The position numbers and the translations under genes were made by a program. Source: Sinimarinibacterium sp. NLF-5-8 (lineage in GTDB: Bacteria; Pseudomonadota; Gammaproteobacteria; Nevskiales; Nevskiaceae). From it: a stretch of 64,000 nucleotides of DNA. This document shows positions 1-64,000 of the stretch, piece by piece (the first letter of the stretch is position 1; each line of letters begins with the position of its first letter). A model generated the notes under the pieces. It was not told where the DNA came from. It saw only the letters and a program-made list of their open reading frames with translations, and did no database searches. The stretch is taken from positions 1,871,501 to 1,935,500 of the forward strand of contig NZ_CP048030.1 of the NCBI RefSeq assembly GCF_010092425.1, written 5' to 3'.

Positions 1-133
1 CGGCGCGATCGGCGGGGATGTAAAACCGATCGGCCACACCGCCGACGCGCCACGAGGTGTGCCGCGCCATCGGCTCGTGCGCGCGCAGTTCACCGCGCAA
101 GGCGCCGGTATCCATGGCTCGCAGCGCGCTCAT
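1..133 (-). CDS. murB: UDP-N-acetylenolpyruvoylglucosamine reductase, N-terminal 44 codons only
   Basis: MurB is the FAD-dependent cytoplasmic enzyme that reduces UDP-GlcNAc-enolpyruvate to UDP-MurNAc. Only the first 44 codons lie in the window; the gene runs off the left edge. The visible part reads [16 protein letters not shown] and then has the conserved '[11 protein letters not shown]' and 'ADRFYIPAD' segments, which begin the FAD-binding domain. The ATG overlaps the murC stop (ATGA at 133-130), so translation is probably coupled. Position after murC is the usual gammaproteobacterial dcw order. Family assignment is confident despite the truncation. Confidence 0.85.
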
Positions 134-1563
134 GACGACCCTCCAAACTGGGCGACGAGTTTGGCGGGCAGGCTGCCCACATCACCGGCGCCCAGCGTCA
201 GCAGCACATCGCCATCCTCGGCAATGCGTTCCAGCAGTTCCGGCACTTCAGCCAAACCATTGGGCAGCAGCACCGGCTCGACCTGGCCGCGCGCGCGGAT
301 GCCGCGTGCCAGCGCGCGCGAAGTAGCACCTTCAATCGGCGCTTCACCGGCGGCGTATACGTCGGCCAGCAACAGCACATCAACCTCGGCCAGCACGGCG
401 CAAAAGTCATCAAACAAATCGCGGGTGCGGGTGTAGCGATGCGGCTGGAACACCACGACCAGACGCCGCTGCGGATGCGCCGCGCGCATCGCTTGCAGGG
501 TGGCGGCAATCTCACGCGGGTGATGGCCGTAATCGTCCACCAGCTGCACACAGCGCGCGCCCAGATGCAGATCGGGATGCGGTTCGCAGCGACGGCCAAT
601 GCCTTCAAACTCGCGCAGCGCGCGCGCAATCGCCTCGGTTTGCACGCCCAGATCGCGGGCAATGGCAATCGCCGCCAGCGCGTTCTGTACGTTGTGATCG
701 CCGGGCAGGTTCAGTTCAAACTCGGCGGCAAAGCCATCGCGCGCGCGCACTTCAAAGCGCGTGCCCAGACCATTGGGGCGAACATTGACCGCGCGCAAAT
801 CGGCATCCTCGGCAAAACCGTAGCTGATCGCCGGACGGCCAATCTTGCCGATGGTCTGGCGCACCACCGGATCATCCACACACATCACCGCCAGCCCGTA
901 AAACGGCAGGCGATGCAAAAAATCAACAAAGGTGGCGCAGAGCCTGGAAAAGTCGTGGCCGTAGGTTTCCAGATGATCGGCGTCGATGTTGGTCACCACT
1001 GCCATCAGCGGCGACAAATGCAAAAACGAGGCGTCGCTTTCATCGGCCTCGGCCACCAGATAGTCGCTGGCGCCCAGCTTGGCATTGGCACCGGCCGATT
1101 TGAGCTTGCCGCCAATCACATAGGTAGGATCAAGCCCGCCTTCGGCCAGCACGCTGGCCACCAGGCTGGTGGTGGTGGTTTTGCCATGCGTTCCGGCAAT
1201 GGCGATGCCATAACGAAAACGCATCAACTCGGCGAGCATTTCGGCGCGGCGGACGATGGGAATGCGCTGCTCGCGGGCAAAGGCGTATTCGGCGTTATCG
1301 GGTTTGACTGCGGTGGAAATCACCACCACATCGGCACCGCGCGCGTGTTCGGCATCATGGCCAATAAAGATCGTTGCGCCCTGCGCGGCCAGCCGCTGGG
1401 TGGCGGCGCTGGCTTTCAAATCGCTGCCGCTGACCTGATAGCCCAGATTGATCAGCACCTCGGCAATCCCGGCCATGCCGGAGCCGCCAATGCCGAGCAT
1501 GTGAATGCGACGCACGCGGCGCATCGGCCGGGTGTTCAGGCGACGGTCGTTGGTGACGATCAT
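130..1563 (-). CDS. murC: UDP-N-acetylmuramate--L-alanine ligase
   Basis: MurC is the ATP-dependent cytoplasmic ligase that adds L-alanine to UDP-MurNAc, the first amino-acid step of the peptidoglycan stem. The 477-residue product has the Rossmann N-domain motif '[17 protein letters not shown]' near residue 22, the ATP P-loop '[10 protein letters not shown]' near residue 120, and the 'DYGHHPREI' motif in the C-terminal domain. The length is normal for the family. The start overlaps the murG stop by four bases and the stop overlaps the murB start. An ATG at codon 14 is an alternative start that would still keep the whole Rossmann motif. Confidence 0.97.
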
Positions 1564-2627
1564 GACTGTGCCCTCCCGGCGGCTTCTAAGCAGGCGTCGG
1601 CAATCTGTTCGGTGGCACTGAGCCAGGCTGCGGCGCGCGCGGCCTCGGCCATGCGCCGCAACTGCTGGCGATCACCGAGCAACTCGCGCATCAGCGCCGC
1701 CAGTCGGGCCGGCGTGGCCTCGCTTTCAGGCAGCAGCGCCGCTGCGCCCGCGCGCAGCAGATATTCGGCATTGCGGGTTTGATGGTCATCAACCGCCGCC
1801 GGAAACGGCACTAAAACACTGGCGCAGCCCGCCGCAGCCAGCTCGGCCACGGTGGACGCGCCAGAACGACAGATCACCAGATCGGCCCAGGCCAAGGCTG
1901 CGGGCATGTCGTCGATGAACGCATCCACCTGCGCCGCAACGTCTTCATGCGCATACATCTGTTGCGCCACTTCCAGCGTGCGCCCGCCCTGATGACGCAC
2001 TTCGGGACGCTCCACCGGCGTCAGCAGGCTCAGTGCCTGCGGCACCCGCTCGTTGAGCGCGCGCGCGCCCTGGCTGCCGCCAATCACCAGCACGCGCGGG
2101 GCACCGTCGTGTTGCTGGCGCAGTGCCGGTTCCGGCAGCTCGGCAAAGCCTTGCCGGGTGGGGTTGCCCACCGTGCGGGCATTGGCAAAGGTGCCGGGAA
2201 AGGCTTGCAACACCCGCCTGGCGATACGCGCAAGCAGGCGGTTGGTCAGCCCTGCGGCGGCGTTTTGTTCGTGAATGACCAGCGCAATGCCCAGCAGCCA
2301 GGCGGCCAGACCGCCGGGGCCGGCGACAAAGCCGCCCATGCCCAGCACCACATCGGGACGCTCTCTGCGCAGAATCTGCATCGCCTGCCACAACGCGCGC
2401 AGCAGCAGCCACGGCGCCGCCAGCAGCTTGAGCATGCCCTTGCCGCGCAGACCGCTGATCTGTACCGGACGCAGCGCAATGCCCTGGGCGCTGACCACGC
2501 GCGACTCGAAGCTGTCCGGCGCGCCCATCCACACCACTTGATGGCCGCGCGCGATCAGGTGATGCGCCACCGCCAACGCCGGATAAACGTGCCCGCCGGT
2601 GCCGCCGGCCATGATCATCAGTTTCAT
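1560..2627 (-). CDS. murG: UDP-GlcNAc--undecaprenyl-PP-MurNAc-pentapeptide GlcNAc transferase
   Basis: MurG is a peripheral inner-membrane GT-B glycosyltransferase that converts lipid I to lipid II. The 355-residue product begins with the glycine-rich loop '[19 protein letters not shown]' that binds lipid I. A second G-loop, '[13 protein letters not shown]', lies near residue 180. The donor-site motif '[17 protein letters not shown]' sits around residues 252-268. Length and domain order are standard. It overlaps ftsW upstream and murC downstream by four bases each, placing flippase-region, lipid II and stem-peptide steps on one transcript. Confidence 0.97.
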
Positions 2628-3850
2628 CGCCGCGCTCCTTTGGTGGCGGCGGCTTCGGGCACCATACCGGCGGGATCATCTCCGGCCTCGGCACGCCGGT
2701 TTTCATAATCCACGCGCAGCAACAGCGCCATCATCATGCACACCGTCATCAGCGAGGAACCACCAAAGCTGACCATCGGCAAGGTCAATCCCTTGGTCGG
2801 CAAAAGCCCCAGATTGACCCCCATGTTGACCAGCGCCTGCATGCCGACCCAGCCGGTCAGCCCATAGGCCAAAAATCCGGCAAACAGATCACCACGGCGC
2901 TCTGCACACTGGGCAATGGCAAAGCCCCGCCAGACGATCACACCAAACAGCCCCAGCAGCAGGGCGATGCCGAACAGCCCCAGTTCTTCAGCGAGGATGG
3001 CAAAGATGAAATCGGTGTGCATTTCCGGCAGGTACAGCAGCTTTTGCACGCTGTTGCCCAGCCCCACGCCCGACCACTGGCCGCGACCGATGGCAATCAG
3101 CGATTGCGCCAACTGCCAGCCGTGGCCTTCGACATCCGCCCACGGATCAGAAAAACTGACCATGCGCGCCAGCCGGTAAGGCTCGGCCACTGCAAGGTAG
3201 ACAAACCCCAGCGCGGCAACGCCCATGAAAGCCGCGTAATAGCTGACCCGCGCACCGCCCAGAAACAGCATCAGCGACACCACCGCCACCATCATCACCG
3301 TGCCGCCCAGATCCGGCTCGATGACCTGCAGCGCGCACGCCAGCCCCACCGCCACCAGCGGCAACAGCAGCCCGCGCAGGCCGGTCTGCAATTCGGCCTG
3401 GCGGCGCGCCACATAAGCGGCCACGAACATCATCAGCATCAATCGTGCCGGCTCGGACGCCTGAAAGCGGAAAAAGCCCAGCGACAACCAGCGCCGCGAA
3501 CCGTTGATGACCACCCCGACGCCCGGCAACAACACCAGCAGCAGCAGCGCCAGCGCCCCCAGATACAACGGAATGTGCATGCGTTGCCAGGCCCCCAGCG
3601 GCACGCAGAACAGCACGGCGCCCAGACACACGCCAATGCCGGCAAACATCAACTGGCGGTTGAAGAAAAAGGCCGGATCGCCGGTGAGCTTTTCGGCCTG
3701 TGCCACCGAGGCGCTGGCGACCATGATCAGGCCATAGGTCAGCAACAGCGCCAGCGCCGTGCACAGCCACGGATCCAGGCCATAGCGCGCGCGCGGCAGC
3801 GAGACATGCTGCTGAACCCGTTCAAACAAGGCTTGTGAGTGAGCAATCAT
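2624..3850 (-). CDS. ftsW: Peptidoglycan glycosyltransferase FtsW (SEDS family)
   Basis: FtsW is the SEDS-family polytopic membrane protein that, with its partner FtsI, polymerises septal glycan strands. The 408-residue protein has about ten hydrophobic segments. SEDS hallmarks are visible: 'GSRRWLSLGFFRFQASE' near residue 118 and, late in the protein, 'MHTDFIFAILAEELG' and 'PMVSFGGSSL'. The N-terminus MIAHSQALFERVQQHVSL is cytoplasmic and longer than some homologues. It overlaps the murD stop by four bases and murG by four. FtsI is encoded in the same operon. Confidence 0.96.
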   Translation of the reverse strand: MIAHSQALFERVQQHVSLPRARYGLDPWLCTALALLLTYGLIMVASASVAQAEKLTGDPAFFFNRQLMFAGIGVCLGAVLFCVPLGAWQRMHIPLYLGALALLLLVLLPGVGVVINGSRRWLSLGFFRFQASEPARLMLMMFVAAYVARRQAELQTGLRGLLLPLVAVGLACALQVIEPDLGGTVMMVAVVSLMLFLGGARVSYYAAFMGVAALGFVYLAVAEPYRLARMVSFSDPWADVEGHGWQLAQSLIAIGRGQWSGVGLGNSVQKLLYLPEMHTDFIFAILAEELGLFGIALLLGLFGVIVWRGFAIAQCAERRGDLFAGFLAYGLTGWVGMQALVNMGVNLGLLPTKGLTLPMVSFGGSSLMTVCMMMALLLRVDYENRRAEAGDDPAGMVPEAAATKGARR

Positions 3851-5220
3851 GCCAAGCCCTCCACCGCCGCCCGGAACTGCTGGCCGCGATCCACATAACT
3901 TTTGAACTGATCAAAGCTGGCGCAGGCCGGTGACAGCAGCACCTGATCGCCCGGCTGCGCCAGCGCGCGCGCGCGCGCCAGCGCCGCAAACATCGTCGGC
4001 ACCTGCTCAACCGGCAATGCCCCGGCAATATCCGCAGCAATCTGCGGTGCATCTTCGCCAAACAGCAGCGCGGCACGGCCTTTTTCGGCCAGGGGCGCGC
4101 GCAGCGCCGCAAACGATTGACCCTTGCCCTGCCCGCCCGCCAGCCACACGATCGGCGCGGGCAGACCATTGAGCGCCGCCCGCGTGGAGCCGACGTTGGT
4201 GCCTTTGGAATCGTTGAAATAACGCACGCCGTCCAGCTCGCGGACAAACTCGCAGCGATGCGGCAGGCCGGTGAAGTTTTCCAAGGTCTGCACGCTGGCC
4301 GCGCGCGCGATGCCCACCACATCGGCCAGCGCCAGCGCGGCCAGTGCGTTGGCAATGTTGTGCAGGCCAAAGATTTTCAGATCATCGCTATTGAGAATCG
4401 GAGACTCGGCATCTTCCAGCCAGATCTGGTCATCAACCCCACACAGTCCATATTCGCCCGCTTCGTCACCGGCGGAATCCAGGCCAAACGTCACCATGCG
4501 CGCGCCGTAAAGCGGCAACGACCGTGACGCCTCATCATCACGATTGACCACCGCCACATCGCAGTGCCGATAAATCCGCGCCTTGATCGCGCCGTAGTTT
4601 TCCATCGTGTGATGGCGATCGAGGTGATCTTGCGACAGGTTCAGAACCGTGGCGGCTGCGCAGTGCAGGCTGTGCGTGGTTTCGAGCTGAAAGCTGGACA
4701 GCTCCAGCACATACAACTGCACGTTATCGGCCAGCAAATCCAGTGCCGGCGTGCCGAGGTTGCCGCCCACGGCGACCCGCAGCCCGGCGGCTTTGGCCAT
4801 CTCGCCCACCAGTGTGGTGACGGTGGATTTGCCGTTGCTGCCGGTGATGCCGACGACCTTCGGTGTGATTTGTGATGGGTGATTTGTGATTTGGCGGGCG
4901 AATAGCTCAATGTCGCCGATGACTTCAACGCCTGCTTCGATCAGCGTTTGCACGAACGCTTCTTCTGGCGAGACGCCGGGCGACAGGACGGCGAAGCGGA
5001 ATTGATCCAGCGGCGCAGGCGCGGCAAACCCGCCTAAATAAAACGCAGCGTCGGGATACTGCGCGCGCAAGGGATCAATGCCCTTGGGCGCGGCGCGCGA
5101 ATCCGTCACCGTCACGCGCGCGCCCTGCGCCGTGAGGTAGCGCAGCGCCGAGACGCCGGACACCCCAAGGCCGACGACCAGCACCGGCTGGTTGGCATAC
5201 CGCTGCGCGCGCGCACTCAT
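3847..5220 (-). CDS. murD: UDP-N-acetylmuramoyl-L-alanine--D-glutamate ligase
   Basis: MurD adds D-glutamate to UDP-MurNAc-L-Ala using ATP. The 457-residue product shows the N-domain 'VVGLGVSGVSALRYL', the P-loop 'GITGSNGKSTVT' near residue 124 and 'LNLSQDHLDRH' in the central domain. Immediately before the P-loop it carries an unusual short segment, 'ITNHPSQITP', encoded by an imperfect 15-bp tandem repeat at 4862-4892 that is much more AT-rich than its surroundings. This probably lengthens a linker without disturbing the active site. The gene starts directly against the mraY stop. Confidence 0.96.
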   Translation of the reverse strand: MSARAQRYANQPVLVVGLGVSGVSALRYLTAQGARVTVTDSRAAPKGIDPLRAQYPDAAFYLGGFAAPAPLDQFRFAVLSPGVSPEEAFVQTLIEAGVEVIGDIELFARQITNHPSQITPKVVGITGSNGKSTVTTLVGEMAKAAGLRVAVGGNLGTPALDLLADNVQLYVLELSSFQLETTHSLHCAAATVLNLSQDHLDRHHTMENYGAIKARIYRHCDVAVVNRDDEASRSLPLYGARMVTFGLDSAGDEAGEYGLCGVDDQIWLEDAESPILNSDDLKIFGLHNIANALAALALADVVGIARAASVQTLENFTGLPHRCEFVRELDGVRYFNDSKGTNVGSTRAALNGLPAPIVWLAGGQGKGQSFAALRAPLAEKGRAALLFGEDAPQIAADIAGALPVEQVPTMFAALARARALAQPGDQVLLSPACASFDQFKSYVDRGQQFRAAVEGLA

Positions 5221-6305
5221 CAGCGCACCTTGAGCGAAGCTAAACCGATCAACACCAGAATCAAGGTGATGATCCAGAAGCGGACGATGATCTTTGGCTC
5301 CGGCCAGCCTTTGAGTTCAAAGTGATGGTGCAGCGGTGCCATGCGGAAAATGCGTTTGCCACCGCTGTATTTGAAATACAGCACCTGCAACGCCACCGAG
5401 AAGGTTTCGGCCACAAACACGCCGCCCATGATCGCCAGCACGATTTCCTGGCGCACCAGCACCGCCACCACGCCCAGCGCCGCGCCCAGCGCCAGCGCGC
5501 CCACGTCGCCCATGAACACCTGCGCCGGATAGGCGTTGAACCACAAAAAGCCCAATCCGGCACCGGCAATCGCGGTGCAGAAAATCGCCAGCTCGCCAAT
5601 GCCCGCGATGTATGGAATACCAAGGTATTTGGCGATCACCACGTTGCCGCTGGCATAGGCAAACGCCGCCAGCGCCGAGGCCACCAGCACCGTCGGCATG
5701 ATCGCCAGCCCATCCAAACCATCGGTGAGGTTGACCGCGTTGCTGGAGCCGACGATGACCAGATACGTCCACGGAATAAAGAAAATGCCCAGGTGAATCG
5801 ACACGTCCTTCAAAAACGGAAAAATCAGCGTGGTTTCCACCGGCGCCTTGGCGGTGAAGTAGATCAGCGACGACACGCCAAACCCGGCCAGTGACAGCCA
5901 GAAGTATTTTTTGCGCGCGGGCAGACCCTTGGGATTTTTGTATTTGATCTTGATGAAATCGTCGGCAAAGCCCACCGCACCAAACGCCAGCGTCACCAGC
6001 AGCGCAAACCAGATGAAGCGGCTGGACAGATCCGCCCACAGCAGCGTGGTGATGGTGATGGCACTCAGGATCAGCAGCCCGCCCATCGTCGGCGTGCCGG
6101 TTTTTTTCAGATGACTTTGCGGGCCATCGTCGCGCACCGGCTGACCAAACTTAAAGCGGTACAGGCGCTCAATCATCCACGGCCCAAACGCAAACGAAAT
6201 CGCCAGCGCGGTGAGGATGCCGAGCAGGCTGCGAAAGGTCAGGTAGCCAAAGACGTTGAAGCCGTTGACAAACTGCCGCAGGTATTCCGCCAGGTAATAC
6301 AGCAT
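5220..6305 (-). CDS. mraY: Phospho-N-acetylmuramoyl-pentapeptide-transferase
   Basis: MraY is the integral membrane enzyme that transfers phospho-MurNAc-pentapeptide to undecaprenyl phosphate, giving lipid I. The 361-residue protein has about ten membrane segments. Family motifs are present: '[14 protein letters not shown]', the aspartate pair in '[13 protein letters not shown]', '[13 protein letters not shown]', and the C-terminal '[15 protein letters not shown]'. Length equals the typical gammaproteobacterial enzyme. It shares one base with both murD and murF. Confidence 0.98.
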
Positions 6306-7663
6306 CAGTGCGCTCCCTCAGAGGTTGATCCCACCAGCGCCGCCACCACGCGCTCCATCTGCGATGCGCGCGACCCTTTGACCAGCACCACCGCGCGCGC
6401 ATCCAGCTTGGCGCCGAGCGCATCTGCCAATGCCTGCGGGGTTGCAAAAACGTGTCCACCGTCACCGAAGCCGCGCGCGGCATGGGCCGCCAGATCACCC
6501 AGCGCAAACACGCCATCCAGCCCCAGCGCGCGCGCGGTTTGCCCGGCTTGTTGGTGGAGTTGTTCGGCGTTATCACCCAACTCTTTCATTGCGCCCAGCG
6601 CCAAATATCGACGTCCGGGCAGGCTGGCCAAAACTTCCATCCCCGCGCGCAGCGAGCTGGGATTGGCGTTGTAGCTGTCGTCCATGACCCGCGCGCCTTG
6701 CTGGCTTTGCCGCCAGGTCAGCCGCCCTTGCGGCGCATCCACGCGCGCCAGCCCTTCGGCCAGCGTTGCCGCATCCAGATTCAGCGCCACGCCACATGCC
6801 GCCGCCGCCAGCGCATTGAGGACGTTGTGTCGCCCCGGCAAAGGCAGACGCACATCGGCGCGACCCGATGGAGTGTGCAAGGTAAACGTGGAGCCGCTGC
6901 CATCCGCCAAAGGCTGAACGTCGGTGGCGCGCACATCGGCGCTGTTTTCAAGCGCAAACGCGATCTGCGCACGCGCACCGGCCAGGGTTTTCCACAGTCC
7001 GGCGTAAACATCATCGGCGTTAATCACCGCCGTTCCCTGCGCGCGCAAACCGGCAAACAGCTCGCCCTTGCCGCGCGCCACGCCCTCGCGTGAGCCAAAG
7101 CCTTCCAGGTGCGCATCGCCGGCGTGGGTGATCACGCCCACGTCCGGCTGCGCCAGATGCGTCAACGTGGCGATTTCACCCAAATGATTCGCCCCCATTT
7201 CAATCACCGCCGTGGCCTGCGCGCGCAGGCTCAGCAGCGTCAGCGGCACGCCGATGTGATTGTTCAGGTTGCCTTGCGTCGCCAGCACGTCGCCGCGCGC
7301 GCGCATGACGCTGGCCAGTAACTGTTTGGTGGTGGTTTTGCCGTTGCTGCCGGTGACGCCGATCACCGTGCCGGCAAAGCGCGCGCGCCAAAGCGCCGCC
7401 ATGCGCTGCAAGCCATCGAGCGTGTCAGCCACGCACAGTTGCGGGATGTCAGCGTCCACCCAGCGCGACACCAGCGCCGCCACCGCGCCGGCCGCACGCG
7501 CCTGCGCCACAAAATCGTGACCGTCAAAACGCTCACCGCGCAGCGCCACGAACAAATCACCGGCCTGCACCGCGCGGGTGTCGATGACCACGCGATTGAA
7601 ACGCGCCTCACCGCGCAGTGGCGCTGATAGCGCGCGCGCCAGTTCTGTCAGCGTCATCATCAT
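6305..7663 (-). CDS. murF: UDP-N-acetylmuramoyl-tripeptide--D-alanyl-D-alanine ligase
   Basis: MurF completes the UDP-MurNAc-pentapeptide by adding D-Ala-D-Ala. The 452-residue product has the N-domain segment '[18 protein letters not shown]', the P-loop '[15 protein letters not shown]' near residue 104, '[18 protein letters not shown]' and '[14 protein letters not shown]'. It has the usual three-domain Mur ligase length. It overlaps the murE stop by four bases. The N-domain resembles that of MurE next door, as expected for this pair. Confidence 0.97.
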
Positions 7664-9147
7664 GCGGCCACCTCGCTGCCGAGCAGCTCGGCGACGAACG
7701 CACGATCGGAAAACGCGCGCACTTCGGCACCGTAGGTTTGCGTGGTTTCATGGCCTTTGCCCGCCACCACCACCACGTCATTGGCCTGCGCGCGCGCCAC
7801 CGCACGGGCAATGGCCTCAGCGCGGTCGTGAATCACCTGCACCCGCGCGCGCGCATCAAGGGCAATGCCGGCGACGATGGCGTCGGTAATCGCTTGCGGG
7901 GCTTCGCTGCGCGGGTTGTCGTCGGTGACGATCACGGCATCGGCCAGTTGCGCGGCAACCGCCCCCATCAGCGGGCGTTTGCCGGTGTCGCGGTCGCCGC
8001 CACAGCCAAACACGGCAATCAGTTGCCCCTGGCAGTGTGCGCGCACGGCTTGAAGAATCTGCGCCAGCGCATCCGGCGTGTGGGCGTAATCCACCACCAC
8101 CAAAGGCTGCGCGCGCGCGCCGCGAAAGCCCTCAATCCGCCCCGGCACGGTGCTCAACTGCGCCAGCGCGCGCGCGGCGTGTTCTAAATCCACCCCGCGC
8201 GCCAGCAGCACCGCCAGCACAGCCAGCAAGTTGTAGGCGTTAAAGCGCCCCAGCAGCGGACTGTGCAGGGTGACGCGACCACAGTGAGTGTCGGCGGTGA
8301 GCGTCATGCCGTGGGGCGTGAGATCGAGATCGCGGCCTATGACGTAGTGCGCGCTGCAAGGTTCACCATCAATGCCGTAAACAATGCGCTGCGCGCGCGC
8401 GGGCAGGCTCAGCGCCCACTGGCGCCCCTGCGGATCGTCCTGATTGAGCACCACGGTTTTGACTTCTGCGCGCTCAAACAGCTTGCGCTTGGCGGCGATA
8501 TACGCCTCTAGCGTGCCGTGATAATCCAGATGATCGCGGGTGATGTTGGTCAGCACCGCCACGTCAAAATCCACACCGGCCACGCGGTCTTGATCGAGTG
8601 CGTGGCTGGAGACTTCCAGCGCCGCCGCTTGCGCGCCTTGCGCGCGCATCTGCGCCAGCGTGCGGTGCAGGCTGGCGGCATCCGGCGTGGTGTGGGTGGC
8701 GGTTTGCAACCGCCCCACACGCCCGACACCGATGGTGCCGATGTAAGCGCAGGGCTGCGCCAGCGCATCCAGCGCCTGCGCCAGCAAATAAGCGGTGGAG
8801 GTTTTGCCGTCGGTGCCGGTGATGCCCACGCAAAACAGGCTCTGTGACGGCTGCCCATAAAAGCGGCTGGCGAGTTCGCCCGCGCACGCGCCCAGACCGG
8901 GCACGGCAACCATCGGCACCGATGCACCGGGCAGCGCGCGCGCGCCCGCAGGGTCGTAAGCCACGGCCACCGCGCCGTGCGCAAGGGCTTGTTGCAGATA
9001 GTCCAGCCCATGTTTGCCGTCGTGACCGGGCACCGCCAAAAACAGATCGCCCGCCTGCACCCGGCGTGAGTCGATCGCCACGCCGGTGATCGGCTGCAGG
9101 GCATCGGTGGATTCGGGCAACAGTGCCGCCAGCGTCATCGCGGTCAT
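7660..9147 (-). CDS. murE: UDP-N-acetylmuramoyl-L-alanyl-D-glutamate--2,6-diaminopimelate ligase
   Basis: MurE adds the third residue of the stem peptide. The 495-residue product carries 'IDSRRVQAGDLFLAVPG' in the N-domain, the P-loop 'GITGTDGKTSTAYLL' near residue 109, 'EVSSHALDQDRV' in the central domain, and 'VTDDNPRSEAPQAI' near residue 405. The DNPR tetrad is the diagnostic meso-diaminopimelate-binding motif, so the substrate is meso-DAP rather than lysine. Start and stop each overlap a neighbour by four bases. Confidence 0.97.
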   Translation of the reverse strand: MTAMTLAALLPESTDALQPITGVAIDSRRVQAGDLFLAVPGHDGKHGLDYLQQALAHGAVAVAYDPAGARALPGASVPMVAVPGLGACAGELASRFYGQPSQSLFCVGITGTDGKTSTAYLLAQALDALAQPCAYIGTIGVGRVGRLQTATHTTPDAASLHRTLAQMRAQGAQAAALEVSSHALDQDRVAGVDFDVAVLTNITRDHLDYHGTLEAYIAAKRKLFERAEVKTVVLNQDDPQGRQWALSLPARAQRIVYGIDGEPCSAHYVIGRDLDLTPHGMTLTADTHCGRVTLHSPLLGRFNAYNLLAVLAVLLARGVDLEHAARALAQLSTVPGRIEGFRGARAQPLVVVDYAHTPDALAQILQAVRAHCQGQLIAVFGCGGDRDTGKRPLMGAVAAQLADAVIVTDDNPRSEAPQAITDAIVAGIALDARARVQVIHDRAEAIARAVARAQANDVVVVAGKGHETTQTYGAEVRAFSDRAFVAELLGSEVAA

Positions 9148-10901
9148 GAGCGCGGCTCCGAATGCAGCGTCACCGACGGAAATGCAACCGTGCGCGGCGT
9201 GGTCAGCTCGGGTGAATCCGAGCCTTCCGGGGAAATTTGCAGCAGGCGCGCGGCATCCTGCATCACATGCGAAAACGCCGGTGCGGCCACCACGCCGCCG
9301 TAATACCCGGACGCGCTCGGCTCATCGATCATCACCAGCCCGACCAGACGCGGGTGTTCCGCCGGCACCATGCCGACGAAGAACGATTGGTGGCGGTTGC
9401 CGGCATAGCCGCCCGCCGCAACCTTGCGCACGGTGCCGGTCTTGCCCGCCACCTGGTAGCCATGAAACGAGGCGCGCGTGGCGGTGCCGCCGGGCATCAC
9501 CACATGCTCCAGCATGTGCCGCACTTCGCGCGCGGTGTTGGCCGAAACCGTGCGCTGCGGCGGCATCGGCATGGCACTGCGCAGCAGGCGCAGCTGCGGC
9601 ATCAGGCCGTCATTGGCCAGTCCGGCGTAGGCGCGCAGCAGGTGCATCGCGGAAATGGAAAAGCCATAGCCGTAGGAGGCGGTGGCGGTGGCGATGTTGC
9701 CCCACTCGGTAAAGTGCCGAAGCACCGGCATGACCTCACCGGGAAAGCCGGTGAACATCGGCTCGCCAAAACCAAACTTCTGATAGCCCGACCACACCCG
9801 CTCCGGCCCCAATTCCAGGCCAATCTTGGCCGCGCCGACGTTGCTGGACTTCATCAGGATCTTGGTCAGATCGGCCATCCCCTGGGAGCTGACATCGCGC
9901 ACCGTCAGCGAACCGACCCGAAAATAGCCGGGCGAGGTGTCGATCACCGTGTCGGGTTGCACCGCCCCGACTTCCAGCGCCTGCGCCACCAGCAGCGGCT
10001 TGACCGTGGAGCCGGGTTCAAACGAATCGACAATCGCCTTGTTGCGCGCGCCGCGCGAGGTGCGCTCGCCGGGGTTGTTGGGGTTGAAGCCGGGCTGCGA
10101 GGCAATCGCCAGAATATCGCCGGTGGCGCTGTCGGCCACGATGATGGTGCCGCCCTTGGCCTTGTTCTCGGTCACGGCTTTTTTCAGCTCGCGATAGGCC
10201 AGGTATTGAATCCGCAGGTCGATGGTCAGCCGCACATCCTCACCGGGGCGCGCTTCCCGAAACTCCAGATTGTCCTCAACCACGCGCCCGGCGCGATCGC
10301 GGATCACCCGGCGCACGCCTTCATGCCCGGCAAGAATGGTTTCCTGGGCTTTTTCAATGCCTTCCAGCCCGGTGCCATCGCGCCCGGTAAAGCCCACCAG
10401 TTGTCCGGCAACCTCGCCCGCCGGGTAATAGCGCGCATACGAAGGATCCGAAAAAACCCCCGGTGCCTTGAGCGACAGCACGCGCTTGGCATCGGCCGGT
10501 GCCAGCGCATTGCTGATGTAGACAAACTTGCGGCTGCTGCGGGCGCGCAAAAAGGCTTCGAGTTCGGCAGGACGGCGGTTGAGCACCCGCGCCACGGCCG
10601 TGACGTACTCGGGCGATGCCAGCAGCTCGGACGGCACCGCCCAGATCGTTTCCACCGGCGCCGACAACGCCAGCGGCTCGCCGCGCCGATCGACAATGGC
10701 GCCGCGATGCGCCGGGATTTCCACCGTGCGGATATGCCGTTTGTTGCCTTCCTTAAGCAGAAAGTCGCGCTCCAGCACCTGTAATTGAAAGGCCCGCCCG
10801 AAAACGATGACCGCACCCACCGCCATCACGATCAGCACCAGCGCGCGACGCCACGCTGGAACCGGTTTGGCAACAGGGTTGGATTTGGCGTGCATGGTCA
10901 C
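9144..10901 (-). CDS. ftsI: Septal peptidoglycan transpeptidase FtsI (PBP3)
   Basis: FtsI is the class B penicillin-binding protein that cross-links septal peptidoglycan with FtsW. The 585-residue protein has a short cytoplasmic tail, one membrane anchor near residues 19-40, a pedestal domain containing 'AHRGAIVDRRGEPLA', and a transpeptidase domain. The active-site motifs are SxxK in 'FEPGSTVKPLL', SxN in 'MKSSNVGAAK' and KTG in 'VAGKTGTVRKV'. Length and order match typical FtsI. It overlaps ftsL and murE by four bases each. Confidence 0.97.
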   Translation of the reverse strand: MTMHAKSNPVAKPVPAWRRALVLIVMAVGAVIVFGRAFQLQVLERDFLLKEGNKRHIRTVEIPAHRGAIVDRRGEPLALSAPVETIWAVPSELLASPEYVTAVARVLNRRPAELEAFLRARSSRKFVYISNALAPADAKRVLSLKAPGVFSDPSYARYYPAGEVAGQLVGFTGRDGTGLEGIEKAQETILAGHEGVRRVIRDRAGRVVEDNLEFREARPGEDVRLTIDLRIQYLAYRELKKAVTENKAKGGTIIVADSATGDILAIASQPGFNPNNPGERTSRGARNKAIVDSFEPGSTVKPLLVAQALEVGAVQPDTVIDTSPGYFRVGSLTVRDVSSQGMADLTKILMKSSNVGAAKIGLELGPERVWSGYQKFGFGEPMFTGFPGEVMPVLRHFTEWGNIATATASYGYGFSISAMHLLRAYAGLANDGLMPQLRLLRSAMPMPPQRTVSANTAREVRHMLEHVVMPGGTATRASFHGYQVAGKTGTVRKVAAGGYAGNRHQSFFVGMVPAEHPRLVGLVMIDEPSASGYYGGVVAAPAFSHVMQDAARLLQISPEGSDSPELTTPRTVAFPSVTLHSEPRS

Positions 10902-11170
10902 GGCCCCGCCTTGACGACTTGATAATCACGCGGCTCGACCATGCCCAGCTGCTCGCGCGCGACCTTGTCCACCCGGTTGTTGTGCGCCAGCGTGGCTTCT
11001 TCGATCTGTAACTGCGCCCATTCCATCTCCAGGCGCTCACGATCCTGGCGCAACTGCTCCAGTTCGGAGACCAGCGCGCGGTTTTCATGCTTGGTACGGA
11101 TCACCACCAGCGCGGAATAAAACACCGCCACGCCCAGAACCAGCACCACCATCCACAGGCCGCGCTTCAT
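10898..11170 (-). CDS. ftsL: Cell division protein FtsL
   Basis: FtsL is a small bitopic division protein that works with FtsB and FtsQ to activate FtsWI. The 90-residue product has a short basic N-terminus, a hydrophobic span around residues 6-22 ('LWMVVLVLGVAVFYSAL') and a periplasmic heptad-rich region, 'ALVSELEQLRQDRERLEME', ending 'AREQLGMVEPRDYQVV'. The last motif is characteristic of FtsL. Sequence conservation in this family is low, so position between rsmH and ftsI is part of the evidence. Confidence 0.93.
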   Translation of the reverse strand: MKRGLWMVVLVLGVAVFYSALVVIRTKHENRALVSELEQLRQDRERLEMEWAQLQIEEATLAHNNRVDKVAREQLGMVEPRDYQVVKAGP

Positions 11171-12120
11171 GGCGTCACCCCTGGCAGACGTTCGGCAATG
11201 CGCAACACGGCACTGCGCGCGCGCGGGTTGGCACTGGATTCTTCGCGGCTGGGGAACTGCTTGCCGCAGAGCCTGATGCGCGGCGCATCACTGCGCGCAT
11301 CATCGCGCAAATAGCGCTTGACGAGGCGGTCTTCCAATGAGTGAAAGCTGATCACGGCCAGGCGCCCCTGGGGGGCCAGCACCGCAATCGCCGCATCCAG
11401 CGCCAGCGGCAACACGTCCAGTTCGCGGTTGATGAAGATGCGAATGGCCTGAAAACTGCGCGTGGCCGGGTGAATCTTGTGCGAACGCGGTCCCGGCACA
11501 GCGGCAATCAACGCCGCCAATTGCGCGGTGCGGGTAATGGGTTCTTGCGCGCGCGTCTCGACAATGCGGCGGGCAATGCGGCGGCTGTTGCGTTCATCGC
11601 CATACGTCCACAGCACATCGGCAATTTCAGCCTCGGCAGCCTCGGCCAGCCATTCGGCAGCGGATTGCCCGGCTTGCGGATTCATCCGCATGTCCAGCGG
11701 CCCATCCCTGGAAAAACTGAACCCGCGTGCGGCCTGATCGAGCTGCGGCGAGGACACGCCCAGATCAAGCATCACCCCATTGATGCGCCCGGTCAGGCCC
11801 TGCTCGGCGATGACTTCGCCCAAGGCCTCGAAATTGCACGGAATGATTGAAAAGCGGGCGTCCTGCTGCACCAGCGCCTGCGCATACGCCACCGCTTCGG
11901 GATCCTGATCCAGCGCAATCAGGCGCGCGCGCGCGCCCAGCTGGGCCAGCAAGGCACGGCTGTGCCCGCCACGCCCGAAGGTGCCATCCACATAAATACC
12001 GTCAGCGCGCGGCATCAGGCCCTGCAACACCTCATCGAGCATCACCGGGCGGTGCGGCGTCGCCGGCGTCGTCGCGCCAGCCGCTGAGGGATCGGGCGCG
12101 TGGGCAAAAGGCGCAGTCAT
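11167..12120 (-). CDS. rsmH: 16S rRNA (cytosine(1402)-N(4))-methyltransferase RsmH
   Basis: RsmH N4-methylates C1402 in the decoding centre of 16S rRNA. The product shows 'HRPVMLDEVLQGLMPRADG', the SAM-binding 'GTFGRGGHSRALL' and the family signature 'GVMLDLGVSSPQLDQAARG'. The C-terminal portion has 'VISFHSLEDRLVKRYLR'. I chose the ATG at 12120 (317 residues); an adjacent in-frame GTG at 12123 would share a base with the mraZ stop. No good ribosome-binding site distinguishes the two starts. The N-terminus has a low-complexity Ala/Pro/Thr extension of about 20 residues before the conserved part. Confidence 0.97.
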   Translation of the reverse strand: MTAPFAHAPDPSAAGATTPATPHRPVMLDEVLQGLMPRADGIYVDGTFGRGGHSRALLAQLGARARLIALDQDPEAVAYAQALVQQDARFSIIPCNFEALGEVIAEQGLTGRINGVMLDLGVSSPQLDQAARGFSFSRDGPLDMRMNPQAGQSAAEWLAEAAEAEIADVLWTYGDERNSRRIARRIVETRAQEPITRTAQLAALIAAVPGPRSHKIHPATRSFQAIRIFINRELDVLPLALDAAIAVLAPQGRLAVISFHSLEDRLVKRYLRDDARSDAPRIRLCGKQFPSREESSANPRARSAVLRIAERLPGVTP

Positions 12121-12122
12121 CA

Positions 12123-12563
12123 CTAGCGCCGGATCGAGCGGAACGCATCCGCCAAGGTGGGGGTGCGGTCAATGGCTTCGCCAAAACGGCGCTCCCATTC
12201 CGCTTCGGGCCACAAATCAAAGCGACTGTCCTGCCCCATCAATACCGCAGCGCCATCGATCTGCACGCGCCTGCGCAGCATTGGCGGCAGCAAAATACGG
12301 CCTTGCCTGTCAATTTCGGCATCCGAGGCAAAACCAACGAACCATTGCTTCAACGCCTCGGCCTGGTCACGGTCTTCCATGGCCTGGATATCACGCACGA
12401 TGCGTTCAAATTCCGGCAGCGGATAAATCTCAAGGCAAGGATTGGGGCCGATGGTGACGACCAGCTGCGATTCACACTGTTCGGCAAGCGTCAGGCGAAA
12501 GCGAGCCGGGATCGCCAAGCGTCCCTTCTCATCCACTGCCAGGTGATGTACGCCCTTGAACAT
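12123..12563 (-). CDS. mraZ: Transcriptional regulator MraZ
   Basis: MraZ is an AbrB-like ring-forming DNA-binding protein that represses the dcw operon from direct repeats upstream of its own gene. The 146-residue product starts 'MFKGVHHLAVDEKGRLAIP' and contains a second copy of the fold with 'DRQGRILLPPMLRR' near residue 90. A GAGAGG ribosome-binding site lies 7 bases before the ATG (12570-12575). It is the first gene of the operon, with MraZ boxes and a promoter directly upstream. Confidence 0.96.
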   Translation of the reverse strand: MFKGVHHLAVDEKGRLAIPARFRLTLAEQCESQLVVTIGPNPCLEIYPLPEFERIVRDIQAMEDRDQAEALKQWFVGFASDAEIDRQGRILLPPMLRRRVQIDGAAVLMGQDSRFDLWPEAEWERRFGEAIDRTPTLADAFRSIRR

Positions 12564-12585
12564 TGCCGACCTCTCGTGGAGTTAT

Positions 12586-12610
12586 CCCCACTTGCCCCCA
12601 CTTTCCACCA
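12586..12610 (-). promoter_or_regulatory. MraZ operator: three direct repeats with 10-bp period
   Basis: Read on the minus strand, TGGTG, TGGGG and TGGGG occur at exactly 10-bp spacing (plus-strand CACCA 12606-12610, CCCCA 12596-12600, CCCCA 12586-12590). MraZ is known to bind TGGGN repeats separated by 5 bases near the mra promoter. The repeats lie between the predicted transcription start and the mraZ ribosome-binding site, so autorepression is expected. Confidence 0.8.
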
Positions 12611-12620
12611 CTGAAGCTCC

Positions 12621-12649
12621 ACTATACGCAAACCCAGCCGGTGCCGCAA
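12621..12649 (-). promoter_or_regulatory. Candidate sigma70 promoter of the dcw operon (Pmra)
   Basis: On the minus strand a -35 box TTGCGG (12644-12649) and a -10 box TATAGT (12621-12626) are separated by 17 bp. Transcription would begin near 12614, immediately before the MraZ boxes. The region further upstream (12650-12790) is strongly AT-rich for this genome and could act as an UP element. Confidence 0.65.
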
Positions 12650-12971
12650 CCCGATTTTGTTACAAAAACAATGCAAAAACAGAGGCTTAGATCAAACGCC
12701 AAAAACAAAAACACCTTTATTTAAAACAACAACTTATAGAGCACACTTAAAGTAAGTTATTCGAAAAACAGCAAAAAACATCAGGCTCATCCGTGCTTTT
12801 CGTCACAACCCGGCAGATCAGGCCAAAGCCCCGCCAAACGCCCCAAACTGCCCCTGAATCACCCTCGAAACCACAGGTTTCAATCACATTAATCACAGAG
12901 TTATCCACAGATCTGGGCACATCAATGCCGCATCGCAGCCCAGCGCAATGGTCGTGTGGTGAGAAGTGGGG
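12650..12971. other. AT-rich intergenic region between rnpB and mraZ with one perfect DnaA box
   Basis: I see no gene in this stretch. The part next to mraZ (12650-12790) is A/T-rich with several A5-A6 runs. A perfect DnaA-box nonamer, TTATCCACA, lies at 12901-12909. It stands alone, so a replication origin is unlikely; it could be a DnaA-responsive site for the division operon or a chance match. Confidence 0.4.
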
Positions 12972-12992
12972 AAAAAGGATCGCAGCGATCCC
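12972..12992 (-). terminator. Intrinsic terminator of rnpB
   Basis: On the minus strand GGATCGC and GCGATCC (12991-12977) form a tight hairpin followed by five T residues (12976-12972). It lies about 15 bases beyond the mature 3' end of the RNase P RNA. Confidence 0.75.
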
Positions 12993-13007
12993 AAAAGAGA
13001 AAAAATG

Positions 13008-13398
13008 GGGGAGTCGGCCTGTAAGCCGGGTTCTGTGCCAAGTGTTTGCACACTTGCGACAACCATTCCTCTAGGCGCTGCGTCGCCGCAACGCTCCAGC
13101 AACCTACCCGGAAGGCACGCGGGCCGCGTGTCGCGCCGGCTTGCGCCAACGCACCTTCCCTATTTGGTCTTGCTCCGAGTGGGGTTTGCCGTGCCGGTCT
13201 GTTGCCAGACTCGCGGTGCGCTCTTACCGCACCGTTTCACCCTTGCCTGATCCGCGCAAGCGCGGCCATCGGCGGACTGCTCTCTGTTGCACTTTCCGTC
13301 GCCTCACGGCGCCCAGGCGTTACCTGGCACTCTGCCCTGCGGAGCCCGGACTTTCCTCTCCCGCAACAAAGGCGGCAGCGGTTGTCTGGCCGACTCCC
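13008..13398 (-). ncRNA. rnpB: RNase P RNA, class A
   Basis: Catalytic RNA that removes the 5' leader of pre-tRNAs. The minus strand shows the conserved elements in order: 5' 'GAGUCGGCCAGACAACCGC', 'GAGGAAAGUCCGGGCUCC', 'GGUAAGAGCGCACCG' and, at the 3' end, 'AGAACCCGGCUUACAGGCC'. The first and last segments pair to form helix P1 (GAGUCGGCC with GGCCGACUC). The end points are estimated from that helix. A minus-strand -10 box lies just outside the 5' end and a terminator just past the 3' end. Peptide-coding frames through this region are spurious. Confidence 0.96.
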
Positions 13399-13404
13399 GC
13401 GCGC

Positions 13405-13433
13405 ATTATCCCTGATTCCTGCGCTAGAGTTGC
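13405..13433 (-). promoter_or_regulatory. Candidate rnpB promoter
   Basis: A good -10 box, GATAAT, on the minus strand (13405-13410) sits 7 bases before the expected RNA 5' end. The -35 region (GCAACT at 17-bp spacing, 13428-13433) is weak. It lies in the leader of the divergent gene starting at 13462. Confidence 0.55.
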
Positions 13434-13461
13434 AGCCCGTTTCCCCCACAGGTCTTACAAC

Positions 13462-13896
13462 ATGAGCGAACAAATCGTCCGCCAGCATGTCCGCATCCAC
13501 GCTCCGATTGAACAAGTCTTTGATTTTTTTGCCGATCACAAGCGCTTCATCACCCTGCTCGGCGCGCGCTGCACCGTGATCCAGCCAGGCACCCCGCCGC
13601 CCTATGGCCTGGGCTCGGTGCGGCGCATGGGCTTTGGCCCGCTGGCATTTGAAGAAACCACACTCACCTACAAACCCCACGAACAGCTTGAATACGCGAT
13701 TACCCGTGGTGGCCCCATGCGCGCGCATCGCGGCACTATCGACTTTCGCCGCGAAGACGACACCACCGTGGTCGATTACGTCATTCGCTTTGAAGCCCGG
13801 CTGCCGTTGATCGGCCCGCTGATCGCCAAGGCGCTGGCACTGGCCTGGTCGCTCAACGCACCGCGCGCACTCAAAAAACTGGAGCGCGCGACCTGA
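13462..13896 (+). CDS. SRPBCC-family (polyketide cyclase/START-like) protein
   Basis: The 144-residue product begins MSEQIVRQHVRIHAPIEQVFDFFADHKRF, the typical first strand and helix of SRPBCC hydrophobic-pocket proteins. It continues with 'YGLGSVRRMGFGPLAFEET' and ends with the long C-terminal helix 'LAWSLNAPRALKKLERAT'. Proteins of this fold bind lipids, polyketides or small hydrophobic ligands; no specific function can be assigned. The frame is open further upstream into rnpB, but that extension is antisense to the RNA, so I chose the ATG at 13462. It is a single gene, divergent from rnpB. Confidence 0.8.
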   Translation: MSEQIVRQHVRIHAPIEQVFDFFADHKRFITLLGARCTVIQPGTPPPYGLGSVRRMGFGPLAFEETTLTYKPHEQLEYAITRGGPMRAHRGTIDFRREDDTTVVDYVIRFEARLPLIGPLIAKALALAWSLNAPRALKKLERAT

Positions 13897-13989
13897 CCCG
13901 CACGCCGCTGTCTGTTGCCGTTGCCGGCCTGCGTCAAAACCGGACTGGACGCAGGCCAGCAACGCGATTGCGAGCCGCCTCCCAAGCCG

Positions 13990-14865
13990 CTAAAACCAAC
14001 CGTTATCCGGAAACAAGCGCCGGTTCAGACGGTAGATCGACGAAATATCTTCCTCCCCGCGCCCTTCGGCGATCAGGGTTTGATACTGCGCCAGCGCCAC
14101 GTCCACGGTGGGCAGGTTGCCACCGGCCTGGGCTGCGAGCTGTTGGCAGATCGTCAAGTCCTTGTGCATCACTGCAACTTTCAACCCGCGCAGATAGCGC
14201 CCGCCGACCGTCTGCGATTCGGCATGACGATCAAACCACGAGGCAGCGGCACCGCTCGAAAGTGCTTCGATCACCGCATGCAGCGGCAATTCCAGCGCCT
14301 GCGAAAACGCCAGCGCCTCGGTCACTGCTTTGGCGATGCCGGCGGTGGCGGCCTGGTTGACGGCCTTGACCGCTTGTCCGCTGCCGACGTTGCCGATGCG
14401 CAATGCGTGACCCAGCGCAGCAAACAGCGGGGTCATCGCGGCATAGTCGGCCTCGCTGCCGCCGACCATGAACGTGAGCCTGGCGTGGCGCGCGGTCTCG
14501 GCGTTGCCATTGATCGGCGCATCCAAAAAACGCGCGCCCACCTTGCCCAGCAGCGCAGCAACCTCCACTGCGGTGTCCGGCGCAACGGTGCTGCTGTCCA
14601 CCACGGTTTTACCGCTGGCGGCAGGCAGCGCCAGCGCGCGCGCCACCGCCTGTACTTCCCCATCATTGGGCAGGCACAGCAGCACCACATCACAGTGATC
14701 CCACAACGCCCCGGCGCTGCCGACGGCAAAGATTTTGTGTTCACTGGCAACGGCTTGCGTATGCGCAGTGTCTGCACTGTGGACGGCGGCCAACAAGCCC
14801 GCACGCGCCAGCGCCGCCGCCATCGGCGTGCCCATTTCACCCAGTCCGACCAAACCGATTTTCAT
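13990..14865 (-). CDS. NAD(P)-dependent beta-hydroxyacid dehydrogenase (HIBADH/GarR family)
   Basis: The 291-residue product opens with the dinucleotide-binding loop 'MKIGLVGLGEMGTPMAAAL'. It then has the substrate-binding segment 'FLDAPINGNAETARHARL' near residue 118 and the catalytic-lysine helix 'GQAVKAVNQAATAGIAKA' near residue 164. The family reduces or oxidises beta-hydroxyacids such as 3-hydroxyisobutyrate or tartronate semialdehyde; which substrate applies here is not clear. The gene is convergent with the SRPBCC gene and divergent from the SDR at 14990. Confidence 0.88.
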   Translation of the reverse strand: MKIGLVGLGEMGTPMAAALARAGLLAAVHSADTAHTQAVASEHKIFAVGSAGALWDHCDVVLLCLPNDGEVQAVARALALPAASGKTVVDSSTVAPDTAVEVAALLGKVGARFLDAPINGNAETARHARLTFMVGGSEADYAAMTPLFAALGHALRIGNVGSGQAVKAVNQAATAGIAKAVTEALAFSQALELPLHAVIEALSSGAAASWFDRHAESQTVGGRYLRGLKVAVMHKDLTICQQLAAQAGGNLPTVDVALAQYQTLIAEGRGEEDISSIYRLNRRLFPDNGWF

Positions 14866-14989
14866 TGATGCACTCCTCGTTGTATTTGTTGTGCGCTGAT
14901 TATGCGGCTGCCCTGCGCGCGCGCCTCATCAGAACGCAGCATTGACGCCTGTCTACAATACCGTCCAAACCTTGGGGAGCAAGCCTTTC

Positions 14990-15736
14990 ATGATCGTTTT
15001 TGTCACCGGCGCCAGCGCCGGATTTGGCGCGGCCATCGCCCGCCGCTTTGCCGCCGATGGCGCGCGCGTGATTTTGAGTGGCCGCCGAGTTGAGCGCCTG
15101 CAACAACTGGCCGCTGAAATCGGCAGCAACGCCCTGCCGCTGGTGCTGGACGTGCGCAACCGCCTGGCCGTGACCGATGCCATCGCCAACCTGCCACCGG
15201 CCTTTGCCGCAGTGGACGTTCTGGTCAACAACGCCGGACTTGCGCTGGGACTGGAACCGGCGCCAGAAGCTGACCTGGATGACTGGGAGCAGATGGTGGA
15301 CACCAACATCAAAGGGTTGATGTACATGACCCGCGCGCTGCTGCCCGGCATGGTCGCGCGCAAGCGTGGGCATATCGTCAACATCGGCTCCATCGCCGGT
15401 GAATGGCCGTATCCGGGCGGCAACGTCTACGGCGGCACCAAAGCCTTCGTCCGCCAGTTTTCCCTCAACCTGCGCGCGGACTTACACGGCAGCGGCGTGC
15501 GTGTGACCGATATTGAACCCGGGCTGGCCGGCGGCACCGAGTTTTCCAACGTGCGCTTTCACGGCAACGACGCCAAAGCCGCCAAGGTCTACGAAAACAC
15601 CGAGGCGCTGACCGCCGAGGACGTCGCCGACAGCGTGCACTGGGTCGCCACCCGCCCCGCGCACGTCAACATCAACACGCTGTCGCTGATGCCGACATGC
15701 CAGTCGTTTTCGGCGCTGGCGGTGCATCGGCAATAA
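14990..15736 (+). CDS. ydfG: NADP-dependent 3-hydroxy acid dehydrogenase, YdfG-like SDR
   Basis: A classical short-chain dehydrogenase of 248 residues, the same length as E. coli YdfG. YdfG oxidises L-allo-threonine and related 3-hydroxy acids and reduces malonic semialdehyde. The Rossmann loop is 'VTGASAGFGAAIARRF', the structural motif is 'LVNNAGLALGL', and the catalytic Y-x3-K is in 'NVYGGTKAFV'. I chose the ATG at 14990 because a GGGGAG ribosome-binding site lies 10 bases upstream and the Rossmann strand starts at residue 2. An earlier in-frame GTG-type start would add 16 unrelated residues. A strong terminator follows. Confidence 0.88.
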   Translation: MIVFVTGASAGFGAAIARRFAADGARVILSGRRVERLQQLAAEIGSNALPLVLDVRNRLAVTDAIANLPPAFAAVDVLVNNAGLALGLEPAPEADLDDWEQMVDTNIKGLMYMTRALLPGMVARKRGHIVNIGSIAGEWPYPGGNVYGGTKAFVRQFSLNLRADLHGSGVRVTDIEPGLAGGTEFSNVRFHGNDAKAAKVYENTEALTAEDVADSVHWVATRPAHVNINTLSLMPTCQSFSALAVHRQ

Positions 15737-15750
15737 GTCTTGGCGCGCAC

Positions 15751-15780
15751 AAAAAAGCCCTCGTCAGCGAGGGCTTTTTT
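15751..15780. terminator. Bidirectional intrinsic terminator
   Basis: GCCCTCG/CGAGGGC stem (15757-15763 with 15768-15774) around a TCAG loop, with A6 on the left and T6 on the right. It can terminate the ydfG transcript on the plus strand and the convergent lipoprotein transcript on the minus strand. Confidence 0.85.
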
Positions 15781-15802
15781 GATCATCAGCAACCCAAAAA
15801 GC

Positions 15803-16330
15803 TCACCAGCGCACGTCACCCAATCGCCGAATGAACTTTTCGATATTGGCGCGAATCGCGCCTTCATTGGCAAGCCGCACTCGCTTGGCGGCAACAAACG
15901 CATCGCCCACCGTCGCCGTGTGCGACGCCACGATTTGCTCATTAAAGATCACTTGATCGCTGGCGGCATCGCGCAGCACATAACTCACCTGCGCAGTCGA
16001 TGTCATATTCAAACCGATCAACGGCTTATCCAGCGCCATGAGAGTGGCTCTAAGGGCGTATTGGTTGTGCGCGCCAGATAGATAGCCCGCTTGCTGAAGC
16101 GACAATTGCAACGCCTGCGCAAACGCCTCGTTAGACACCTGAGAGACCCACAGCGGATTGGTTTGCTTGCCGCCTTCCACAACCACTTCACCGAGCTTGC
16201 CGGCCAGTACCGGCGAAGGGTTGCCCACCGTCGCCGGACTCACCATCCCCGCTGCGGTTGCGCCCGAAGCACAGCCATAAAGCCCGGTAGATGCTCCTAA
16301 AATCAGCAACGCACAAACGATATTTTTCAC
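15803..16330 (-). CDS. Hypothetical lipoprotein
   Basis: The 175-residue product starts at a GTG with a signal peptide MKNIVCALLILGASTGL ending in the lipobox 'LYGC', so it should be lipidated at Cys19. The rest is soluble and contains 'NPLWVSQVSNEAFAQAL' and a C-terminal 'FIRRLGDVRW'. I do not recognise a characterised family; the pattern resembles small lipoproteins that sit beside the surface-antigen-type lipoprotein encoded just upstream. It lies 12 bases after the truncated lipoprotein gene and probably shares its transcript. Confidence 0.7.
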   Translation of the reverse strand: MKNIVCALLILGASTGLYGCASGATAAGMVSPATVGNPSPVLAGKLGEVVVEGGKQTNPLWVSQVSNEAFAQALQLSLQQAGYLSGAHNQYALRATLMALDKPLIGLNMTSTAQVSYVLRDAASDQVIFNEQIVASHTATVGDAFVAAKRVRLANEGAIRANIEKFIRRLGDVRW

Positions 16331-16342
16331 CTTGAACCCAGG

Positions 16343-16966
16343 CTATGGCAGGCGACGAACGCGCTTGGGCGCCGCAGTGGGTTGGGTGCTTGCGGGCGGC
16401 ACCGTTGCCGTCGGAACAAAGGCAGGCGGCGGGGTTGCAATGGGGGCATAACGTGGCGCCTCAGCAGGCGTCGGGGCGTATTGCGGCGCAGCTGCTGGCG
16501 CATAGGACGGCGGCGGTACCGGTGCGTACTGCGGCTGCGGCACAGGTGCATATTGAGGTGGAGCAACGTAAGGCTGTTGGCCATAAACCGGCACCTGACC
16601 GGCTGCGCCGCAGTTGGGATCAAGCACAAAGCTGGTCTGATCAAACTGTTTCCAAGCACCGGTGGCCGCGCCGTCGATCAAGAAGATCGAAAAAATCCCA
16701 AAATCCACAAGAATCCCTAAAAGCGTGGTGGCATCAAACGACTTGGTGGCAATTGCCTGGACATCCGAACACCCCGGACGCCGCGCCGTGAGCGTGTAGT
16801 TTTTATTCTTGTGGAAGGTCGTCACACCGCTGTCACGGCCAATCAAGGCCTCGTTGACGTACAACTCCGTGCCCGGAACGTTGCTGCGCACCGCAACTTG
16901 CTGGGTTGATCCATGAAACATCGCCGGACACCCCGTTCGCCCCAGTGTTTTGGAGCGGGAGTTCAA
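16343..16966 (-). pseudogene. Proline-rich lipoprotein-like gene lacking its signal peptide
   Basis: The body of the protein reads 'MFHGSTQQVAVRSNVPGTELYVNEALIG', a PEGA-like/lipoprotein start usually found directly after a lipobox. It then has two hydrophobic segments ('TTLLGILVDFGIFSIFLID') and a C-terminal tail rich in YAP repeats (about residues 125-190). Only a TTG at 16966 or the internal ATG at 16921 can start it, and a stop codon lies two codons before the TTG. The remnant 'GRTGCPAMFHG' looks like a lipobox whose hydrophobic signal has been lost. I therefore call it N-terminally truncated. The boundary coincides with the truncated N-terminus of the divergent regulator. Confidence 0.6.
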
Positions 16967-17345
16967 TCTGCGTTACTGGGGAAGGCCCGTCACATTCCAG
17001 GGCGTGAGCCGCTGGTTGAAAGGTCGCTCCATCCCCGAGCAAGACAAACTGCAAGTGTTGGCGCAATGGCTGTCGGTTGATCCGCAAACGCTGCGCTTCG
17101 GCACCCCCAGCGCGCCCGATCCTTTTTTGCAGCCTGGGTTTTGGCCGCCAAACTTTGCGCGCAAAGCCGATTCCAATGCGCCACAAAAAGAGCAAGCCAC
17201 GATCCCAATGACTTTTGCACGCACGACCAGGCCTCAGCTTTCTAATGACGAGTGGAAGATGATCGAACAATGGCAATCACTGCCCAAGCCCACCCAGCAA
17301 ACCATCGCCGCGTTGATCAAAGCGCTGGCTGCGGCGACCCAGTAG
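16950..17345 (+). pseudogene. DNA-binding regulator fragment, N-terminus missing
   Basis: From a TTG at 16950 the 131-residue frame begins in the middle of an HTH region, 'LEREFNLRYWGRPVTFQGV', followed by 'WLKGRSIPEQDKLQVLAQWL'. This is the second half of an XRE-like domain seen in small proteobacterial repressors, normally preceded by about 20-30 residues with the first helices. The rest is a linker and a C-terminal segment 'DEWKMIEQWQSLPKPTQQTI'. The reading frame upstream is open but encodes unrelated sequence antisense to the lipoprotein. It overlaps the truncated lipoprotein head to head. Confidence 0.6.
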
Positions 17346-17388
17346 CTCACGCTTGCGAACAGCCGTAGCAAATCAACTCAAGTCAGAC

Positions 17389-18837
17389 TTACCTCAGCCC
17401 TGAAAACCGCGCCAGCGTGCGTTCGCGCGCCTGGGCGTGATCAACGATGGGATGGGGATAATCGCGCCCCAGTTGCAGGTCGCAGGCCTGGCGCTCCAGC
17501 GGTTTCATCGCTGCCGGAAAGTGGATATGAGCGTCGGGCACGCGCGCCAGTTCGGGCAGGTAGCGGCGGATGAATTGACCTTTGGGATCAAACTTTTGCG
17601 ATTGGGTGATGGGGTTGAAGATCCGAAACCACGGCTGTGCGTCGCAGCCGGTGGACGCCGCCCACTGCCAGCCGCCGTTGTTGGCGGCCAGATCGTAGTC
17701 GTTTAAATGCTCGGCAAAAAAACGCTCGCCGCGACGCCAGTCGATGCCCAGATCCTTGGTTAAAAAACTGGCGACGACCATGCGCAGGCGGTTGTGCATG
17801 TAGCCGGTGTGCAGCAGTTGGCGCAGCGCCGCATCCACCAGCGGATAGCCGGTGCGCGCTTGGCACCAGGCTTGCCATAACGCCGGCGCTTCGTCCCATT
17901 GCACGCGGTCAAACTGCGGCTTAAAGGATTGCGTGACCACCTTGGGGTGACGCCACAAAATCATGAAATAAAAATCGCGCCATGCCAGCTCCGACAACCA
18001 GGTTTGTGCGCCCACACAGCCTTGTGCGGCTTGGGCGGCGGCCAGCGCCGCAAGCTGGCGGATCGACACCGTGCCAAAGCGCAGATGCACCGATAGATAC
18101 GACACGCCTTTGACGCTGGGGAAATCGCGCGCGCGTTGGTAGTGCGCCATGCGCGGGACAAAGTCGTTGAGCAATTGCATTGCACCGCTGCTTCCGGTGG
18201 GCAGCGCGCGCGGCAGTGAAGGTGCAGCGGTAAAACCGAGGTCTTGCAAGCTCGGCAACGGCTCGCCTGCGGGCGGCGGCGCCAGGCGCTGGGCGTAGCG
18301 CTCCAGCGGATAGGCTTTGAGTTGAAACGCATCCAGCTTTTGCAGCCACGCGCGCTTGTACGGGGTAAAAACACTGTAATGCTGGCCTTGCCGGGTGAGC
18401 ACTTCGTCGCGCTCCAGCAGCACCTGGTCTTTGTAATCGCTAAAGGCAATGCCGCGCGCGTGTAAGTCAGCGGCAACCTGTTGATCGCGCGCGATGGCCG
18501 TGGGTTCGTAATCGCGATTGGTTAAAACCTCTTGCACACCAAGGCTTTGCGCCAGCTCAACGATGCAGCGCGCGGCACTGCCGTGACGCACGATCAGCCC
18601 GCCACCGGGCGCGCCGTGATCGGCGGCCAACTGCTGCAAGCGCGCGTGCAGTTCCACCACGCTGGCGTGGATAAACGCCACGCGCCGATCCTGGCGGCTG
18701 GGCAGCGCATCCAGGATGTCGGTATCAAACACAAACGCGCAATACACCCGATCAAACCGCCGCAGCGCGTGATACAGCGCGGCGTGATCGGTGCAGCGCA
18801 AGTCGCGGCGCAGCCAAACCAGGGCGGTGGCAGTCAT
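17389..18837 (-). CDS. phrB: Deoxyribodipyrimidine photo-lyase
   Basis: Class I photolyase that repairs UV-induced cyclobutane pyrimidine dimers using blue light, FADH- and an antenna chromophore. The 482-residue product starts 'TALVWLRRDLRCTDHAAL' (antenna domain). The C-terminal FAD-binding domain includes 'SELAWRDFYFMILWRHP', 'YPLVDAALRQLLHTGYMHNR' and 'NGGWQWAASTGCDAQPWF'. Its tryptophans are those expected for the electron-transfer chain and dimer pocket. It is the last gene of the nine-gene operon divergent from the MerR-type photoreceptor and overlaps the NTF2-like gene by four bases, so it is probably light-induced. Confidence 0.95.
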   Translation of the reverse strand: MTATALVWLRRDLRCTDHAALYHALRRFDRVYCAFVFDTDILDALPSRQDRRVAFIHASVVELHARLQQLAADHGAPGGGLIVRHGSAARCIVELAQSLGVQEVLTNRDYEPTAIARDQQVAADLHARGIAFSDYKDQVLLERDEVLTRQGQHYSVFTPYKRAWLQKLDAFQLKAYPLERYAQRLAPPPAGEPLPSLQDLGFTAAPSLPRALPTGSSGAMQLLNDFVPRMAHYQRARDFPSVKGVSYLSVHLRFGTVSIRQLAALAAAQAAQGCVGAQTWLSELAWRDFYFMILWRHPKVVTQSFKPQFDRVQWDEAPALWQAWCQARTGYPLVDAALRQLLHTGYMHNRLRMVVASFLTKDLGIDWRRGERFFAEHLNDYDLAANNGGWQWAASTGCDAQPWFRIFNPITQSQKFDPKGQFIRRYLPELARVPDAHIHFPAAMKPLERQACDLQLGRDYPHPIVDHAQARERTLARFSGLR

Positions 18838-19343
18838 CGAAGGTTTTTGGATGATGGATCGGTGGCCGCAGGCGCGGCCGCCGATTGTCGCAGCCAGCGC
18901 ATCAGCGCCCCCAAAACCGGCAACTTTTCATAAAGCTCCTCGGCCGCATCCCAGTAATCACGGTGATCGCTGACGCGGCCTTGCTGATCAAAACGCAGCA
19001 GCGTGGCACCGCGAATGCACTGCGCCTGACCGCGCCGCCAGCGCCGCATGGCAAAGCGAAACTCCCAGCTCAAAAAAGCCTGATCGCCCTGGCTGATGTG
19101 GCTGAGCACGCAAAAGCGCGGCTGATCCAGCGTGGCAAACATATGGGCAAAAATCTGGGTGATCGCCGCCACGCCGTAAACATCGTTAAACGGGTCTTTA
19201 AAGTGCGCATCGGCCGCGTAGTACTCGGCCAGATGCGGCAACTGCGCGGGCGACAGCTGCTCATACAAGGTGATGATCCGCTGCGTGGCGGGCGGCGCCG
19301 GTGAGGCGGTGTTGCAACGGTCTGCGCAATCCAAGGCGGCCAT
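18834..19343 (-). CDS. NTF2-fold (SnoaL-like) protein
   Basis: A 169-residue protein with the NTF2/SnoaL pattern: 'ITLYEQLSPAQLPHLAEYY' followed by 'DAHFKDPFNDVYG', then 'AFLSWEFRFAMRRWRRG' and 'DHRDYWDAAEELYEKLP'. A homologue of this kind commonly lies beside photolyase and an SDR in light- or stress-induced clusters; the reaction, if any, is unknown. I chose the ATG at 19343, two bases after the upstream SDR stop; an in-frame TTG at 19349 is less likely. It overlaps the photolyase start. Confidence 0.8.
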   Translation of the reverse strand: MAALDCADRCNTASPAPPATQRIITLYEQLSPAQLPHLAEYYAADAHFKDPFNDVYGVAAITQIFAHMFATLDQPRFCVLSHISQGDQAFLSWEFRFAMRRWRRGQAQCIRGATLLRFDQQGRVSDHRDYWDAAEELYEKLPVLGALMRWLRQSAAAPAATDPSSKNLR

Positions 19344-19345
19344 GA

Positions 19346-20128
19346 TCAAAGTCCGGTGAGGCGGTGAATCAACGGAAAATAAACGCGATACGGCAAGCAG
19401 CGCAGCAGCTTGAGCACGCCGGTAAATCGCTTGGGAAAATGCACCTCAAACTGACCGCGCTCCCAGCCGCGGACAATCGCCGCAGCGGCTTGTTCAGCGC
19501 TGAGCAAGGCCGGCATTGCAAACGAGTTTTGTGCGGTCAGTGGGGTATCAACAAAGCCTGGATTGACCACACTCACGCCCACCCCTTTGGGGCGCAGATC
19601 AATAAACAGATTTTCGGCCAGGTTGATCAGCGCGGCCTTGGTCGGGCCATAGGCCAGCGCCTGCGGCAAGCCGCGCCAACCGGCGACGCTGGCAACCAAA
19701 CTCAGATGCGGCGCGCGCCCGGCCTCGGCGGCTTGCAACAAAGCCGGAACCACCGCCGTGAGCACATGCAAAGCGCCCTGAACATTGACCTGTTGATGTT
19801 TGAGCAGCTCGGCCAAATCGGGCGCGCTGGCCGTCATCGGCCGGTAATGTCCGGCGCAATAACACACCCAATCGAGTGCGCCCTGCGCCAAAAGTTGCTG
19901 CGCGGCGGCGTTGACGGCAGCGGCGTCGGTGACATCCAGCGGCAAGGCTTGCGCACCCGGATGCGCGCGCACAAACGCCTGTAACAACGTCTGCTGGCGC
20001 GCCGACACCCACACCTCGGCACCGCGCGCGTGCAGCGCCGCCGCCAGCGCGCGACCAATGCCGCTGGACGCGCCAATAATCCACACCCGCTGCCCGCGCC
20101 AATGGCGCACTTTTGGATTTAAAGACAC
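19346..20128 (-). CDS. Short-chain dehydrogenase/reductase of the photolyase cluster
   Basis: A 260-residue classical SDR. It has 'VWIIGASSGIGRALAAAL' as the NAD(P) loop, 'DWVCYCAGHYRP' in place of the usual NAG motif, and 'AYGPTKAALINLAENL' with the Y-x3-K catalytic pair. I chose the GTG at 20128, which has AAGGA about 8 bases upstream and lies 4 bases after the DUF3833 gene; the longer open frame would overlap that gene by 47 bases. Substrate unknown. It belongs to the operon headed by the FAD oxidoreductase at 25956. Confidence 0.87.
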   Translation of the reverse strand: MSLNPKVRHWRGQRVWIIGASSGIGRALAAALHARGAEVWVSARQQTLLQAFVRAHPGAQALPLDVTDAAAVNAAAQQLLAQGALDWVCYCAGHYRPMTASAPDLAELLKHQQVNVQGALHVLTAVVPALLQAAEAGRAPHLSLVASVAGWRGLPQALAYGPTKAALINLAENLFIDLRPKGVGVSVVNPGFVDTPLTAQNSFAMPALLSAEQAAAAIVRGWERGQFEVHFPKRFTGVLKLLRCLPYRVYFPLIHRLTGL

Positions 20129-20132
20129 AGCC

Positions 20133-20681
20133 TTATTCCTTGCTGAAAGACAGCAATACCTGCCCCAAATTGATGCCAAATTTGCGCATGGTGGCGCGGT
20201 TGAGCATCACCCGCTGATCCATCAAAAACATCCAGTCATCAAACTGCACGTCATATTCGCGGCCATCCACTGGCAGACGCAGCGTGTATTTCCAGTGAAA
20301 CGCATTTCCGGATTGCTGCCCTTGCGCCTCCCCAACCACATCGTCGGCGTGGCCGGTAAAACGACCATCGGGGTGCTGGGTCAAGCGCCATATCCGTCGC
20401 TCGGTGCTGCCGTCATCGTTATAAAAAGTCTCATCCAGCACGCCGTGATTGCCCTGCCACTGACCGTCCATCACCACGGTAAAACGGCGCGCCACCACGC
20501 CGTTGCGCTTTTGAAACAAGCCATGCGCCACCACCCGCCCATTGAAGTAGTCAGCCAAATTAAGCTGCGGCTGCTGCTGCGCATAGTCGGTGACTCGTGG
20601 CGTGCTACAGCCCAGCAGTGGCACGGCGAACAGCGCCATCAACAGCAGCTTTCCAAGATTGATTCGACGCCTTGTTTTCAT
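20133..20681 (-). CDS. DUF3833-family lipoprotein
   Basis: The 182-residue product has a basic N-terminus, a hydrophobic signal and a lipobox 'LLGC' (MKTRRRINLGKLLLMALF then AVPLLGCS). The body matches DUF3833: 'LNLADYFNGRVVAHGLFQKR', 'MDGQWQGNHGVLDETFYND' and 'DDWMFLMDQRVMLNRATM'. DUF3833 proteins are regularly encoded with photolyase, CFA-synthase-like and FAD oxidoreductase genes; the molecular role is not known. It overlaps the MFS gene by four bases. Confidence 0.87.
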   Translation of the reverse strand: MKTRRRINLGKLLLMALFAVPLLGCSTPRVTDYAQQQPQLNLADYFNGRVVAHGLFQKRNGVVARRFTVVMDGQWQGNHGVLDETFYNDDGSTERRIWRLTQHPDGRFTGHADDVVGEAQGQQSGNAFHWKYTLRLPVDGREYDVQFDDWMFLMDQRVMLNRATMRKFGINLGQVLLSFSKE

Positions 20682-21991
20682 CGTATGACTCTTTCATCAG
20701 CAAAACGCAAAACCGGCCGCCAGCGCTGTAACAGCAGCGCCGCCAACCCCTTGAGCGCGCAGGGCAGTAGCGCATACAGCCACGCCAAGCGCTGCAATGC
20801 CTGCGCATCGTCACTGCCGGGGACATACCCCAGCCATTGCAGCAGCGGCAGAGCCGCACCAGCGGCCAAGGCCAAATTGAGTTTGGTGGCCAGATTCCAC
20901 CAGCCCAGATAGGCGCCATCGCCACGACCTTGGGCGCCGCAATCGGCAATCAGCAGCGACAGCAACGCCCCCGGCACCGCCAAATCGGCGCCCAGCGCCA
21001 CGCCGGTGAGCGCGCAAATCAGCGCAAACGCAGCAATTTGCTGGCTGTGCAAACCCGCTGCCCAGGCAAAACACAACACCGCCAGCACCATGCCCAACTG
21101 CCACGCGCGTGCCAGCCCGACTCGGCGCAACAGCCACAACCAGATCGGCAGTGACAGCGCTGCACACACGAAATACAGCACCAAAAACAGCGCAATCTGC
21201 GGCGGTGACGCGCGCAATTGATCCTGGGCAAAAAACAGCATCAACACCGCCGGAATCGCGCTGGCAATGCCATTACATGCAAACACCGCCAACAGCCGCC
21301 GGAACCGTCTTTGTTGCAAAGGCTGCAACAACGCTGCCGCCCCCTCCAGCGCACGCGGCGGCGACAACCGTTGCGCGCGCAGCGGGCGCGGCGCTTGCGC
21401 CAGCGCCCAAATCCCCATCAGCAATGTCAGGCTCAAAACCAGCAGCATCGGCACCACGCCCCAAACCAGCGCCAGCGCACTGGCGGCGATCACCCCAAGC
21501 AAGCCAGCGCCCTCGCGCCAGGCCACCACGCGGCTGCGCAGGGCGGCATCCCCGCCGAGCTGAACACCCCAGGCTTGGTGTGTGATCACCAGCACGCTGT
21601 GTGCCAGACAAGTGATCAGCAGCCCCAACAGCAGCCACACAGAACGCCCGACGACCGACGCCGTTTGCGGAAAAAACAGCGCCCACATGCCCGCTGCCAG
21701 CAGCAGCGTTGCCCAGCGCATTTGCCGCAGCACCGCGCGCGCGCCGCGTTGAGAGTGGTGATCGCTGAGGCGCCCAATCAAAGGTTCAACACCGGCATCG
21801 ATCAGACGCACCAGCAGCAGCAGCGCGCCTACTTGCGCCAGCGGCAAACCCAATTCGCGCGCGTAGTGATTGGGTAGCAACACAAATAGTGGCAATGCCG
21901 CAAAGGCCAGCGGCAAACCCAGCGCGCCATAGGCCAAGCCCGCCGTCCCACGCAGCTGCGTCAATTCGCCATTGGCACAGCGTTGGCTCAT
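20678..21991 (-). CDS. MFS transporter of the GPH (sugar/cation symporter-like) family
   Basis: A 437-residue polytopic protein with about 12 hydrophobic segments. The GPH/MFS_2 signature 'RLIDAGVEPLIGRLSDHH' lies near residue 60, and a loop 'WGVQLGGDAALRSRVVAWRE' follows near residue 140. Members of this subgroup accompany lipid-modification genes in several proteobacterial light or oxidative-stress clusters, where a lipid-related cargo is more plausible than a sugar; that is inference. Overlaps the DUF3833 and chalcone-isomerase-like genes. Confidence 0.83.
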   Translation of the reverse strand: MSQRCANGELTQLRGTAGLAYGALGLPLAFAALPLFVLLPNHYARELGLPLAQVGALLLLVRLIDAGVEPLIGRLSDHHSQRGARAVLRQMRWATLLLAAGMWALFFPQTASVVGRSVWLLLGLLITCLAHSVLVITHQAWGVQLGGDAALRSRVVAWREGAGLLGVIAASALALVWGVVPMLLVLSLTLLMGIWALAQAPRPLRAQRLSPPRALEGAAALLQPLQQRRFRRLLAVFACNGIASAIPAVLMLFFAQDQLRASPPQIALFLVLYFVCAALSLPIWLWLLRRVGLARAWQLGMVLAVLCFAWAAGLHSQQIAAFALICALTGVALGADLAVPGALLSLLIADCGAQGRGDGAYLGWWNLATKLNLALAAGAALPLLQWLGYVPGSDDAQALQRLAWLYALLPCALKGLAALLLQRWRPVLRFADERVIR

Positions 21992-22605
21992 GGCGCGCTG
22001 GCCTCACCCAGCAGCGCGCGCCGCAGACTCGGTGCCGAGGTTTGCGGCGACAGCCAAATCGCATAAAAGCGCCGCGCCAATTCGGCATCGTCAATCGGCG
22101 CCAGCGGTTGCTGGTCGTGCCAAAACCGCAAGCCCTGATGCGGCTCATATACGCCAGTCAAACGCTCACCGGCCTGGACATCGGGAAAAACCGCCGTCAG
22201 CGCCGCCTGCCAGCGCTGCGCCAGTGGCGCGGCAATGGGCTGCTGACGCTGCATTTCTTCAATCGAGCGCTGCGCAATCGCCGCGCCCTTGAACGCGCGC
22301 TGGTAGCGCAGCTCCAGCGCCAGCGGCGTGGCCGTAAACGCCTGCGGATCAAACGCTGGCGTCACCCACAGGCGCGCGTGATAAATCCGCAGCCCCCAAA
22401 CCCGCATTTGCGCTTGTCCGCGCAAGTAAGCCTCGGGCAAGGCTTGCGTCACCATCGCCGGGATTGGCTCCGGCAATGCCGCTGCGCGCGCCCCGCCACC
22501 CCCCAGCAGCACCAGCAGCAGCACCGCCCTGAGCAGCCCAAACCGGCGCGCGACGGGCGCGCGGTTGCAGAACAGGCGCAGGCTGGCGGCAGGCACGGCG
22601 CTCAA
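21988..22605 (-). CDS. Chalcone isomerase-like periplasmic protein
   Basis: A 205-residue exported protein. A hydrophobic signal (about residues 22-40, 'FGLLRAVLLLVLLGGGG') precedes a domain with 'RVWGLRIYHARLWVTPAF', 'ALELRYQRAFKGAAIAQRS' and 'VYEPHQGLRFWHDQQPL', matching the bacterial chalcone-isomerase-like family. These proteins probably bind fatty acids or other lipids rather than act on flavonoids. It overlaps the CFA-synthase-like gene by four bases, supporting a lipid-related role in this operon. Confidence 0.78.
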   Translation of the reverse strand: MSAVPAASLRLFCNRAPVARRFGLLRAVLLLVLLGGGGARAAALPEPIPAMVTQALPEAYLRGQAQMRVWGLRIYHARLWVTPAFDPQAFTATPLALELRYQRAFKGAAIAQRSIEEMQRQQPIAAPLAQRWQAALTAVFPDVQAGERLTGVYEPHQGLRFWHDQQPLAPIDDAELARRFYAIWLSPQTSAPSLRRALLGEASAP

Positions 22606-23825
22606 TCCTTGACCAGGGTGTACTGCACCACGTCGATGTTTTGGCTATCAAACGCCGCCTCGCAGTAGGCCAGATAAAACGCCCAGGTGCGGATAAAGCG
22701 CTCATCAAAACCCTGTGCCAACACCTGCGCGCGCTGCTGCTGAAACTGCTGCTGCCAGCGCCGCAAGGTTTCGGCGTAATCGGCGCCAAACGCCGATTGC
22801 TCAACCACGCGCAATCCGGCTTTTTGAGCCTGCGCACAAAACCGCGAGGGGCTCGGCAGGCAGCCGCCGGGAAAAATATATTGCTGAATAAAATCAGTGT
22901 CCTGCACATAGCGATCAAACAAATCATCTTGAATCACAATGCTTTGTACGCAGGCGCGGCCGCCGGGTTTGAGCAGGCGCGCGAGGGTTTCAAAGTAGCT
23001 CGGCCAGTACGCCTGACCGACTGCCTCGATCATTTCGATTGAGCAAATCGCATCAAACGGCGCGTCTTCAATATCACGGTAATCCTGCAAGCGCAGCTGC
23101 GCGCGCGCCGCCACACCGGCCTGCTGCAAGCGTTGTTCGGCATAGGCCAGTTGTTCGGTGGACAGCGTCACGCCGGTGATCTGGGCGCCAAAATCAACCG
23201 TGGCCATCTCCGCCAGCGCGCCCCAGCCACAGCCGATTTCGAGCACCCGATCACCGGCTTTGACCCCTGCACTGCGCAGCGCGCGCCGCACTTTGGCATT
23301 TTGCGCCTGGGTCAAATCCCCTTGCAGATTGCCGGCAAACCAGGCCGACGAATAATTCATGCTCGGATCCAGCCACAGCTGATAAAACCCATTGCCCAGA
23401 TCGTAATGCGCGTGAATGTTGCGCCGGCTGCCGCTGCGGGTATTGCGATTGAGCCGATGGCGTAGCTGATACGCCAGCTTGCCCCACCAGGCGCCATACA
23501 CCATCGACTCCAACGGCGCGCGATTGGCCACCAGCAAACGCAGCAAATCGGCCAGCTGCGGCGTGCTCCATTGCTGCTCAATGTAGGCCTCGGCCAAACC
23601 AATATCGCCGGCCCGCAGCACCGCCGAAAACACCCGCCAGTCGTGCACGCGCAAGCTGGCATGAGGCGGCTTGCCCTGCCCAAGTTGCAGGCTGCGACCA
23701 TCCGGCAAGGTGATGTGCAAGGTGCCGTGCTCCAGCCGTTGCAACAGGTGCAGTGCCGGGCGCGCGCTCAGCGGCACCGCAGCAGGCAAGCGCAGACCCA
23801 ACAAAGAAAAAAGGGTGGAATTCAT
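22602..23825 (-). CDS. Cyclopropane-fatty-acyl-phospholipid synthase-family methyltransferase
   Basis: A SAM-dependent enzyme of the CFA synthase family that modifies double bonds of membrane phospholipid acyl chains. The 407-residue product has an N-terminal lipid-interaction domain ('GTLHITLPDGRSLQLGQG'), then 'HAHYDLGNGFYQLWLDPS', the SAM loop 'VLEIGCGWGALAEMA' and the active-site region 'EMIEAVGQAYWPSYF'. I chose the ATG at 23825, which overlaps the DUF1365 stop as ATGA. Homologues next to an FAD oxidoreductase and DUF1365 can make methylated or furan fatty acids instead of cyclopropanes, so the exact product is uncertain. Confidence 0.9.
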   Translation of the reverse strand: MNSTLFSLLGLRLPAAVPLSARPALHLLQRLEHGTLHITLPDGRSLQLGQGKPPHASLRVHDWRVFSAVLRAGDIGLAEAYIEQQWSTPQLADLLRLLVANRAPLESMVYGAWWGKLAYQLRHRLNRNTRSGSRRNIHAHYDLGNGFYQLWLDPSMNYSSAWFAGNLQGDLTQAQNAKVRRALRSAGVKAGDRVLEIGCGWGALAEMATVDFGAQITGVTLSTEQLAYAEQRLQQAGVAARAQLRLQDYRDIEDAPFDAICSIEMIEAVGQAYWPSYFETLARLLKPGGRACVQSIVIQDDLFDRYVQDTDFIQQYIFPGGCLPSPSRFCAQAQKAGLRVVEQSAFGADYAETLRRWQQQFQQQRAQVLAQGFDERFIRTWAFYLAYCEAAFDSQNIDVVQYTLVKD

Positions 23826-24655
23826 GGGATGTGATCGTCCGGTATCGAGCGTGAAACCGCGTCCGCAGGCGCCTGCGGTTTGGAATAAAAAGGCACTTTT
23901 TTCAGCCACAACAGCAACGCATTCCAGAGGATGCGCGCCATCACCCCGAGCGATAACAGCGGATAACGCCACAGCGCGCGGCGACGGCTGCGCGCGGTCA
24001 ACGGCTCCAGCGCGCCGCTGATTCCGGTGAACAAAACCGCAGCGCCATCGGCATCGTGATAATCAATTCGCACCCGCAGCCCTTGCAGTCCATCGGCGCC
24101 ACTGCGGCCAAATTCAAAGCGATAACTGCCCTGCACCGTGCAAAACGGCGACACATGAAAAACCTTGTCGGCGCGCAGCTCCTGACCATAGCGCGGCCGG
24201 TCGAGCAAATACGCATGGCGCTCACCAAAGGTGTTGTTCACCTCGGCGACGATCGCGCGCAAGCTGCCGTCGGCGCGGTGGCAATACCAAAAGCTCACGG
24301 GCTTGAAGCTGTAGCCCAGCACACGCGGATAGCATTGCAGCCAAATTTCGCCATCGGCATCGTCAATGCCTTGTGCCTGCAACAACGCCTCCAGCCACGC
24401 CAGCGCCCCACCCTGCTCAGGGCCACAACCGGCGCCATGATCGGCATCCCGAAACGCCAATGCTCCGGCACGATTGAGCGCCAGCACGCCAGCGGCCTGC
24501 GGATTGGCACGCAAGGTGCGCATCGGCAATAACAAGAAAAACGTCGGCACCACAAAACGATGTTGCTGCGGCCGCAAACGGGTATGCCAAACCCGCCCAA
24601 AGCCAATCTGCGGCCGCGCGCTGATCATCCCGTCGGCGATCGCTGCGCGGCTCAT
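23822..24655 (-). CDS. DUF1365 family protein
   Basis: A 277-residue protein with the DUF1365 pattern: 'GRVWHTRLRPQQHRFVVPTF' near the N-terminus, 'VLGYSFKPVSFWYCHRADG' near residue 115, 'VAEVNNTFGERHAYLL' and 'KVFHVSPFCTVQGSYRFEF'. The family is almost always adjacent to a CFA-synthase-like enzyme and an FAD-dependent amine-oxidase-like protein, as here, and is thought to take part in fatty-acid modification. It overlaps both neighbours by four bases. Confidence 0.9.
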   Translation of the reverse strand: MSRAAIADGMISARPQIGFGRVWHTRLRPQQHRFVVPTFFLLLPMRTLRANPQAAGVLALNRAGALAFRDADHGAGCGPEQGGALAWLEALLQAQGIDDADGEIWLQCYPRVLGYSFKPVSFWYCHRADGSLRAIVAEVNNTFGERHAYLLDRPRYGQELRADKVFHVSPFCTVQGSYRFEFGRSGADGLQGLRVRIDYHDADGAAVLFTGISGALEPLTARSRRRALWRYPLLSLGVMARILWNALLLWLKKVPFYSKPQAPADAVSRSIPDDHIP

Positions 24656-25956
24656 GCGGCACGCCTTTGCTCAAGCCACGCCACTACGCCTTGCGCCGCG
24701 CGCAAGCCCGATTGCAGGCCATCTTCGTGGAAGCCATATCCCGTCCAGGCACCGGCAAACCAGGTGTTGTGCTGACCCTGGATTTGCGGCAACTGCTTTT
24801 GCGCCGCCAGCGCCGCCAGATCAAACACCGGATGGGCATAGTCATAGGCGCCCAGCACCAAGGCCGGATCAATCGGCACCAGCGGGTTGAGCGACACCAG
24901 CACAGGCTGCGCAAACGGCAACGGCTGCAATCGGTTGATCCAGTAATGCAGACACACGCGCGCGGATTCTTGCGCCGCATCTGCCGCGCGCTGGTAATTC
25001 CACGACGCCCACGCCGAGCGCCGTTGCGGCATCACCGAGGCATCGGTATGCAAGACCGCGCGATTGGCCTGATAACCTATGGCGCCGAGCACCTGCTGCT
25101 CAGCCGCGCTGGGCTGCGCCAGCAAGCGCAAAGCCTGATCGCTGTGCACCGCCAGTACCAGCGCATCAAAACGCTCGGCGCCGTCACTGCTGTGCACCAC
25201 CACCCCCGCCGCACTGCGCTCAATGCGCACAACCGGCGTGGACAAACGGGCTTGCAAGCCCTTGATGAGTGCCTGCACATACTGGCGCGCGCCACCGGCG
25301 ACGGTGTACCACTGCGGTCGATCCTGTACCTGGAGCAAGCCGTGGTTGTGGCAAAAGCGCACCATCGTCGCCACCGGAAACCGCAGCATTTGATCGGTTG
25401 GGCAGCTCCAGATACAGCCGAGCATTGGCAAAAAATACCAATCCCGAAAGACCGCATCAAAACCCTGCGCATCTAAAAAATCGCCCAACGGCTGCGTCAA
25501 CGCCTGCTCATCGCCGCTGTGCGCCAAAGCCGTGCACAAGCGATTAAAGCGCAGCACTTGCGCCAGCATCGACAAAAACTGCGGGCGTAGCAGATTGCGT
25601 TTTTGCGCAAACACCGTCGCCAGATTGGAGCCACTCCACTCCAGTGCCGCCGCCCCCAGCACGCCCGCCCCCGGCACTTGCACCGAAAACGACATCTCCG
25701 AGGCCGCCGTTGGCACCTTGAGTTCATCAAACAGTGCAATCAGCCCTGGATAAGTGCGCTGGTTAAACACCAAAAAGCCGGTGTCCACCCCACAGCTCAC
25801 GGTTTGTCCATGCGCATCCGGCAGGCTCACATCAACGGTGTGGGTATGCCCGCCAAAATAATCACCCGCTTCAAACACGCTCACTTGTGCGTGATTGCGC
25901 AGGCGATGTGCCGCCGTCAGTCCTGAAATGCCCGATCCGATCACGGCGACTTTCAT
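24652..25956 (-). CDS. FAD-dependent oxidoreductase (flavin amine oxidase-like) of the lipid-modification cluster
   Basis: The 434-residue product begins with the FAD-binding loop 'MKVAVIGSGISGLTAAHRL' and 'VFEAGDYFGGHTHTVDV'. Later it has 'NQRTYPGLIALFDELKVP', 'MLGCIWSCPTDQMLRFP' and a C-terminal FAD contact 'NTWFAGAWTGYGFHEDG'. This set fits the proteins encoded with CFA-like and DUF1365 genes, which may desaturate or oxidise acyl chains. The frame is open upstream to 26175, but that would run through the divergent regulator, so I chose the ATG at 25956. It is the first gene of the nine-gene operon. Confidence 0.9.
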   Translation of the reverse strand: MKVAVIGSGISGLTAAHRLRNHAQVSVFEAGDYFGGHTHTVDVSLPDAHGQTVSCGVDTGFLVFNQRTYPGLIALFDELKVPTAASEMSFSVQVPGAGVLGAAALEWSGSNLATVFAQKRNLLRPQFLSMLAQVLRFNRLCTALAHSGDEQALTQPLGDFLDAQGFDAVFRDWYFLPMLGCIWSCPTDQMLRFPVATMVRFCHNHGLLQVQDRPQWYTVAGGARQYVQALIKGLQARLSTPVVRIERSAAGVVVHSSDGAERFDALVLAVHSDQALRLLAQPSAAEQQVLGAIGYQANRAVLHTDASVMPQRRSAWASWNYQRAADAAQESARVCLHYWINRLQPLPFAQPVLVSLNPLVPIDPALVLGAYDYAHPVFDLAALAAQKQLPQIQGQHNTWFAGAWTGYGFHEDGLQSGLRAAQGVVAWLEQRRAA

Positions 25957-26071
25957 AATGCTTCCGTTGAATGATGTTTTGAAGCGGCAGAAAGCCACCG
26001 CAGCTGTGATGTAATGTATTAGACAAAACAATTTCTGTCTAGGACAATTAATCAAACGCAACAGACTTTCC
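25957..26071. promoter_or_regulatory. Divergent promoter/operator of the photoreceptor gene and the lipid/photolyase operon
   Basis: A perfect inverted repeat TAGACA-N10-TGTCTA occupies 26020-26041. Read leftward, TAGACA (26036-26041) is a -35 with TACATT (26013-26018) as -10 at 17 bp. Read rightward, TAGACA (26020-26025) is a -35 with GACAAT (26043-26048) as -10 at 17 bp. The two promoters therefore face each other and share DNA. Two related 11-mers, TGTATTAGACA (26015-26025) and TGTCTAGGACA (26036-26046), lie 21 bp apart. One bound repressor would shut both directions. Confidence 0.6.
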
Positions 26072-27046
26072 ATGACGCCTTCAACGCCACCAACGACCCC
26101 AAACCCTTTGAAAAACAGCAACGCCAGACTCACCATTGCCGCAGTTGAACGTGAAACCGGCCTGGGCAAAGACACTCTGCGTGTTTGGGAACGCCGTTAC
26201 GGTTTTCCGACGCCAACGCGCGACACCGCAGGCGATCGGCTGTATAACGCCGAGCAAGTCCGACAGCTCAAATGGATCAGCCGTCTGCTGGATGCCGGCC
26301 TGCGCCCGGGCAAGATCGTGGGTCTGGATGACGCCGCGCTGCAAGCCTTATTGGCACAGAACGTCGCCGCGCCGAATCCACAATTGTCCAAGACAAAAAC
26401 AGCACAATCGGCGATCAACAGCATGATTGGCGAATTGCTGAGCACCATCGGCAAACACGATCCGCGCAGCCTGCGGCACAGCCTCAGCCGCGCCCAACTG
26501 CGAATGGGGCTCACCGCGTTCATCACCGATCTGGTCGCCCCGCTGAACACGGCCGTGGGTGAGGCCTGGGCACTCGGACGCTTTGAGGTGTTTGAAGAAC
26601 ACCTGTACACCGAAATCATCACCAGCGTGTTGCGACACGCCATTGGCTCACTGCCGCCGCAGCCCGTGCCTCAAGGCCCCAAAGTGCTTTTGACCACAGT
26701 GCCGCAGGAACAGCACGGTCTTGGACTGCTGATGGTGGAAGCGTTGCTGGTTCTCGACGGTTGCAGCTGCGTGTCGCTGGGCACGCAAACTCCGCTGAGT
26801 GACATCGTGCAAGCGGCGCTGGCGCATCGCGTCGACGTGGTGGCGCTGAGTTTCACCAACCAGCACAAGGCCAGCATGGTGCAAGCCAGCCTGCGCGAAC
26901 TGCGCGAACAACTGCCCGCCAGCACCGCCCTATGGGTCGGCGGCGACTGTCCAGTGCTCTATCAATGGCCGCAAGCCGGAATCAGCGCGGTGCAGCATTT
27001 ATCGGGGCTGCAACCGCTGGTAACGCAGTGGCGCCACGCCCATTAG
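26072..27046 (+). CDS. MerR-family adenosylcobalamin-dependent photoreceptor repressor (CarH/LitR type)
   Basis: A 324-residue protein with a MerR winged HTH (residues about 20-85, 'DTLRVWERRYGFPTPTRD'), a helical bundle (about 115-200) and a Rossmann B12-binding domain (about 203-324). All photoreceptor marks are present: W166-x9-E176-H177, which caps the upper axial ligand in CarH, and E213-x-H215-x-x-G218, where His is the lower cobalt ligand, plus GG at 290-291. CarH/LitR proteins repress in the dark and fall apart when light breaks the Co-C bond. The gene is divergent from a photolyase/lipid operon across a 115-bp promoter region, the usual arrangement for this regulator. It probably also represses itself. 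Confidence 0.88.
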   Translation: MTPSTPPTTPNPLKNSNARLTIAAVERETGLGKDTLRVWERRYGFPTPTRDTAGDRLYNAEQVRQLKWISRLLDAGLRPGKIVGLDDAALQALLAQNVAAPNPQLSKTKTAQSAINSMIGELLSTIGKHDPRSLRHSLSRAQLRMGLTAFITDLVAPLNTAVGEAWALGRFEVFEEHLYTEIITSVLRHAIGSLPPQPVPQGPKVLLTTVPQEQHGLGLLMVEALLVLDGCSCVSLGTQTPLSDIVQAALAHRVDVVALSFTNQHKASMVQASLRELREQLPASTALWVGGDCPVLYQWPQAGISAVQHLSGLQPLVTQWRHAH

Positions 27047-27235
27047 TGCACGCAACTCAACATCGGCTGACCGCAACGGCGGCGCCATTTTCGGATGCGC
27101 GCGATATGGGGAACAGTCCCGGCGATAGCCATGAAACCGCTGTTTCTATCCCCGTTACATTCATTGAATACCCCCCACCCCATCTATCGAACCGCCCACC
27201 GCGCGCGCCCTGGCTCCTGAAATTTCAGAGCGCCT

Positions 27236-28282
27236 TTAACCCCGGCGATGCTGCTGCCGATAATCCCCGGGCCGCATCCCCATCCACTGCTTGAACGCGC
27301 GATGAAAGGCGCTGGGCTCGGCAAAGCCAACACGGCGGGCGATGGTGGGCAGAGGGTGTTCGGTGGTTTCAAGCAGCGTCAGCGCCAGATCGCGGCGCAG
27401 GGTGTCTTTGAGGTTTTGATAGCTGCTGCCTTCACGCAAAAGCGCGCGCCGCAGCGTTGAGGGCGCCACGCCAAGCGCGCGCGCGAGGTGGGCAAAGGTC
27501 GGCCATTCTTCGGGCGCTTGCGCGCGCAGTTGATGCCGCACCCGCGCGCTCCAGTTATGGGTGTTTTTGTAGCGCAGCACGATGTTGTACGGCGCCTGGC
27601 GCAAAAACGCGGTGGCGCTGCGCTGGGTTTTGCGCACCGGCAATTCAAGCAAGCGCGCGTCAAACGCGATTTGCGTTTGCGGCTGTTCAAACGCCAGCTG
27701 CGAGGAATACATCAGCCGATATTCCGGCCAGCGCGCGGGTGCGGGGTAGGCAAAATCAGCGCGCGCGATGGGAATGCGCCGATCGACCAGCCAGCACAGC
27801 GTGCCGTAGACCAGCACCAGCAAGGTTTCATGCGCAAACGGCAACAAAGGGCGTTGGGCTGCGCGCGCGCGCGGCGTGGGCATGAGCTGCAAAATCGCAG
27901 TGCTGCCATCAATTTTGAGTGCCAGCGCGGTGTCATCCAGAATCAAGGCATACAGCCGAATCATCCGCCGCAGTGCGGCATGCACGGTGCGCGCGTCGGC
28001 GCTGGCATAGGTAATCGCGGCAAAGCTGCCGACTTTCATGCGACGGCTGTCGCAGCCAAAAAACTCATCGTCCAGCACCGCCGCAATGTGCAGCCACAGT
28101 GCGCTGAAACGCTCAGCAGTAATCCGCCCCTGCGCTTGTGTAAGCACCTGCGGCGCAATCCCTGCGGCCTGCAAAACAGCGGACACGTCATGCCCACCCG
28201 CGCGCAGCGCGCGCAGGGCTTCGTGGACAAACTCAACGGATAAGCTGCCTTTTTCCATGATGCGGATGGTAAGGGGCCGCAT
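27236..28282 (-). CDS. AraC-family transcriptional regulator with arabinose-binding-like N-domain
   Basis: The 348-residue product has an N-terminal domain of the type found in OruR/ArgR-like AraC regulators ('FVHEALRALRAGGHDVSAVL' to about residue 200). The C-terminal double HTH contains 'PTFAHLARALGVAPSTLRRA' and 'IARRVGFAEPSAFHRAFKQW' followed by 'RPGDYRQ'. The ligand is unknown. No clear ribosome-binding site separates the ATG at 28282 from another at 28258. It is divergent from the BrnT/BrnA genes and probably independent of them. Confidence 0.88.
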   Translation of the reverse strand: MRPLTIRIMEKGSLSVEFVHEALRALRAGGHDVSAVLQAAGIAPQVLTQAQGRITAERFSALWLHIAAVLDDEFFGCDSRRMKVGSFAAITYASADARTVHAALRRMIRLYALILDDTALALKIDGSTAILQLMPTPRARAAQRPLLPFAHETLLVLVYGTLCWLVDRRIPIARADFAYPAPARWPEYRLMYSSQLAFEQPQTQIAFDARLLELPVRKTQRSATAFLRQAPYNIVLRYKNTHNWSARVRHQLRAQAPEEWPTFAHLARALGVAPSTLRRALLREGSSYQNLKDTLRRDLALTLLETTEHPLPTIARRVGFAEPSAFHRAFKQWMGMRPGDYRQQHRRG

Positions 28283-28360
28283 CTTATTTTGTTGGACTGA
28301 CGATTCAACTAAACCCTGCCTAGATCGTAGTCCACAGACCTTAAACAGATGTAAAAATAA

Positions 28361-28388
28361 TTGACCCTTGTTTTATTGTATTTACAAT
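28361..28388 (+). promoter_or_regulatory. Candidate promoter of brnT-brnA
   Basis: TTGACC (28361-28366) and TACAAT (28383-28388) are separated by 16 bp. Predicted transcription starts near 28395, right at the point where BrnT homology begins. Confidence 0.5.
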
Positions 28389-28667
28389 AATCATATAAAG
28401 ATCAGCTGCGATCCGGCCAAACGACAACAAACGCTCGACACTCGCGGTTTGGACATGCTGCGGGCAAATGAAGTGTTTGAAGGCGCGCATTTCACACGCG
28501 CTGATGACCGTTTTGATTATGGAGAATCTCGGTTTATCACCGCAGGCTGGTTGGATCCAAGATTAGTGGTGCTGGCGTGGACTCCGCGAGGCAACACAAG
28601 ACGCATCATTAGTATGAGGCACTGCCATGAACGCGAAGCAAACAAACTTATCCCCTACCTTAGCTGA
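28368..28667 (+). CDS. brnT: BrnT-family ribonuclease toxin
   Basis: BrnT is an RNase toxin neutralised by BrnA. The product has the family pattern 'IKISCDPAKRQQTLDTRGLD', 'DRFDYGESRFITAGWLDPRL' and 'AWTPRGNTRRIISMRHCHER'. Homology begins at an ATA codon at 28395 (codon 10 of the open frame). The only listed start is a TTG at 28368, which lies inside the predicted promoter, so the true start is unclear; ATA/ATC initiation or the ATG at 28467 (which would remove the conserved N-terminus) are the alternatives. brnA overlaps the 3' end by 41 bases. Confidence 0.78.
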   Translation: MFYCIYNNHIKISCDPAKRQQTLDTRGLDMLRANEVFEGAHFTRADDRFDYGESRFITAGWLDPRLVVLAWTPRGNTRRIISMRHCHEREANKLIPYLS

Positions 28668-28878
28668 CGACGATCTGCCAGAAATCGACGATTCTTGGAT
28701 CGCCGAAGCCGATCTATTTCACGGGAAAAAGTTAGTTCGGCGCGGACGTCCCAAGCTCAAAAACCCTCGACAACTGTTGTCACTACGCCTGCCCGCGCCA
28801 ATCATTGAACGGTGGCGCGCAACCGGCCCAGGCTGGCAAACCCGTATGGCGGAGGTCTTGGAAAAATCTGCGCCCTGA
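28627..28878 (+). CDS. brnA: BrnA-family antitoxin
   Basis: BrnA binds and inhibits BrnT and represses the pair through a ribbon-helix-helix fold. The 83-residue product has an acidic N-terminal part 'LADDDLPEIDDSWIAEADLF' and the characteristic C-terminal segment 'RGRPKLKNPRQLLSLRLPAP' followed by 'RWRATGPGWQTRMAEVL'. It overlaps brnT in another frame, the usual toxin-first arrangement of this system. It appears intact. Confidence 0.88.
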   Translation: MNAKQTNLSPTLADDDLPEIDDSWIAEADLFHGKKLVRRGRPKLKNPRQLLSLRLPAPIIERWRATGPGWQTRMAEVLEKSAP

Positions 28879-28992
28879 TCATCACTCCCGCCGAGTGGCG
28901 AAGCGCGCGCGCTATTGCGCTTAAAATACCGGCGCTTTGGGCTGCAGGATTAAAAGCAGCCTTGTTTTTCATCAAAATCTGAGGTCTTGAAC

Positions 28993-30180
28993 ATGGCGTT
29001 ACCCGAAGTTTTTGTTGTTGGCGCGGCGCGCACGGCCGTTGGCAGCTATGGCGGCACGCTCAAAGACACGGCGCTGGCTGATCTGGCGACGATTCCGGTC
29101 AAAGAAGCGTTGGTGCGCGCGGGCGTGGCACCGGAACTGGTGGGCCATTTGGTCATGGGAACCGTCATTCCCACCGAAACCCGCGATGCGTATCTGTCGC
29201 GCGTGGCGGCGATGAATGCGGGGATTCCCAAAGAAACCCCGGCGTTCAACGTCAACCGCCTGTGCGGTTCGGGCTTGCAGGCGATCGTGTCGGCGGCGCA
29301 AACCATTTTGCTGGGCGATGCCGACATTGCCGTCGGCGCTGGCGCCGAATCCATGAGCCGTGGCCCGTACATCGTGCCGGCCGGTCGCTGGGGCGCGCGC
29401 CTGGGCGATACCCAAATGATCGACTACATGAACGGCATTCTTCACGACCCGTTCAAGCATCTGCACATGGGCATCACCGCCGAAAACGTTGCTGAGCGTT
29501 ACGGCATCAGCCGCCAGATGCAGGACGAATTGGCCGCCGAAAGCCAGCAGCGCGCCGCGCGCGCGATTGCCGAGGGGCGCTTTACCTCGCAGATCGTGCC
29601 GGTTGAAATCAAAACCCGTAAAGGCATCATCAACTTTGAAGTGGATGAAAACGTGCGCGGGGATACCACCGCCGAATCACTGGCAAAACTCAAGCCCGTG
29701 TTCAAAAAAGACGGCGGGCTGGTGACGGCAGGCAATGCCTCCAGCCTCAACGACGGCGCCGCCGCCGTGGTGCTGGCTTCCGGCGCCAAGGTCAAAGAGC
29801 TGGGCTTAAAACCAATGGCACGTTTGGTCGGCTACGCCCACGCGGGTGTTGACCCCGATTACATGGGCATTGGCCCGGTACCGGCCTCGCGCGCGGTGAT
29901 GCAACGCACCGGCCTGAAAGTGCAGGATTTTGACGTGATCGAAGCCAACGAAGCCTTTGCCGCCCAGGCCTGCGCGGTGGCCAAGGAGCTGGGCTTTGAC
30001 CCGGCCAAGGTCAACCCCAACGGCTCCGGCATCTCCATTGGTCATCCGGTGGGCGCCACTGGCGCAATGATCAGCACCAAGGCGATTTATGAGCTGCACC
30101 GCACCGGCGGCCGCTACGCGCTGGTGACGATGTGCATCGGCGGCGGTCAGGGCATCGCCGCGGTATACGAACGCGTTTAA
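28993..30180 (+). CDS. Acetyl-CoA acetyltransferase (thiolase)
   Basis: The 395-residue product is a biosynthetic-type thiolase that condenses or cleaves (aceto)acetyl-CoA. It has the nucleophilic cysteine in 'NVNRLCGSGLQAIVSAAQT' (Cys91), 'EANEAFAAQACAVAKEL', the histidine loop 'SIGHPVGATGAMISTK' and the second cysteine in 'TMCIGGGQGIAA'. I chose the ATG at 28993 with GAGG 8 bases upstream rather than the TTG two codons earlier. The downstream CoA-transferase may form a unit with it, but a 160-base gap with a hairpin intervenes. Confidence 0.95.
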   Translation: MALPEVFVVGAARTAVGSYGGTLKDTALADLATIPVKEALVRAGVAPELVGHLVMGTVIPTETRDAYLSRVAAMNAGIPKETPAFNVNRLCGSGLQAIVSAAQTILLGDADIAVGAGAESMSRGPYIVPAGRWGARLGDTQMIDYMNGILHDPFKHLHMGITAENVAERYGISRQMQDELAAESQQRAARAIAEGRFTSQIVPVEIKTRKGIINFEVDENVRGDTTAESLAKLKPVFKKDGGLVTAGNASSLNDGAAAVVLASGAKVKELGLKPMARLVGYAHAGVDPDYMGIGPVPASRAVMQRTGLKVQDFDVIEANEAFAAQACAVAKELGFDPAKVNPNGSGISIGHPVGATGAMISTKAIYELHRTGGRYALVTMCIGGGQGIAAVYERV

Positions 30181-30262
30181 GGCTCACGCTGCACCCGTCA
30201 TCCTCGCACAAGCCAAGGATGCACGGCGGTTGAAACCGTCCCGATGTACGCCCTTCGCGCCA

Positions 30263-30286
30263 CCCTCTCCCACACTCGGGAGAGGG
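30263..30286. repeat. Intergenic palindrome (9-bp perfect stem)
   Basis: CCCTCTCCC (30263-30271) and GGGAGAGGG (30278-30286) flank a 6-base loop. There is no T tract, so it is not a classical terminator. Similar CCCTCTCCC palindromes are scattered in many proteobacterial genomes. The rest of the 163-bp gap holds nothing I recognise. Confidence 0.6.
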
Positions 30287-30343
30287 TCAAGGCTCAAGGG
30301 CGTGCCACGACTCATTGATCACCTCACTTCCGAAGCCCTCGCC

Positions 30344-32605
30344 ATGACCACGCCCCGCTATCCCCTCGCCGGTCTGACCGTTGTCGAACTCAGCGGCCAC
30401 GTTGCCGGCGCGTATTGCGGCAAACTTCTGGCCGGCTTTGGTGCCGGGGTCGTGCATATCAACGGCGGCCACGATGCGGCGCTGGATGACGCCGCGCGCA
30501 CTTGGCTGCACAGCGCCAAAACCCAACTCGCAGCCGTCAGCGCCGAAGCCCTGCACGCGCAGCTTCAAGACGCCGATGTGATCATCGACGCCTGGGGCGT
30601 TGGCGTTTTAGCCGCACAGGGTTTGGATGACGATGCCCTGCGCGCGCTCAACCCGCGCGCGCTGATCTGCCACATCACCCCGTTTGGGCGCAGCGGCCCG
30701 CGCAGCACTTGGCGTGCCGACGACATCACCCTGTACGCCGCCAGCGGCCTGATGCAATCCACCGGCGACGGCGCGCGCGCGCCGCTCAACGCCCGTCCGC
30801 GCGTGGCCGAAGTCACTGCGGGCATGAATGCCTACATCGCCCTCCTCGCCGCCCTTTTGCGCGGCGGTGCCGACACCATCGAACTGGCGATTGCCGAAGC
30901 GGCAATGGACAACTACGAGGTGGCGCTGACCGAGGTGCAGGCCTTGGGCAAAGTCGCGCGCCGCAACAACGATGAACACGCAATGGTGCCGTGGCGCACC
31001 TACCCCTGTGCCGACGGCGAGGCGGCGATCATCGGCGGGCCGATGCGCCACTGGCGCAAGGGCGTGCAAGTGTTTGGCGCGCCCGAACTGCAAGGCGATG
31101 CCTTTGCCAACATGGCGCTGCGCATCCAAAACCGCGCGCGGTTCGAAGCGTTGATCCAGCCTTATCTGGCACACAAAACGCGCGCGCAGATTTTTGCCGA
31201 TGGGCAAAAAAATGGCCTGGCCTGGGCACCGATGCTGTCGGTACTCGAAGCACTGGACGATCCCCAGCACCAGGCGCGCGCGTTTTTAACGGCAGCCCCC
31301 GGCGGCGGCGTGATGCCGGATGCGCCGTTTCGACTGCAACGCGGCCTGTGGCGCAGCACCCGCGCGCAAACCGTGCCGGACATCCCGCGCGCGGTTGAAG
31401 CCAACTCGCATACTCATTGCAACCGCGCGCGCGCACCGTTTGCCGGCTTGCGCGTGCTGGATTTTTCCCACGACTGGGCCGGTCCGCACGCCGCGCGTCT
31501 GTTTGCCGATTACGGCGCGCAAGTGATCAAAATCGAATACCCGCAGCGGCTCGACGGCATGCGCGGCGGCTATCCGCAAAAAATCAATGGCCACCCGCGC
31601 TTCTGGCAGTTGCACAGAGGCAAGTCCTCGCTGACGCTGGATCTGAAAAATCCTGATCATCAAGCCGTGTTGGATCACTTGATCAAAGACGCGGATGTGG
31701 TCATCGAAAACTCGCGCGCGGGGGTGATGCAGCGCAAAGGCTATGGCTATGAGCACCTGCGCGCGCTCAATCCCAAAATCATTCTGCTGTCGATGTCGGC
31801 CTTTGGCGCCAGCGGCCCCTACCAGGATTTTTGCGGCTACGGCGGCACCCTGGAGGCGATCAGCGGCCTGCAATCGCTGACCGCTTACGACGCCCAAAGC
31901 CGCTGGCAGCGCGTGCGTGAGATGGACGTGATGAACGGCATCATGGGCACCTGCGCCGCCGTCACCGCGTTGATTCAGCGTAAAGCCGACGGCGAGGGAC
32001 AATGGATCGACCTGTCCGAAAACGAAACCACGGCGTATTTCATCGGCGAGTTTTTCCTCAGCATCAGCCGCGCGCGCGCGCAGCCCGTGCCGATCGGCAA
32101 CCGCCATCCGCAGCACGCACCGCAAGGCTGCTACCCCTGCCAGGGTGAAGATCGCTGGCTGACGCTGTGCGTCCAAACCGATGCGCAATGGCAGGCATTG
32201 GCAACCCTGCTCGGCGCGCGCGCGCAAGACCCGCGCTTTGCCAGCGCAGCGGGTCGTCAGCAGCATCACGATGAAATCGACGCCCTGATCACCGACTGGC
32301 TGCGCGAACAAAGCCCCGCCGCTGCCGCGCAAATCCTGCAAAACCAGCAGATTGCCGCCGCGCCCGTGATGAACGCCGCCGATCTGGCGCAAGACCCGCA
32401 CCTGGCCGCGCGCGGGTGGTGGCAAGCGCTCGACGGCCTCACCCTGCCCGGCTTTCCGTTCAGCTTTGCCAGTCACCGCGCACAAGTGCACGGCAAAGGC
32501 CCCGATCTGGGCGACGCCAACACGCACTGGTTTGCGGCGGCAGGGGTGCAGACCCTACCCGACCTTGCACCCGCGCAACTTGGCACCGCATACGACGAAA
32601 AATAG
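30344..32605 (+). CDS. Fused two-domain family III (CaiB/BaiF) CoA-transferase
   Basis: A 753-residue protein made of two family III CoA-transferase modules. The N-half starts 'LAGLTVVELSGHVAGAYCG'. The C-half (from about residue 365) starts 'FAGLRVLDFSHDWAGPHAA' and has 'YPQRLDGMRGG', 'GYGYEHLRALNPKIILLSM' and the catalytic-Asp region 'VREMDVMNGIMGTCAA'. In the N-half the equivalent region reads 'RVAEVTAGMNAYIALLAALL', with Glu where the second half has Asp, so only the C-terminal module may be catalytic. I chose the ATG at 30344 because homology starts seven residues later. Substrate unknown; a CoA-transfer step before beta-oxidation is plausible. Confidence 0.88.
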   Translation: MTTPRYPLAGLTVVELSGHVAGAYCGKLLAGFGAGVVHINGGHDAALDDAARTWLHSAKTQLAAVSAEALHAQLQDADVIIDAWGVGVLAAQGLDDDALRALNPRALICHITPFGRSGPRSTWRADDITLYAASGLMQSTGDGARAPLNARPRVAEVTAGMNAYIALLAALLRGGADTIELAIAEAAMDNYEVALTEVQALGKVARRNNDEHAMVPWRTYPCADGEAAIIGGPMRHWRKGVQVFGAPELQGDAFANMALRIQNRARFEALIQPYLAHKTRAQIFADGQKNGLAWAPMLSVLEALDDPQHQARAFLTAAPGGGVMPDAPFRLQRGLWRSTRAQTVPDIPRAVEANSHTHCNRARAPFAGLRVLDFSHDWAGPHAARLFADYGAQVIKIEYPQRLDGMRGGYPQKINGHPRFWQLHRGKSSLTLDLKNPDHQAVLDHLIKDADVVIENSRAGVMQRKGYGYEHLRALNPKIILLSMSAFGASGPYQDFCGYGGTLEAISGLQSLTAYDAQSRWQRVREMDVMNGIMGTCAAVTALIQRKADGEGQWIDLSENETTAYFIGEFFLSISRARAQPVPIGNRHPQHAPQGCYPCQGEDRWLTLCVQTDAQWQALATLLGARAQDPRFASAAGRQQHHDEIDALITDWLREQSPAAAAQILQNQQIAAAPVMNAADLAQDPHLAARGWWQALDGLTLPGFPFSFASHRAQVHGKGPDLGDANTHWFAAAGVQTLPDLAPAQLGTAYDEK

Positions 32606-32729
32606 CCGCGTCGCGTCCCCGACAACGCCGCCGAGATCGACGCAGCGTACTTTTGCAGCCAACGGCTGTGGTTGCCCCACCTCACTCTCATCGTTCGCGC
32701 AGGGTTTTGACGGCCTGCTGGTCAGCCCC

Positions 32730-32757
32730 AAAAAAAAGCACCGGGCTTTCCGGTGCT
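32730..32757 (-). terminator. Strong terminator closing the Ton-system operon
   Basis: On the minus strand a GCACCGG/CCGGTGC stem with a 5-base loop (32738-32756) is followed by eight T residues (32737-32730). It lies 90 bases past the last gene of the minus-strand cluster. Read on the plus strand it lacks a T run, so it serves the minus strand. The remaining bases of 32606-32846 show nothing else. Confidence 0.85.
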
Positions 32758-32846
32758 CAATGTTTTCGACAGCAGGGGAGGGAGGGTAAAGCGCCGTCGA
32801 AACCGATTAAAAACAATCCTTGTAAGCGCTGTCCGCGCGCGCCTTG

Positions 32847-34112
32847 TCAATTCATCGCATTTTTGCGTTCGATTTCCGAGTTGACGAACTTGATCCAATT
32901 GGCGGCGGTTTCGCCGTGTTTTGGTGAATCGGCTGCGGCGATGAAGGTTTTGCGGGCTTCGCTGAGGCGACCGGCATTGAACTGCGCCATGCCCAGTTGC
33001 AGGCGGATGCTGTCCGCATCATCGAGTGCTTTTGCATTCAGGGCGCTGGTGAAGGCGTTGATCGCCTCTTTCCAGTCCCCTGCTTCTGCATAAGCTTGTC
33101 CCAGGAAGGTGTAGTGCCTGGCTTCGCCACTGCTTTCGGCCAGGCGTTTGAGCACCGGGATCTGGGCGTCGTATTCCTTGGCCATGGCCAGCGCCTGGGC
33201 GTACAGCTGCAGGGTTTCGGTATCGGCGTCCAGCGTTCGCGCGCGCAGCTCCTTGGCGATCAGGCGTGCCGCCGGGAACGGCGCTTCTGCAACCAGATAC
33301 AGTCGCGCCAGGTTCATCAGGTCACTTTTGCCGGTGACCATGCCGCCTTCATAGGCCGCGTGCAGGGTCGCCAGCTGGGCTTTCTGATTGCCTTGCAGGC
33401 CGTACATGCCGGACAGCTGCAGGTAGTAGCTCTGGCTCGGATATTGCGCGACGAGGATCTCCAATATCTTGACCGCTTTGCCGTAGTCGCCCAGCTCGTA
33501 GTACACCGCGCGCAACAGGGACAGCCAGTTCTCCTTGGGTTGCTGTTGTTTGCTGCGCGCGATCTTGAGGCCTTCGACAATGGCGGCTTCGGCGGCCTTG
33601 AAATCACTTTGCTGGTAGTAGGCCTGTGCCAGTAGTACATAGGCGTCGGCTGAGGGGTCTTCGGCCTGTTTGAACCAGACCTTCAATGCACTGACGGCCT
33701 GGGGGTAGTCCTCGACGACAAAGTACATCTGCGCCAGTGCAAACAGGGTGCTGTTGCGAACCCCTTCGGCCAGATTGGGGGTTTTGAGCACCTGCTGATA
33801 GGCTTCAATGGCTTTGCCCGTCTGATCCTGGGCGTAGTACAGCGCGGCGTAGAGGTTGTAGAGCGTGGCGCGTTCGTAGTCGTTGAGCTTGTCCTGCCGG
33901 GCCTTGAGACGCCCCAGCGCAGCCTCTGCGGTGACGTAGTCTTTGGCATCCAGCGCTTTTTGCGCTTCGTCCATGTCCTTGAATACGGGCGCGGTGATCG
34001 ATTGGGTGCGTTGCGTCGCCGGCCGTGGCGGCTTTTTGTCTGCCGCGTATCCAGGTGCGACAGACAGACACAGGCCAAGTGCGGCAACAACAGCAAAAAG
34101 AGAGGTTTTCAT
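32847..34112 (-). CDS. TPR-repeat periplasmic protein of the Ton cluster
   Basis: A 421-residue exported protein: signal peptide 'MKTSLFAVVAALGLCLSVAP' cleaved near 'GYAAD', then at least six TPR-like units, for example 'LYNLYAALYYAQDQTGKAIE', 'LFALAQMYFVVEDYPQAV' and 'YVLLAQAYYQQSDFKAAEA'. A TPR protein of this kind is the usual last gene of TtpC-type TonB clusters in Vibrio, Shewanella and relatives. It may scaffold the Ton complex, but its role is not settled. Overlaps the tonB stop by four bases. Confidence 0.82.
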   Translation of the reverse strand: MKTSLFAVVAALGLCLSVAPGYAADKKPPRPATQRTQSITAPVFKDMDEAQKALDAKDYVTAEAALGRLKARQDKLNDYERATLYNLYAALYYAQDQTGKAIEAYQQVLKTPNLAEGVRNSTLFALAQMYFVVEDYPQAVSALKVWFKQAEDPSADAYVLLAQAYYQQSDFKAAEAAIVEGLKIARSKQQQPKENWLSLLRAVYYELGDYGKAVKILEILVAQYPSQSYYLQLSGMYGLQGNQKAQLATLHAAYEGGMVTGKSDLMNLARLYLVAEAPFPAARLIAKELRARTLDADTETLQLYAQALAMAKEYDAQIPVLKRLAESSGEARHYTFLGQAYAEAGDWKEAINAFTSALNAKALDDADSIRLQLGMAQFNAGRLSEARKTFIAAADSPKHGETAANWIKFVNSEIERKNAMN

Positions 34113-34804
34113 CGGCGCCCCTTGCCTTTTTCGAGCTGGAACGTGATCAGGTGCTGAACGCCCGGAACTTCGACCGGCAGGCCGTTTTCGACGCGGGGTT
34201 TGTATTTGAACTTGAGCACCGCCTTGCTTGCGGCATCATCAAAAACGCCCGGCGGCTCGGCTTCGATTACTTTGGGATCGCGCACGCTGCCTGTCTGGGT
34301 GACGGTAAACTCCAGCAGTACCCACCCTTCCTGTCCCCGGCTTTGCGCGCGCGCCGGGTAAATCGGCGCAACTTTGACGATCGGCAGGTATTCGCCGTCG
34401 CTGGCGGAAAGGCGGAAGCCTTCACTGGTCATCTTGGTATCGACCCGCATCGGCCCGATGCTGACCGCGCCGGCAACCGGGGCTTCGGTCTGGGTCTGCG
34501 GTGGCGGTGCATCCGGCGCTTCCTGTGGTCGGTCGGGCTTTTCCGGTTTGGGACGCTCGACCTCAAGGTTTTGCTCGCGCTTGACCCGCACAAAGTCGAT
34601 CATCTTGCTGGAGGGGGCGTCGGTCATCGCGCCACGCCCGGCGGCGATCAGGCTGGACATCAGCCAGTACAGTAAAAAAGTGACGACCACTGCAACGGCA
34701 GCGCCCAGCAGCAGCCGGATCATGTTGCGCAGCGGGTGCACTTCTGCGGCGCGTTCGGCCAGCAGGCCGACGTGAACCGATCCATCCAATGTCGTGGCGT
34801 CCAT
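34109..34804 (-). CDS. tonB: TonB-family energy transducer
   Basis: TonB spans the periplasm and couples proton motive force from ExbB/ExbD to outer-membrane receptors. The 231-residue product has an N-terminal anchor ('LLLGAAVAVVVTFLLYWLM', about residues 31-49), a Pro/Lys/Glu-rich spacer ('VERPKPEKPDRPQEAPDA') and a C-terminal TonB domain with 'VKVAPIYPARAQSRGQEGWV' and 'VLKFKYKPRVENGLPVE'. The N-terminal tail before the anchor is about 30 residues long. It follows two exbD genes. Confidence 0.92.
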   Translation of the reverse strand: MDATTLDGSVHVGLLAERAAEVHPLRNMIRLLLGAAVAVVVTFLLYWLMSSLIAAGRGAMTDAPSSKMIDFVRVKREQNLEVERPKPEKPDRPQEAPDAPPPQTQTEAPVAGAVSIGPMRVDTKMTSEGFRLSASDGEYLPIVKVAPIYPARAQSRGQEGWVLLEFTVTQTGSVRDPKVIEAEPPGVFDDAASKAVLKFKYKPRVENGLPVEVPGVQHLITFQLEKGKGRR

Positions 34805-34806
34805 GC

Positions 34807-35220
34807 TCAGCCCTCCCCGCCTTGCGTGGCAACGGCAACGTCATGGATGCCTGCTTCGCGTGCCGCGTCCATGACTTCCATGAGTTGCTGGCTGCGTGAT
34901 TCACGATCAGCCTGGATTACCATCGCCCCTTGCGGATTTTCGGCCTTGAGTCGAATCAGCACGGGCTTGAGCTGTGCGGGCGGAACTTTCTTGCGATCAA
35001 TCCAGATCTCGCCGGCCGGCGACAGTGCCACAAAAATATTGGCCTTGTCCTGGCGAACCGCGGTTTCCGCTTGTACGCGGTTGACATCAATTCCGGCTTC
35101 TTTGATGAAGCTGGCGGTGACGATGAAAAAAATCAGCATGATGAACACCACGTCAAGCATCGGCGTCAGGTCAATCGCGCTGTCGTCACCCTCGTCCTGT
35201 CCTACACTGAACGGATCCAT
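34807..35220 (-). CDS. exbD: ExbD-family biopolymer transporter (second copy)
   Basis: ExbD forms the proton channel plug with ExbB. The 137-residue product has the conserved membrane segment with the protonatable aspartate, 'DSAIDLTPMLDVVFIMLIFF', near residue 15, followed by the periplasmic domain ('GEIWIDRKKVPPAQLKPVL'). Its first 45 residues are almost the same as those of the adjacent ExbD, but the periplasmic parts differ, so the pair arose by duplication and may work as a heterodimer. It lies 2 bases before tonB. Confidence 0.92.
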   Translation of the reverse strand: MDPFSVGQDEGDDSAIDLTPMLDVVFIMLIFFIVTASFIKEAGIDVNRVQAETAVRQDKANIFVALSPAGEIWIDRKKVPPAQLKPVLIRLKAENPQGAMVIQADRESRSQQLMEVMDAAREAGIHDVAVATQGGEG

Positions 35221-35232
35221 GGGTTCTCCTCA

Positions 35233-35643
35233 TTATTGTGCAAGCGGGGCAACCGATAGCTGGGTGGCGCCGGCGAGCCGTGCGGCATCCAGCGATTTGA
35301 CCAGCAGTTCGTTACGCGCGTCCGCATGGGCCTGGACAATGACCGGGGCATCCGGTTGTTCGGCGCGCAGCCTTTCGATATTGGCGCGCACCGCCCGGAT
35401 ATCAACGCGACGCGGACCAATGAAAATCTGGCCGTCGCCCATGATCCGGATCGAAATGCTTTTACCCGGCTCATTGCTGGTTTCCTGTTTGACCGCGGCA
35501 GGCTTGTGGATGTCAAAGCCGCTTTCCTTGAGAAAGCTGGCGGTGACAATGAAAAAGATCAGCATGATGAACACCACGTCGAGCATCGGCGTCAGGTCAA
35601 TCGCGCTGTCATCTTCTTCCTGGGGAATGTTGAGCAGTTTCAT
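35233..35643 (-). CDS. exbD: ExbD-family biopolymer transporter (first copy)
   Basis: The 136-residue product contains 'DSAIDLTPMLDVVFIMLIFF' with the channel aspartate, then a periplasmic domain with 'SIRIMGDGQIFIGPRRVDIR' and 'APVIVQAHADARNELLVKSL'. It probably pairs with the ExbB encoded 10 bases upstream. The other ExbD follows 12 bases downstream. Having two ExbDs in one TtpC-type cluster is less common than one. Confidence 0.92.
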   Translation of the reverse strand: MKLLNIPQEEDDSAIDLTPMLDVVFIMLIFFIVTASFLKESGFDIHKPAAVKQETSNEPGKSISIRIMGDGQIFIGPRRVDIRAVRANIERLRAEQPDAPVIVQAHADARNELLVKSLDAARLAGATQLSVAPLAQ

Positions 35644-35653
35644 GGTGCGATCC

Positions 35654-36193
35654 TCAATGCTCGATCAGCATCTGTTCGTCCAGCAGGCGCATCCGCTGCT
35701 TGGCAACGCCTTCCAGATAGTGCGCAACAAACAGTCCCGACAGGGCGCCGACCATGCCGGCCATCGTCGGTATCGTTGCCTGCGAGACGCCCGAGGCCAT
35801 CAGGCGGGGATTGCCCATCCCCGCCGAGGCCATCACATCGAACACGGCGATCATGCCGGTGACCGTGCCCAGCAGCCCGAACAGGGGGCAGACCACCACG
35901 GCAACCTTGATCAGGCTCAGATAGCGGGTGGTTTCTTCCTGCATCTGCGCCAGCAGTGCGCGCCGGATCTGATGCGATTGCCAGCTTTTGTACTCGCCGC
36001 GCCGCGCCCACAGGGCGAGCAAACTCTGCTCCTGCCGCGGCAGACTGCGCTTGAAGTAAACAAAACGCTCGATCGACAGCATCCACATCGCAAAGATCAC
36101 TGCGGCAATTGCCAGCAGAACCGGACCGCCATCATTCAGAAAGCCGCGAATCTGCGAAACAATGTCAAAAAACGCCAGTAATACGACATCCAT
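35654..36193 (-). CDS. exbB: ExbB/TolQ-family proton channel subunit
   Basis: The 179-residue product has three membrane segments: 'GGPVLLAIAAVIFAMWML' near the N-terminus and two late ones in 'VAVVVCPLFGLLGTVTGMIA' and 'IPTMAGMVGALSGLFVAHYL'. The 'GLLGTVTGM' motif is the MotA/TolQ/ExbB signature. It is the short ExbB typical of TtpC systems and lies between the TtpC-like gene and exbD. Confidence 0.92.
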   Translation of the reverse strand: MDVVLLAFFDIVSQIRGFLNDGGPVLLAIAAVIFAMWMLSIERFVYFKRSLPRQEQSLLALWARRGEYKSWQSHQIRRALLAQMQEETTRYLSLIKVAVVVCPLFGLLGTVTGMIAVFDVMASAGMGNPRLMASGVSQATIPTMAGMVGALSGLFVAHYLEGVAKQRMRLLDEQMLIEH

Positions 36194-36208
36194 GACAATC
36201 TCCTGCGA

Positions 36209-37612
36209 TCAGCTTTGCGATGACGAGGGTGATTCCTTGGCCTGACGTTCCATGTATTCGGCAATCAGGCCTGCGCTTTGCTCTTGCAGGGCGTGCAGAA
36301 TCTGTTTGGCCTTGCCGCTGCACAGGGCAAACAGGAAGGTCATCGGAATCGCCACGCACAGCCCTTGCACGGTGGTGACCAGTGCCTGGCTGATGCCGCC
36401 GGCCATGGTCTTGGGGTCGCCGGTGCCAAACAGGGTGATGGCCTGGAAGGTCTGGATCATGCCGGTCACCGTTCCCAGCAAGCCCAGCAAGGGCGCGGCC
36501 AGTGAGGCAATCTTGATGAAGTTGATGAAACGGTTGAGGCTGGGCAATTCCTTGAGAATGGCTTCACCGAGCTTCATTTCCAGCGTGGCGTAGTCAACGC
36601 CCTGGTTGGCGTGGTAGGTCAGCAGAACACGACCCAGCGGGTTGCTTTTGTTGGGCTGGTCAATGTGTTGCTGCTGCCGGGACACTCGACGGGCGACGAT
36701 GTTGAGCGTGATCATGCGCTCAAAGGCGACCAGCAGTGCTACGGCGCCCAGTGCCATGATGATGTAGCCGACCAGACCGCCTTGTTCGATGCGATCACTG
36801 AATTCAGGTGCCTCGACCAGACGCGCCAGCAGGTTGCCGCCGGTCGGGTCAAGATCGAAGCGCTCGACCCCTTCGTGGCTTTTGGCAAACCTGGACGCGC
36901 GCCCCAGACTGGCGTCAGGCTGGCGTTTGAGTTCGGCCAGACTCTTGCTGTCCCCACGCCAGATCAGATATCGCGCAGGATCGGTGGTCACCGCGCCAAA
37001 CACGCCCAGCCGTACCACTTCTCGCTCGGCCATGGTGCCATCGGCCTGCAGAACCTGGGTCTTGAACCGCGTAACCTTGCCGGTTTCGGTCATCTCGCGT
37101 TGCAGCTCAAACCACAAACGCTCAATTTCTTCAACCGTGCTGATCTCGGAGGCTTTGCTCATCTTCTTGGCAAACGCTTCCAAAAAAGCATTGCGATCGG
37201 GGTATTGCGCCGAAATCGGACTGTCAAAAAAGATCCCCTGAAGATCGCCAGAGGTCTGCTGGAATATCCCGAACAGTTCTTTGAGACCACCGAGCTTTTC
37301 GTCAAGACTGTGCTGGCGGGCGTCAATCTCACGTTTGTTGGCATCAAACTGGGCTTCCAGTGCCGAGCCGCGCTTTTCCAGTGCGTCGCGCTGGGCACGA
37401 ATCTGACCCAGCAATTGCGACTGCCGATCGCGCGCAGCGGCAAATTCGGCTTCGCGTGCCTTGAGTTGCCCTTGGTCGTTGACAGTGCGGGTGCGCACTT
37501 GCTCCAAAAGTGTGTCCAAACTGGAGGCACTGTCCTCCGCCCAGGCGCTGTGCAGGCCAACAAGCAGCAGTCCGGATGCCAGCGCACCCAGTATTTTTTT
37601 CATGGTGATCAT
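36209..37612 (-). CDS. ttpC: TtpC-like protein (coiled-coil domain fused to ExbB/MotA/TolQ domain)
   Basis: The 467-residue product has a signal-like N-terminus ('MITMKKILGALASGLLLVGL'), a long periplasmic coiled-coil region (about residues 40-110, 'REAEFAAARDRQSQLLGQIR'), a globular part, and a C-terminal proton-channel domain with 'GLVGYIIMALGAVALLVAFE' and 'PLLGLLGTVTGMIQTFQAIT'. This architecture is that of TtpC, an extra protein required by some Vibrio TonB2-type systems. Lies between DUF3450 and exbB, as in those clusters. Confidence 0.88.
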   Translation of the reverse strand: MITMKKILGALASGLLLVGLHSAWAEDSASSLDTLLEQVRTRTVNDQGQLKAREAEFAAARDRQSQLLGQIRAQRDALEKRGSALEAQFDANKREIDARQHSLDEKLGGLKELFGIFQQTSGDLQGIFFDSPISAQYPDRNAFLEAFAKKMSKASEISTVEEIERLWFELQREMTETGKVTRFKTQVLQADGTMAEREVVRLGVFGAVTTDPARYLIWRGDSKSLAELKRQPDASLGRASRFAKSHEGVERFDLDPTGGNLLARLVEAPEFSDRIEQGGLVGYIIMALGAVALLVAFERMITLNIVARRVSRQQQHIDQPNKSNPLGRVLLTYHANQGVDYATLEMKLGEAILKELPSLNRFINFIKIASLAAPLLGLLGTVTGMIQTFQAITLFGTGDPKTMAGGISQALVTTVQGLCVAIPMTFLFALCSGKAKQILHALQEQSAGLIAEYMERQAKESPSSSQS

Positions 37613-37618
37613 GGCGGT

Positions 37619-38389
37619 TTATCCGGCAGTGGGCAGTGTCAGAGTCAGAAGATTCGGGGAGGTGAGCTTGCGCGCTACCCGAATCGCATCACGGATCGGA
37701 TTACGCTCAGAGGCGGGTAACGCAACCCATTGCTTGCTGGCTTGATCCCAGCGCGCACTCTGCAAGCCGTCCAGGGTCTGGTAGAACAAGCCCAGACGCC
37801 CAACCCGTAAAAAATCAACTTCGAGCTTTTGACCGCTGACATCAACCATGCCGGTGTAGGCTTCAATCGTGCGGCCAAATTCCAGCTCGACCTGATAGGC
37901 TTCCAGTACTTGCCGGAACTTCTCCGCAACACTGACATCGACGCGGTCAATCGCCTGGGTCACAAACTCGATCCGTTCAGCCCGCTCCTTGGGCAGAAAT
38001 GGCAAGTCCAGCGAAACGAATTGCTTGAGCGAGTCCACCATCTGCAGCATCAGCGGCAAAATCTGCCGATCAACCGCCGTGGCCTGGGAGATGCTGTTGT
38101 CCAGCGTGGCAATCTCATCGCGCTGAAGCTTGAGCTGACGCTGAAGCTGCTGGTTGTACGCTTCAAGCCCTTCAATCTCACGCAATGTGGTGCGGTATTC
38201 ATCCGCAAGACTGCGGCGCTGATCACCCAGATCATCAACCCGACGCTGACTCTGCGCCTGCTGATCCAACCATTGCTCGCTGGCGTCAACAACGTCAGGA
38301 ACCGTGGCGGCCTGAGTGGTGCACACCACACCCAATGCCATGCCCGCAATCGCCACACGCCGTGCGGCTACCTTTAGTCTTTGCATCAT
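37619..38389 (-). CDS. DUF3450-family periplasmic coiled-coil protein
   Basis: The 256-residue product starts MMQRLKVAARRVAIAGMALG with a signal peptide ending near 'TTQA'. It is followed by a heptad-rich helix ('AQSQRRVDDLGDQRRSLADE', 'QLQRQLKLQRDEIATLDNSI') and the DUF3450 body ('SLDLPFLPKERAERIEFVTQ', 'VDVSAEKFRQVLEAYQVE'-like region). It is the usual partner gene of TtpC. I chose the ATG at 38389, which has GAGGAGAG just upstream; earlier in-frame ATGs would place that site inside the gene. Confidence 0.88.
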   Translation of the reverse strand: MMQRLKVAARRVAIAGMALGVVCTTQAATVPDVVDASEQWLDQQAQSQRRVDDLGDQRRSLADEYRTTLREIEGLEAYNQQLQRQLKLQRDEIATLDNSISQATAVDRQILPLMLQMVDSLKQFVSLDLPFLPKERAERIEFVTQAIDRVDVSVAEKFRQVLEAYQVELEFGRTIEAYTGMVDVSGQKLEVDFLRVGRLGLFYQTLDGLQSARWDQASKQWVALPASERNPIRDAIRVARKLTSPNLLTLTLPTAG

Positions 38390-38458
38390 GACTCTCCTCA
38401 GTGTCATGCCAGGAACAAGATGAGACTCGCCCTGTACGCTGGTCAGAAAACCGTTACA

Positions 38459-39994
38459 TCAAAAATCAAACAAACCGTCCAAATCATCATTTGGCGGGCT
38501 CTGTTCATTGGCAGCGGGTGCCGACTGATCATCCGTACCCGAAACGTCTTCATCTTCTTGAATCGGTTCGTCGGCCAACGAGGCGTCTTGCGCTGCCGCA
38601 TTCGACTCAACTTGCGGATTCACGCCACGCGTGACCCTGGCGGGCGCAGTGCCGATGATCTTGAGCTCAACACGACGGTTGAGTTCGCGTCCGGCTTCGG
38701 TGTCGTTGTCGGCAATCGGGTTGTTTTCACCATAACCCCGCGCGCTGAGCTGACCAGCAGCAACCCCTTCGCCAATCAGATAGCCGCGCACGCTTTGAGC
38801 GCGCTGCTCAGACAAACGCTGGTTATAGGCATCTGCGCCTTTGCTGTCGGTGTGCCCACCAATCTCAACATCAATGTGCGGATTGGCCTTGAGCTCGTCA
38901 GCAACCATGTCCAGCAAACGCATGGCGTTGGCCGTCAATGAGGATTTGTTGAAATCAAAATTAACCCCACGCAGTACGATCACATCACCCGTGCCACAAC
39001 CACTGAGTGATACTCGCTCCCCCGCTTCCGGGGTCTTGCACGGCGGCGGGGGCGGCGGTAGCGGGCAACCCACTTCATCAACCGGCTCGCCCAGCGGGGT
39101 GTTGGGACACTGATCAAGATTGTCAGGAACACCGTCGCCATCACTGTCAACAGGTGCCAGCGGTGCGACCACCTGGACGGGTTCTGGCGGCAGTTCCTGA
39201 ACAGGCGCCTGTCCTCTGAAATAATAATTTACCGATAGCAAAGCGGTCTGCGCTTTATAATCGCTCTCTAAAAAAGTAAAGCGCTGATCGCCATAAGTAT
39301 AAAATTTGGCAGGGCTTGCTACCAAATAACGATAATCGAGGCCAAAAGTCCACCGATGCGTCAGATCAAAGCGTAATCCAGCGCCCGCTTGATATGAAAA
39401 AGTTGCATCGTCCGCCTTACGAACATCAAAATTATTCCGATCTGTCTTTGCACCCGCCAATTTGAATCGGGTAAAGCCAGCACCAGCCCCTAAATAAGGG
39501 TGAAGCCTCCATGACGGGAAAAAATCATACCAAACGTTTCCAAATATGCTGGTTGCGCTAATCTTCGTACCGCTGCCGTCAATCAAATTACCGGAATCAT
39601 TAGGGCGTGCGCTCCGGTACGAAATAATATTGTCAGCAGTATTATTACGATACCCCAGCTCCATTTCCAAACGCCAACCGCTCTGAAAGGAATATCCACC
39701 AACTAACTGATAAGAGAAATCATCATCGTAAGAATTCTTGGCTGCCAGCCCTGAGTTTGGTTGAGGGGGCAGTTCCACAACCAAAATATGGTTCCTGATT
39801 TCCCCCATATAATCATATGTTTGATCATCCACTCGGTTATAGCCAAGGTTGACTCCAATATAAGGCCCTTCGTTTGCAATTGCATTAGAAGCAGGAGCCA
39901 CAATCATTACACCAACTGCCGTAGCAAGCCCCATAAGACCACGGGCATCATTAAAGAACTTCATCCAGTTAATTCCAGTATTCAAAATATTCAT
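38459..39994 (-). CDS. OmpA-family outer-membrane protein with thrombospondin type 3 repeat
   Basis: A 511-residue protein: signal peptide, an 8-stranded-barrel-like N-domain ('GPYIGVNLGYNRVDDQTYDY' to 'LLSVNYYFRG'), a calcium-binding TSP3 unit ('DSDGDGVPDNLDQCPNTP'), a proline run and Cys-containing linker, and a C-terminal OmpA peptidoglycan-binding domain ('GVNFDFNKSSLTANAMRLLD', 'VEIGGHTDSKGADAYNQRLS', 'ARGYGENNPIADNDTEAGRE'). I chose the ATG at 39994 because GGGAG lies 8 bases before it. The barrel part is AT-richer than the OmpA domain. It sits between the TonB-dependent receptor and the Ton genes. Confidence 0.92.
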   Translation of the reverse strand: MNILNTGINWMKFFNDARGLMGLATAVGVMIVAPASNAIANEGPYIGVNLGYNRVDDQTYDYMGEIRNHILVVELPPQPNSGLAAKNSYDDDFSYQLVGGYSFQSGWRLEMELGYRNNTADNIISYRSARPNDSGNLIDGSGTKISATSIFGNVWYDFFPSWRLHPYLGAGAGFTRFKLAGAKTDRNNFDVRKADDATFSYQAGAGLRFDLTHRWTFGLDYRYLVASPAKFYTYGDQRFTFLESDYKAQTALLSVNYYFRGQAPVQELPPEPVQVVAPLAPVDSDGDGVPDNLDQCPNTPLGEPVDEVGCPLPPPPPPCKTPEAGERVSLSGCGTGDVIVLRGVNFDFNKSSLTANAMRLLDMVADELKANPHIDVEIGGHTDSKGADAYNQRLSEQRAQSVRGYLIGEGVAAGQLSARGYGENNPIADNDTEAGRELNRRVELKIIGTAPARVTRGVNPQVESNAAAQDASLADEPIQEDEDVSGTDDQSAPAANEQSPPNDDLDGLFDF

Positions 39995-40018
39995 AGCAAT
40001 CACTCCCGAATGAAGTTA

Positions 40019-42487
40019 TCAGTGGCCAAACTGCCAAGAAACTGTGACTCCATAAGTTCTAGGAGCTCCATAAATACCTGTCACACCAAAATCATGACGA
40101 TATTTTTGAGTGAAAAATACATCATCTGTCAAGTTTTTACCCCAAAATGTTACACGGACATCATGCTGGGGGTCATAGATTCCAAATCTAGCGTTAATAA
40201 TTTTATAGGCATCCGCAGTGACCGTATTCAGAGGCTCATAGAAGAATCCGCTATTGTAGTAAATATCGCCACCTAACTCACCTTCCAACTCCCATAAAAG
40301 TGGAAATGTCCAGTTAAAATAGGTCGTTCCTGTGAATTCTGGAGTTCGAACTGTTGTATTACCACTAAAGTCTATATTCATCCGACTCAAGCCGAAGAAC
40401 GGCGGGGCAGGATCAAATCCCTGTCCCACAAATTCTCCATAGCGCCCTTTCAGATAAACACCGGTAATCCCAAAAGCCAACGAGTCTATAGGAAACCAAC
40501 TCAACTCAAATTCAGCACCTTCAACTTTGTATGAGGCAGCGTTGAATAAATTAATAACTCCACCACTGGTCAATGCCAGATTTTGAACCTGCGCATTGGT
40601 CATCTGCGTAGTGAAAATAGACATGTTTGCGGTAACACGACCATCAAACATTTTACTTTTAACACCAATTTCCTTCGACGCAGCCAGCTCTGGCTCAACG
40701 CGGTCAGGGGTTTTTATCAAGCTCAACCCATTATAGTTACCACTCTTAAAAGCTTCTGCGTATCTAAGATAAACCATGATATCTGGCGTAATCTGCCAGT
40801 TCACACCCGCATTTGGCGTAAAGCTGTTCCAAGTATGCTTTTGAGGATTAAAACTTACTGCCGCAAGACCATTATCCATGCCAGGAATCAGATCACCAAA
40901 TATGTCCCCAATAATAGGAACATCTAATACGTTAGCAGTAACAGTCGAATAAGCCAATTCACGGGTTTCTCGCGCAAAACGTCCACCCATCTGCAGCGAT
41001 ACCGTGTCAGTCACGAAAAAAGTCAGCTGTCCATATGCCGCCATCGCCTCCGTATCAACTGCGCTGTTCATAGCAGCTTCCACTAACGGATTCTTATTGC
41101 CCACATTACTGGCGGCGCAGTCAAACAAGCCCAGGTTCAAGTTATTTAATAACTGCTCAAGAAACTCAAGCGTAATGCCGAGAGAAGGATTTAATAACTG
41201 ACAACCAATAGCGAGAGCATCAACTTTAACTTCATAGCGGCCAGGTTTTGATGAACTTTCATAATACAAACCACCAGTCCACTGAAGCCAGTCCGGGGTC
41301 ACTTCTGAATTTGAGTTAAATATTAACTCAATCGAATCTGACTTAGCCAAATTGGGCAATGCGCTAATATCTAGCACAGGCTCTTCAAAAGAGTCGTACT
41401 CGAAAACAATATCACTTCTAAAATCAATGTTTCCATAGACTGCCTTTAGATCAAACCATGGTATAGCCCTGGACTCCATAGTGATATTAGTGATCTTTGT
41501 TCTACTAAAAACACCAACTCCCTCATGATTCCCACTCTCATGAGGAACATTATGAGGTGTTCCAACTGCACGAAACAGGGGAGCAACTTCTAAGAGCTGA
41601 GTGATAACATCATCTGCGCCACGACTATCCAGATCATAATAAGAAATCAAGAAATCAAAATCGTCAGAAGGCGACCATTTGACCGCACCACGGACACCAA
41701 CATTTTGCGTAACTATGTAATCCTTGCTTGGATCAACATAATTATGCATTGTCGAATCTCGTCTGCTGTATAGCCCAGCAAGAGAAACCGCGAGTGTGTC
41801 ACCCAAAGGCCCGCTAACGGACAATTTAGTCCGCATTGCGTTGTAATTTCCAAACTCCTGCAATACCTCACCGCCCCACGCCTCTTGATCCGGCTCCTTA
41901 AGCATCACACTAATCGCGCCGCCGATGGCATTACGCCCAAAAATCGTCCCTTGCGGCCCCTTGAGCACCTCAACTTGCCGAACATCACCCAGCGCCTGAG
42001 CCGACTGAGTCGTAAAAGGGATATACAAGCCGTCAATATATGTAGCGACACTGGAGTCTGCTGCAGACTGGAACCCATCACTACCGATACCGCGAATAAA
42101 AATCAGGCTATAGCTAGCCATTGAGTCGTACTGCAAACCAGGGGTTACTAACTGCAAATCCTTGATGTCGCGAACACCCTGGGCATCCAGTTGCGCCCCA
42201 CTAAACGCATTGACACTTAACGGCACCTCCTGAAGATCCTGCTCACGCTTTTGAGCTGTGACTACGATCTCTTCGACCAGCCTGCTACGTGGAGCTGACC
42301 GGGTGACTTCTTTTTCCTCGGGCTGTTGAACTTGGACACTCTCTACGGGGATCGTGTCTACAGTCTCTATAGTGCTCGCTTCTTGCTCAGCACCCAGCAG
42401 GTCATCAAGTCCGTCCTGCGCATGCAGCGCTGTCGCCAAAGCCATACCGGCAATAACACACGCCCCACGACTGAATCCAGTTTTCAT
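40019..42487 (-). CDS. TonB-dependent outer-membrane receptor
   Basis: The 822-residue product has a signal peptide ending near 'LHAQD', an acidic linker, a TonB box 'EEIVVTAQKREQDLQEVPLS' near residue 71, a plug domain ('NAFSGAQLDAQGVRDIKDL', 'QVEVLKGPQGTIFGRNAIGG') and a 22-strand-type barrel ending '...YGVTVSWQFGH' with the typical terminal aromatic region. This subclass is abundant in degraders of hydrophobic compounds, sterols and terpenoids; the ligand cannot be read from sequence. Composition is AT-rich compared with the flanks. It heads the cluster that includes OmpA and its own Ton motor. Confidence 0.95.
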   Translation of the reverse strand: MKTGFSRGACVIAGMALATALHAQDGLDDLLGAEQEASTIETVDTIPVESVQVQQPEEKEVTRSAPRSRLVEEIVVTAQKREQDLQEVPLSVNAFSGAQLDAQGVRDIKDLQLVTPGLQYDSMASYSLIFIRGIGSDGFQSAADSSVATYIDGLYIPFTTQSAQALGDVRQVEVLKGPQGTIFGRNAIGGAISVMLKEPDQEAWGGEVLQEFGNYNAMRTKLSVSGPLGDTLAVSLAGLYSRRDSTMHNYVDPSKDYIVTQNVGVRGAVKWSPSDDFDFLISYYDLDSRGADDVITQLLEVAPLFRAVGTPHNVPHESGNHEGVGVFSRTKITNITMESRAIPWFDLKAVYGNIDFRSDIVFEYDSFEEPVLDISALPNLAKSDSIELIFNSNSEVTPDWLQWTGGLYYESSSKPGRYEVKVDALAIGCQLLNPSLGITLEFLEQLLNNLNLGLFDCAASNVGNKNPLVEAAMNSAVDTEAMAAYGQLTFFVTDTVSLQMGGRFARETRELAYSTVTANVLDVPIIGDIFGDLIPGMDNGLAAVSFNPQKHTWNSFTPNAGVNWQITPDIMVYLRYAEAFKSGNYNGLSLIKTPDRVEPELAASKEIGVKSKMFDGRVTANMSIFTTQMTNAQVQNLALTSGGVINLFNAASYKVEGAEFELSWFPIDSLAFGITGVYLKGRYGEFVGQGFDPAPPFFGLSRMNIDFSGNTTVRTPEFTGTTYFNWTFPLLWELEGELGGDIYYNSGFFYEPLNTVTADAYKIINARFGIYDPQHDVRVTFWGKNLTDDVFFTQKYRHDFGVTGIYGAPRTYGVTVSWQFGH

Positions 42488-42601
42488 CCGCTCCGTTCCT
42501 CTCTGATTGTTTTGTTCGCACTCGTCTTCAAGTGCCCTGAAGACGTTTTCTATTTGGCGTTTTCTGTGGGGTCGTCATCAACCCCTATCGCCATGGGCGC
42601 T

Positions 42602-42630
42602 AAATTAGTTCCAGAAGTAAACAATGTCAA
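42602..42630 (-). promoter_or_regulatory. Candidate promoter of the TonB-receptor cluster
   Basis: On the minus strand a perfect -35 TTGACA (42625-42630) is followed at 17 bp by TAATTT (42602-42607). It would give a leader of about 105 bases before the receptor ATG at 42487. It is divergent from the GST gene. Confidence 0.55.
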
Positions 42631-42700
42631 CACTTGATTGTGGCGTTTGGAATCTTTTTGCATTACATTGCATGCAATCGCAGGCAGCCAGGAGAGACTC

Positions 42701-43408
42701 ATGACCCAAACCAGCCCATCCATTGTCTTGACGCAGATGGCGATCTCACCATTCTGCGACAAAGTGAGACGCGTTCTCACCTATAAGGGTCTGCCGTTCA
42801 AAACCAACGATATCAAGGTCTCACAGATCAGCTCCCTGCCGAAAATGAACAACACAGCCAAAGTGCCGTTCATTGACTACAACGGGAAGCGTCTCAGCGA
42901 CTCAACTGATATCTGTTTCTGGCTGGAGGAACAACACCCGGAACCGGCCCTGATCCCCGCTGACCCCTCCCAGCGGGCAGATGTCTGCCTGCTGGAAGAC
43001 TGGGCAGATGAAACACTCTATTTCTTTGAGCTGACCATGCGTTTTGTCTGGCCTGAGGATAGCCGCCGCTGGAGTCTGGAGCTGGCCAAGAACGATCATC
43101 CGCTGATCAAGCTCGTCACACCTTTTTTGATGCGACGCATGACACGCAACATTGCTCATCAGCAAGGCGCAGGGCGACGTTCACGCGCGCAGGTCAAGGC
43201 CGAACTGGATCGCCTGTTTGACGCACTTGAAACGCGCATTGCCTCTGGCGGGTTCTGCGTTGGGCAACAACTGACGCTGGCCGACATCTCGGTTGCCTCA
43301 CAAATCCACTGCATTCAAGGCTCTGGTGTCGGCGCTGAAATCGTCGCGTCACACAGCACGCTCAGCGACTGGAAACAGCGGGTCGATGCTCTGACTCTGC
43401 CCGTCTGA
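42701..43408 (+). CDS. Glutathione S-transferase family protein
   Basis: The 235-residue product has an N-terminal thioredoxin-fold domain ('MAISPFCDKVRRVLTYKGLP', 'KVPFIDYNGKRLSDSTDICF') and an all-helical C-domain ending 'FCVGQQLTLADISVASQI'. The 'SPFCDKVR' motif places a serine or cysteine at the glutathione thiol. I chose the ATG at 42701 with CAGGAGAG upstream. It opens a plus-strand run with the aldehyde dehydrogenase and tandem NTF2 gene, so it may process an electrophilic or isomerisable catabolic intermediate. Confidence 0.88.
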   Translation: MTQTSPSIVLTQMAISPFCDKVRRVLTYKGLPFKTNDIKVSQISSLPKMNNTAKVPFIDYNGKRLSDSTDICFWLEEQHPEPALIPADPSQRADVCLLEDWADETLYFFELTMRFVWPEDSRRWSLELAKNDHPLIKLVTPFLMRRMTRNIAHQQGAGRRSRAQVKAELDRLFDALETRIASGGFCVGQQLTLADISVASQIHCIQGSGVGAEIVASHSTLSDWKQRVDALTLPV

Positions 43409-43475
43409 ATACTGATGCGCCCGCGCGCGTGCGCGCGCACCCTAGTTGATAAAAATAGTTTGAGGAGATTCTGCC

Positions 43476-44915
43476 GTGTCAACCATCCCTGCTCCAAACG
43501 CTGCTCATGACGATAACCGCATGCAAGCGTTACTCGATATTCAGCGCCGCGCCTTCATGGCCGAGCTACCGGTTCCGCTCGATGCACGAGAGGATCGTTT
43601 ACGTCGCCTGATGGGGATGCTGATTGATCACCGCGAGACGCTATGCGCCGCAATCGAAGCAGACTTTGGCGTGCGTTCACGCCATGTTTCGATGCTCACC
43701 GATATTGTTTGCTCCGTGCGCAGCATTCGCCACTCGCTCAAACATCTGCGCCGCTGGATGCGCCCGAGCCGCCGCGCTCTGGATTTTCCTTTGGCATTGC
43801 TGGGCGGTCGCGCACAGGTGAGCTACCAGCCCAAAGGTGTTGTAGGTGTCATTTCACCGTGGAACTTTCCGGTCTATCTGGGGATTACTCCGGTGGCGGG
43901 CGCGCTGGCCGCGGGCAACCGCGTCATGCTCAAGCCCAGCGAATTGACGCCCCGCACGTCCGAGGCATTAGCCACGTGCATCAGCAAGGCCTTTCGTGAA
44001 GATGAAGTTGCGGTGGTCACTGGCGGCACGCAAACCGGGATCGCTTTTTCACAACTGGCGTTTGATCACCTCGTGTTTACCGGCGGCGGCACTATTGGCC
44101 GTGAAGTGATGCGCGCAGCGGCCACGCACCTGGTTCCTGTCACGCTGGAGCTGGGCGGCAAATCCCCAGTGATCGTCAGCAAAACTGCCAATCTGGAGCA
44201 AGCCGCCGAACGTGTCATTTTGGGCAAGCTGCTCAACGCCGGGCAAATTTGCCTGGCGCCAGATTACGCCTTGGTTGATCGCAGCATTGAAGCGGCATTT
44301 GCCGAGTGCCTGCTTGAGAAAGCGCAACACTTTTATCCGCCAACAACCACGCCGCGAGATTACGCCGCCATTGTCAACGCGCGGCATCACCAGCGGCTCA
44401 TGACTTACGTGGATGACGCGCGCGCGGCAGGTGCCACCATTGATTCTGCGGGGCCTGCTTCACCAGACACCCGCGTGATGCCTTTTACCCTGATCCGCGG
44501 TGCACCTGCCGAAGCACCTGTCATGACACAAGAAATTTTTGGCCCGCTGTTACCACTGGTGACTTACGAGCACATTGACGATGCCATCGCTTACATCAAT
44601 GCCCGTGATCGTCCTCTTGGTCTGTACTACTTCGGCACCGACAAGAAAGAGCAAACACAGCTTTTGGAGCGCACCCTTGCGGGTGGCGTCACCGTCAACG
44701 ATGTCATTGCGCATGTGATGCAGGAATCACTGCCGCTTGGCGGCATTGGCCCTTCAGGCATGGGGCGCTATCACGGCCACGAAGGTTTTCTGGAGTTCAG
44801 CCACGCCAAAGCGATCTATCGCCAGCCGACCTTTGATCTTGCCGCCCTGCTGGGATCAAAACCTCCATACGGAGACAAGCTCGAACGCTACCTGCGCCAC
44901 GAGCTCAAGCAATAA
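43476..44915 (+). CDS. Aldehyde dehydrogenase (coniferyl-aldehyde-dehydrogenase-like)
   Basis: A 479-residue NAD(P)-dependent aldehyde dehydrogenase. It has 'VGVISPWNFPVYLGITPVAG', the cofactor loop 'LVFTGGGTIGREVMRAA', the general base in 'VTLELGGKSPVIV' and the nucleophilic Cys in 'LNAGQICLAPDYALVD'. The 'GQICLAPDY' form is typical of the coniferyl-aldehyde/fatty-aldehyde subgroup. It starts at a GTG (43476) with GAGGAG about 9 bases upstream. The first residues carry no targeting signal. Likely oxidises an aldehyde intermediate of the pathway encoded here. Confidence 0.92.
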   Translation: MSTIPAPNAAHDDNRMQALLDIQRRAFMAELPVPLDAREDRLRRLMGMLIDHRETLCAAIEADFGVRSRHVSMLTDIVCSVRSIRHSLKHLRRWMRPSRRALDFPLALLGGRAQVSYQPKGVVGVISPWNFPVYLGITPVAGALAAGNRVMLKPSELTPRTSEALATCISKAFREDEVAVVTGGTQTGIAFSQLAFDHLVFTGGGTIGREVMRAAATHLVPVTLELGGKSPVIVSKTANLEQAAERVILGKLLNAGQICLAPDYALVDRSIEAAFAECLLEKAQHFYPPTTTPRDYAAIVNARHHQRLMTYVDDARAAGATIDSAGPASPDTRVMPFTLIRGAPAEAPVMTQEIFGPLLPLVTYEHIDDAIAYINARDRPLGLYYFGTDKKEQTQLLERTLAGGVTVNDVIAHVMQESLPLGGIGPSGMGRYHGHEGFLEFSHAKAIYRQPTFDLAALLGSKPPYGDKLERYLRHELKQ

Positions 44916-44976
44916 CCACTTTTACCCCTGCCCGGAGGCTATCCAGGCACATTAACCAACGAGGAGACTCATAACC

Positions 44977-45939
44977 ATGCATTACACCTTTGGCATTCAG
45001 TGGCTCAAAGCATTCCGGCACAGTCCCGAAGCCGTGTGCGCGCTCTATGGGCCTGGCGATGATTTTATTTTTGAGGATCCGATGCTGGATCAGCACCAGA
45101 TCAACAACCAGGCCGATCTGCACCGCGTCTTTGGCCCTTACGCCAACAAAGATCGCAGCAATGGCATCGGCATCCATAATTTTCGGATTCGCTCGTATAC
45201 CGGCAACGCACAATTTGGCCTGCTGCGCTGGGAGTGGGGTCCTGAAGACGCGGCTGTGTTCATGGGACTGGACGTCAAAAACAAACCGTTCATGACCCAG
45301 GGGCACACATTCCATCAATACCAAAACGGCTACATCAAGCGCGAATCATCATGGTGGGATTCTGCGGCGATTCTGCGCGCGGTTGGCACGGCCAACCCAA
45401 CCAAGATCATCACCGGCAAGGCACACCAAGGCTCGGCGCGCTCGGAACAGGTCAAACTCAGCGGCGCTACGCCGGGCTCTTTGGCCTTTGCGCAAGACTG
45501 GTGCAATGCGCTGGGGCGCGATACACACACCCTGCGCGCCCTGTATGCGTCACGTTTTGCCATTGAATGGGGTCTGATCGACGATCACGAACGCGACACC
45601 CTGACGGATACACAGATGATGATCGAACAGCTCGGCGGTATCGCAGCGGCAGACAATGGCCGCTACACCTTCACGGCCACCGAATACCTCGGCGACGAGC
45701 GGATGGGGCTGATCCACTGGAACGTGACGATTGAAGGCGCAACCAGCTATCGGGGCATCCCTACGCACGGAAAAACGATCAACACCATTGGCTCAACGTT
45801 TCTGGAGTTTGACACTCAGGGCAAGATCGTCTGGGAGTCTTCACGCTGGGAAGACAACCGCGCCTTCCAAGCACTGGGGCTGCCGCTTGTCCTCCCGCAT
45901 TACTGGGAAGAAGGCTTTGACCCAAGCAGCCTGCTCTGA
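44977..45939 (+). CDS. Tandem NTF2-fold (SnoaL-like) protein of unknown function
   Basis: A 320-residue cytoplasmic protein that I read as two NTF2-like modules (about 1-145 and 165-310). Both halves end with the same pattern: 'GLLRWEWGPEDAAVFMG' ... 'GHTFHQYQNGYIKRESSWWD' ... 'ILRAVG' in the first, and 'GLIHWNVTIEGATSYRG' ... 'GSTFLEFDTQGKIVWESSRW' ... 'AFQALG' in the second. NTF2-fold enzymes include ketosteroid isomerases, epoxide hydrolases and cyclases. No catalytic assignment can be made. It is the third gene of the GST-ALDH run and is followed by a terminator. Confidence 0.72.
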   Translation: MHYTFGIQWLKAFRHSPEAVCALYGPGDDFIFEDPMLDQHQINNQADLHRVFGPYANKDRSNGIGIHNFRIRSYTGNAQFGLLRWEWGPEDAAVFMGLDVKNKPFMTQGHTFHQYQNGYIKRESSWWDSAAILRAVGTANPTKIITGKAHQGSARSEQVKLSGATPGSLAFAQDWCNALGRDTHTLRALYASRFAIEWGLIDDHERDTLTDTQMMIEQLGGIAAADNGRYTFTATEYLGDERMGLIHWNVTIEGATSYRGIPTHGKTINTIGSTFLEFDTQGKIVWESSRWEDNRAFQALGLPLVLPHYWEEGFDPSSLL

Positions 45940-46110
45940 AGGGAGCCTCACCCCAGGAGTATTCACGTCAACATAACGCCGCAGTGCTGAAACCACACGA
46001 ATTCACCCGAATTCCCCGAATTCACACTCGGCCGGTCATACCAATACCAAGTCTGGCGTTCACGTCCTCCCCCACCCCTCACACTCCATCAAACCGGTGA
46101 GGGGTCTTAT

Positions 46111-46138
46111 GCCCGAAGGTCATTCTTCGGGCTTTTTT
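46111..46138 (+). terminator. Intrinsic terminator after the GST-ALDH-NTF2 run
   Basis: GCCCGAAG (46111-46118) pairs with CTTCGGGC (46125-46132), followed by six T residues (46133-46138). An additional CCCCTCAC/GTGAGGGG inverted repeat lies just upstream. Between the stop at 45939 and this point there is only a short run of three CGAATTC-type units near 46008-46032 and no gene. Confidence 0.85.
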
Positions 46139-46165
46139 ATGTGCCCTGAAAAAAATCCAGAGGGC

Positions 46166-46200
46166 TTGCATGAGGCACTTTAATAGTGTCTAATGGACAC
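46166..46200 (+). promoter_or_regulatory. Candidate promoter with palindromic operator upstream of the flavin reductase
   Basis: TTGCAT (46166-46171) and TCTAAT (46189-46194) form a sigma70-like pair at 17 bp. The -10 lies inside a perfect 15-bp inverted repeat, GTGTC-TAATG-GACAC (46186-46200). A similar palindrome occurs at 54550-54564 and a degenerate one at 47011-47025. Confidence 0.55.
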
Positions 46201-46237
46201 AGTTTCTATGAGAAACTTTTACCAGATGGAGAAGACC

Positions 46238-46804
46238 ATGCACACGCAAACAGAAAAATCAGGATTCATCCACACACCGCACCATCCACAGCAAGACGCC
46301 TGCCTTTCACCGGAACAGTTCAAAGCCGCCTTCAGGGGTTATCCAAGCGGCGTCGCCGTCATCACAGCCGATGGCGGCAATGGCCCTGTTGCAATGACCA
46401 TTTCTTCGCTCTTTTCAATCAGTGCCGATCCGCCCCTTCTGGGCTATTCAATCTCCAATCTTTCTTCAACGGCAGCAGTGTTCAACACCGTAGAACATGC
46501 CGTGATCCACTTGGTTGACAGCTCACAGATTGGCATCGCAAAGCTATGCGCCACGCCAGCGGCAGACCGGTTCGGTGATCACTCAACATGGTCACGGCTG
46601 GCTACCGGCGAACCGTATTTTTCAGTCATCGGAACATGGTTGCGCGTTCGCATAACGCAGCGCCACAAAGCCGGCAGCGCTACGGTCACGATTGCACAAG
46701 CTGTTTCAGCGTCAGCCACAGATGAGGCTCATGAGGACTGCCCGCCGCTGATCTATCACGCTCGCTCGTGGCATTGCATTGGCAGCAACACCGCATTGGC
46801 CTGA
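46238..46804 (+). CDS. Flavin reductase-like domain protein
   Basis: A 188-residue protein of the FMN-binding split-barrel family that supplies reduced flavin to two-component monooxygenases. It has 'FKAAFRGYPSGVAVITADGG', 'AMTISSLFSISADPPLLGY' and the helix 'TAAVFNTVEHAVIHLVDSSQ'. The C-terminal part ('CPPLIYHARSWHCIG') fits the family's last strand. I chose the ATG at 46238 with GGAG 8 bases upstream. No oxygenase component is encoded next to it; it may serve one elsewhere or another flavin enzyme in the island. Confidence 0.85.
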   Translation: MHTQTEKSGFIHTPHHPQQDACLSPEQFKAAFRGYPSGVAVITADGGNGPVAMTISSLFSISADPPLLGYSISNLSSTAAVFNTVEHAVIHLVDSSQIGIAKLCATPAADRFGDHSTWSRLATGEPYFSVIGTWLRVRITQRHKAGSATVTIAQAVSASATDEAHEDCPPLIYHARSWHCIGSNTALA

Positions 46805-47086
46805 CCAACGCAGTCAACTGCACAAAGTATCTTTTAGTTATTTTTTATCAAAGAAACACTTGTGATTGGAAACTATTTGTCATAACCTTCAATTGCAACA
46901 ACAAAGGCTAGGGATGCAGTCATGAAAACGGCTGTTACCCACCCGCGTCACCGAGCCAAACACATGCGATTCAGAGGAGATCTGTCTCGGCTTATCTCAT
47001 GCAGGACATAGTGTCTGGTGAACTTTTAAAAGGGCGATATGGGATCCACCACACCGCTTCGCTCAAACACCAAAGGATTTCCAACA
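46805..47086. promoter_or_regulatory. Intergenic leader with degenerate operator before the acyl-CoA dehydrogenase
   Basis: This AT-rich gap of 282 bases has no gene. Near its end lies GACA-TAG-TGTC (47005-47015) overlapping GTGTCTGGTGAACTT (47011-47025). The latter matches 9 of 13 core positions of the palindrome at 54551-54563. I see no convincing -35/-10 pair around it. Confidence 0.4.
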
Positions 47087-48313
47087 ATGGGTAAACACGA
47101 CATTGAAATTTCACTCCAGGAACGGGATGCGCTGGTAGCGCGCGCACGAAAGCTGGCACCCCACTTTGCAGAAATCGGCGCCCAAGCCGATCAAGAGGGG
47201 CGCTTTCCTGTGGAGCTGGTTCCGCTTTACAAGGAAAGTGGGCTCGCAGCTTTAGCTGTCCCGAAGCGTTACGGTGGGCTGGGTGGCGATTTATGGACTG
47301 TGGCACTGGTTGAAAAAGAGCTGGCGTCACATGGTGACCCCGCCATTGCCTTGTCTTTCAATATGCACCACGTGATGGTTGGCATCTTCCGAGAATTGCT
47401 CAACGAAGAAGCGCGTACACGGCTATTCAAACAAGTGGTTGAAGACAATGCGCTGATCTCGGGCCCATTCAGTGAAGAGCGCGCAGGCTTTTCCACCCTC
47501 GCAGACACTGTTGCAGTGCCAGACGGCAACGGCGGCTGGAAAGTAACAGGCAAAAAAAACTGGGCAACGTTCATTGAAGGCGCAGATATCGTCACCTTCA
47601 ACGCCACGATCACCGATGCGGACGGCAAGATCCCAACCGATCACGCTGAGCATTTATCGCGCGAATCTGTCTTCATCGTATCAACGAAAGCCCCAGGGGT
47701 CAGTATCAAAAATACGTGGGATACCTTCAGCATGCGCGCATCCGGGACGCAAACCTGTGTGTTCGATAACGTTCACGTCCCGGCAGAAGGGTACGGCGGA
47801 CCGTTTCGTTCAGGATTAGCCAAACAAATGGAGTGGGCCAACTTCCCGTTTGCAGGTATTTACCTGGGCGTGGCAGACCGAGCCTTGCGTCTGGTACGCG
47901 AGGCCATTTCCCAAAAAAACCTTGGGCATACCGCAGCCGGCGCCAACACTGCAGTACGTAATGTAGGTTATATGCAATACCTGCTAGGCGAAGCTGCTGT
48001 TGAGCTGGAGTCAGCCGAGCGTACTGTGCGTGGAACCGCGATCATGCTGACAGAAGGTTTAGACACCAAATGGGGGCCTGCGGAGCGCCCCGCACGCATA
48101 TCTATTGCACAGCGCGCCGCGACCGAAGCTGCGGTCAAGGTGTCTGATATTGCAATGCGCCTGGTGGGAGGCAGTGCGATCCGCAGAGGCCAACCTCTCG
48201 AGCGCACCTTCCGGGATGCTCGCGCCGGAATCTATCACCCACTCCCGGGAATAACGATTTTCGACCTTCTAGGCCGCGCAGAGTTGGGACTGCTGGACGC
48301 ACCTGCATCCTGA
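47087..48313 (+). CDS. Acyl-CoA dehydrogenase family protein
   Basis: The 408-residue product is a flavoprotein that introduces an alpha,beta double bond in an acyl-CoA or oxidises a related substrate. The N-domain has 'LVPLYKESGLAALAVPKRYG' and the middle domain 'NALISGPFSEERAGFSTLAD' and 'VTGKKNWATFIEGADIVTFN'. The C-domain has 'MRLVGGSAIRRGQPLERTFR' followed by 'DARAG', which fits the DszC/XiaF-type branch better than short-chain beta-oxidation enzymes. I chose the ATG at 47087 rather than one 16 codons upstream because of an AAGGA site before it. The flavin reductase upstream would suit a monooxygenase-type function. Confidence 0.85.
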   Translation: MGKHDIEISLQERDALVARARKLAPHFAEIGAQADQEGRFPVELVPLYKESGLAALAVPKRYGGLGGDLWTVALVEKELASHGDPAIALSFNMHHVMVGIFRELLNEEARTRLFKQVVEDNALISGPFSEERAGFSTLADTVAVPDGNGGWKVTGKKNWATFIEGADIVTFNATITDADGKIPTDHAEHLSRESVFIVSTKAPGVSIKNTWDTFSMRASGTQTCVFDNVHVPAEGYGGPFRSGLAKQMEWANFPFAGIYLGVADRALRLVREAISQKNLGHTAAGANTAVRNVGYMQYLLGEAAVELESAERTVRGTAIMLTEGLDTKWGPAERPARISIAQRAATEAAVKVSDIAMRLVGGSAIRRGQPLERTFRDARAGIYHPLPGITIFDLLGRAELGLLDAPAS

Positions 48314-48338
48314 AGGTCTTCTCGACAAAACAGCGCTG

Positions 48339-48372
48339 CAGGCAGTGATCTTATTAGCAAGATCACTGCCTG
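48339..48372. repeat. 14-bp perfect stem-loop between ACAD and 7-TM genes
   Basis: CAGGCAGTGATCTT (48339-48352) and its exact reverse complement (48359-48372) flank the loop ATTAGC. No T run follows on either strand, so it may stabilise the upstream mRNA end or attenuate rather than terminate. Confidence 0.65.
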
Positions 48373-48411
48373 CCGACCGGTTTACCACACGATAATTGAG
48401 AGGAGATTTTC

Positions 48412-49185
48412 ATGATCAACAAACCCGTCGATCATGCTTTGGATCTGACCACACAATCAGTTTTGACCTTTGGCAGTTATGGTGTCTGGATCGTCGTCCT
48501 ACTAATTGCAATAAAAATGGGGCGACAACAAAAAACACCATTTTATGTTTTCATCATCTTTGCTTCGGCCTTTGGCGCAATTTTTGAGCCGTTATACGAC
48601 GAAGGCATGATGTTGTATTTCTACTCGATTGATCAGTGGACGATCTACACTTCATTCGGGACACCACAGCCGGTCTGGACTCTTAGCGGTTACGTCACAC
48701 TTTACGGCGCAAACGCGATTTTTATCTGCGACAGAATTCGTAAAGGAATGTCACGTAACAGCCTATACGTTTGGGCACTACTCACTTACATCTGCTCCTG
48801 TATGTTCGAGATGTATGGCATCAACGGAATCGAAGGTGGTGCATACGAATATTATGGACCGCATGCTTTCCGCATTTTCAACTACCCGTTGGTGATCGGG
48901 ATTTTGGAAACTGCCCAAGTCATCTGCTTCAGTTTTGCTGCCGCAAAACTACGCCAACACACCACTGGCTGGGCTCCCTTGCTCGGCTTGTTCATTCTGT
49001 TCCCATGCATTTTCTACTTCAGCAACTTTGGTGCAGGTGCGCCAACCATTGTTACGATCCACCTTGATACGCCCAATCCATTGGCTGTACAGATTGGAAC
49101 ATTGATCAGCATTAGCTTTGCTCTAATACTGATTTGGGCTGTAGGGAAATTCCTACCCCCAGCAACTCAGGATCAACACGCATAA
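48412..49185 (+). CDS. Seven-transmembrane protein of unknown function
   Basis: A 257-residue integral membrane protein with about seven hydrophobic segments, e.g. 'YGVWIVVLLIAIKMG', 'FYVFIIFASAFGAIF', 'VTLYGANAIFICD', 'LYVWALLTYICSCMFEMYG' and 'IGTLISISFALILIWAVG'. Acidic residues sit in or next to membrane segments: 'FEPLYDEGMML' after TM2 and 'MFEMYGINGIEGGAYEYYG' after TM4. I do not recognise a characterised family. Size, topology and embedded acidic residues resemble membrane-bound terpene cyclases in outline only. An AGAGGAG site precedes the ATG. It shares the region with an acyl-CoA dehydrogenase and flavin reductase. Confidence 0.75.
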   Translation: MINKPVDHALDLTTQSVLTFGSYGVWIVVLLIAIKMGRQQKTPFYVFIIFASAFGAIFEPLYDEGMMLYFYSIDQWTIYTSFGTPQPVWTLSGYVTLYGANAIFICDRIRKGMSRNSLYVWALLTYICSCMFEMYGINGIEGGAYEYYGPHAFRIFNYPLVIGILETAQVICFSFAAAKLRQHTTGWAPLLGLFILFPCIFYFSNFGAGAPTIVTIHLDTPNPLAVQIGTLISISFALILIWAVGKFLPPATQDQHA

Positions 49186-49205
49186 TCATTGCTTCGACCG
49201 AGATG

Positions 49206-49256
49206 AAGCCGCCCTATATCACCTCATTCGTGAGTGTTATTAAGGGCGGCTTTTTA
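49206..49256 (+). terminator. Intrinsic terminator after the 7-TM gene
   Basis: AAGCCGCCCT (49206-49215) pairs with AGGGCGGCTT (49243-49252) across a 27-base loop, followed by a T run (49251-49255). The stem is long and GC-rich. Confidence 0.8.
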
Positions 49257-49308
49257 TTTGATACTGATTAAAACCCAAGCCGATGACGCACGCGCGGCTG
49301 GTAAACCG

Positions 49309-49374
49309 ATCGCGGCGAGGGCGCCGCTCCTACAACAGCAGACCACCTGTAAGAGGCACGCCCTCGTGCCGATG
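49309..49374. repeat. Inverted pair of REP-like elements
   Basis: Left arm ends in GAGGGCGCCGCTCCTACA (49317-49334); the right arm starts TGTAAGAGGCACGCCCTCG (49348-49366) and is its approximate reverse complement. The right arm also folds on itself (GGCACG/CGTGCC). Such CCGCTCCTACA elements are common interspersed repeats in Pseudomonas, Xanthomonas and relatives. No transposase is nearby. Confidence 0.65.
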
Positions 49375-49403
49375 GTGTGCTTTTTGTAATCATCAGAAAC
49401 ACA

Positions 49404-49438
49404 CCCAATGTCCGTTTCAACACAAAACGGACATTGGG
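49404..49438. repeat. 14-bp perfect inverted repeat
   Basis: CCCAATGTCCGTTT (49404-49417) and AAACGGACATTGGG (49425-49438) flank a 7-base loop. TAAG and then six T residues follow on the plus strand, so it could be a weak terminator. Nothing else is seen between the REP pair and the higA terminator. Confidence 0.6.
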
Positions 49439-49485
49439 TAAGTATTTTTTGCTGTGCGTACTAGCACGACCGTGTATCCCCTGCA

Positions 49486-49523
49486 TTAAAAATTTCCGCT
49501 TTTCTCCCAAACGGAATTTTTAA
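49486..49523 (-). terminator. Terminator-like stem after higA
   Basis: On the minus strand an AATTCCG/CGGAAATT stem is followed by T residues (TTAAAAATTTCCG at 49486-49498 with CGGAATTTTTAA at 49512-49523). It lies 25 bases past the higA stop. Confidence 0.55.
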
Positions 49524-49547
49524 CGCTTTTGCACGGTGGGGCAGAGA

Positions 49548-49868
49548 TCAAACCGAGGTCACCCCGTGGTCAAGCGCACCCTGCCACGGCTGGATTCGGT
49601 TCAGTTCCAGCGCCAAAGCATCTTTGGCCGTTTCGGTATCAAACCGCACCTGACCGCGCAGCCAGTAGCCGTCGGACAAGCCAAAAAACTTGCACAAGCG
49701 CAGGTCAGTGTCTGCCGTTATGCTGCGCCGTCCGGCGACGATTTCGCCAATGCGCTGCGGCGGCACACCGATTTCCTTTGCCAGCCGGTAATTGCTGATG
49801 CCCATCGGCAGCAAAAAATCATCGCGCAGAATCTCGCCGGGATGAATGGGGGGGAGTTTTTGAGTCAT
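49548..49868 (-). CDS. higA: HigA-family antitoxin
   Basis: An XRE-type antitoxin of 106 residues with the HigA opening 'PPIHPGEILRDDFLLPMGIS' and the HTH 'YRLAKEIGVPPQRIGEIVAG' followed by 'RRSITADTDLRLCKFFGLS'. HigA neutralises HigB and represses the operon. It is intact. It lies 12 bases after the frameshifted higB, in the toxin-first order of higBA, so it is now probably an antitoxin without a working partner. Confidence 0.9.
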   Translation of the reverse strand: MTQKLPPIHPGEILRDDFLLPMGISNYRLAKEIGVPPQRIGEIVAGRRSITADTDLRLCKFFGLSDGYWLRGQVRFDTETAKDALALELNRIQPWQGALDHGVTSV

Positions 49869-49880
49869 GCTGCACCTCGT

Positions 49881-50163
49881 TCAGTGGTAGTCCACAATTT
49901 CAACATTCTTCGGGCCTTGTGGCGTCCACACAAAACACACCCGCCATTGCCCGTTGATACGGATACTGTGCTGCCCTTTGCGGTCGTGCTTCAGGGCTTC
50001 CAGACCGTTACCGGGCGGAACCTTCAAGTCATCCAGCACCCCGGCCATATGCAACTGTTCCAGCCTGCGACGGGGCAACGGTGGCAATGTTGGCAAACCG
50101 TTTGCAGCGGTTGCACTCAAACAAGGCTTGCGTGTCTTTGCATTTGAAGGATTGGATCGCCAT
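49881..50163 (-). pseudogene. higB: higB toxin gene with a +1 frameshift
   Basis: The ATG at 50163 opens a HigB-like start, 'MAIQSFKCKDTQALFECNRC' then 'KRFANIATVA'. The frame must then shift by one base to give 'RRLEQLHMAGVLDDLKVPPG' and 'HDRKGQHSIRINGQWRVCFV', ending 'VEIVDYH'. The shift maps to a run of four C (plus-strand GGGG at 50072-50075); removing one base restores the family sequence 'VA-RRRLEQL'. HigB is a RelE-fold mRNA interferase. Either the toxin is inactivated or the read has a homopolymer error. The longer open frame starting at 50198 encodes an unrelated N-terminus and is not the native protein. Confidence 0.8.
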
Positions 50164-50172
50164 GCACAATTA

Positions 50173-50292
50173 TTAATGCGCGGCGTTATTAACGTCAATC
50201 GTGATTGTTTGGCAAGCCGCCACTTTCAGCACCGCGGCAAAGCGCGAATTGCCTTCCGGCGACAACACCTTGTAAAGCCCCGCACGCGTCAA
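50173..50292 (-). pseudogene. C-terminal remnant of an HTH antidote gene (antidote A)
   Basis: In a different frame from the gene upstream, this stretch reads 'STGLTRAGLYKVLSPEGNSR' then 'FAAVLKVAACQTITIDVNNA' and stops at 50173. This is the second half of a HigA-like antidote HTH ('ETGL-R-LYKALS-EGNP-FATVLKV'). It has no start of its own. Its matching N-terminal half lies on the other side of the intact antidote gene at 50582-50761. Confidence 0.65.
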
Positions 50293-50585
50293 GCCGGTAC
50301 TGTCGTCAATCGCACGCCCAGCGCGCGCGTGATGCGCATCACGGTGGCAAAGGACGGATTGCCGTGCTCAGACAGCGCGCGATAAAGCGACTCGCGCGCC
50401 AGTCCTGTTTCTCGGGTAATTTGCATCATGCCCTTGGCGCGCGCCACATCGCCCAAGGCTTTGATGATGAATGCCGGGTCATCGCCTGCTTCCTCAAAGC
50501 ACGCTTCGATATAGAGCTGGCAATCCTCATCGATTTTCAGGTGATCACGCACATTCCAGGGGGTGGTTTTGATCTTGTTGCTCAC
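50289..50585 (-). CDS. Addiction-module antidote protein (HTH type), antidote B
   Basis: The 98-residue product has the antidote pattern 'NVRDHLKIDEDCQLYIEACF', 'EEAGDDPAFIIKALGDVARA', then the HTH 'QITRETGLARESLYRALSEH' and 'GNPSFATVMRITRALGVRL'. These proteins pair with RelE/HigB-like toxins, but no partner toxin is adjacent. It starts at a GTG with AAGGAG 9 bases upstream that overlaps the stop of the antidote A N-terminal fragment. It is flanked on both sides by the two halves of a related antidote. Confidence 0.85.
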   Translation of the reverse strand: MSNKIKTTPWNVRDHLKIDEDCQLYIEACFEEAGDDPAFIIKALGDVARAKGMMQITRETGLARESLYRALSEHGNPSFATVMRITRALGVRLTTVPA

Positions 50586-50761
50586 GGGTCAAACTCCTTT
50601 TGCCCGCAATTCATGTTGCGAGCGCGCGCAATGTCGGGCAGCACCATCGCCATAAAAGCGGGATCATCGCCAGCTTCTTCTTGTCCCGCTTCAAGGAAGG
50701 CGATGTCTTGCTCATCTTTGAGGTGAGCGGCGGCATCGAAGGTGGTAAATTCTTCAGCCAT
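50582..50761 (-). pseudogene. N-terminal remnant of antidote A
   Basis: A 59-residue frame from the ATG at 50761: MAEEFTTFDAAAHLKDEQ, then 'IAFLEAGQEEAGDDPAFMAM' and 'LPDIARARNM', ending in unrelated 'NCGQKEFDP'. The first 50 residues are the N-terminal half of an HTH antidote, up to the point where the HTH helices should follow. The rest of that gene, starting at 'TGLTRAGLYK', is found at 50292-50173, beyond the intact antidote B. A HigB/RelE partner is absent. Confidence 0.65.
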
Positions 50762-50802
50762 TTTTCAATCCTTCCAGTCTGCGGCGATGCGTTTGATGCC
50801 TC

Positions 50803-51039
50803 CTACGCAACCACTATTTCCACGCGCTTGCCTGCCCGCTGCAGCAAGCTCACCAGCTTATCGGTGCTAAAGCGTTCGATCTTGTGGTTAAACACCTCTG
50901 AAATGCGCGTGCGTGGAACACCCAATTCATCGGCAAGCTCTTGCTGCTTTTTGCCACGTTTGCGCAACTCTTTTTCCAGTGCAATCAGCAGCGTGGAGCG
51001 CGCCAGCATCGCAGCGGCTTCATCGGGTGCAAAGCCCAA
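50803..51039 (-). CDS. Orphan XRE-family antitoxin, start damaged
   Basis: The 78-residue frame has 'APDEAAAMLARSTLLIALEK', 'QQELADELGVPRTRISEVFN' and 'DKLVSLLQRAGKRVEIVVA', an HTH antitoxin that normally pairs with a phage Gp49-like HigB toxin. The only start in frame is a TTG at 51039. Upstream in frame the sequence still encodes 'CGNVFEDLGF', part of the normal N-terminus, but a TAA comes before any ATG. The N-terminus seems lost and no toxin gene is next to it. Confidence 0.6.
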   Translation of the reverse strand: MGFAPDEAAAMLARSTLLIALEKELRKRGKKQQELADELGVPRTRISEVFNHKIERFSTDKLVSLLQRAGKRVEIVVA

Positions 51040-51086
51040 GTCTTCAAAGACGTTACCGCAGCTTTGCGGTTACATTAGATCGTTGA

Positions 51087-53216
51087 TCAAACCGCTTGCT
51101 GAACCAGCGTTTGTGTCGGCTCAAAGCGCGCACCGTGCAAGGCCGCCAAGGCATGGCAACGTTCAACAAATGTCTTTACGCCAATTGTTTGGATATAAGA
51201 GAGCACTCCCCCCGTCCAAGCTGGGTAGCCAATCCCGAGAATGGAGCCAATATCAGCATCCATTGCATTGATGATGACGCCCTCTTCCTGACAGCGCGCG
51301 GTCTCCAACGCCATGATGGTCAAAAATCGCTCTTTAAGAGACGCCACACTGGGCTGGTCTGCAGCAACAGGATAGGCATCGGATAGCCCTGGCCAAAGGA
51401 ATTTGGCGCCCTGTTCGGGATACTCATAAAAGCCCGCTTTGGCACGACGACCTGGCCGCTTGAGCTGATCGACCATGCGGTCAATCACTTTGCGGCCGGT
51501 ACGTAGCCGATAGCGTTCCGGCAGGTTGTCGGCATCCTGCGCCTTGAGAATGGCCTGCATGAGCGATAGCGAAACTTCATCTGCGACTGCCAGCGGCCCT
51601 GCCGGAAATCCGGCCTGGCGTGCGGCGTTTTCAACCATGGCAGGAAGGACGCCTTCTTCAACCATTTTCATGCCTTCATGCAGGAAGTTCATGATGACGC
51701 GGCTGGTGAAGAAGCCTGGCGAATCGCGCACCAGAATCGGGGTTTTACGCAATTGGGCAATAAAATCCATTGCCCACGCCACGGTCTGGTCGCTGGTTTT
51801 CTCTCCGATGATGACTTCAACCAAAGGCATACGCTCAACGGGCGAGAAGAAGTGCATGCCGATAAAGCGTTCTGGCCGTATGGATGCCTGTGCAAGCCCG
51901 GTGATGGGCAAGGTGGAGGTGTTGGAGGCAAACACAGCATTGTCATCGAGCTGCGCTTCTACCTGACGGGTCACGTTTGCTTTGACCGTGCGATCTTCAA
52001 ACACGGCCTCAACAACCAGTTCACAACCTTTGAGCTGGGCGTAATCGTTGGTGGCGTTAATGCGCGCGAGCCGTGCATTAACGCTTTCCTGTGTCAGCCG
52101 GCCACGCTTGATATCGCGCGCCAATAGCGCAGCAATATCAGCTTTGCCTTTTTCGGCCTGCTCCACCGTGGCGTCAATCAGAACAACGTTGACGCCGGCC
52201 TGTGCCGCAACATTGGCAATGCCGGCGCCCATCATGCCCGCACCGATCACGCCCAGCCGGGTGACCGTGCGTGTTGGGGCATCGGATGGGCGGTTCACAA
52301 GTTTGTCGATCGCAGTTTTGTTGATGAACAGCGTGCGGATCATGTTGCGCGCAACAGAACCTGAAAGCAGTTTGCCGAAATACTTGGACTCGATGCGTAG
52401 CCCTGTGTCGATATCAACGATGGTGCCTTCATAGACGCTGGACAGGATTGCCAACGGCGCTGGATCGTTGTGCTGGGTAGTCCCGGTCATCTGTGCCACA
52501 CCAACGGTAAAGCTGACGGGCGCATGCGATGCCAACGGCCCGGCGCCGCCAGGGATTTTGTAGCCCTTGCGATCCCAGGGCTGCACTGCCGTGGGGGAGT
52601 TGAGCAGCCAATGGCGCGCGCGCCCGATCAGTTGCTCGGGAGAAAAGACTTCGTGCACCAGCCCTTGCGCGTAGGCTTCGGAAGGCTGCAAGGTTTTGCC
52701 TTTGAGCAGTAGCGGCAAGGCCGCAGGGATGCCAATCAAACGCGGCAATCTTTGCGTGCCGCCAGCGCCGGGCAACAGGCCGACTTTGACTTCTGGCAGC
52801 CCGATCACGGCTTTGACATCAGACGACAAAATCCTGCGGTGACACGCCAGACACAGCTCCAAGCCACCGCCCAGCGCCAGGCCATTGATGGCTGCGACAA
52901 ACGGTTTTCCGCAGGTTTCGAGGCGGCGCAGGAGTTTGGATAACGATTGAGAAAACTCGCTGGCCTGCTGCGCCGTAATCCCTCTTTCAAAGGCTTCGCC
53001 GAGATCTTTGAGATCGGCACCAGCCAGGAATGAGCTTTGCTTGGCTGAGGTGATGATGGCTCCGATGATGGCGTCATCCGCCGCGACCTGTTCAACTGCT
53101 TTTCCGAGGCTGTCAATCAGCTCCGGGGTAAAAACGTTCATAGGCCGTCCAGGAACGTCTATGGTTAACAAGGCGATGCCGTCGGCACCGACTTCAATGG
53201 CCAGTGTGTTGTTCAT
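51087..53216 (-). CDS. fadJ: Bifunctional enoyl-CoA hydratase/3-hydroxyacyl-CoA dehydrogenase (FadJ/FadB-like)
   Basis: Beta-oxidation alpha subunit of 709 residues. The N-terminal crotonase has 'NGLALGGGLELCLACHRRI' with Glu120 and 'GLPEVKVGLLPGAGGTQRLP' with Glu142, the two catalytic acids of hydratases. The central NAD domain has 'RLGVIGAGMMGAGIANVAA' near residue 325 and 'FASNTSTLPITGLAQASIRP'. The C-terminal dehydrogenase domain contains 'GFFTSRVIMNFLHEGMKMVE'. The length fits FadJ/FadB. It lies 27 bases after a thiolase gene, the usual order of a beta-oxidation pair, and is downstream of the palindromic operator at 54550. Confidence 0.95.
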   Translation of the reverse strand: MNNTLAIEVGADGIALLTIDVPGRPMNVFTPELIDSLGKAVEQVAADDAIIGAIITSAKQSSFLAGADLKDLGEAFERGITAQQASEFSQSLSKLLRRLETCGKPFVAAINGLALGGGLELCLACHRRILSSDVKAVIGLPEVKVGLLPGAGGTQRLPRLIGIPAALPLLLKGKTLQPSEAYAQGLVHEVFSPEQLIGRARHWLLNSPTAVQPWDRKGYKIPGGAGPLASHAPVSFTVGVAQMTGTTQHNDPAPLAILSSVYEGTIVDIDTGLRIESKYFGKLLSGSVARNMIRTLFINKTAIDKLVNRPSDAPTRTVTRLGVIGAGMMGAGIANVAAQAGVNVVLIDATVEQAEKGKADIAALLARDIKRGRLTQESVNARLARINATNDYAQLKGCELVVEAVFEDRTVKANVTRQVEAQLDDNAVFASNTSTLPITGLAQASIRPERFIGMHFFSPVERMPLVEVIIGEKTSDQTVAWAMDFIAQLRKTPILVRDSPGFFTSRVIMNFLHEGMKMVEEGVLPAMVENAARQAGFPAGPLAVADEVSLSLMQAILKAQDADNLPERYRLRTGRKVIDRMVDQLKRPGRRAKAGFYEYPEQGAKFLWPGLSDAYPVAADQPSVASLKERFLTIMALETARCQEEGVIINAMDADIGSILGIGYPAWTGGVLSYIQTIGVKTFVERCHALAALHGARFEPTQTLVQQAV

Positions 53217-53243
53217 TGTTTTGTGATGTCCTGATCAGGCGCT

Positions 53244-54452
53244 TCAAACGCGTTCGATGATGGCTGCGGTTCCCATACCGGCACCGACACACAGCACACA
53301 AAGTGCAGTGGATTGTCCGGTGCGCTCCAGCTCATCCAGTGCAGTGCCAATGAGCATGGCGCCGGTGGCTCCCAGCGGGTGCCCAAGGGCAATGGCACCG
53401 CCGTTGACGTTGACTTTTGCATGATCAACCTCAAGCTCGCGCATGAAGCGCAGCACAACGGCGGCAAAGGCTTCATTGACTTCAAACAGATCAATGTCTT
53501 TGACGGACATTCCGGCTTTGGCCAGCACCTTTCGCGCGGCGGGCGTGGGCCCGGCGAGCATCATGCACGGCTCACATCCGACCGACGCCACCGCACGAAT
53601 CCGCGCGCGCGGCGTCAGGCCATTGGCGATGCCGAATCCTTTATTCCCCAACAACACAGCACAGGCACCATCGACAATCCCGCTGGAATTGCCTGCGGTG
53701 TGAACGTGTTCAATGGTCTGCACTTGTGGATATTTACGGATCGCAACCGCATCAAAACCACCATCACGCCCCATTTGTTCGAAGGCGGGTTTGAGTCTGG
53801 CTAAATCCTCCGGCGTAGTGGCCGGGCGCAGGTATTCATCACACGCCAGAACGGTGTCGCCCAAAACGTCATGTACTGGAATCACTGATTTTGAAAAACG
53901 GTTCTCTGCCCAGGCTTGTGCCGCACGGCGCTGGCTTTCCAAAGCGAAGGCATCGACTGCTGCGCGATCAAAGCCATCCATCGTCGCGATAAGGTCCGCG
54001 CTGATGCCCTGAGGAACAAAGCTGACTTTTGCGGCAAACGCCGGGTCACATGACCACGCTCCGCCATCAGCGCCAATAGGCACCCGAGACATTGACTCTA
54101 CCCCCCCTGCAACCAGCGCCTGGCACTGTCCAGACATCACTTGCATGGCCGCCATGTTGACGGCCTCCAGGCCTGAGCCACAAAAGCGGTTGACCTGTAC
54201 TCCAGGGATCGACTCATCGTAGTCAGCATTCAAAACAATGCTGCGAGGCAATACCGAGCCTTGTTCTCCAACCGGCGACACCACGCCCATGATGACATCG
54301 TCCAGCTGACGGGTATCCAATTGGGTGCGCTCGCGCAGTGCTTGAAGAACCTGCGTGCCAAGCTGTAGCGGTGAAATCTCATGCAGTGCGCCGCCTGCGC
54401 GCCCTTTGCCGCGCGGCGTACGGACATGCTCATAAATGTATGCGTTGGTCAT
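53244..54452 (-). CDS. fadI: Acetyl-CoA C-acyltransferase (beta-oxidation thiolase)
   Basis: The 402-residue thiolase cleaves 3-ketoacyl-CoA to acetyl-CoA and a shortened acyl-CoA. Active-site motifs are '[20 protein letters not shown]' (nucleophilic Cys), '[16 protein letters not shown]', '[15 protein letters not shown]' and '[16 protein letters not shown]'. I chose the ATG at 54452; a GTG four codons earlier (54464) is possible, and neither has a strong ribosome-binding site. The gene is divergent from the DECR-like SDR with the TGTCTAGTAGACA palindrome between them. Confidence 0.93.
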
Positions 54453-54528
54453 TGTCGGAGTCACGGTTGGAATTTATCCGGGGCGCGCCACGAAACTGTC
54501 CCGTTTACGCCACCCCAGACTTACAGAT

Positions 54529-54564
54529 GCTATATCAACTTTAAGAATTGTGTCTAGTAGACAT
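54529..54564. promoter_or_regulatory. Palindromic operator between divergent fadI-fadJ and SDR operons
   Basis: TGTCTA-G-TAGACA (54551-54563) is a perfect 13-bp palindrome within GTGTCTAGTAGACAT. On the minus strand its TAGACA half can serve as a -35 with TATAGC (54529-54534) as -10 at 16 bp, giving a thiolase promoter. The matching rightward promoter is not clear. A protein bound here would control both directions. Confidence 0.6.
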
Positions 54565-54620
54565 TTTTTCTATTCGACATTAATATTTTTGTGTTGACCA
54601 CCACCAGAACAGGAAGCGCC

Positions 54621-55430
54621 ATGAGCCAAGCCCGATCCAACCATCCGCCAGCAGCAGACAGCCATCTGGCATATGACGGAAAAGTCGTCGTTGTTTCGGG
54701 GGGATCGTCAGGAATCGGCCTGGGAATCAGCCGCCATCTGGCAGCTCTTGGGGCAACCGTGGTCATTTTGGGACGCACGCAAGAAAAGCTGGATACTGCG
54801 CAGTCGCAGATTCGTACCGACAATGGCATTGCCCACACCTATGCCGTAGATGTACGGGATGACGGACACATTGATGCAGCCTTAACCCAGTGCGCGACTC
54901 AATTGGGGGGAATAGATCTGGTCGTCGCAGCGGCAGCAGGCAATTTTTTCACGCCCGCTGACAAGCTCTCGTCCAAGGGGTTCAGAACGGTGGTTGAGAT
55001 CGATCTGATCGGAACATTCAATGTGTTTTCCCACGCACTTCCACACCTTCGCAAACCCGGGGCATCATTACTGGCGATCACTGCGCCGCAAGCACAACGC
55101 GCCATGCCCAATCAGGTACATGCCTGCGCTGCAAAAGCAGGCATCGACATGTTGGTGAAATGTCTGGCATTGGAGTGGGGGAAACTTGGGGTACGCGTCA
55201 ATGCAGTATCACCCGGGCCGATCGCAGGCACAGAAGGTCTGGCGCGGCTATCAGCATCACCTGAAATTGAGCGTATGGTGCGCGAAAATACGGCGCTCAA
55301 AGCGTTCGGAGATGTTGACGATATCGCCCGCGCAGTCGCATGGCTGGGCAGCGATTCGGCACGATATGTCACCGGTTCGATCCTCGATTGCGATGGCGGC
55401 ATGCGCCTCGGCAATTTCCCGGCATTGTGA
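54621..55430 (+). CDS. 2,4-dienoyl-CoA reductase-like SDR
   Basis: A 269-residue SDR: 'VVVVSGGSSGIGLGISRHLA', 'AAAAGNFFTPADKLSSKGFR' and 'TVVEIDLIGTFNVFSHAL'. The 'AGNFF-P-LS--GF--V--ID--GTFN' pattern is that of the DECR family, which reduces 2,4-dienoyl-CoAs. As in that family the usual catalytic tyrosine is missing ('QVHACAAKAGIDMLVKCLAL') while the lysine stays. I chose the ATG at 54621 with AGGA upstream. It is the first gene of an operon with two crotonases. Confidence 0.86.
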   Translation: MSQARSNHPPAADSHLAYDGKVVVVSGGSSGIGLGISRHLAALGATVVILGRTQEKLDTAQSQIRTDNGIAHTYAVDVRDDGHIDAALTQCATQLGGIDLVVAAAAGNFFTPADKLSSKGFRTVVEIDLIGTFNVFSHALPHLRKPGASLLAITAPQAQRAMPNQVHACAAKAGIDMLVKCLALEWGKLGVRVNAVSPGPIAGTEGLARLSASPEIERMVRENTALKAFGDVDDIARAVAWLGSDSARYVTGSILDCDGGMRLGNFPAL

Positions 55431-55440
55431 GGCCGCTGCC

Positions 55441-56250
55441 ATGCCGAGCCCCTTGCTGATTGAAGAACGCACTGAGCAACGCCTGCTCATCGTTACGCTG
55501 AATCGACCTGAAGCAGCCAACGCCATCAATACCGAAATGGCCAACGCGCTGTCAGCACTTGCTGCACGCGTGGAAAAATCACCTTGTCTGGATGCTGTCA
55601 TTTTGACCGGCCAGGGACGCCACTTTTGCAGTGGCGGTGATATCGCGGCGTTTGGCCATGCACTCACACAATCGCAAGATGGCACTGCTTTGGCTAACTT
55701 GCTCAGCACCTTGGCGACAACCGTACACAGCGCGCTGGATCGTTTGGTCAAAGCCGGTCCATTGCTGGTGGCCGCAATCAACGGCTCAGCAACCGGCGCA
55801 GGGCTAGGAATGTTATGCGCTTGCGATCTGATTTACGCCAAACCAGGAGTCAAACTGCGCGCCGGTTTTTCGCAGTTAGGGCTGTCTCCAGACACGGGAA
55901 CAACATGGTTTTTGCCTCGTCGCGTTGGGCGGCACCGGGCATTGGCATTGCTGCTCAATAAAGCACCTATATCTGTTGAGCGAGCACTGGCGATAGGGCT
56001 GGTCGATGAGCTGCTCTACGGAGAATCGGCGCTTTTTCTCGACAAAGTCATTGCGCGAACACATCAGTTGATTGCCAGCGGTAAAGCAGTCCGACATACA
56101 CGCCGATTGATTCATTCAAGCGAGCAAAAGACACTGTCAGAGCACCTCCAGGAAGAACAATCAACGCTGGTCAATTTGGCCACCTCCCCCGAGGTACAGG
56201 CACACCTTCGGGCTGTACTGCAATCCGACCTGGGAAAAAAGCAGTCATGA
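55441..56250 (+). CDS. Enoyl-CoA hydratase/isomerase family protein (PaaG-type active site)
   Basis: A 269-residue crotonase. The oxyanion loop 'GRHFCSGGDIAAF' is present. The hydratase glutamates are missing: 'GSATGAGLGMLCACDLIY' has Gly in place of the first Glu, and 'FSQLGLSPDTGTTWFLPRR' has Gln/Ser around the second but keeps the Asp of 'SPD'. That is the arrangement of PaaG-like delta-isomerases, so double-bond isomerisation is more likely than hydration. The ATG at 55441 lies 10 bases after the SDR stop; the open frame extends back into the SDR gene but is not coding there. Confidence 0.86.
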   Translation: MPSPLLIEERTEQRLLIVTLNRPEAANAINTEMANALSALAARVEKSPCLDAVILTGQGRHFCSGGDIAAFGHALTQSQDGTALANLLSTLATTVHSALDRLVKAGPLLVAAINGSATGAGLGMLCACDLIYAKPGVKLRAGFSQLGLSPDTGTTWFLPRRVGRHRALALLLNKAPISVERALAIGLVDELLYGESALFLDKVIARTHQLIASGKAVRHTRRLIHSSEQKTLSEHLQEEQSTLVNLATSPEVQAHLRAVLQSDLGKKQS

Positions 56251-57023
56251 GCCTTCCGCCCATACGAGTCACTTGCGAGCCTCCGATTGCAATACTGTCT
56301 CTTGATCGCCCCGAAAAACTTAATGCAATGGATATTCCGTTACTGGCGGAATTGCGCAAAAAACTCGTTGAGACAATTGCAGATGAGGCCATTGGTGCAA
56401 TCATCCTCACCGGCGAGGGCGTTGCGTTCAGCGCTGGCGCTGATCTGGCGGCAACCCTGGACAATTTACCGCGCGATGCACAGGGTGAAATTGATCTTGC
56501 CTGCTTGCTCCGCGAATACTACAACCCGATTCTCCATACGATGCAGTCATCGCCCAAGCCTGTTATTGCAGCAGTTAATGGTGTAGCAGCAGGCGGAGCA
56601 TCTTCACTGGCGTTTATGGCCGATCTGACGCTAGCGGCACGATCTGCCAGATTTTCTCAGGCATTTGTTCGCGTAGGATTGATTCCCGATGTTGGTGGCA
56701 GCTGGATTTTGCCCAGAACACTGGGATGGCAGCACGCCTTGGGTACGGCACTGCTGGGATGCACACTCAGTGCCGATGAAGCATTTGCCAAAGGCCTGAT
56801 CTGGAGCGTCGTGGATGACAGGCAGCAACTGCTCAACACTGCGCGACAACTCGCCCTGCAATTAGCATCGATCCCTCCTGTAACGTTTGCCGCCATCAAA
56901 CAGGGCTTGCGCAGCGGCATGCAAAAGAGCTTCGACGCTCAACTTGACCTGGAGGCAGAGTTGCAAGGGGCCTGTGGGCGGGCAGAGTTTCATGCACTTG
57001 CAAACCGTTTTCTGCAACGCTGA
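56247..57023 (+). CDS. Enoyl-CoA hydratase/isomerase family protein (PaaG-like)
   Basis: A 258-residue crotonase with 'GEGVAFSAGADLAATLDNLP', 'NGVAAGGASSLAFMADLTLA' and 'QAFVRVGLIPDVGGSWILPR'. As in PaaG, the first catalytic Glu is replaced and the Asp in 'IPDVGG' is kept, indicating an isomerase. It overlaps the previous crotonase by four bases, so two isomerase-type crotonases are translated together behind a DECR-like reductase. This set suits substrates with awkwardly placed double bonds. Confidence 0.87.
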   Translation: MSLPPIRVTCEPPIAILSLDRPEKLNAMDIPLLAELRKKLVETIADEAIGAIILTGEGVAFSAGADLAATLDNLPRDAQGEIDLACLLREYYNPILHTMQSSPKPVIAAVNGVAAGGASSLAFMADLTLAARSARFSQAFVRVGLIPDVGGSWILPRTLGWQHALGTALLGCTLSADEAFAKGLIWSVVDDRQQLLNTARQLALQLASIPPVTFAAIKQGLRSGMQKSFDAQLDLEAELQGACGRAEFHALANRFLQR

Positions 57024-57041
57024 TCAAGTCCCAATACGGGA

Positions 57042-57650
57042 TCAGACTGCCGCACTCCTTCTACGGTACCCGCCTCCCCGGCGTGCAGGAACCGGCTCTT
57101 GTTCTATTGCCGCCTTCACCACCGGTTTGCTGAACAATGCCGCAAAGAAATCAACGCCTTTGGACATCTCATCAGCGCTCATATGGGTAAGTGCCTGCTC
57201 AAGATAATCCGTACCACGCCGCCGCATTTCTTCAACAAACGCTGCACCTTCTGAAGTCAGGGTGATGACTTTTTCACGCCCTGAGTGCGGACTTTCCTCC
57301 TGTGTCAGAAAATTTAGCGGCGGCCGTGCCAGATCACGCAGCATCTTTGAGACATTCGAATTACTGGTCTCGTACCACTCTCGCAGGCTTTGCTCAATTT
57401 GTTTACGCATGATCTTGCCGTCAGGCCCAACCTCTGACGCCACCAGCCACAGCACAGCGCCCTGGGTATGCGAAACAACGCCGTGGCACATCGCCGCCTC
57501 CAGCGCCATCCCCAACTGGTAATGCACTTTGTAAAAAAAACCCATGAACTCAGAGTGATGCTTTAGCAAGCGATTGTCTGGCAATGTGTTTTTAGCTTTG
57601 ATCTTTGCCACTTTTTTCTTGGATGCTGTTGTAGTTTTTTTTTCTGTCAT
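57042..57650 (-). CDS. MarR-family transcriptional regulator
   Basis: The 202-residue product has a Lys-rich N-terminal tail (MTEKKTTTASKKKVAKIK), then a winged HTH: 'FYKVHYQLGMALEAAMCHGV', 'EVGPDGKIMRKQIEQSLREW', 'NSNVSKMLRDLARPPLNFLT' and the wing 'GREKVITLTSEGAAFVEEMR'. The Arg-rich C-terminus ('RRGGGYRRRSAAV') and Lys-rich tail are unusual and may add nonspecific DNA contact. It is convergent with the crotonase operon and divergent from the acyl-CoA ligase, so it probably controls the ligase and perhaps the other units with GTGTCTA palindromes; MarR ligands are often the aromatic or acyl-CoA substrates. Confidence 0.86.
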   Translation of the reverse strand: MTEKKTTTASKKKVAKIKAKNTLPDNRLLKHHSEFMGFFYKVHYQLGMALEAAMCHGVVSHTQGAVLWLVASEVGPDGKIMRKQIEQSLREWYETSNSNVSKMLRDLARPPLNFLTQEESPHSGREKVITLTSEGAAFVEEMRRRGTDYLEQALTHMSADEMSKGVDFFAALFSKPVVKAAIEQEPVPARRGGGYRRRSAAV

Positions 57651-57818
57651 GTCCCTGATTCTTTAGCTGAGATGGCTTCCGATAAAACTATATCGTCGTT
57701 TAGCCCACATGGACATAGTAATCTAAGATCAAAGATTTGACCATGAATTATTTCCTTAATACACTATCAACTATGTAAACTATTTAAGTACAATTCATGC
57801 CGTGCAAGGAGAGATTCA
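57651..57818. promoter_or_regulatory. Divergent MarR / acyl-CoA ligase promoter region
   Basis: A 168-bp AT-rich region. A candidate rightward promoter is TTGACC (57737-57742) with TACACT (57760-57765) at 17 bp. A GGACATAGT segment (57711-57719), also found before the acyl-CoA dehydrogenase (47004-47012), may be a regulator half-site. AAGGAGAG precedes the ligase ATG. Confidence 0.45.
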
Positions 57819-59375
57819 ATGCAATTCACTCAAGGATTACACCGGGCAGTACAGCAGCGTCCGCAAGCTGTTGCAACAGTGTGCGGGACTCGTGTCCATA
57901 GCTTTGCACAAGTACACGACCGGGTCGCACGGCTCGCTGGAGGTTTGCTAAAACTCGGCGTAAAGCGACACGACCGAGTGGCAATACTGAGCCTGAACTC
58001 CGACCGCTATCTGGAATGCTATCTGGCTTGCGCCTGGATCGGTGCTGTTGTCAATCCAATCAATTTTCGCTGGAGCATTCCTGAGGTTGTCTACTCAATC
58101 GTGGATTCCCAATCTAAAGTGCTGATTACTGACGATCAGTTTGCGCCACAAGCAACAACAATTTGCCAGAACAGTCCCTGCATTGAGCACCAACTTTTTA
58201 TTGGGGATAACACTTGCCCATCCAATATGACCGCAAGCGAGGAACTGATTGCTTGCCACCAACCTGTCGCAGACGCCGAAATCGGGCACGATGAGCTGTT
58301 TGGCATTTTCTATACCGGTGGAACCACAGGCAAACCAAAGGGTGTGATGCTATCGCACCTGAATATTGCAACCTCTGCCCTTGCCGTTCTGACCGAGGGG
58401 ATGTACCCCGAAGGCACTGTCGCCTTACATGCCGCGCCCATGTTCCACCTGGCCGACATGATGGTTACAGCAAGCGTCTTGCTGCGCGGAGGAAGTCATA
58501 TCATTGCCCCGGTATTCCGTCCTGATCTGGTTCTAAACCTGATTGAGCAATGGCAAATTACAGATTTGCTATTGGTGCCTGCCATGCTGCAAGCGTTGGC
58601 AGATCATCCAACAATACACTCTGCCAGAACCACCAGCATTGCCCGCGTACTATACGGGGCGTCTCCTGTCTCCGAGGCTTTACTGAATCGAGCCATGGCC
58701 GCACTGCCAACCGCTACGTTTACCCAAATCTATGGAATGACTGAAATGTCTGCAGTGATGACTGCCCTGAGTCCCTATCACCACAGCAGGCAAGGACAAT
58801 CCTCAGGCAAGCTGCGCTCAGGTGGTCGAGCTTGCTGTCACGTCCAAGTACAAATCATGGATCCTGATGATCGCCCATTACCCCGCGATCAAGTCGGTGA
58901 AATCTGCGTCAGAGGCCCTAATATCATGCAGGGTTACCTCAATCAGCCCGAAGCTACGGCTGAAGCACTCCGCAATGGGTGGATGCACACCGGCGACATG
59001 GGTTATATGGACGACGACGGCTATGTGTTTATCGTTGACCGCCTCAAAGACATGATTATTACAGGCGGAGAAAATGTTTATTCCACTGAAGTGGAAAATG
59101 CAATTGCAAAACACCCTGCAGTTGCTGCAGTTTCCGTCATTGGCATTCCCTCCCCGGAATGGGGAGAGTCAGTTCATGCATGCATCGTTCTCAGGTCAGG
59201 GCAAAACCTGACACTTGAAGCACTTTCCAGTCATTGCAAAACATTGATCGCCGGCTACAAATGCCCCCGTAGTATTGAAATTTTCGATCAACTCCCACTA
59301 TCCGGTGCAGGGAAAGTATTGAAAACAGCACTTCGTGAAAAATTTTGGGGCTCCAGTCAGCGTAAAGTGAGCTGA
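57819..59375 (+). CDS. AMP-binding acyl-CoA synthetase
   Basis: A 518-residue acyl-CoA ligase of the ANL superfamily that activates a carboxylic acid with ATP and CoA. It has 'FYTGGTTGKPKGVMLSHLN' (P-loop), 'QIYGMTEMSAVMTALSPYHH' (A5), 'GWMHTGDMGYMDDDGYVFIV' and 'DRLKDMIITGGENVYSTEVE' (hinge). The C-terminal catalytic lysine is in 'LPLSGAGKVLKTALREKF'. It is most like medium/long-chain or aromatic-acid ligases; the substrate is open. Divergent from the MarR gene, it is the likely entry enzyme of the beta-oxidation genes nearby. Confidence 0.92.
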   Translation: MQFTQGLHRAVQQRPQAVATVCGTRVHSFAQVHDRVARLAGGLLKLGVKRHDRVAILSLNSDRYLECYLACAWIGAVVNPINFRWSIPEVVYSIVDSQSKVLITDDQFAPQATTICQNSPCIEHQLFIGDNTCPSNMTASEELIACHQPVADAEIGHDELFGIFYTGGTTGKPKGVMLSHLNIATSALAVLTEGMYPEGTVALHAAPMFHLADMMVTASVLLRGGSHIIAPVFRPDLVLNLIEQWQITDLLLVPAMLQALADHPTIHSARTTSIARVLYGASPVSEALLNRAMAALPTATFTQIYGMTEMSAVMTALSPYHHSRQGQSSGKLRSGGRACCHVQVQIMDPDDRPLPRDQVGEICVRGPNIMQGYLNQPEATAEALRNGWMHTGDMGYMDDDGYVFIVDRLKDMIITGGENVYSTEVENAIAKHPAVAAVSVIGIPSPEWGESVHACIVLRSGQNLTLEALSSHCKTLIAGYKCPRSIEIFDQLPLSGAGKVLKTALREKFWGSSQRKVS

Positions 59376-59409
59376 CGCTCAGAAAGATCCATGCCGGTTC
59401 ATCATTGCC

Positions 59410-61449
59410 TCAACCGGCACCGCCGTTGCGCCACTGGTAGTCGATGGATTCCTGCGCAAACCGGACAAACCAGTCGATTGCACTGGGGTTGGCCATGGCG
59501 TCGCGGCTGGCGGCTTTGTTGAGTGGCCAGCCCATCAGGATCTTGCGTACCGGGATTTCCATTTTTTTGCCGGTCAGGGTGTAGGGAATCTGTTCGATGG
59601 CATAGATCCGGTCGGGCACATGGCGTGGGCTGCAGTGGTTGCGCAGCGCCGTATTGATCCGTGCTTGCAGGTCCTGATCGAGCACCGCGCCGGGTTTGAG
59701 CTTGATGAACAAAGGCATGAAAAAGCGGCCGCCGGGCAGCTCGCAGCAGACGATCAGGCTGTCGGCAATTTCGGGCAGTTGTTCGACGGTGCGATAGATT
59801 TCGGCGGTGCCGATCCGAACACCGTAGCGGTTGAGTGTTGAGTCACTGCGCCCATAGATGTAGCAGCCCCCACGCGCGTTGATTTTGATGAAGTCGCCAT
59901 GACGCCATACGCCCGGAAACGCTTCAAAGTAGGCTTCGTGATAACGCCGCCCATCCCGATCCTGCCAAAAGCAGATGGGCATGGATGGAAACGGGGTGGT
60001 GACCACCAGCTCGCCGACTTCATCCTGATCCGCTGGGGTGCCGTCATCGCGCCAGGCGTGAACGTCCATGCCCAGCATCCGGGTCTGGATTTCACCGGCA
60101 TAAACCGGCAGCGTTGGTGATGCGCCGACAAAGCCGCTACAGATTTCGGTGCCGCCCGATTGCGAGGTGACCCACAGATCACGCTTGACGCAGCGGTAAA
60201 ACCAGTCAAACGTTTCCGGCGTCGAAGGCGCGCCTGAAACCACAATGCTTTCCAGCGCAGAAAGATCGAATTGCTCGCCGGGGCGCAGGCCGGCTTTTTC
60301 CATCATCTGGACAAATGTGGGGCTGGCACCAAAGCTGGTGGCCTGGGTGTCGGCGGCCAGTTGCCATAAAAAATCAGGTGTCGGGTGTGCCGGATTGCCG
60401 TCATACAGTACGGCAGCGCAGCCGGTGATCAACGCGGCAAGCAGCAGATTCCACATCATCCAGCCGGTGGTGCTGTAGAAAAACATGGCGCCGCCCGGCC
60501 GCAGGTTGAGGTGGAAGTGCATCAGTTTGAGATGCTCCACCAGCACGCCGACATGGCTGTGCACAATGGCTTTGGGCAGGCCGGTGGTGCCGGACGAAAA
60601 CACGATCCATAGCGGATGATCGTGAGCCACGCGCGTATAGACAAAATCTTCGGGCGCGACTGCGGGATGATCGAGCACATCGACCCAGCGCGTGACCTGC
60701 CCGACTCCGGGCGCGGGCGCGCCCGGCATCAGGTAGTCGAGCCAGATCACCTGCTCCAGTGTCGGCAGGGCTTCAACGATTTTGCGCACCTCGGCTTCAC
60801 GTTTGTAATCCTTGCCGCCAAACCGGTAGCCATCAGCCGCAAACAGAACCTTCGGCTCGATCTGGGCAAAACGATCAACCACGGTCTGCACGCCAAACTC
60901 CGGCGCCGCGGAAGACCACACCGCGCCAATGGCCGTGACCGCCATCATCGCAATCGCCGTTTCAGGGATATTGGGCATGTACGACACCACCCGATCGCCC
61001 GGCACAACCCCCATCGCGCGCAGCTGCGTGGCCAGAATCCGGACTTGTGTGCCAAGGGTTTGCCAGCTCATCCGCGCCAGCGGCCGTACTTCAGAACAAT
61101 GATGCAAGGCTGGGGCATCCAGCCCTTGTGACTCGTACCGCAACAGGTGCTCGGCATAGTTGACCTGGCTGCCTTCAAACCAGGTGCAGCCGGGCATGGT
61201 GCGCCGATCCAGCACCTGCCGATAGGGTGTGGAAGATTGCACCGCAAAGTAATCCCAGATGGCAGCCCAGAAAGCTTCCGGCTCGCTCACCGACCATTGC
61301 CACAGCGCGGAATAGTTTGAAAAGGACAACCCGCGCGATTGCGCCAGCCAGCGCATGAACTGTGCTTCGTGCGAGGCCTGGGCAAACGCGGCTTGCGGTG
61401 CCCACAGCTGCTGTCCTTCGACCACCTTGTGGCCGCCATCGTCCGCCAT
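59410..61449 (-). CDS. aacS: Acetoacetyl-CoA synthetase
   Basis: AacS converts acetoacetate, ATP and CoA to acetoacetyl-CoA. The 679-residue length and the N-terminal extension ('FMRWLAQSRGLSFSNYSALW') are typical. Motifs include 'GDRVVSYMPNIPETAIAMMA', the P-loop 'IVFSSGTTGLPKAIVHSH', 'SGGTEICSGFVGASPTLPVY' and the C-terminal lysine in 'IPYTLTGKKMEIPVRKIL'. A related benzoylacetate-type ligase cannot be excluded. It follows the carboxylase-like genes on the same strand, which fits activation of a beta-keto acid made by ketone carboxylation. The thiolase at 28993 or 53244 could finish the pathway. Confidence 0.93.
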   Translation of the reverse strand: MADDGGHKVVEGQQLWAPQAAFAQASHEAQFMRWLAQSRGLSFSNYSALWQWSVSEPEAFWAAIWDYFAVQSSTPYRQVLDRRTMPGCTWFEGSQVNYAEHLLRYESQGLDAPALHHCSEVRPLARMSWQTLGTQVRILATQLRAMGVVPGDRVVSYMPNIPETAIAMMAVTAIGAVWSSAAPEFGVQTVVDRFAQIEPKVLFAADGYRFGGKDYKREAEVRKIVEALPTLEQVIWLDYLMPGAPAPGVGQVTRWVDVLDHPAVAPEDFVYTRVAHDHPLWIVFSSGTTGLPKAIVHSHVGVLVEHLKLMHFHLNLRPGGAMFFYSTTGWMMWNLLLAALITGCAAVLYDGNPAHPTPDFLWQLAADTQATSFGASPTFVQMMEKAGLRPGEQFDLSALESIVVSGAPSTPETFDWFYRCVKRDLWVTSQSGGTEICSGFVGASPTLPVYAGEIQTRMLGMDVHAWRDDGTPADQDEVGELVVTTPFPSMPICFWQDRDGRRYHEAYFEAFPGVWRHGDFIKINARGGCYIYGRSDSTLNRYGVRIGTAEIYRTVEQLPEIADSLIVCCELPGGRFFMPLFIKLKPGAVLDQDLQARINTALRNHCSPRHVPDRIYAIEQIPYTLTGKKMEIPVRKILMGWPLNKAASRDAMANPSAIDWFVRFAQESIDYQWRNGGAG

Positions 61450-61537
61450 GTCGATCTCTCCTCAAAAATTGTTCCGGCACGTCGGGGCATGATCGTGACT
61501 CATGCGCCGATGTGCCAGTGCCGTGACCACCGTGCAA

Positions 61538-62368
61538 TCAGCCACGCAGCACCTGCAAGCGTTGCAGCACACGCTCGGGCTGCAACCCCGGCGGCACCCG
61601 CGCATACCGCACCGCAGCGGCGACGGGGACGACATCGGTCTGCCAAAAAACATCTGCCACCCGCACCGCCGTTGGCAGGGTCTGCTGAGCGTCGGCAATG
61701 ACAAATGAAAAACCTTCGGTCAGCGACACGCCATCCTGCCCGCCCGGCACCTCTAGCCCAACGCACCACTGATAGCCAGTGGCAACGTTGAGCAGACTTT
61801 GATACAGCGCCTGGATTTCGGCGCCGGGACCTGCCACAGGCTCGACCAGCAGCAGTGCATCCAGCCCTGCCGCCGAAAATGTACGCAGAAAATCGGCCTG
61901 GTACAGCGCCGCAGCGTCGATCTGATCTTCATCGGCCTCGGTCACCGCAGCCGTGCCGTGAGCCAATTGCCACGCCTGCGCCACCGCAGCACCGGGTGCC
62001 AGAAGCTTCAGGCACAGCATCGGCTGCGGCAGCGCCGCACGCAGAGCCACGATCCATTCCGTCAGGTGCTGCCGCAGCGCCTCGTCGGCCAGCAGGGTTT
62101 TCAGGGCATAGCCGCCGCGCTGTTTTTCAGCCATTGCGCGCGCCAGCGCAGGCTGCGCTGCACAAAGCGCCGTGGCGATACGCGCAACATCAATCGTCAG
62201 AACATCCGAGGGCAGCAGTTCCTGCATCTTGCGCTGCCAGGCAATGCCAGCCGCCACGTCCAGCCACGGCGCATGCCCGCCGGCCAGCAGTTGTTCGGCG
62301 TAGTCACTGCCCTCCAGCCACAGGCGAGGCGCGCCGGTGGCCTCCCACATCGCCATGAAGCGGCTCAT
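61538..62368 (-). CDS. Conserved protein of unknown function in the ketone carboxylase-like operon
   Basis: A 276-residue protein starting at the ATG that overlaps the upstream stop (ATGA, 62368-62365). It has no signal or membrane segment and is rich in Ala, Leu and Gln. Recognisable landmarks are 'AEKQRGGYALKTLLADEALR', 'PMLCLKLLAPGAAVAQAWQL' and 'GLDALLLVEPVAGPGAEIQA'. The alternation of short hydrophobic strands and helices suggests an alpha/beta barrel-like fold, but I do not recognise the family. It is not the small zinc-binding gamma subunit of known acetone carboxylases. Its place between the carboxylase subunit and AacS suggests an accessory or third subunit. Confidence 0.65.
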   Translation of the reverse strand: MSRFMAMWEATGAPRLWLEGSDYAEQLLAGGHAPWLDVAAGIAWQRKMQELLPSDVLTIDVARIATALCAAQPALARAMAEKQRGGYALKTLLADEALRQHLTEWIVALRAALPQPMLCLKLLAPGAAVAQAWQLAHGTAAVTEADEDQIDAAALYQADFLRTFSAAGLDALLLVEPVAGPGAEIQALYQSLLNVATGYQWCVGLEVPGGQDGVSLTEGFSFVIADAQQTLPTAVRVADVFWQTDVVPVAAAVRYARVPPGLQPERVLQRLQVLRG

Positions 62369-64000
62369 GCGGCCTCCGGAGCGGGTGCTGCCGACTGGCA
62401 CGCCGCCAGTTGCGCGCGCAACTGCTCGGTTTGTGCTTCGAGCTGGGCAATCCGCACATCCTTGGGATTGGGCATGAAAATGCCCTGGATTGCAGTCCCC
62501 GGCGTTTTCATCCGCGCCACACCCGGCACGCTGACCCAGACTTCTGAAGGATCATCCCAACTGCCCAGATACGGCACGTTCGCCGGCGGCTCAGGTGTTG
62601 TCCAGGTCTTGCAGAACGCATCGAAAGGCTGCGCGCGCGCGATCCGTGCCAGACGCTCATCCGCGCGCGCCTGCGCGGTGGCTTCAACGTCAACGATCAG
62701 GGTTTCACGGTCGTGGACCACACGATAGATGTCCCAGGCATTTTCATGCGACATCAGATCGTCGCGCACATCCTTCATCACCAGTTCTGGATCGCGTTCC
62801 AGCACATCGCCATAACCGCCCCCCGAACCTTGGCAGATCATGTAAATCTCGCCTTCGTGACACAGCTCAAAGGTCATACCCATGTCGTTGCTGCTGTATT
62901 TGCCGCCCTTGATCGGCTGCTCGTTCATCAACTGCACGATATCGAAGGCTTCCACCACTTTCGGGTTATCCCTGAGCTGGTCAAAGATATTGATGCCTTT
63001 GATCTTGAGCAGCTGGTAGGCCGGACACGAATACCCCCCGAACAGCCCTTGTGCCGATGGGAACTTGGAGCCTTCACACCCCACGATGAAGCCCCACATC
63101 TGCGATCCGCGCGCGGTGGCGATCTGCTCATAGCCCATGCCACCGCGATACTTGCCAAAGCCAATGCGATCCTTGGCCAGCCGCTGCGCGCCCAGGCGGA
63201 TGATCGGCGTGTCCTCCTCATTGATTTCATGCTCGCCCGAGTCGGCCATGAAACCAAACACCGGAGAAATGGAGTGTTCACCATCGGCATGGCTGCGCGC
63301 GCCCTGCCCCATGCCATTGATGTCGGCACAGAAGTTGCCGGTGACATCGCCATGCTGCGTCAGCCCGCCGTAGATGAACGTGGCCGCCTGATCGTATTGC
63401 GAGGCAATGATCGCCGAGTATTTTCGGGGCAGGCTGTAGTTGAACTTGGCCATCGGGATCGTCCACGCCACGCATGCCTTGAACAACGGCATCAGGCTCA
63501 GCGACTGCGGCATCTCGCCTTCGGCGTCGATGATCGAATTGCGGTCGGTGATCACCTCGATCGGGGAGAGCACCGCCATCGTATGCGGCAGATCGGGCCA
63601 GATGTTCTGCAACAAGCCGGTACACAGTGCCGCCTTGAATGAGGCGTAATTGGTGTTGACCGCGCGGTTCATGAACTGCGGCGCAGTGCCGCGAAAATCC
63701 ATGATCAGCCGATCATCCTTGACGGTGATCGCCAGGCTGACTTTCTGCATGACGTTCTCACGCAGCGATGAGTCCATGAATTGCAACACGCGGGTGGTGC
63801 CATCCGGCAGCTCGCGGATCCGCCGCCGCACTTCGGCTTCGGTGTCTTCCAGGTGCATCCGCATCATGCCAGTGAGCATGTCCACGCCGTATTGATCGAG
63901 AATGGCAATGATCCGTTCACGCAGGCGCATCACCGCATGCAGCTTGACCTTCATGTCTTCGAGTTGCAGCTTGGGATCGCGCACCGAGTTCTGCAAAAAA
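62365..64000 (-). CDS. Acetone carboxylase alpha-like / hydantoinase B family subunit, 5' end outside window
   Basis: The visible 544 residues belong to the HyuB/acetone carboxylase alpha family: 'SVRDPKLQLEDMKVKLHAVM', 'MDFRGTAPQFMNRAVNTNY', 'GKYRGGMGYEQIATARGSQM' and 'LFGGYSCPAYQLLKIKGINI'. The frame stays open to the right edge; the codon at 63996 is a TTG and not a credible start, so the N-terminus lies outside. An adjacent acetoacetyl-CoA synthetase supports ATP-dependent ketone carboxylation over hydantoin hydrolysis. The C-terminus carries a short coiled-coil tail ('DVRIAQLEAQTEQLRAQLAA') after the conserved core, which is unusual. The partner beta subunit is expected just beyond the window. 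Confidence 0.85.
   Translation of the reverse strand, partial: FLQNSVRDPKLQLEDMKVKLHAVMRLRERIIAILDQYGVDMLTGMMRMHLEDTEAEVRRRIRELPDGTTRVLQFMDSSLRENVMQKVSLAITVKDDRLIMDFRGTAPQFMNRAVNTNYASFKAALCTGLLQNIWPDLPHTMAVLSPIEVITDRNSIIDAEGEMPQSLSLMPLFKACVAWTIPMAKFNYSLPRKYSAIIASQYDQAATFIYGGLTQHGDVTGNFCADINGMGQGARSHADGEHSISPVFGFMADSGEHEINEEDTPIIRLGAQRLAKDRIGFGKYRGGMGYEQIATARGSQMWGFIVGCEGSKFPSAQGLFGGYSCPAYQLLKIKGINIFDQLRDNPKVVEAFDIVQLMNEQPIKGGKYSSNDMGMTFELCHEGEIYMICQGSGGGYGDVLERDPELVMKDVRDDLMSHENAWDIYRVVHDRETLIVDVEATAQARADERLARIARAQPFDAFCKTWTTPEPPANVPYLGSWDDPSEVWVSVPGVARMKTPGTAIQGIFMPNPKDVRIAQLEAQTEQLRAQLAACQSAAPAPEAA

Follow-up and report, generated by a model that had tools for sequence, protein, structure and literature searches.

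B12 photoreceptors are known chiefly as carotenoid switches. What, then, would such a regulator control above an apparently complete furan-fatty-acid pathway, where we find it in a 64,000-nucleotide stretch of DNA from Sinimarinibacterium sp. NLF-5-8 (hereafter, the window)? We consider it probable that the regulator is a class I LitR/CarH photosensory repressor that, bound to AdoCbl, would block both carH and the ufa operon in the dark and release them in the light, as part of a horizontally gained cassette.

A CarH-type regulator opposite nine tightly packed genes

The carH ORF has a deduced product of 324 amino acids. A script search located both W166-x9-E176-H177 and E213-x-H215-x2-G218, the latter including the lower axial histidine, H215; the Pfam models MerR_1, B12-binding_2 and B12-binding all scored above their cut-offs, and Thermus CarH (5c8d) was a match with an E value of 2.7e-27. 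A previous examination of this DNA without database searches (hereafter, the sequence-only reading) had described a MerR protein at 26072-27046 with both CarH/LitR signatures, and these results, which show the features of class I, bear it out. The GxxWx9EH motif was conserved in all 81 CarH sequences compared (80 loci plus the window) and ExHxxG, additionally, in 80 of them. Of the four SignatureFinder motifs (GxxW, EH, GxxH and GxxxP; PMC11796333), three are present in the window protein, and the GxxH position reads QxxH. With NCBIfam NF052513 (HTH-type transcriptional repressor CarH, equivalog) the protein scored 122.5 bits, below the 400-bit cut-off; we thus place it, on its motifs, in the wider CarH/class I LitR family and claim no membership of the narrow equivalog.

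Opposite carH, nine minus-strand genes ending in the photolyase overlap by 4 bases or are separated by 2–4 bases, once start codons are chosen (Table 1), which agrees with the packing and the closing photolyase of the sequence-only reading; its domain names were likewise matched by domain searches. For the gene that opens the operon, the longest ORF (507 aa) starts at a GTG within carH, although the likely start is the ATG at 25956, leaving an intergenic region of 115 bases. Genes one to three are most plausibly ufaD, ufaO and ufaM, which form an established pathway to methylated furan fatty acids; the FAD desaturase-like protein, the DUF1365 protein and the CMAS-family methyltransferase would make up the UfaM-UfaD-UfaO set.

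Table 1. Positions of the genes and of the predicted regulatory sites in the window.
Feature	Position	Strand	Remarks
Deoxyribodipyrimidine photolyase	17389..18837	-	
SnoaL_2 / NTF2-like protein	18834..19343	-	
Short-chain dehydrogenase	19346..20128	-	
DUF3833 protein	20133..20681	-	lipoprotein-like N-terminus judged by eye
MFS_2 / GPH-like transporter	20678..21991	-	
Chalcone-isomerase-like protein (Chalcone_3)	21988..22605	-	
ufaM-like SAM methyltransferase, CMAS/Cfa family	22602..23825	-	S/A/Q at E. coli Cfa C139/H240/H266
ufaO-like DUF1365 protein	23822..24655	-	
ufaD-like FAD amine-oxidase-family protein	24652..25956	-	likely start ATG 25956
ufaD sigma-70-like promoter, TAGACA-N17-TACATT	26041-26013	-	predicted
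Conserved putative operator, TAGACA-N10-TGTC-N3-GACAA	26020-26047	.	within 26013..26048, overlapped by two promoters
carH sigma-70-like promoter, TAGACA-N17-GACAAT	26020-26048	+	predicted
carH / class I litR	26072..27046	+	MerR repressor, helical-bundle and Rossmann B12-binding domains
Intragenic operator-like dyad, TTGTCCAAGACAA	26384..26396	+	carH codons 105-108 (LSKT), linker predicted disordered

One putative operator under two predicted divergent promoters

A scan of positions 25900-26500 predicted only two promoters, both of them lying on the main operator, and none at the intragenic dyad; the divergent operator-promoter arrangement, which agrees with the interpretation of the sequence-only reading, takes the form of two sigma-70-like promoters on a single conserved putative operator. 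This operator combines an inverted dyad with a single half-site in direct orientation, and a strict regular expression for it matched 25 of 73 intergenic regions (window counted); most of the distant loci showed just a shorter dyad core. Eight loci without a ufaD match were kept out of the training of the operator model; five of these reached at least the 10-bit mark (L044, 59.8; L059, 44.8; L054 and L055, 17.8; L050, 13.0) and the other three scored below it. In the host genome the exact operator is unique to the carH-ufaD intergenic site. Allowing up to three mismatches retrieved 27 genome sites (one exact and two with 2 mismatches) against 21 for a reversed control, and a wider regulon was therefore rejected.

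The host genome contains a cobalamin riboswitch, a TonB receptor and an adenosyltransferase consecutively, a row that provides a candidate route to the AdoCbl on which the light-broken Co-C bond of the sequence-only reading depends. A CobA/BtuR-type adenosyltransferase was not found in the genome, and the host appears to salvage cobalamin. Because the two promoters overlap one operator and the genome holds this row, CarH, when loaded with AdoCbl in the dark, most likely shuts off transcription both ways and releases it in the light.

The sequences themselves show the motifs, the predicted fold, the promoter-operator overlap, the conservation and the tree placement; what we infer is that CarH binds AdoCbl, that it represses and responds to light, and that the operon makes the lipids named here and protects against light. 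In the dark, AdoCbl from salvaged cobalamin would lie with W166, E176 and H177 on one side and H215, its lower ligand, on the other, and CarH thus loaded would oligomerise on the operator at 26013-26048 and keep RNA polymerase off carH and the ufaD operon. Light would break the Co-C bond, the oligomer would disassemble and the operon would be transcribed. UfaM would then methylate phospholipid vaccenoyl chains, UfaD would desaturate the methylated chains and UfaO would add oxygen, closing the furan ring; the photolyase would repair DNA and the furan lipids would counter photo-oxidative damage. The low equivalog score, the QxxH reading, the missing CobA/BtuR-type enzyme and an operator unlike that of Thermus weigh against this model.

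Control by ChrR in the host was also considered and is unsupported: the only match to this anti-sigma factor in the genome was of 30 bits (cut-off 124.5), to a cupin ORF, and no sigma gene was recognised by eye among ORFs of at least 150 aa in the surrounding 3.2 kb. The same search in 61 relatives gave 21 weak matches, none above the cut-off, and a generic ECF query matched 3 of 20 native ufaDOM loci.

A dyad inside carH

An operator-like dyad, apparently new, lies within carH itself. It was found in all 19 members of the window's CarH clade and in 8/8 further relatives with an identity of at least 64%, which were counted as new when a 300-base carH stretch was missing from the earlier loci, although some are close kin of those loci. 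By identity to the window gene, the dyad occurs in 21 of the 37 carH genes with at least 53% (window counted) and in 1 of the 44 below 53%. The distance from the promoter operator to the downstream dyad was 348–392 bases in 20 relatives and shows no phase, so that helical phasing between the two sites was rejected and a strict loop is unsupported. There is, in our judgement, an even chance that the dyad is a second operator, that the dark oligomer blocks carH twice and that this two-site cassette supplanted a differently regulated furan-lipid operon of the host. If so, the disordered linker of CarH would be held to codons required by the protein's own DNA-binding domain.

Alternative explanations

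The dyad might instead be conserved for the LSxT peptide and not for DNA binding, in keeping with its constant reading frame, which always encodes LS(K/R/T/M)T. In the tree-defined 19-member clade, however, only 5 of 121 degenerate invariant residues use a single codon throughout, and three of these five are the TTG, TCC and ACA of the dyad; moreover, its central codon varies at the base that changes the amino acid, and CarH residues 99-109 are predicted to be disordered. A need for the peptide thus seems rather improbable. As for the lipids, Pfam assigns gene 3 to the CMAS family and its matches include Cfa proteins of solved structure, as would be expected if the operon yielded cyclopropane or other methyl-branched lipids instead of furans. 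Yet at E. coli Cfa C139, H240 and H266, which we take to be important in canonical Cfa, the window protein reads S, A and Q, and S or A/A/Q occupies these positions in 62/62 cassette copies that passed a length filter, in 20/20 ufaDO-linked copies from relatives, in the window, in Azoarcus and in the ChrR-linked copy of Ensifer. Two Cupriavidus paralogues read C/H/H and S/A/Q, respectively. These residues disfavour a cyclopropane product and the same operon encodes UfaD- and UfaO-like proteins, making the non-furan alternative unlikely. The acyl-chain chemistry of the sequence-only reading can therefore be refined: furan fatty acids are the most likely product, and its "CFA-like" enzyme departs from canonical Cfa.

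With regard to the regulator, a LitR-family repressor could keep the fold yet owe its release to a partner protein, in the way that a LOV protein releases PmlR2, and not to AdoCbl photolysis. Class II LitR functions without B12 (PMC9758184), and Myxococcus CarA binds B12 yet dispenses with it (PMC8156234); according to the same sources, however, class II keeps the helical bundle only and CarA is without one signature motif, presumably Wx9EH, whereas the window-type family has retained Wx9EH and ExHxxG almost without exception (81/81 and 80/81). We consequently regard B12 independence as improbable. Even less probable, to the point of being very unlikely, is that CarH signals AdoCbl sufficiency and not light. 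An AdoCbl shortage and photolysis would alike empty the repressor, and the host apparently salvages cobalamin, but the targets are a photolyase and singlet-oxygen-type lipid genes, with zero cobalamin genes, and the exact operator is present at no other genome site.

Distribution and origin of the cassette

Of the 53 related loci that could be tested, most of them with Burkholderiales in the title, 50 contained the carH-ufa cassette, and the eight-gene stretch that begins with the FAD gene and closes with the SnoaL-like gene was collinear in 42; two Delftia loci and one Comamonas contain carH without ufa genes. Chance does not account for the arrangement, because of this conservation of gene order and that of the CarH motifs. 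The arrangement is also less singular than the sequence-only reading implied, since the cassette is widespread in Burkholderiales and LitR-family repressors that place ufaM under light control have been published for Pseudomonas.

In trees (locus L085 was left out of that for CarH), the window copy nests among Burkholderiales-type copies, and 10/10 congeners retain a different ufaDOM operon; the window cassette was therefore probably acquired horizontally, the donor being presumably Burkholderiales-like. Its base composition is unremarkable, which counts against a foreign origin. Relatives from the host order (G032 and G081) have carH matches of 44–46% only, and 7 of 369 genomes in a class-wide sample, host counted, match at E 1e-55. 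In the enzyme tree, one native operon (L153) falls on the betaproteobacterial side, though not within the CarH clade. An in-place swap of the native ufaDOM operon is unsupported: comparison of window ORFs of at least 150 aa outside the operon with 20 native loci (about 8 kb per side) gave three weak single matches, of 30–35%.

The cassette is spread across Burkholderiales and was met once in another order. Related ufa genes adjoin RpoE-ChrR, a TetR-family gene or carH depending on the bacterium, which makes it a direct question why light itself is sensed in certain lineages and the damage it causes in others. The intragenic dyad, in turn, makes a cheap and sharp prediction.

Comparison with known systems

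Among the titles and abstract openings listed by a literature search there was neither a B12-type CarH over ufa genes nor an operator inside carH, from which we claim no absence. In Thermus thermophilus, carH on pTT27 likewise faces a block containing a photolyase, being opposite phytoene synthase and phr, and its product shares domain order and key residues with the window CarH at about 30–34% identity. However, it controls a carotenoid gene, which the window operon does not match, and its operator is reported to consist of tandem 11-bp direct repeats (PMC8156234) and not of a dyad plus a half-site.

In Pseudomonas, according to PMC9758184, class II LitR proteins PmlR/PplR and a short LOV protein control ufaM by light (25–33 fold induction) independently of B12. 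Akin to the window, a LitR-family repressor stands over phrB, an SDR, a FAD oxidoreductase and ufaM; unlike in the window, the B12 domain is incomplete, B12 is unneeded, there is a LOV partner and the operator is T(G/A)TACA-N12-TGTA(C/T)A.

RpoE-ChrR clusters (Rhodobacter RSP1087-1091, from PMC7380195, and Ensifer and Qingshengfaniella plasmids) share ufaD-ufaO-like genes divergent from a regulator, with an MFS gene close by, so the likeness to singlet-oxygen clusters seen by the sequence-only reading is real; that of Ensifer also has a CFA-family gene, with DUF3833 and SDR genes close, as in the window. They differ in having a sigma/anti-sigma pair instead of CarH, and in that the signal is singlet oxygen and not B12-sensed light.

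Further counterparts are the Burkholderiales CarH-ufa cassette (L039-L118) and that of Azoarcus plasmid pAZKH, with the same gene content and order and a related operator; the window holds an additional copy of this cassette. The window host belongs to another order, its kinship to the Comamonadaceae-holding family being "same class", and in its operon the photolyase directly closes the gene run, whereas the available flank contains a photolyase in 8 of the 53 loci.

The carH-ufa cassette and its enzymes

The MerR-family ORF carH carries in full both CarH/LitR motifs attributed to it by the sequence-only reading, W166-x9-E176-H177 and E213-x-H215-x2-G218, and its matches to the Pfam families MerR_1, B12-binding_2 and B12-binding all exceed their cut-offs; it is likely a B12 photoreceptor. 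The B12 motif varies naturally in CarH of locus L066 (Extensimonas perlucida), its duplicate L215, and L214, where Q replaces the E of ExHxxG while Wx9EH and the axial His are retained. After start-codon choice, the nine genes opposite carH were as packed as first described, with 4-base overlaps or 2-4-base gaps. A 507-aa version of the first gene, starting inside carH, was dropped for the tabulated ATG. In order, Pfam places the nine products in the FAD amine-oxidase family, DUF1365, CMAS methyltransferase, Chalcone_3, MFS_2, DUF3833, SDR, SnoaL_2 and photolyase.

Coordinates of features in the window and in related loci
Feature	Locus	Coordinates	Strand
carH (MerR ORF)	window	26072-27046	+
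Conserved operator between carH and ufaD, with interlocked promoters	window	26013-26048	
Dyad inside carH	window	26384-26396	
ATG chosen for operon gene 1	window	25956	
Region of the promoter scan	window	25900-26500	
carH	L066	10001-10927	
carH and neighbouring light cluster	L027	5378-14111	

Furan lipids are known to guard against photo-oxidative damage, and would be expected to do so here. In Rhodobacter, UfaM, UfaD and UfaO are jointly enough to make monomethyl furan fatty acid, UfaO having a DUF1365 domain and UfaD a phytoene-desaturase-like NAD/FAD-binding domain, and furan synthesis from R. sphaeroides RSP1087-1091 does not require the last three genes (excerpt of PMC7380195). The window operon encodes one protein of each of these three kinds, consecutively. 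Its methyltransferase has S, A and Q where E. coli Cfa has C139, H240 and H266, three residues that we take to be important. The combination S/A-A-Q was present in all 62 cassette copies passing the length filter, and also in 20/20 ufaD-ufaO-linked copies of relatives, in Azoarcus and in the ChrR-linked Ensifer copy; C, H and H are retained by one of two Cupriavidus methyltransferase paralogues. In Halomonas, ufaM is set apart from cfa by its product and by tree (excerpt of PMC12089945).

Scanning of named genome contigs yielded at least 570 confirmed relatives, the best 80 of which were kept; most of their titles name Burkholderiales, and the others refer to unplaced proteobacteria or, in a few cases, to further groups. 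In 53 of these 80 loci the sequence extends 8.5 kb or more upstream of carH: ufaD, ufaO and the methyltransferase gene were divergent from carH in 50, the full set of eight from ufaD through the SnoaL-like gene was present in 42 (in the window's order in 42/42), and photolyase lay within the flank examined in eight. Among the 27 shorter loci, 22 contained at least ufaD. The same eight genes accompany carH on pAZKH, a mobilizable plasmid of Azoarcus. The cassette is real and well conserved, and it is probably mobile.

In many distant loci, L063, L067 and L068 among them, the ufaD-carH gap is longer and seems to hold extra genes, by eye glutathione peroxidase-like and GTP cyclohydrolase-like, which may be further CarH targets. 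Four Delftia and Comamonas loci (L054, L055, L059 and L174) have a close carH and no ufa operon in the flank examined, and the carH neighbours in L174 are a BLUF protein and chemotaxis receptors.

Probable acquisition of the cassette in the host lineage

Of 85 genomes from the host's order, 3 have a strong carH match, namely the host itself and two in which identity is 44-46%, and none of the 10 congeners has a full-length match. Among the genomes searched, 56 of 61 (host included) have one DUF1365 match each. The congeners' proteins (n = 10) are 36-44% identical to the window's and, in the 20 native loci fetched (10 congeners, 10 other relatives), the DUF1365 gene is in ufaD-ufaO-ufaM order without carH. 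At the search threshold, the sole DUF1365 copy of the host is the Burkholderiales-like one. Genomes with close cassettes belong to the host's class and to a different order; several of these loci come from contigs identical to those in named Comamonadaceae records. The window nests among Comamonadaceae and further Burkholderiales both in a tree of the three enzymes joined (87 tips, 1059 columns) and in one of CarH (85 tips, 316 columns), with support at its two inner nodes of 0.96 and 1.0 (enzymes) and 0.92 and 1.0 (CarH). The window flanks do not correspond to the native sites, to which they gave three weak single hits (30-35%). The simplest account is that the host gained the cassette and lost the native operon.

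L027, from a relative in the host's family, is a different light cluster. Its carH product shares 46% identity with that of the window, the ORF divergent from carH resembles an ECF sigma factor, and further neighbours resemble a GTP cyclohydrolase, another LitR-like MerR protein, an SDR and a cryptochrome/photolyase (all names assigned by eye).

Regarding AdoCbl supply, a CobA/BtuR-type enzyme was not found in the host genome, which encodes a PduO-type adenosyltransferase (182 bits), with a TonB receptor and a cobalamin riboswitch (119 bits) 5' of its gene on the same strand. Another B12-binding_2 match is in a 1275-aa frame, probably methionine synthase, a name that is inferred.

Predicted operators between and within genes

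A consensus scan (minimum, 9 of 12 matches) detected two sigma-70-like promoters between carH and ufaD, one per strand, interlocked and each scoring exactly that minimum (shuffles: 0.2). The same segment is kept between close loci as T(A/G)GACA-N10-TGTC-N3-GACAA. With an operator matrix from 24 loci, window left out, the window site scores 47 of 60 bits, and nothing else in the 64-kb window reaches 8 bits save the same site reversed; the exact 28-base pattern occurs at this single place in the whole host genome. The core dyad (TTTGTC-N3-GACA or TGTC-N3-GACAA) lies at most 250 bases upstream of carH in 73/80 loci, with 0.0096 expected from the remainder of the loci. CarH binding here would block both promoters, and carH would therefore repress itself too.

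The operator dyad is repeated within the carH coding sequence, where it first showed up as a surplus of matches at around base 310 of the gene in relatives. It is present in 19/19 carH genes of the tree-defined clade around and including the window, and in 22/27 of the surrounding clade. A separate sample of 399 genomes, from the family holding the Comamonadaceae loci, gave 32 strong matches and 30 fetched loci, 15 of them new; the dyad (TTGTC-N3-GAC[AG]) occurs in 8/8 new loci of at least 64% identity and in 0/7 of at most 60%. Such retention might reflect constraint on the peptide, but the central codon (AAG, AGG, ACG or ATG) changes the residue while the half-sites stay, and the residues encoded fall in a low-confidence linker of the predicted CarH structure. 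Codon usage also argues against it: just 5 of 121 invariant residues with a codon choice use a single codon throughout the 19-member clade, and three are the dyad's TTG, TCC and ACA, TTG and ACA being 19% of Leu and 13% of Thr codons in the site-bearing set (site included). DNA-level selection thus appears likelier than peptide constraint, and hence a putative second CarH site. The distance between the two candidate sites, 348-392 bases across 20 relatives, keeps no helical phase, a pattern that fits a roadblock or cooperative loading better than it fits a fixed loop. In L059 and L065 (about 279 and 273 bases into the carH match), the dyad is seemingly accompanied, by eye, by a third half-site at about promoter-operator spacing, as if a full operator were inside the gene. 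The parts of the window cassette are ordinary; the operator inside carH is one fresh prediction of our analysis.

Comparison with known regulators

The proposed likeness of the operon to RpoE/ChrR-type clusters was borne out on Ensifer and Qingshengfaniella plasmids, where homologous ufaD-ufaO-like genes are likewise divergent from their regulator, although this is RpoE-ChrR there and CarH in the window. On a Cupriavidus sp. USMAHM13 plasmid (L180), ufaD-ufaO-like genes are divergent from a TetR-family gene, in the vicinity of canonical Cfa-like and UfaM-like methyltransferases and a cryptochrome/photolyase. Excerpts of published work describe a class II LitR with LOV as a regulator in Pseudomonas (PMC9758184) and blue-light control shared by a MerR-like protein and ChrR in Vibrio cholerae (PMC5241685). 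Among regulators of ufa genes, B12-based wiring is likely the variant found in the window. The window operator combines an inverted pair with a direct half-site at a distance of 21 bases, an arrangement unlike the tandem repeats of Thermus CarH (excerpt of PMC8156234).
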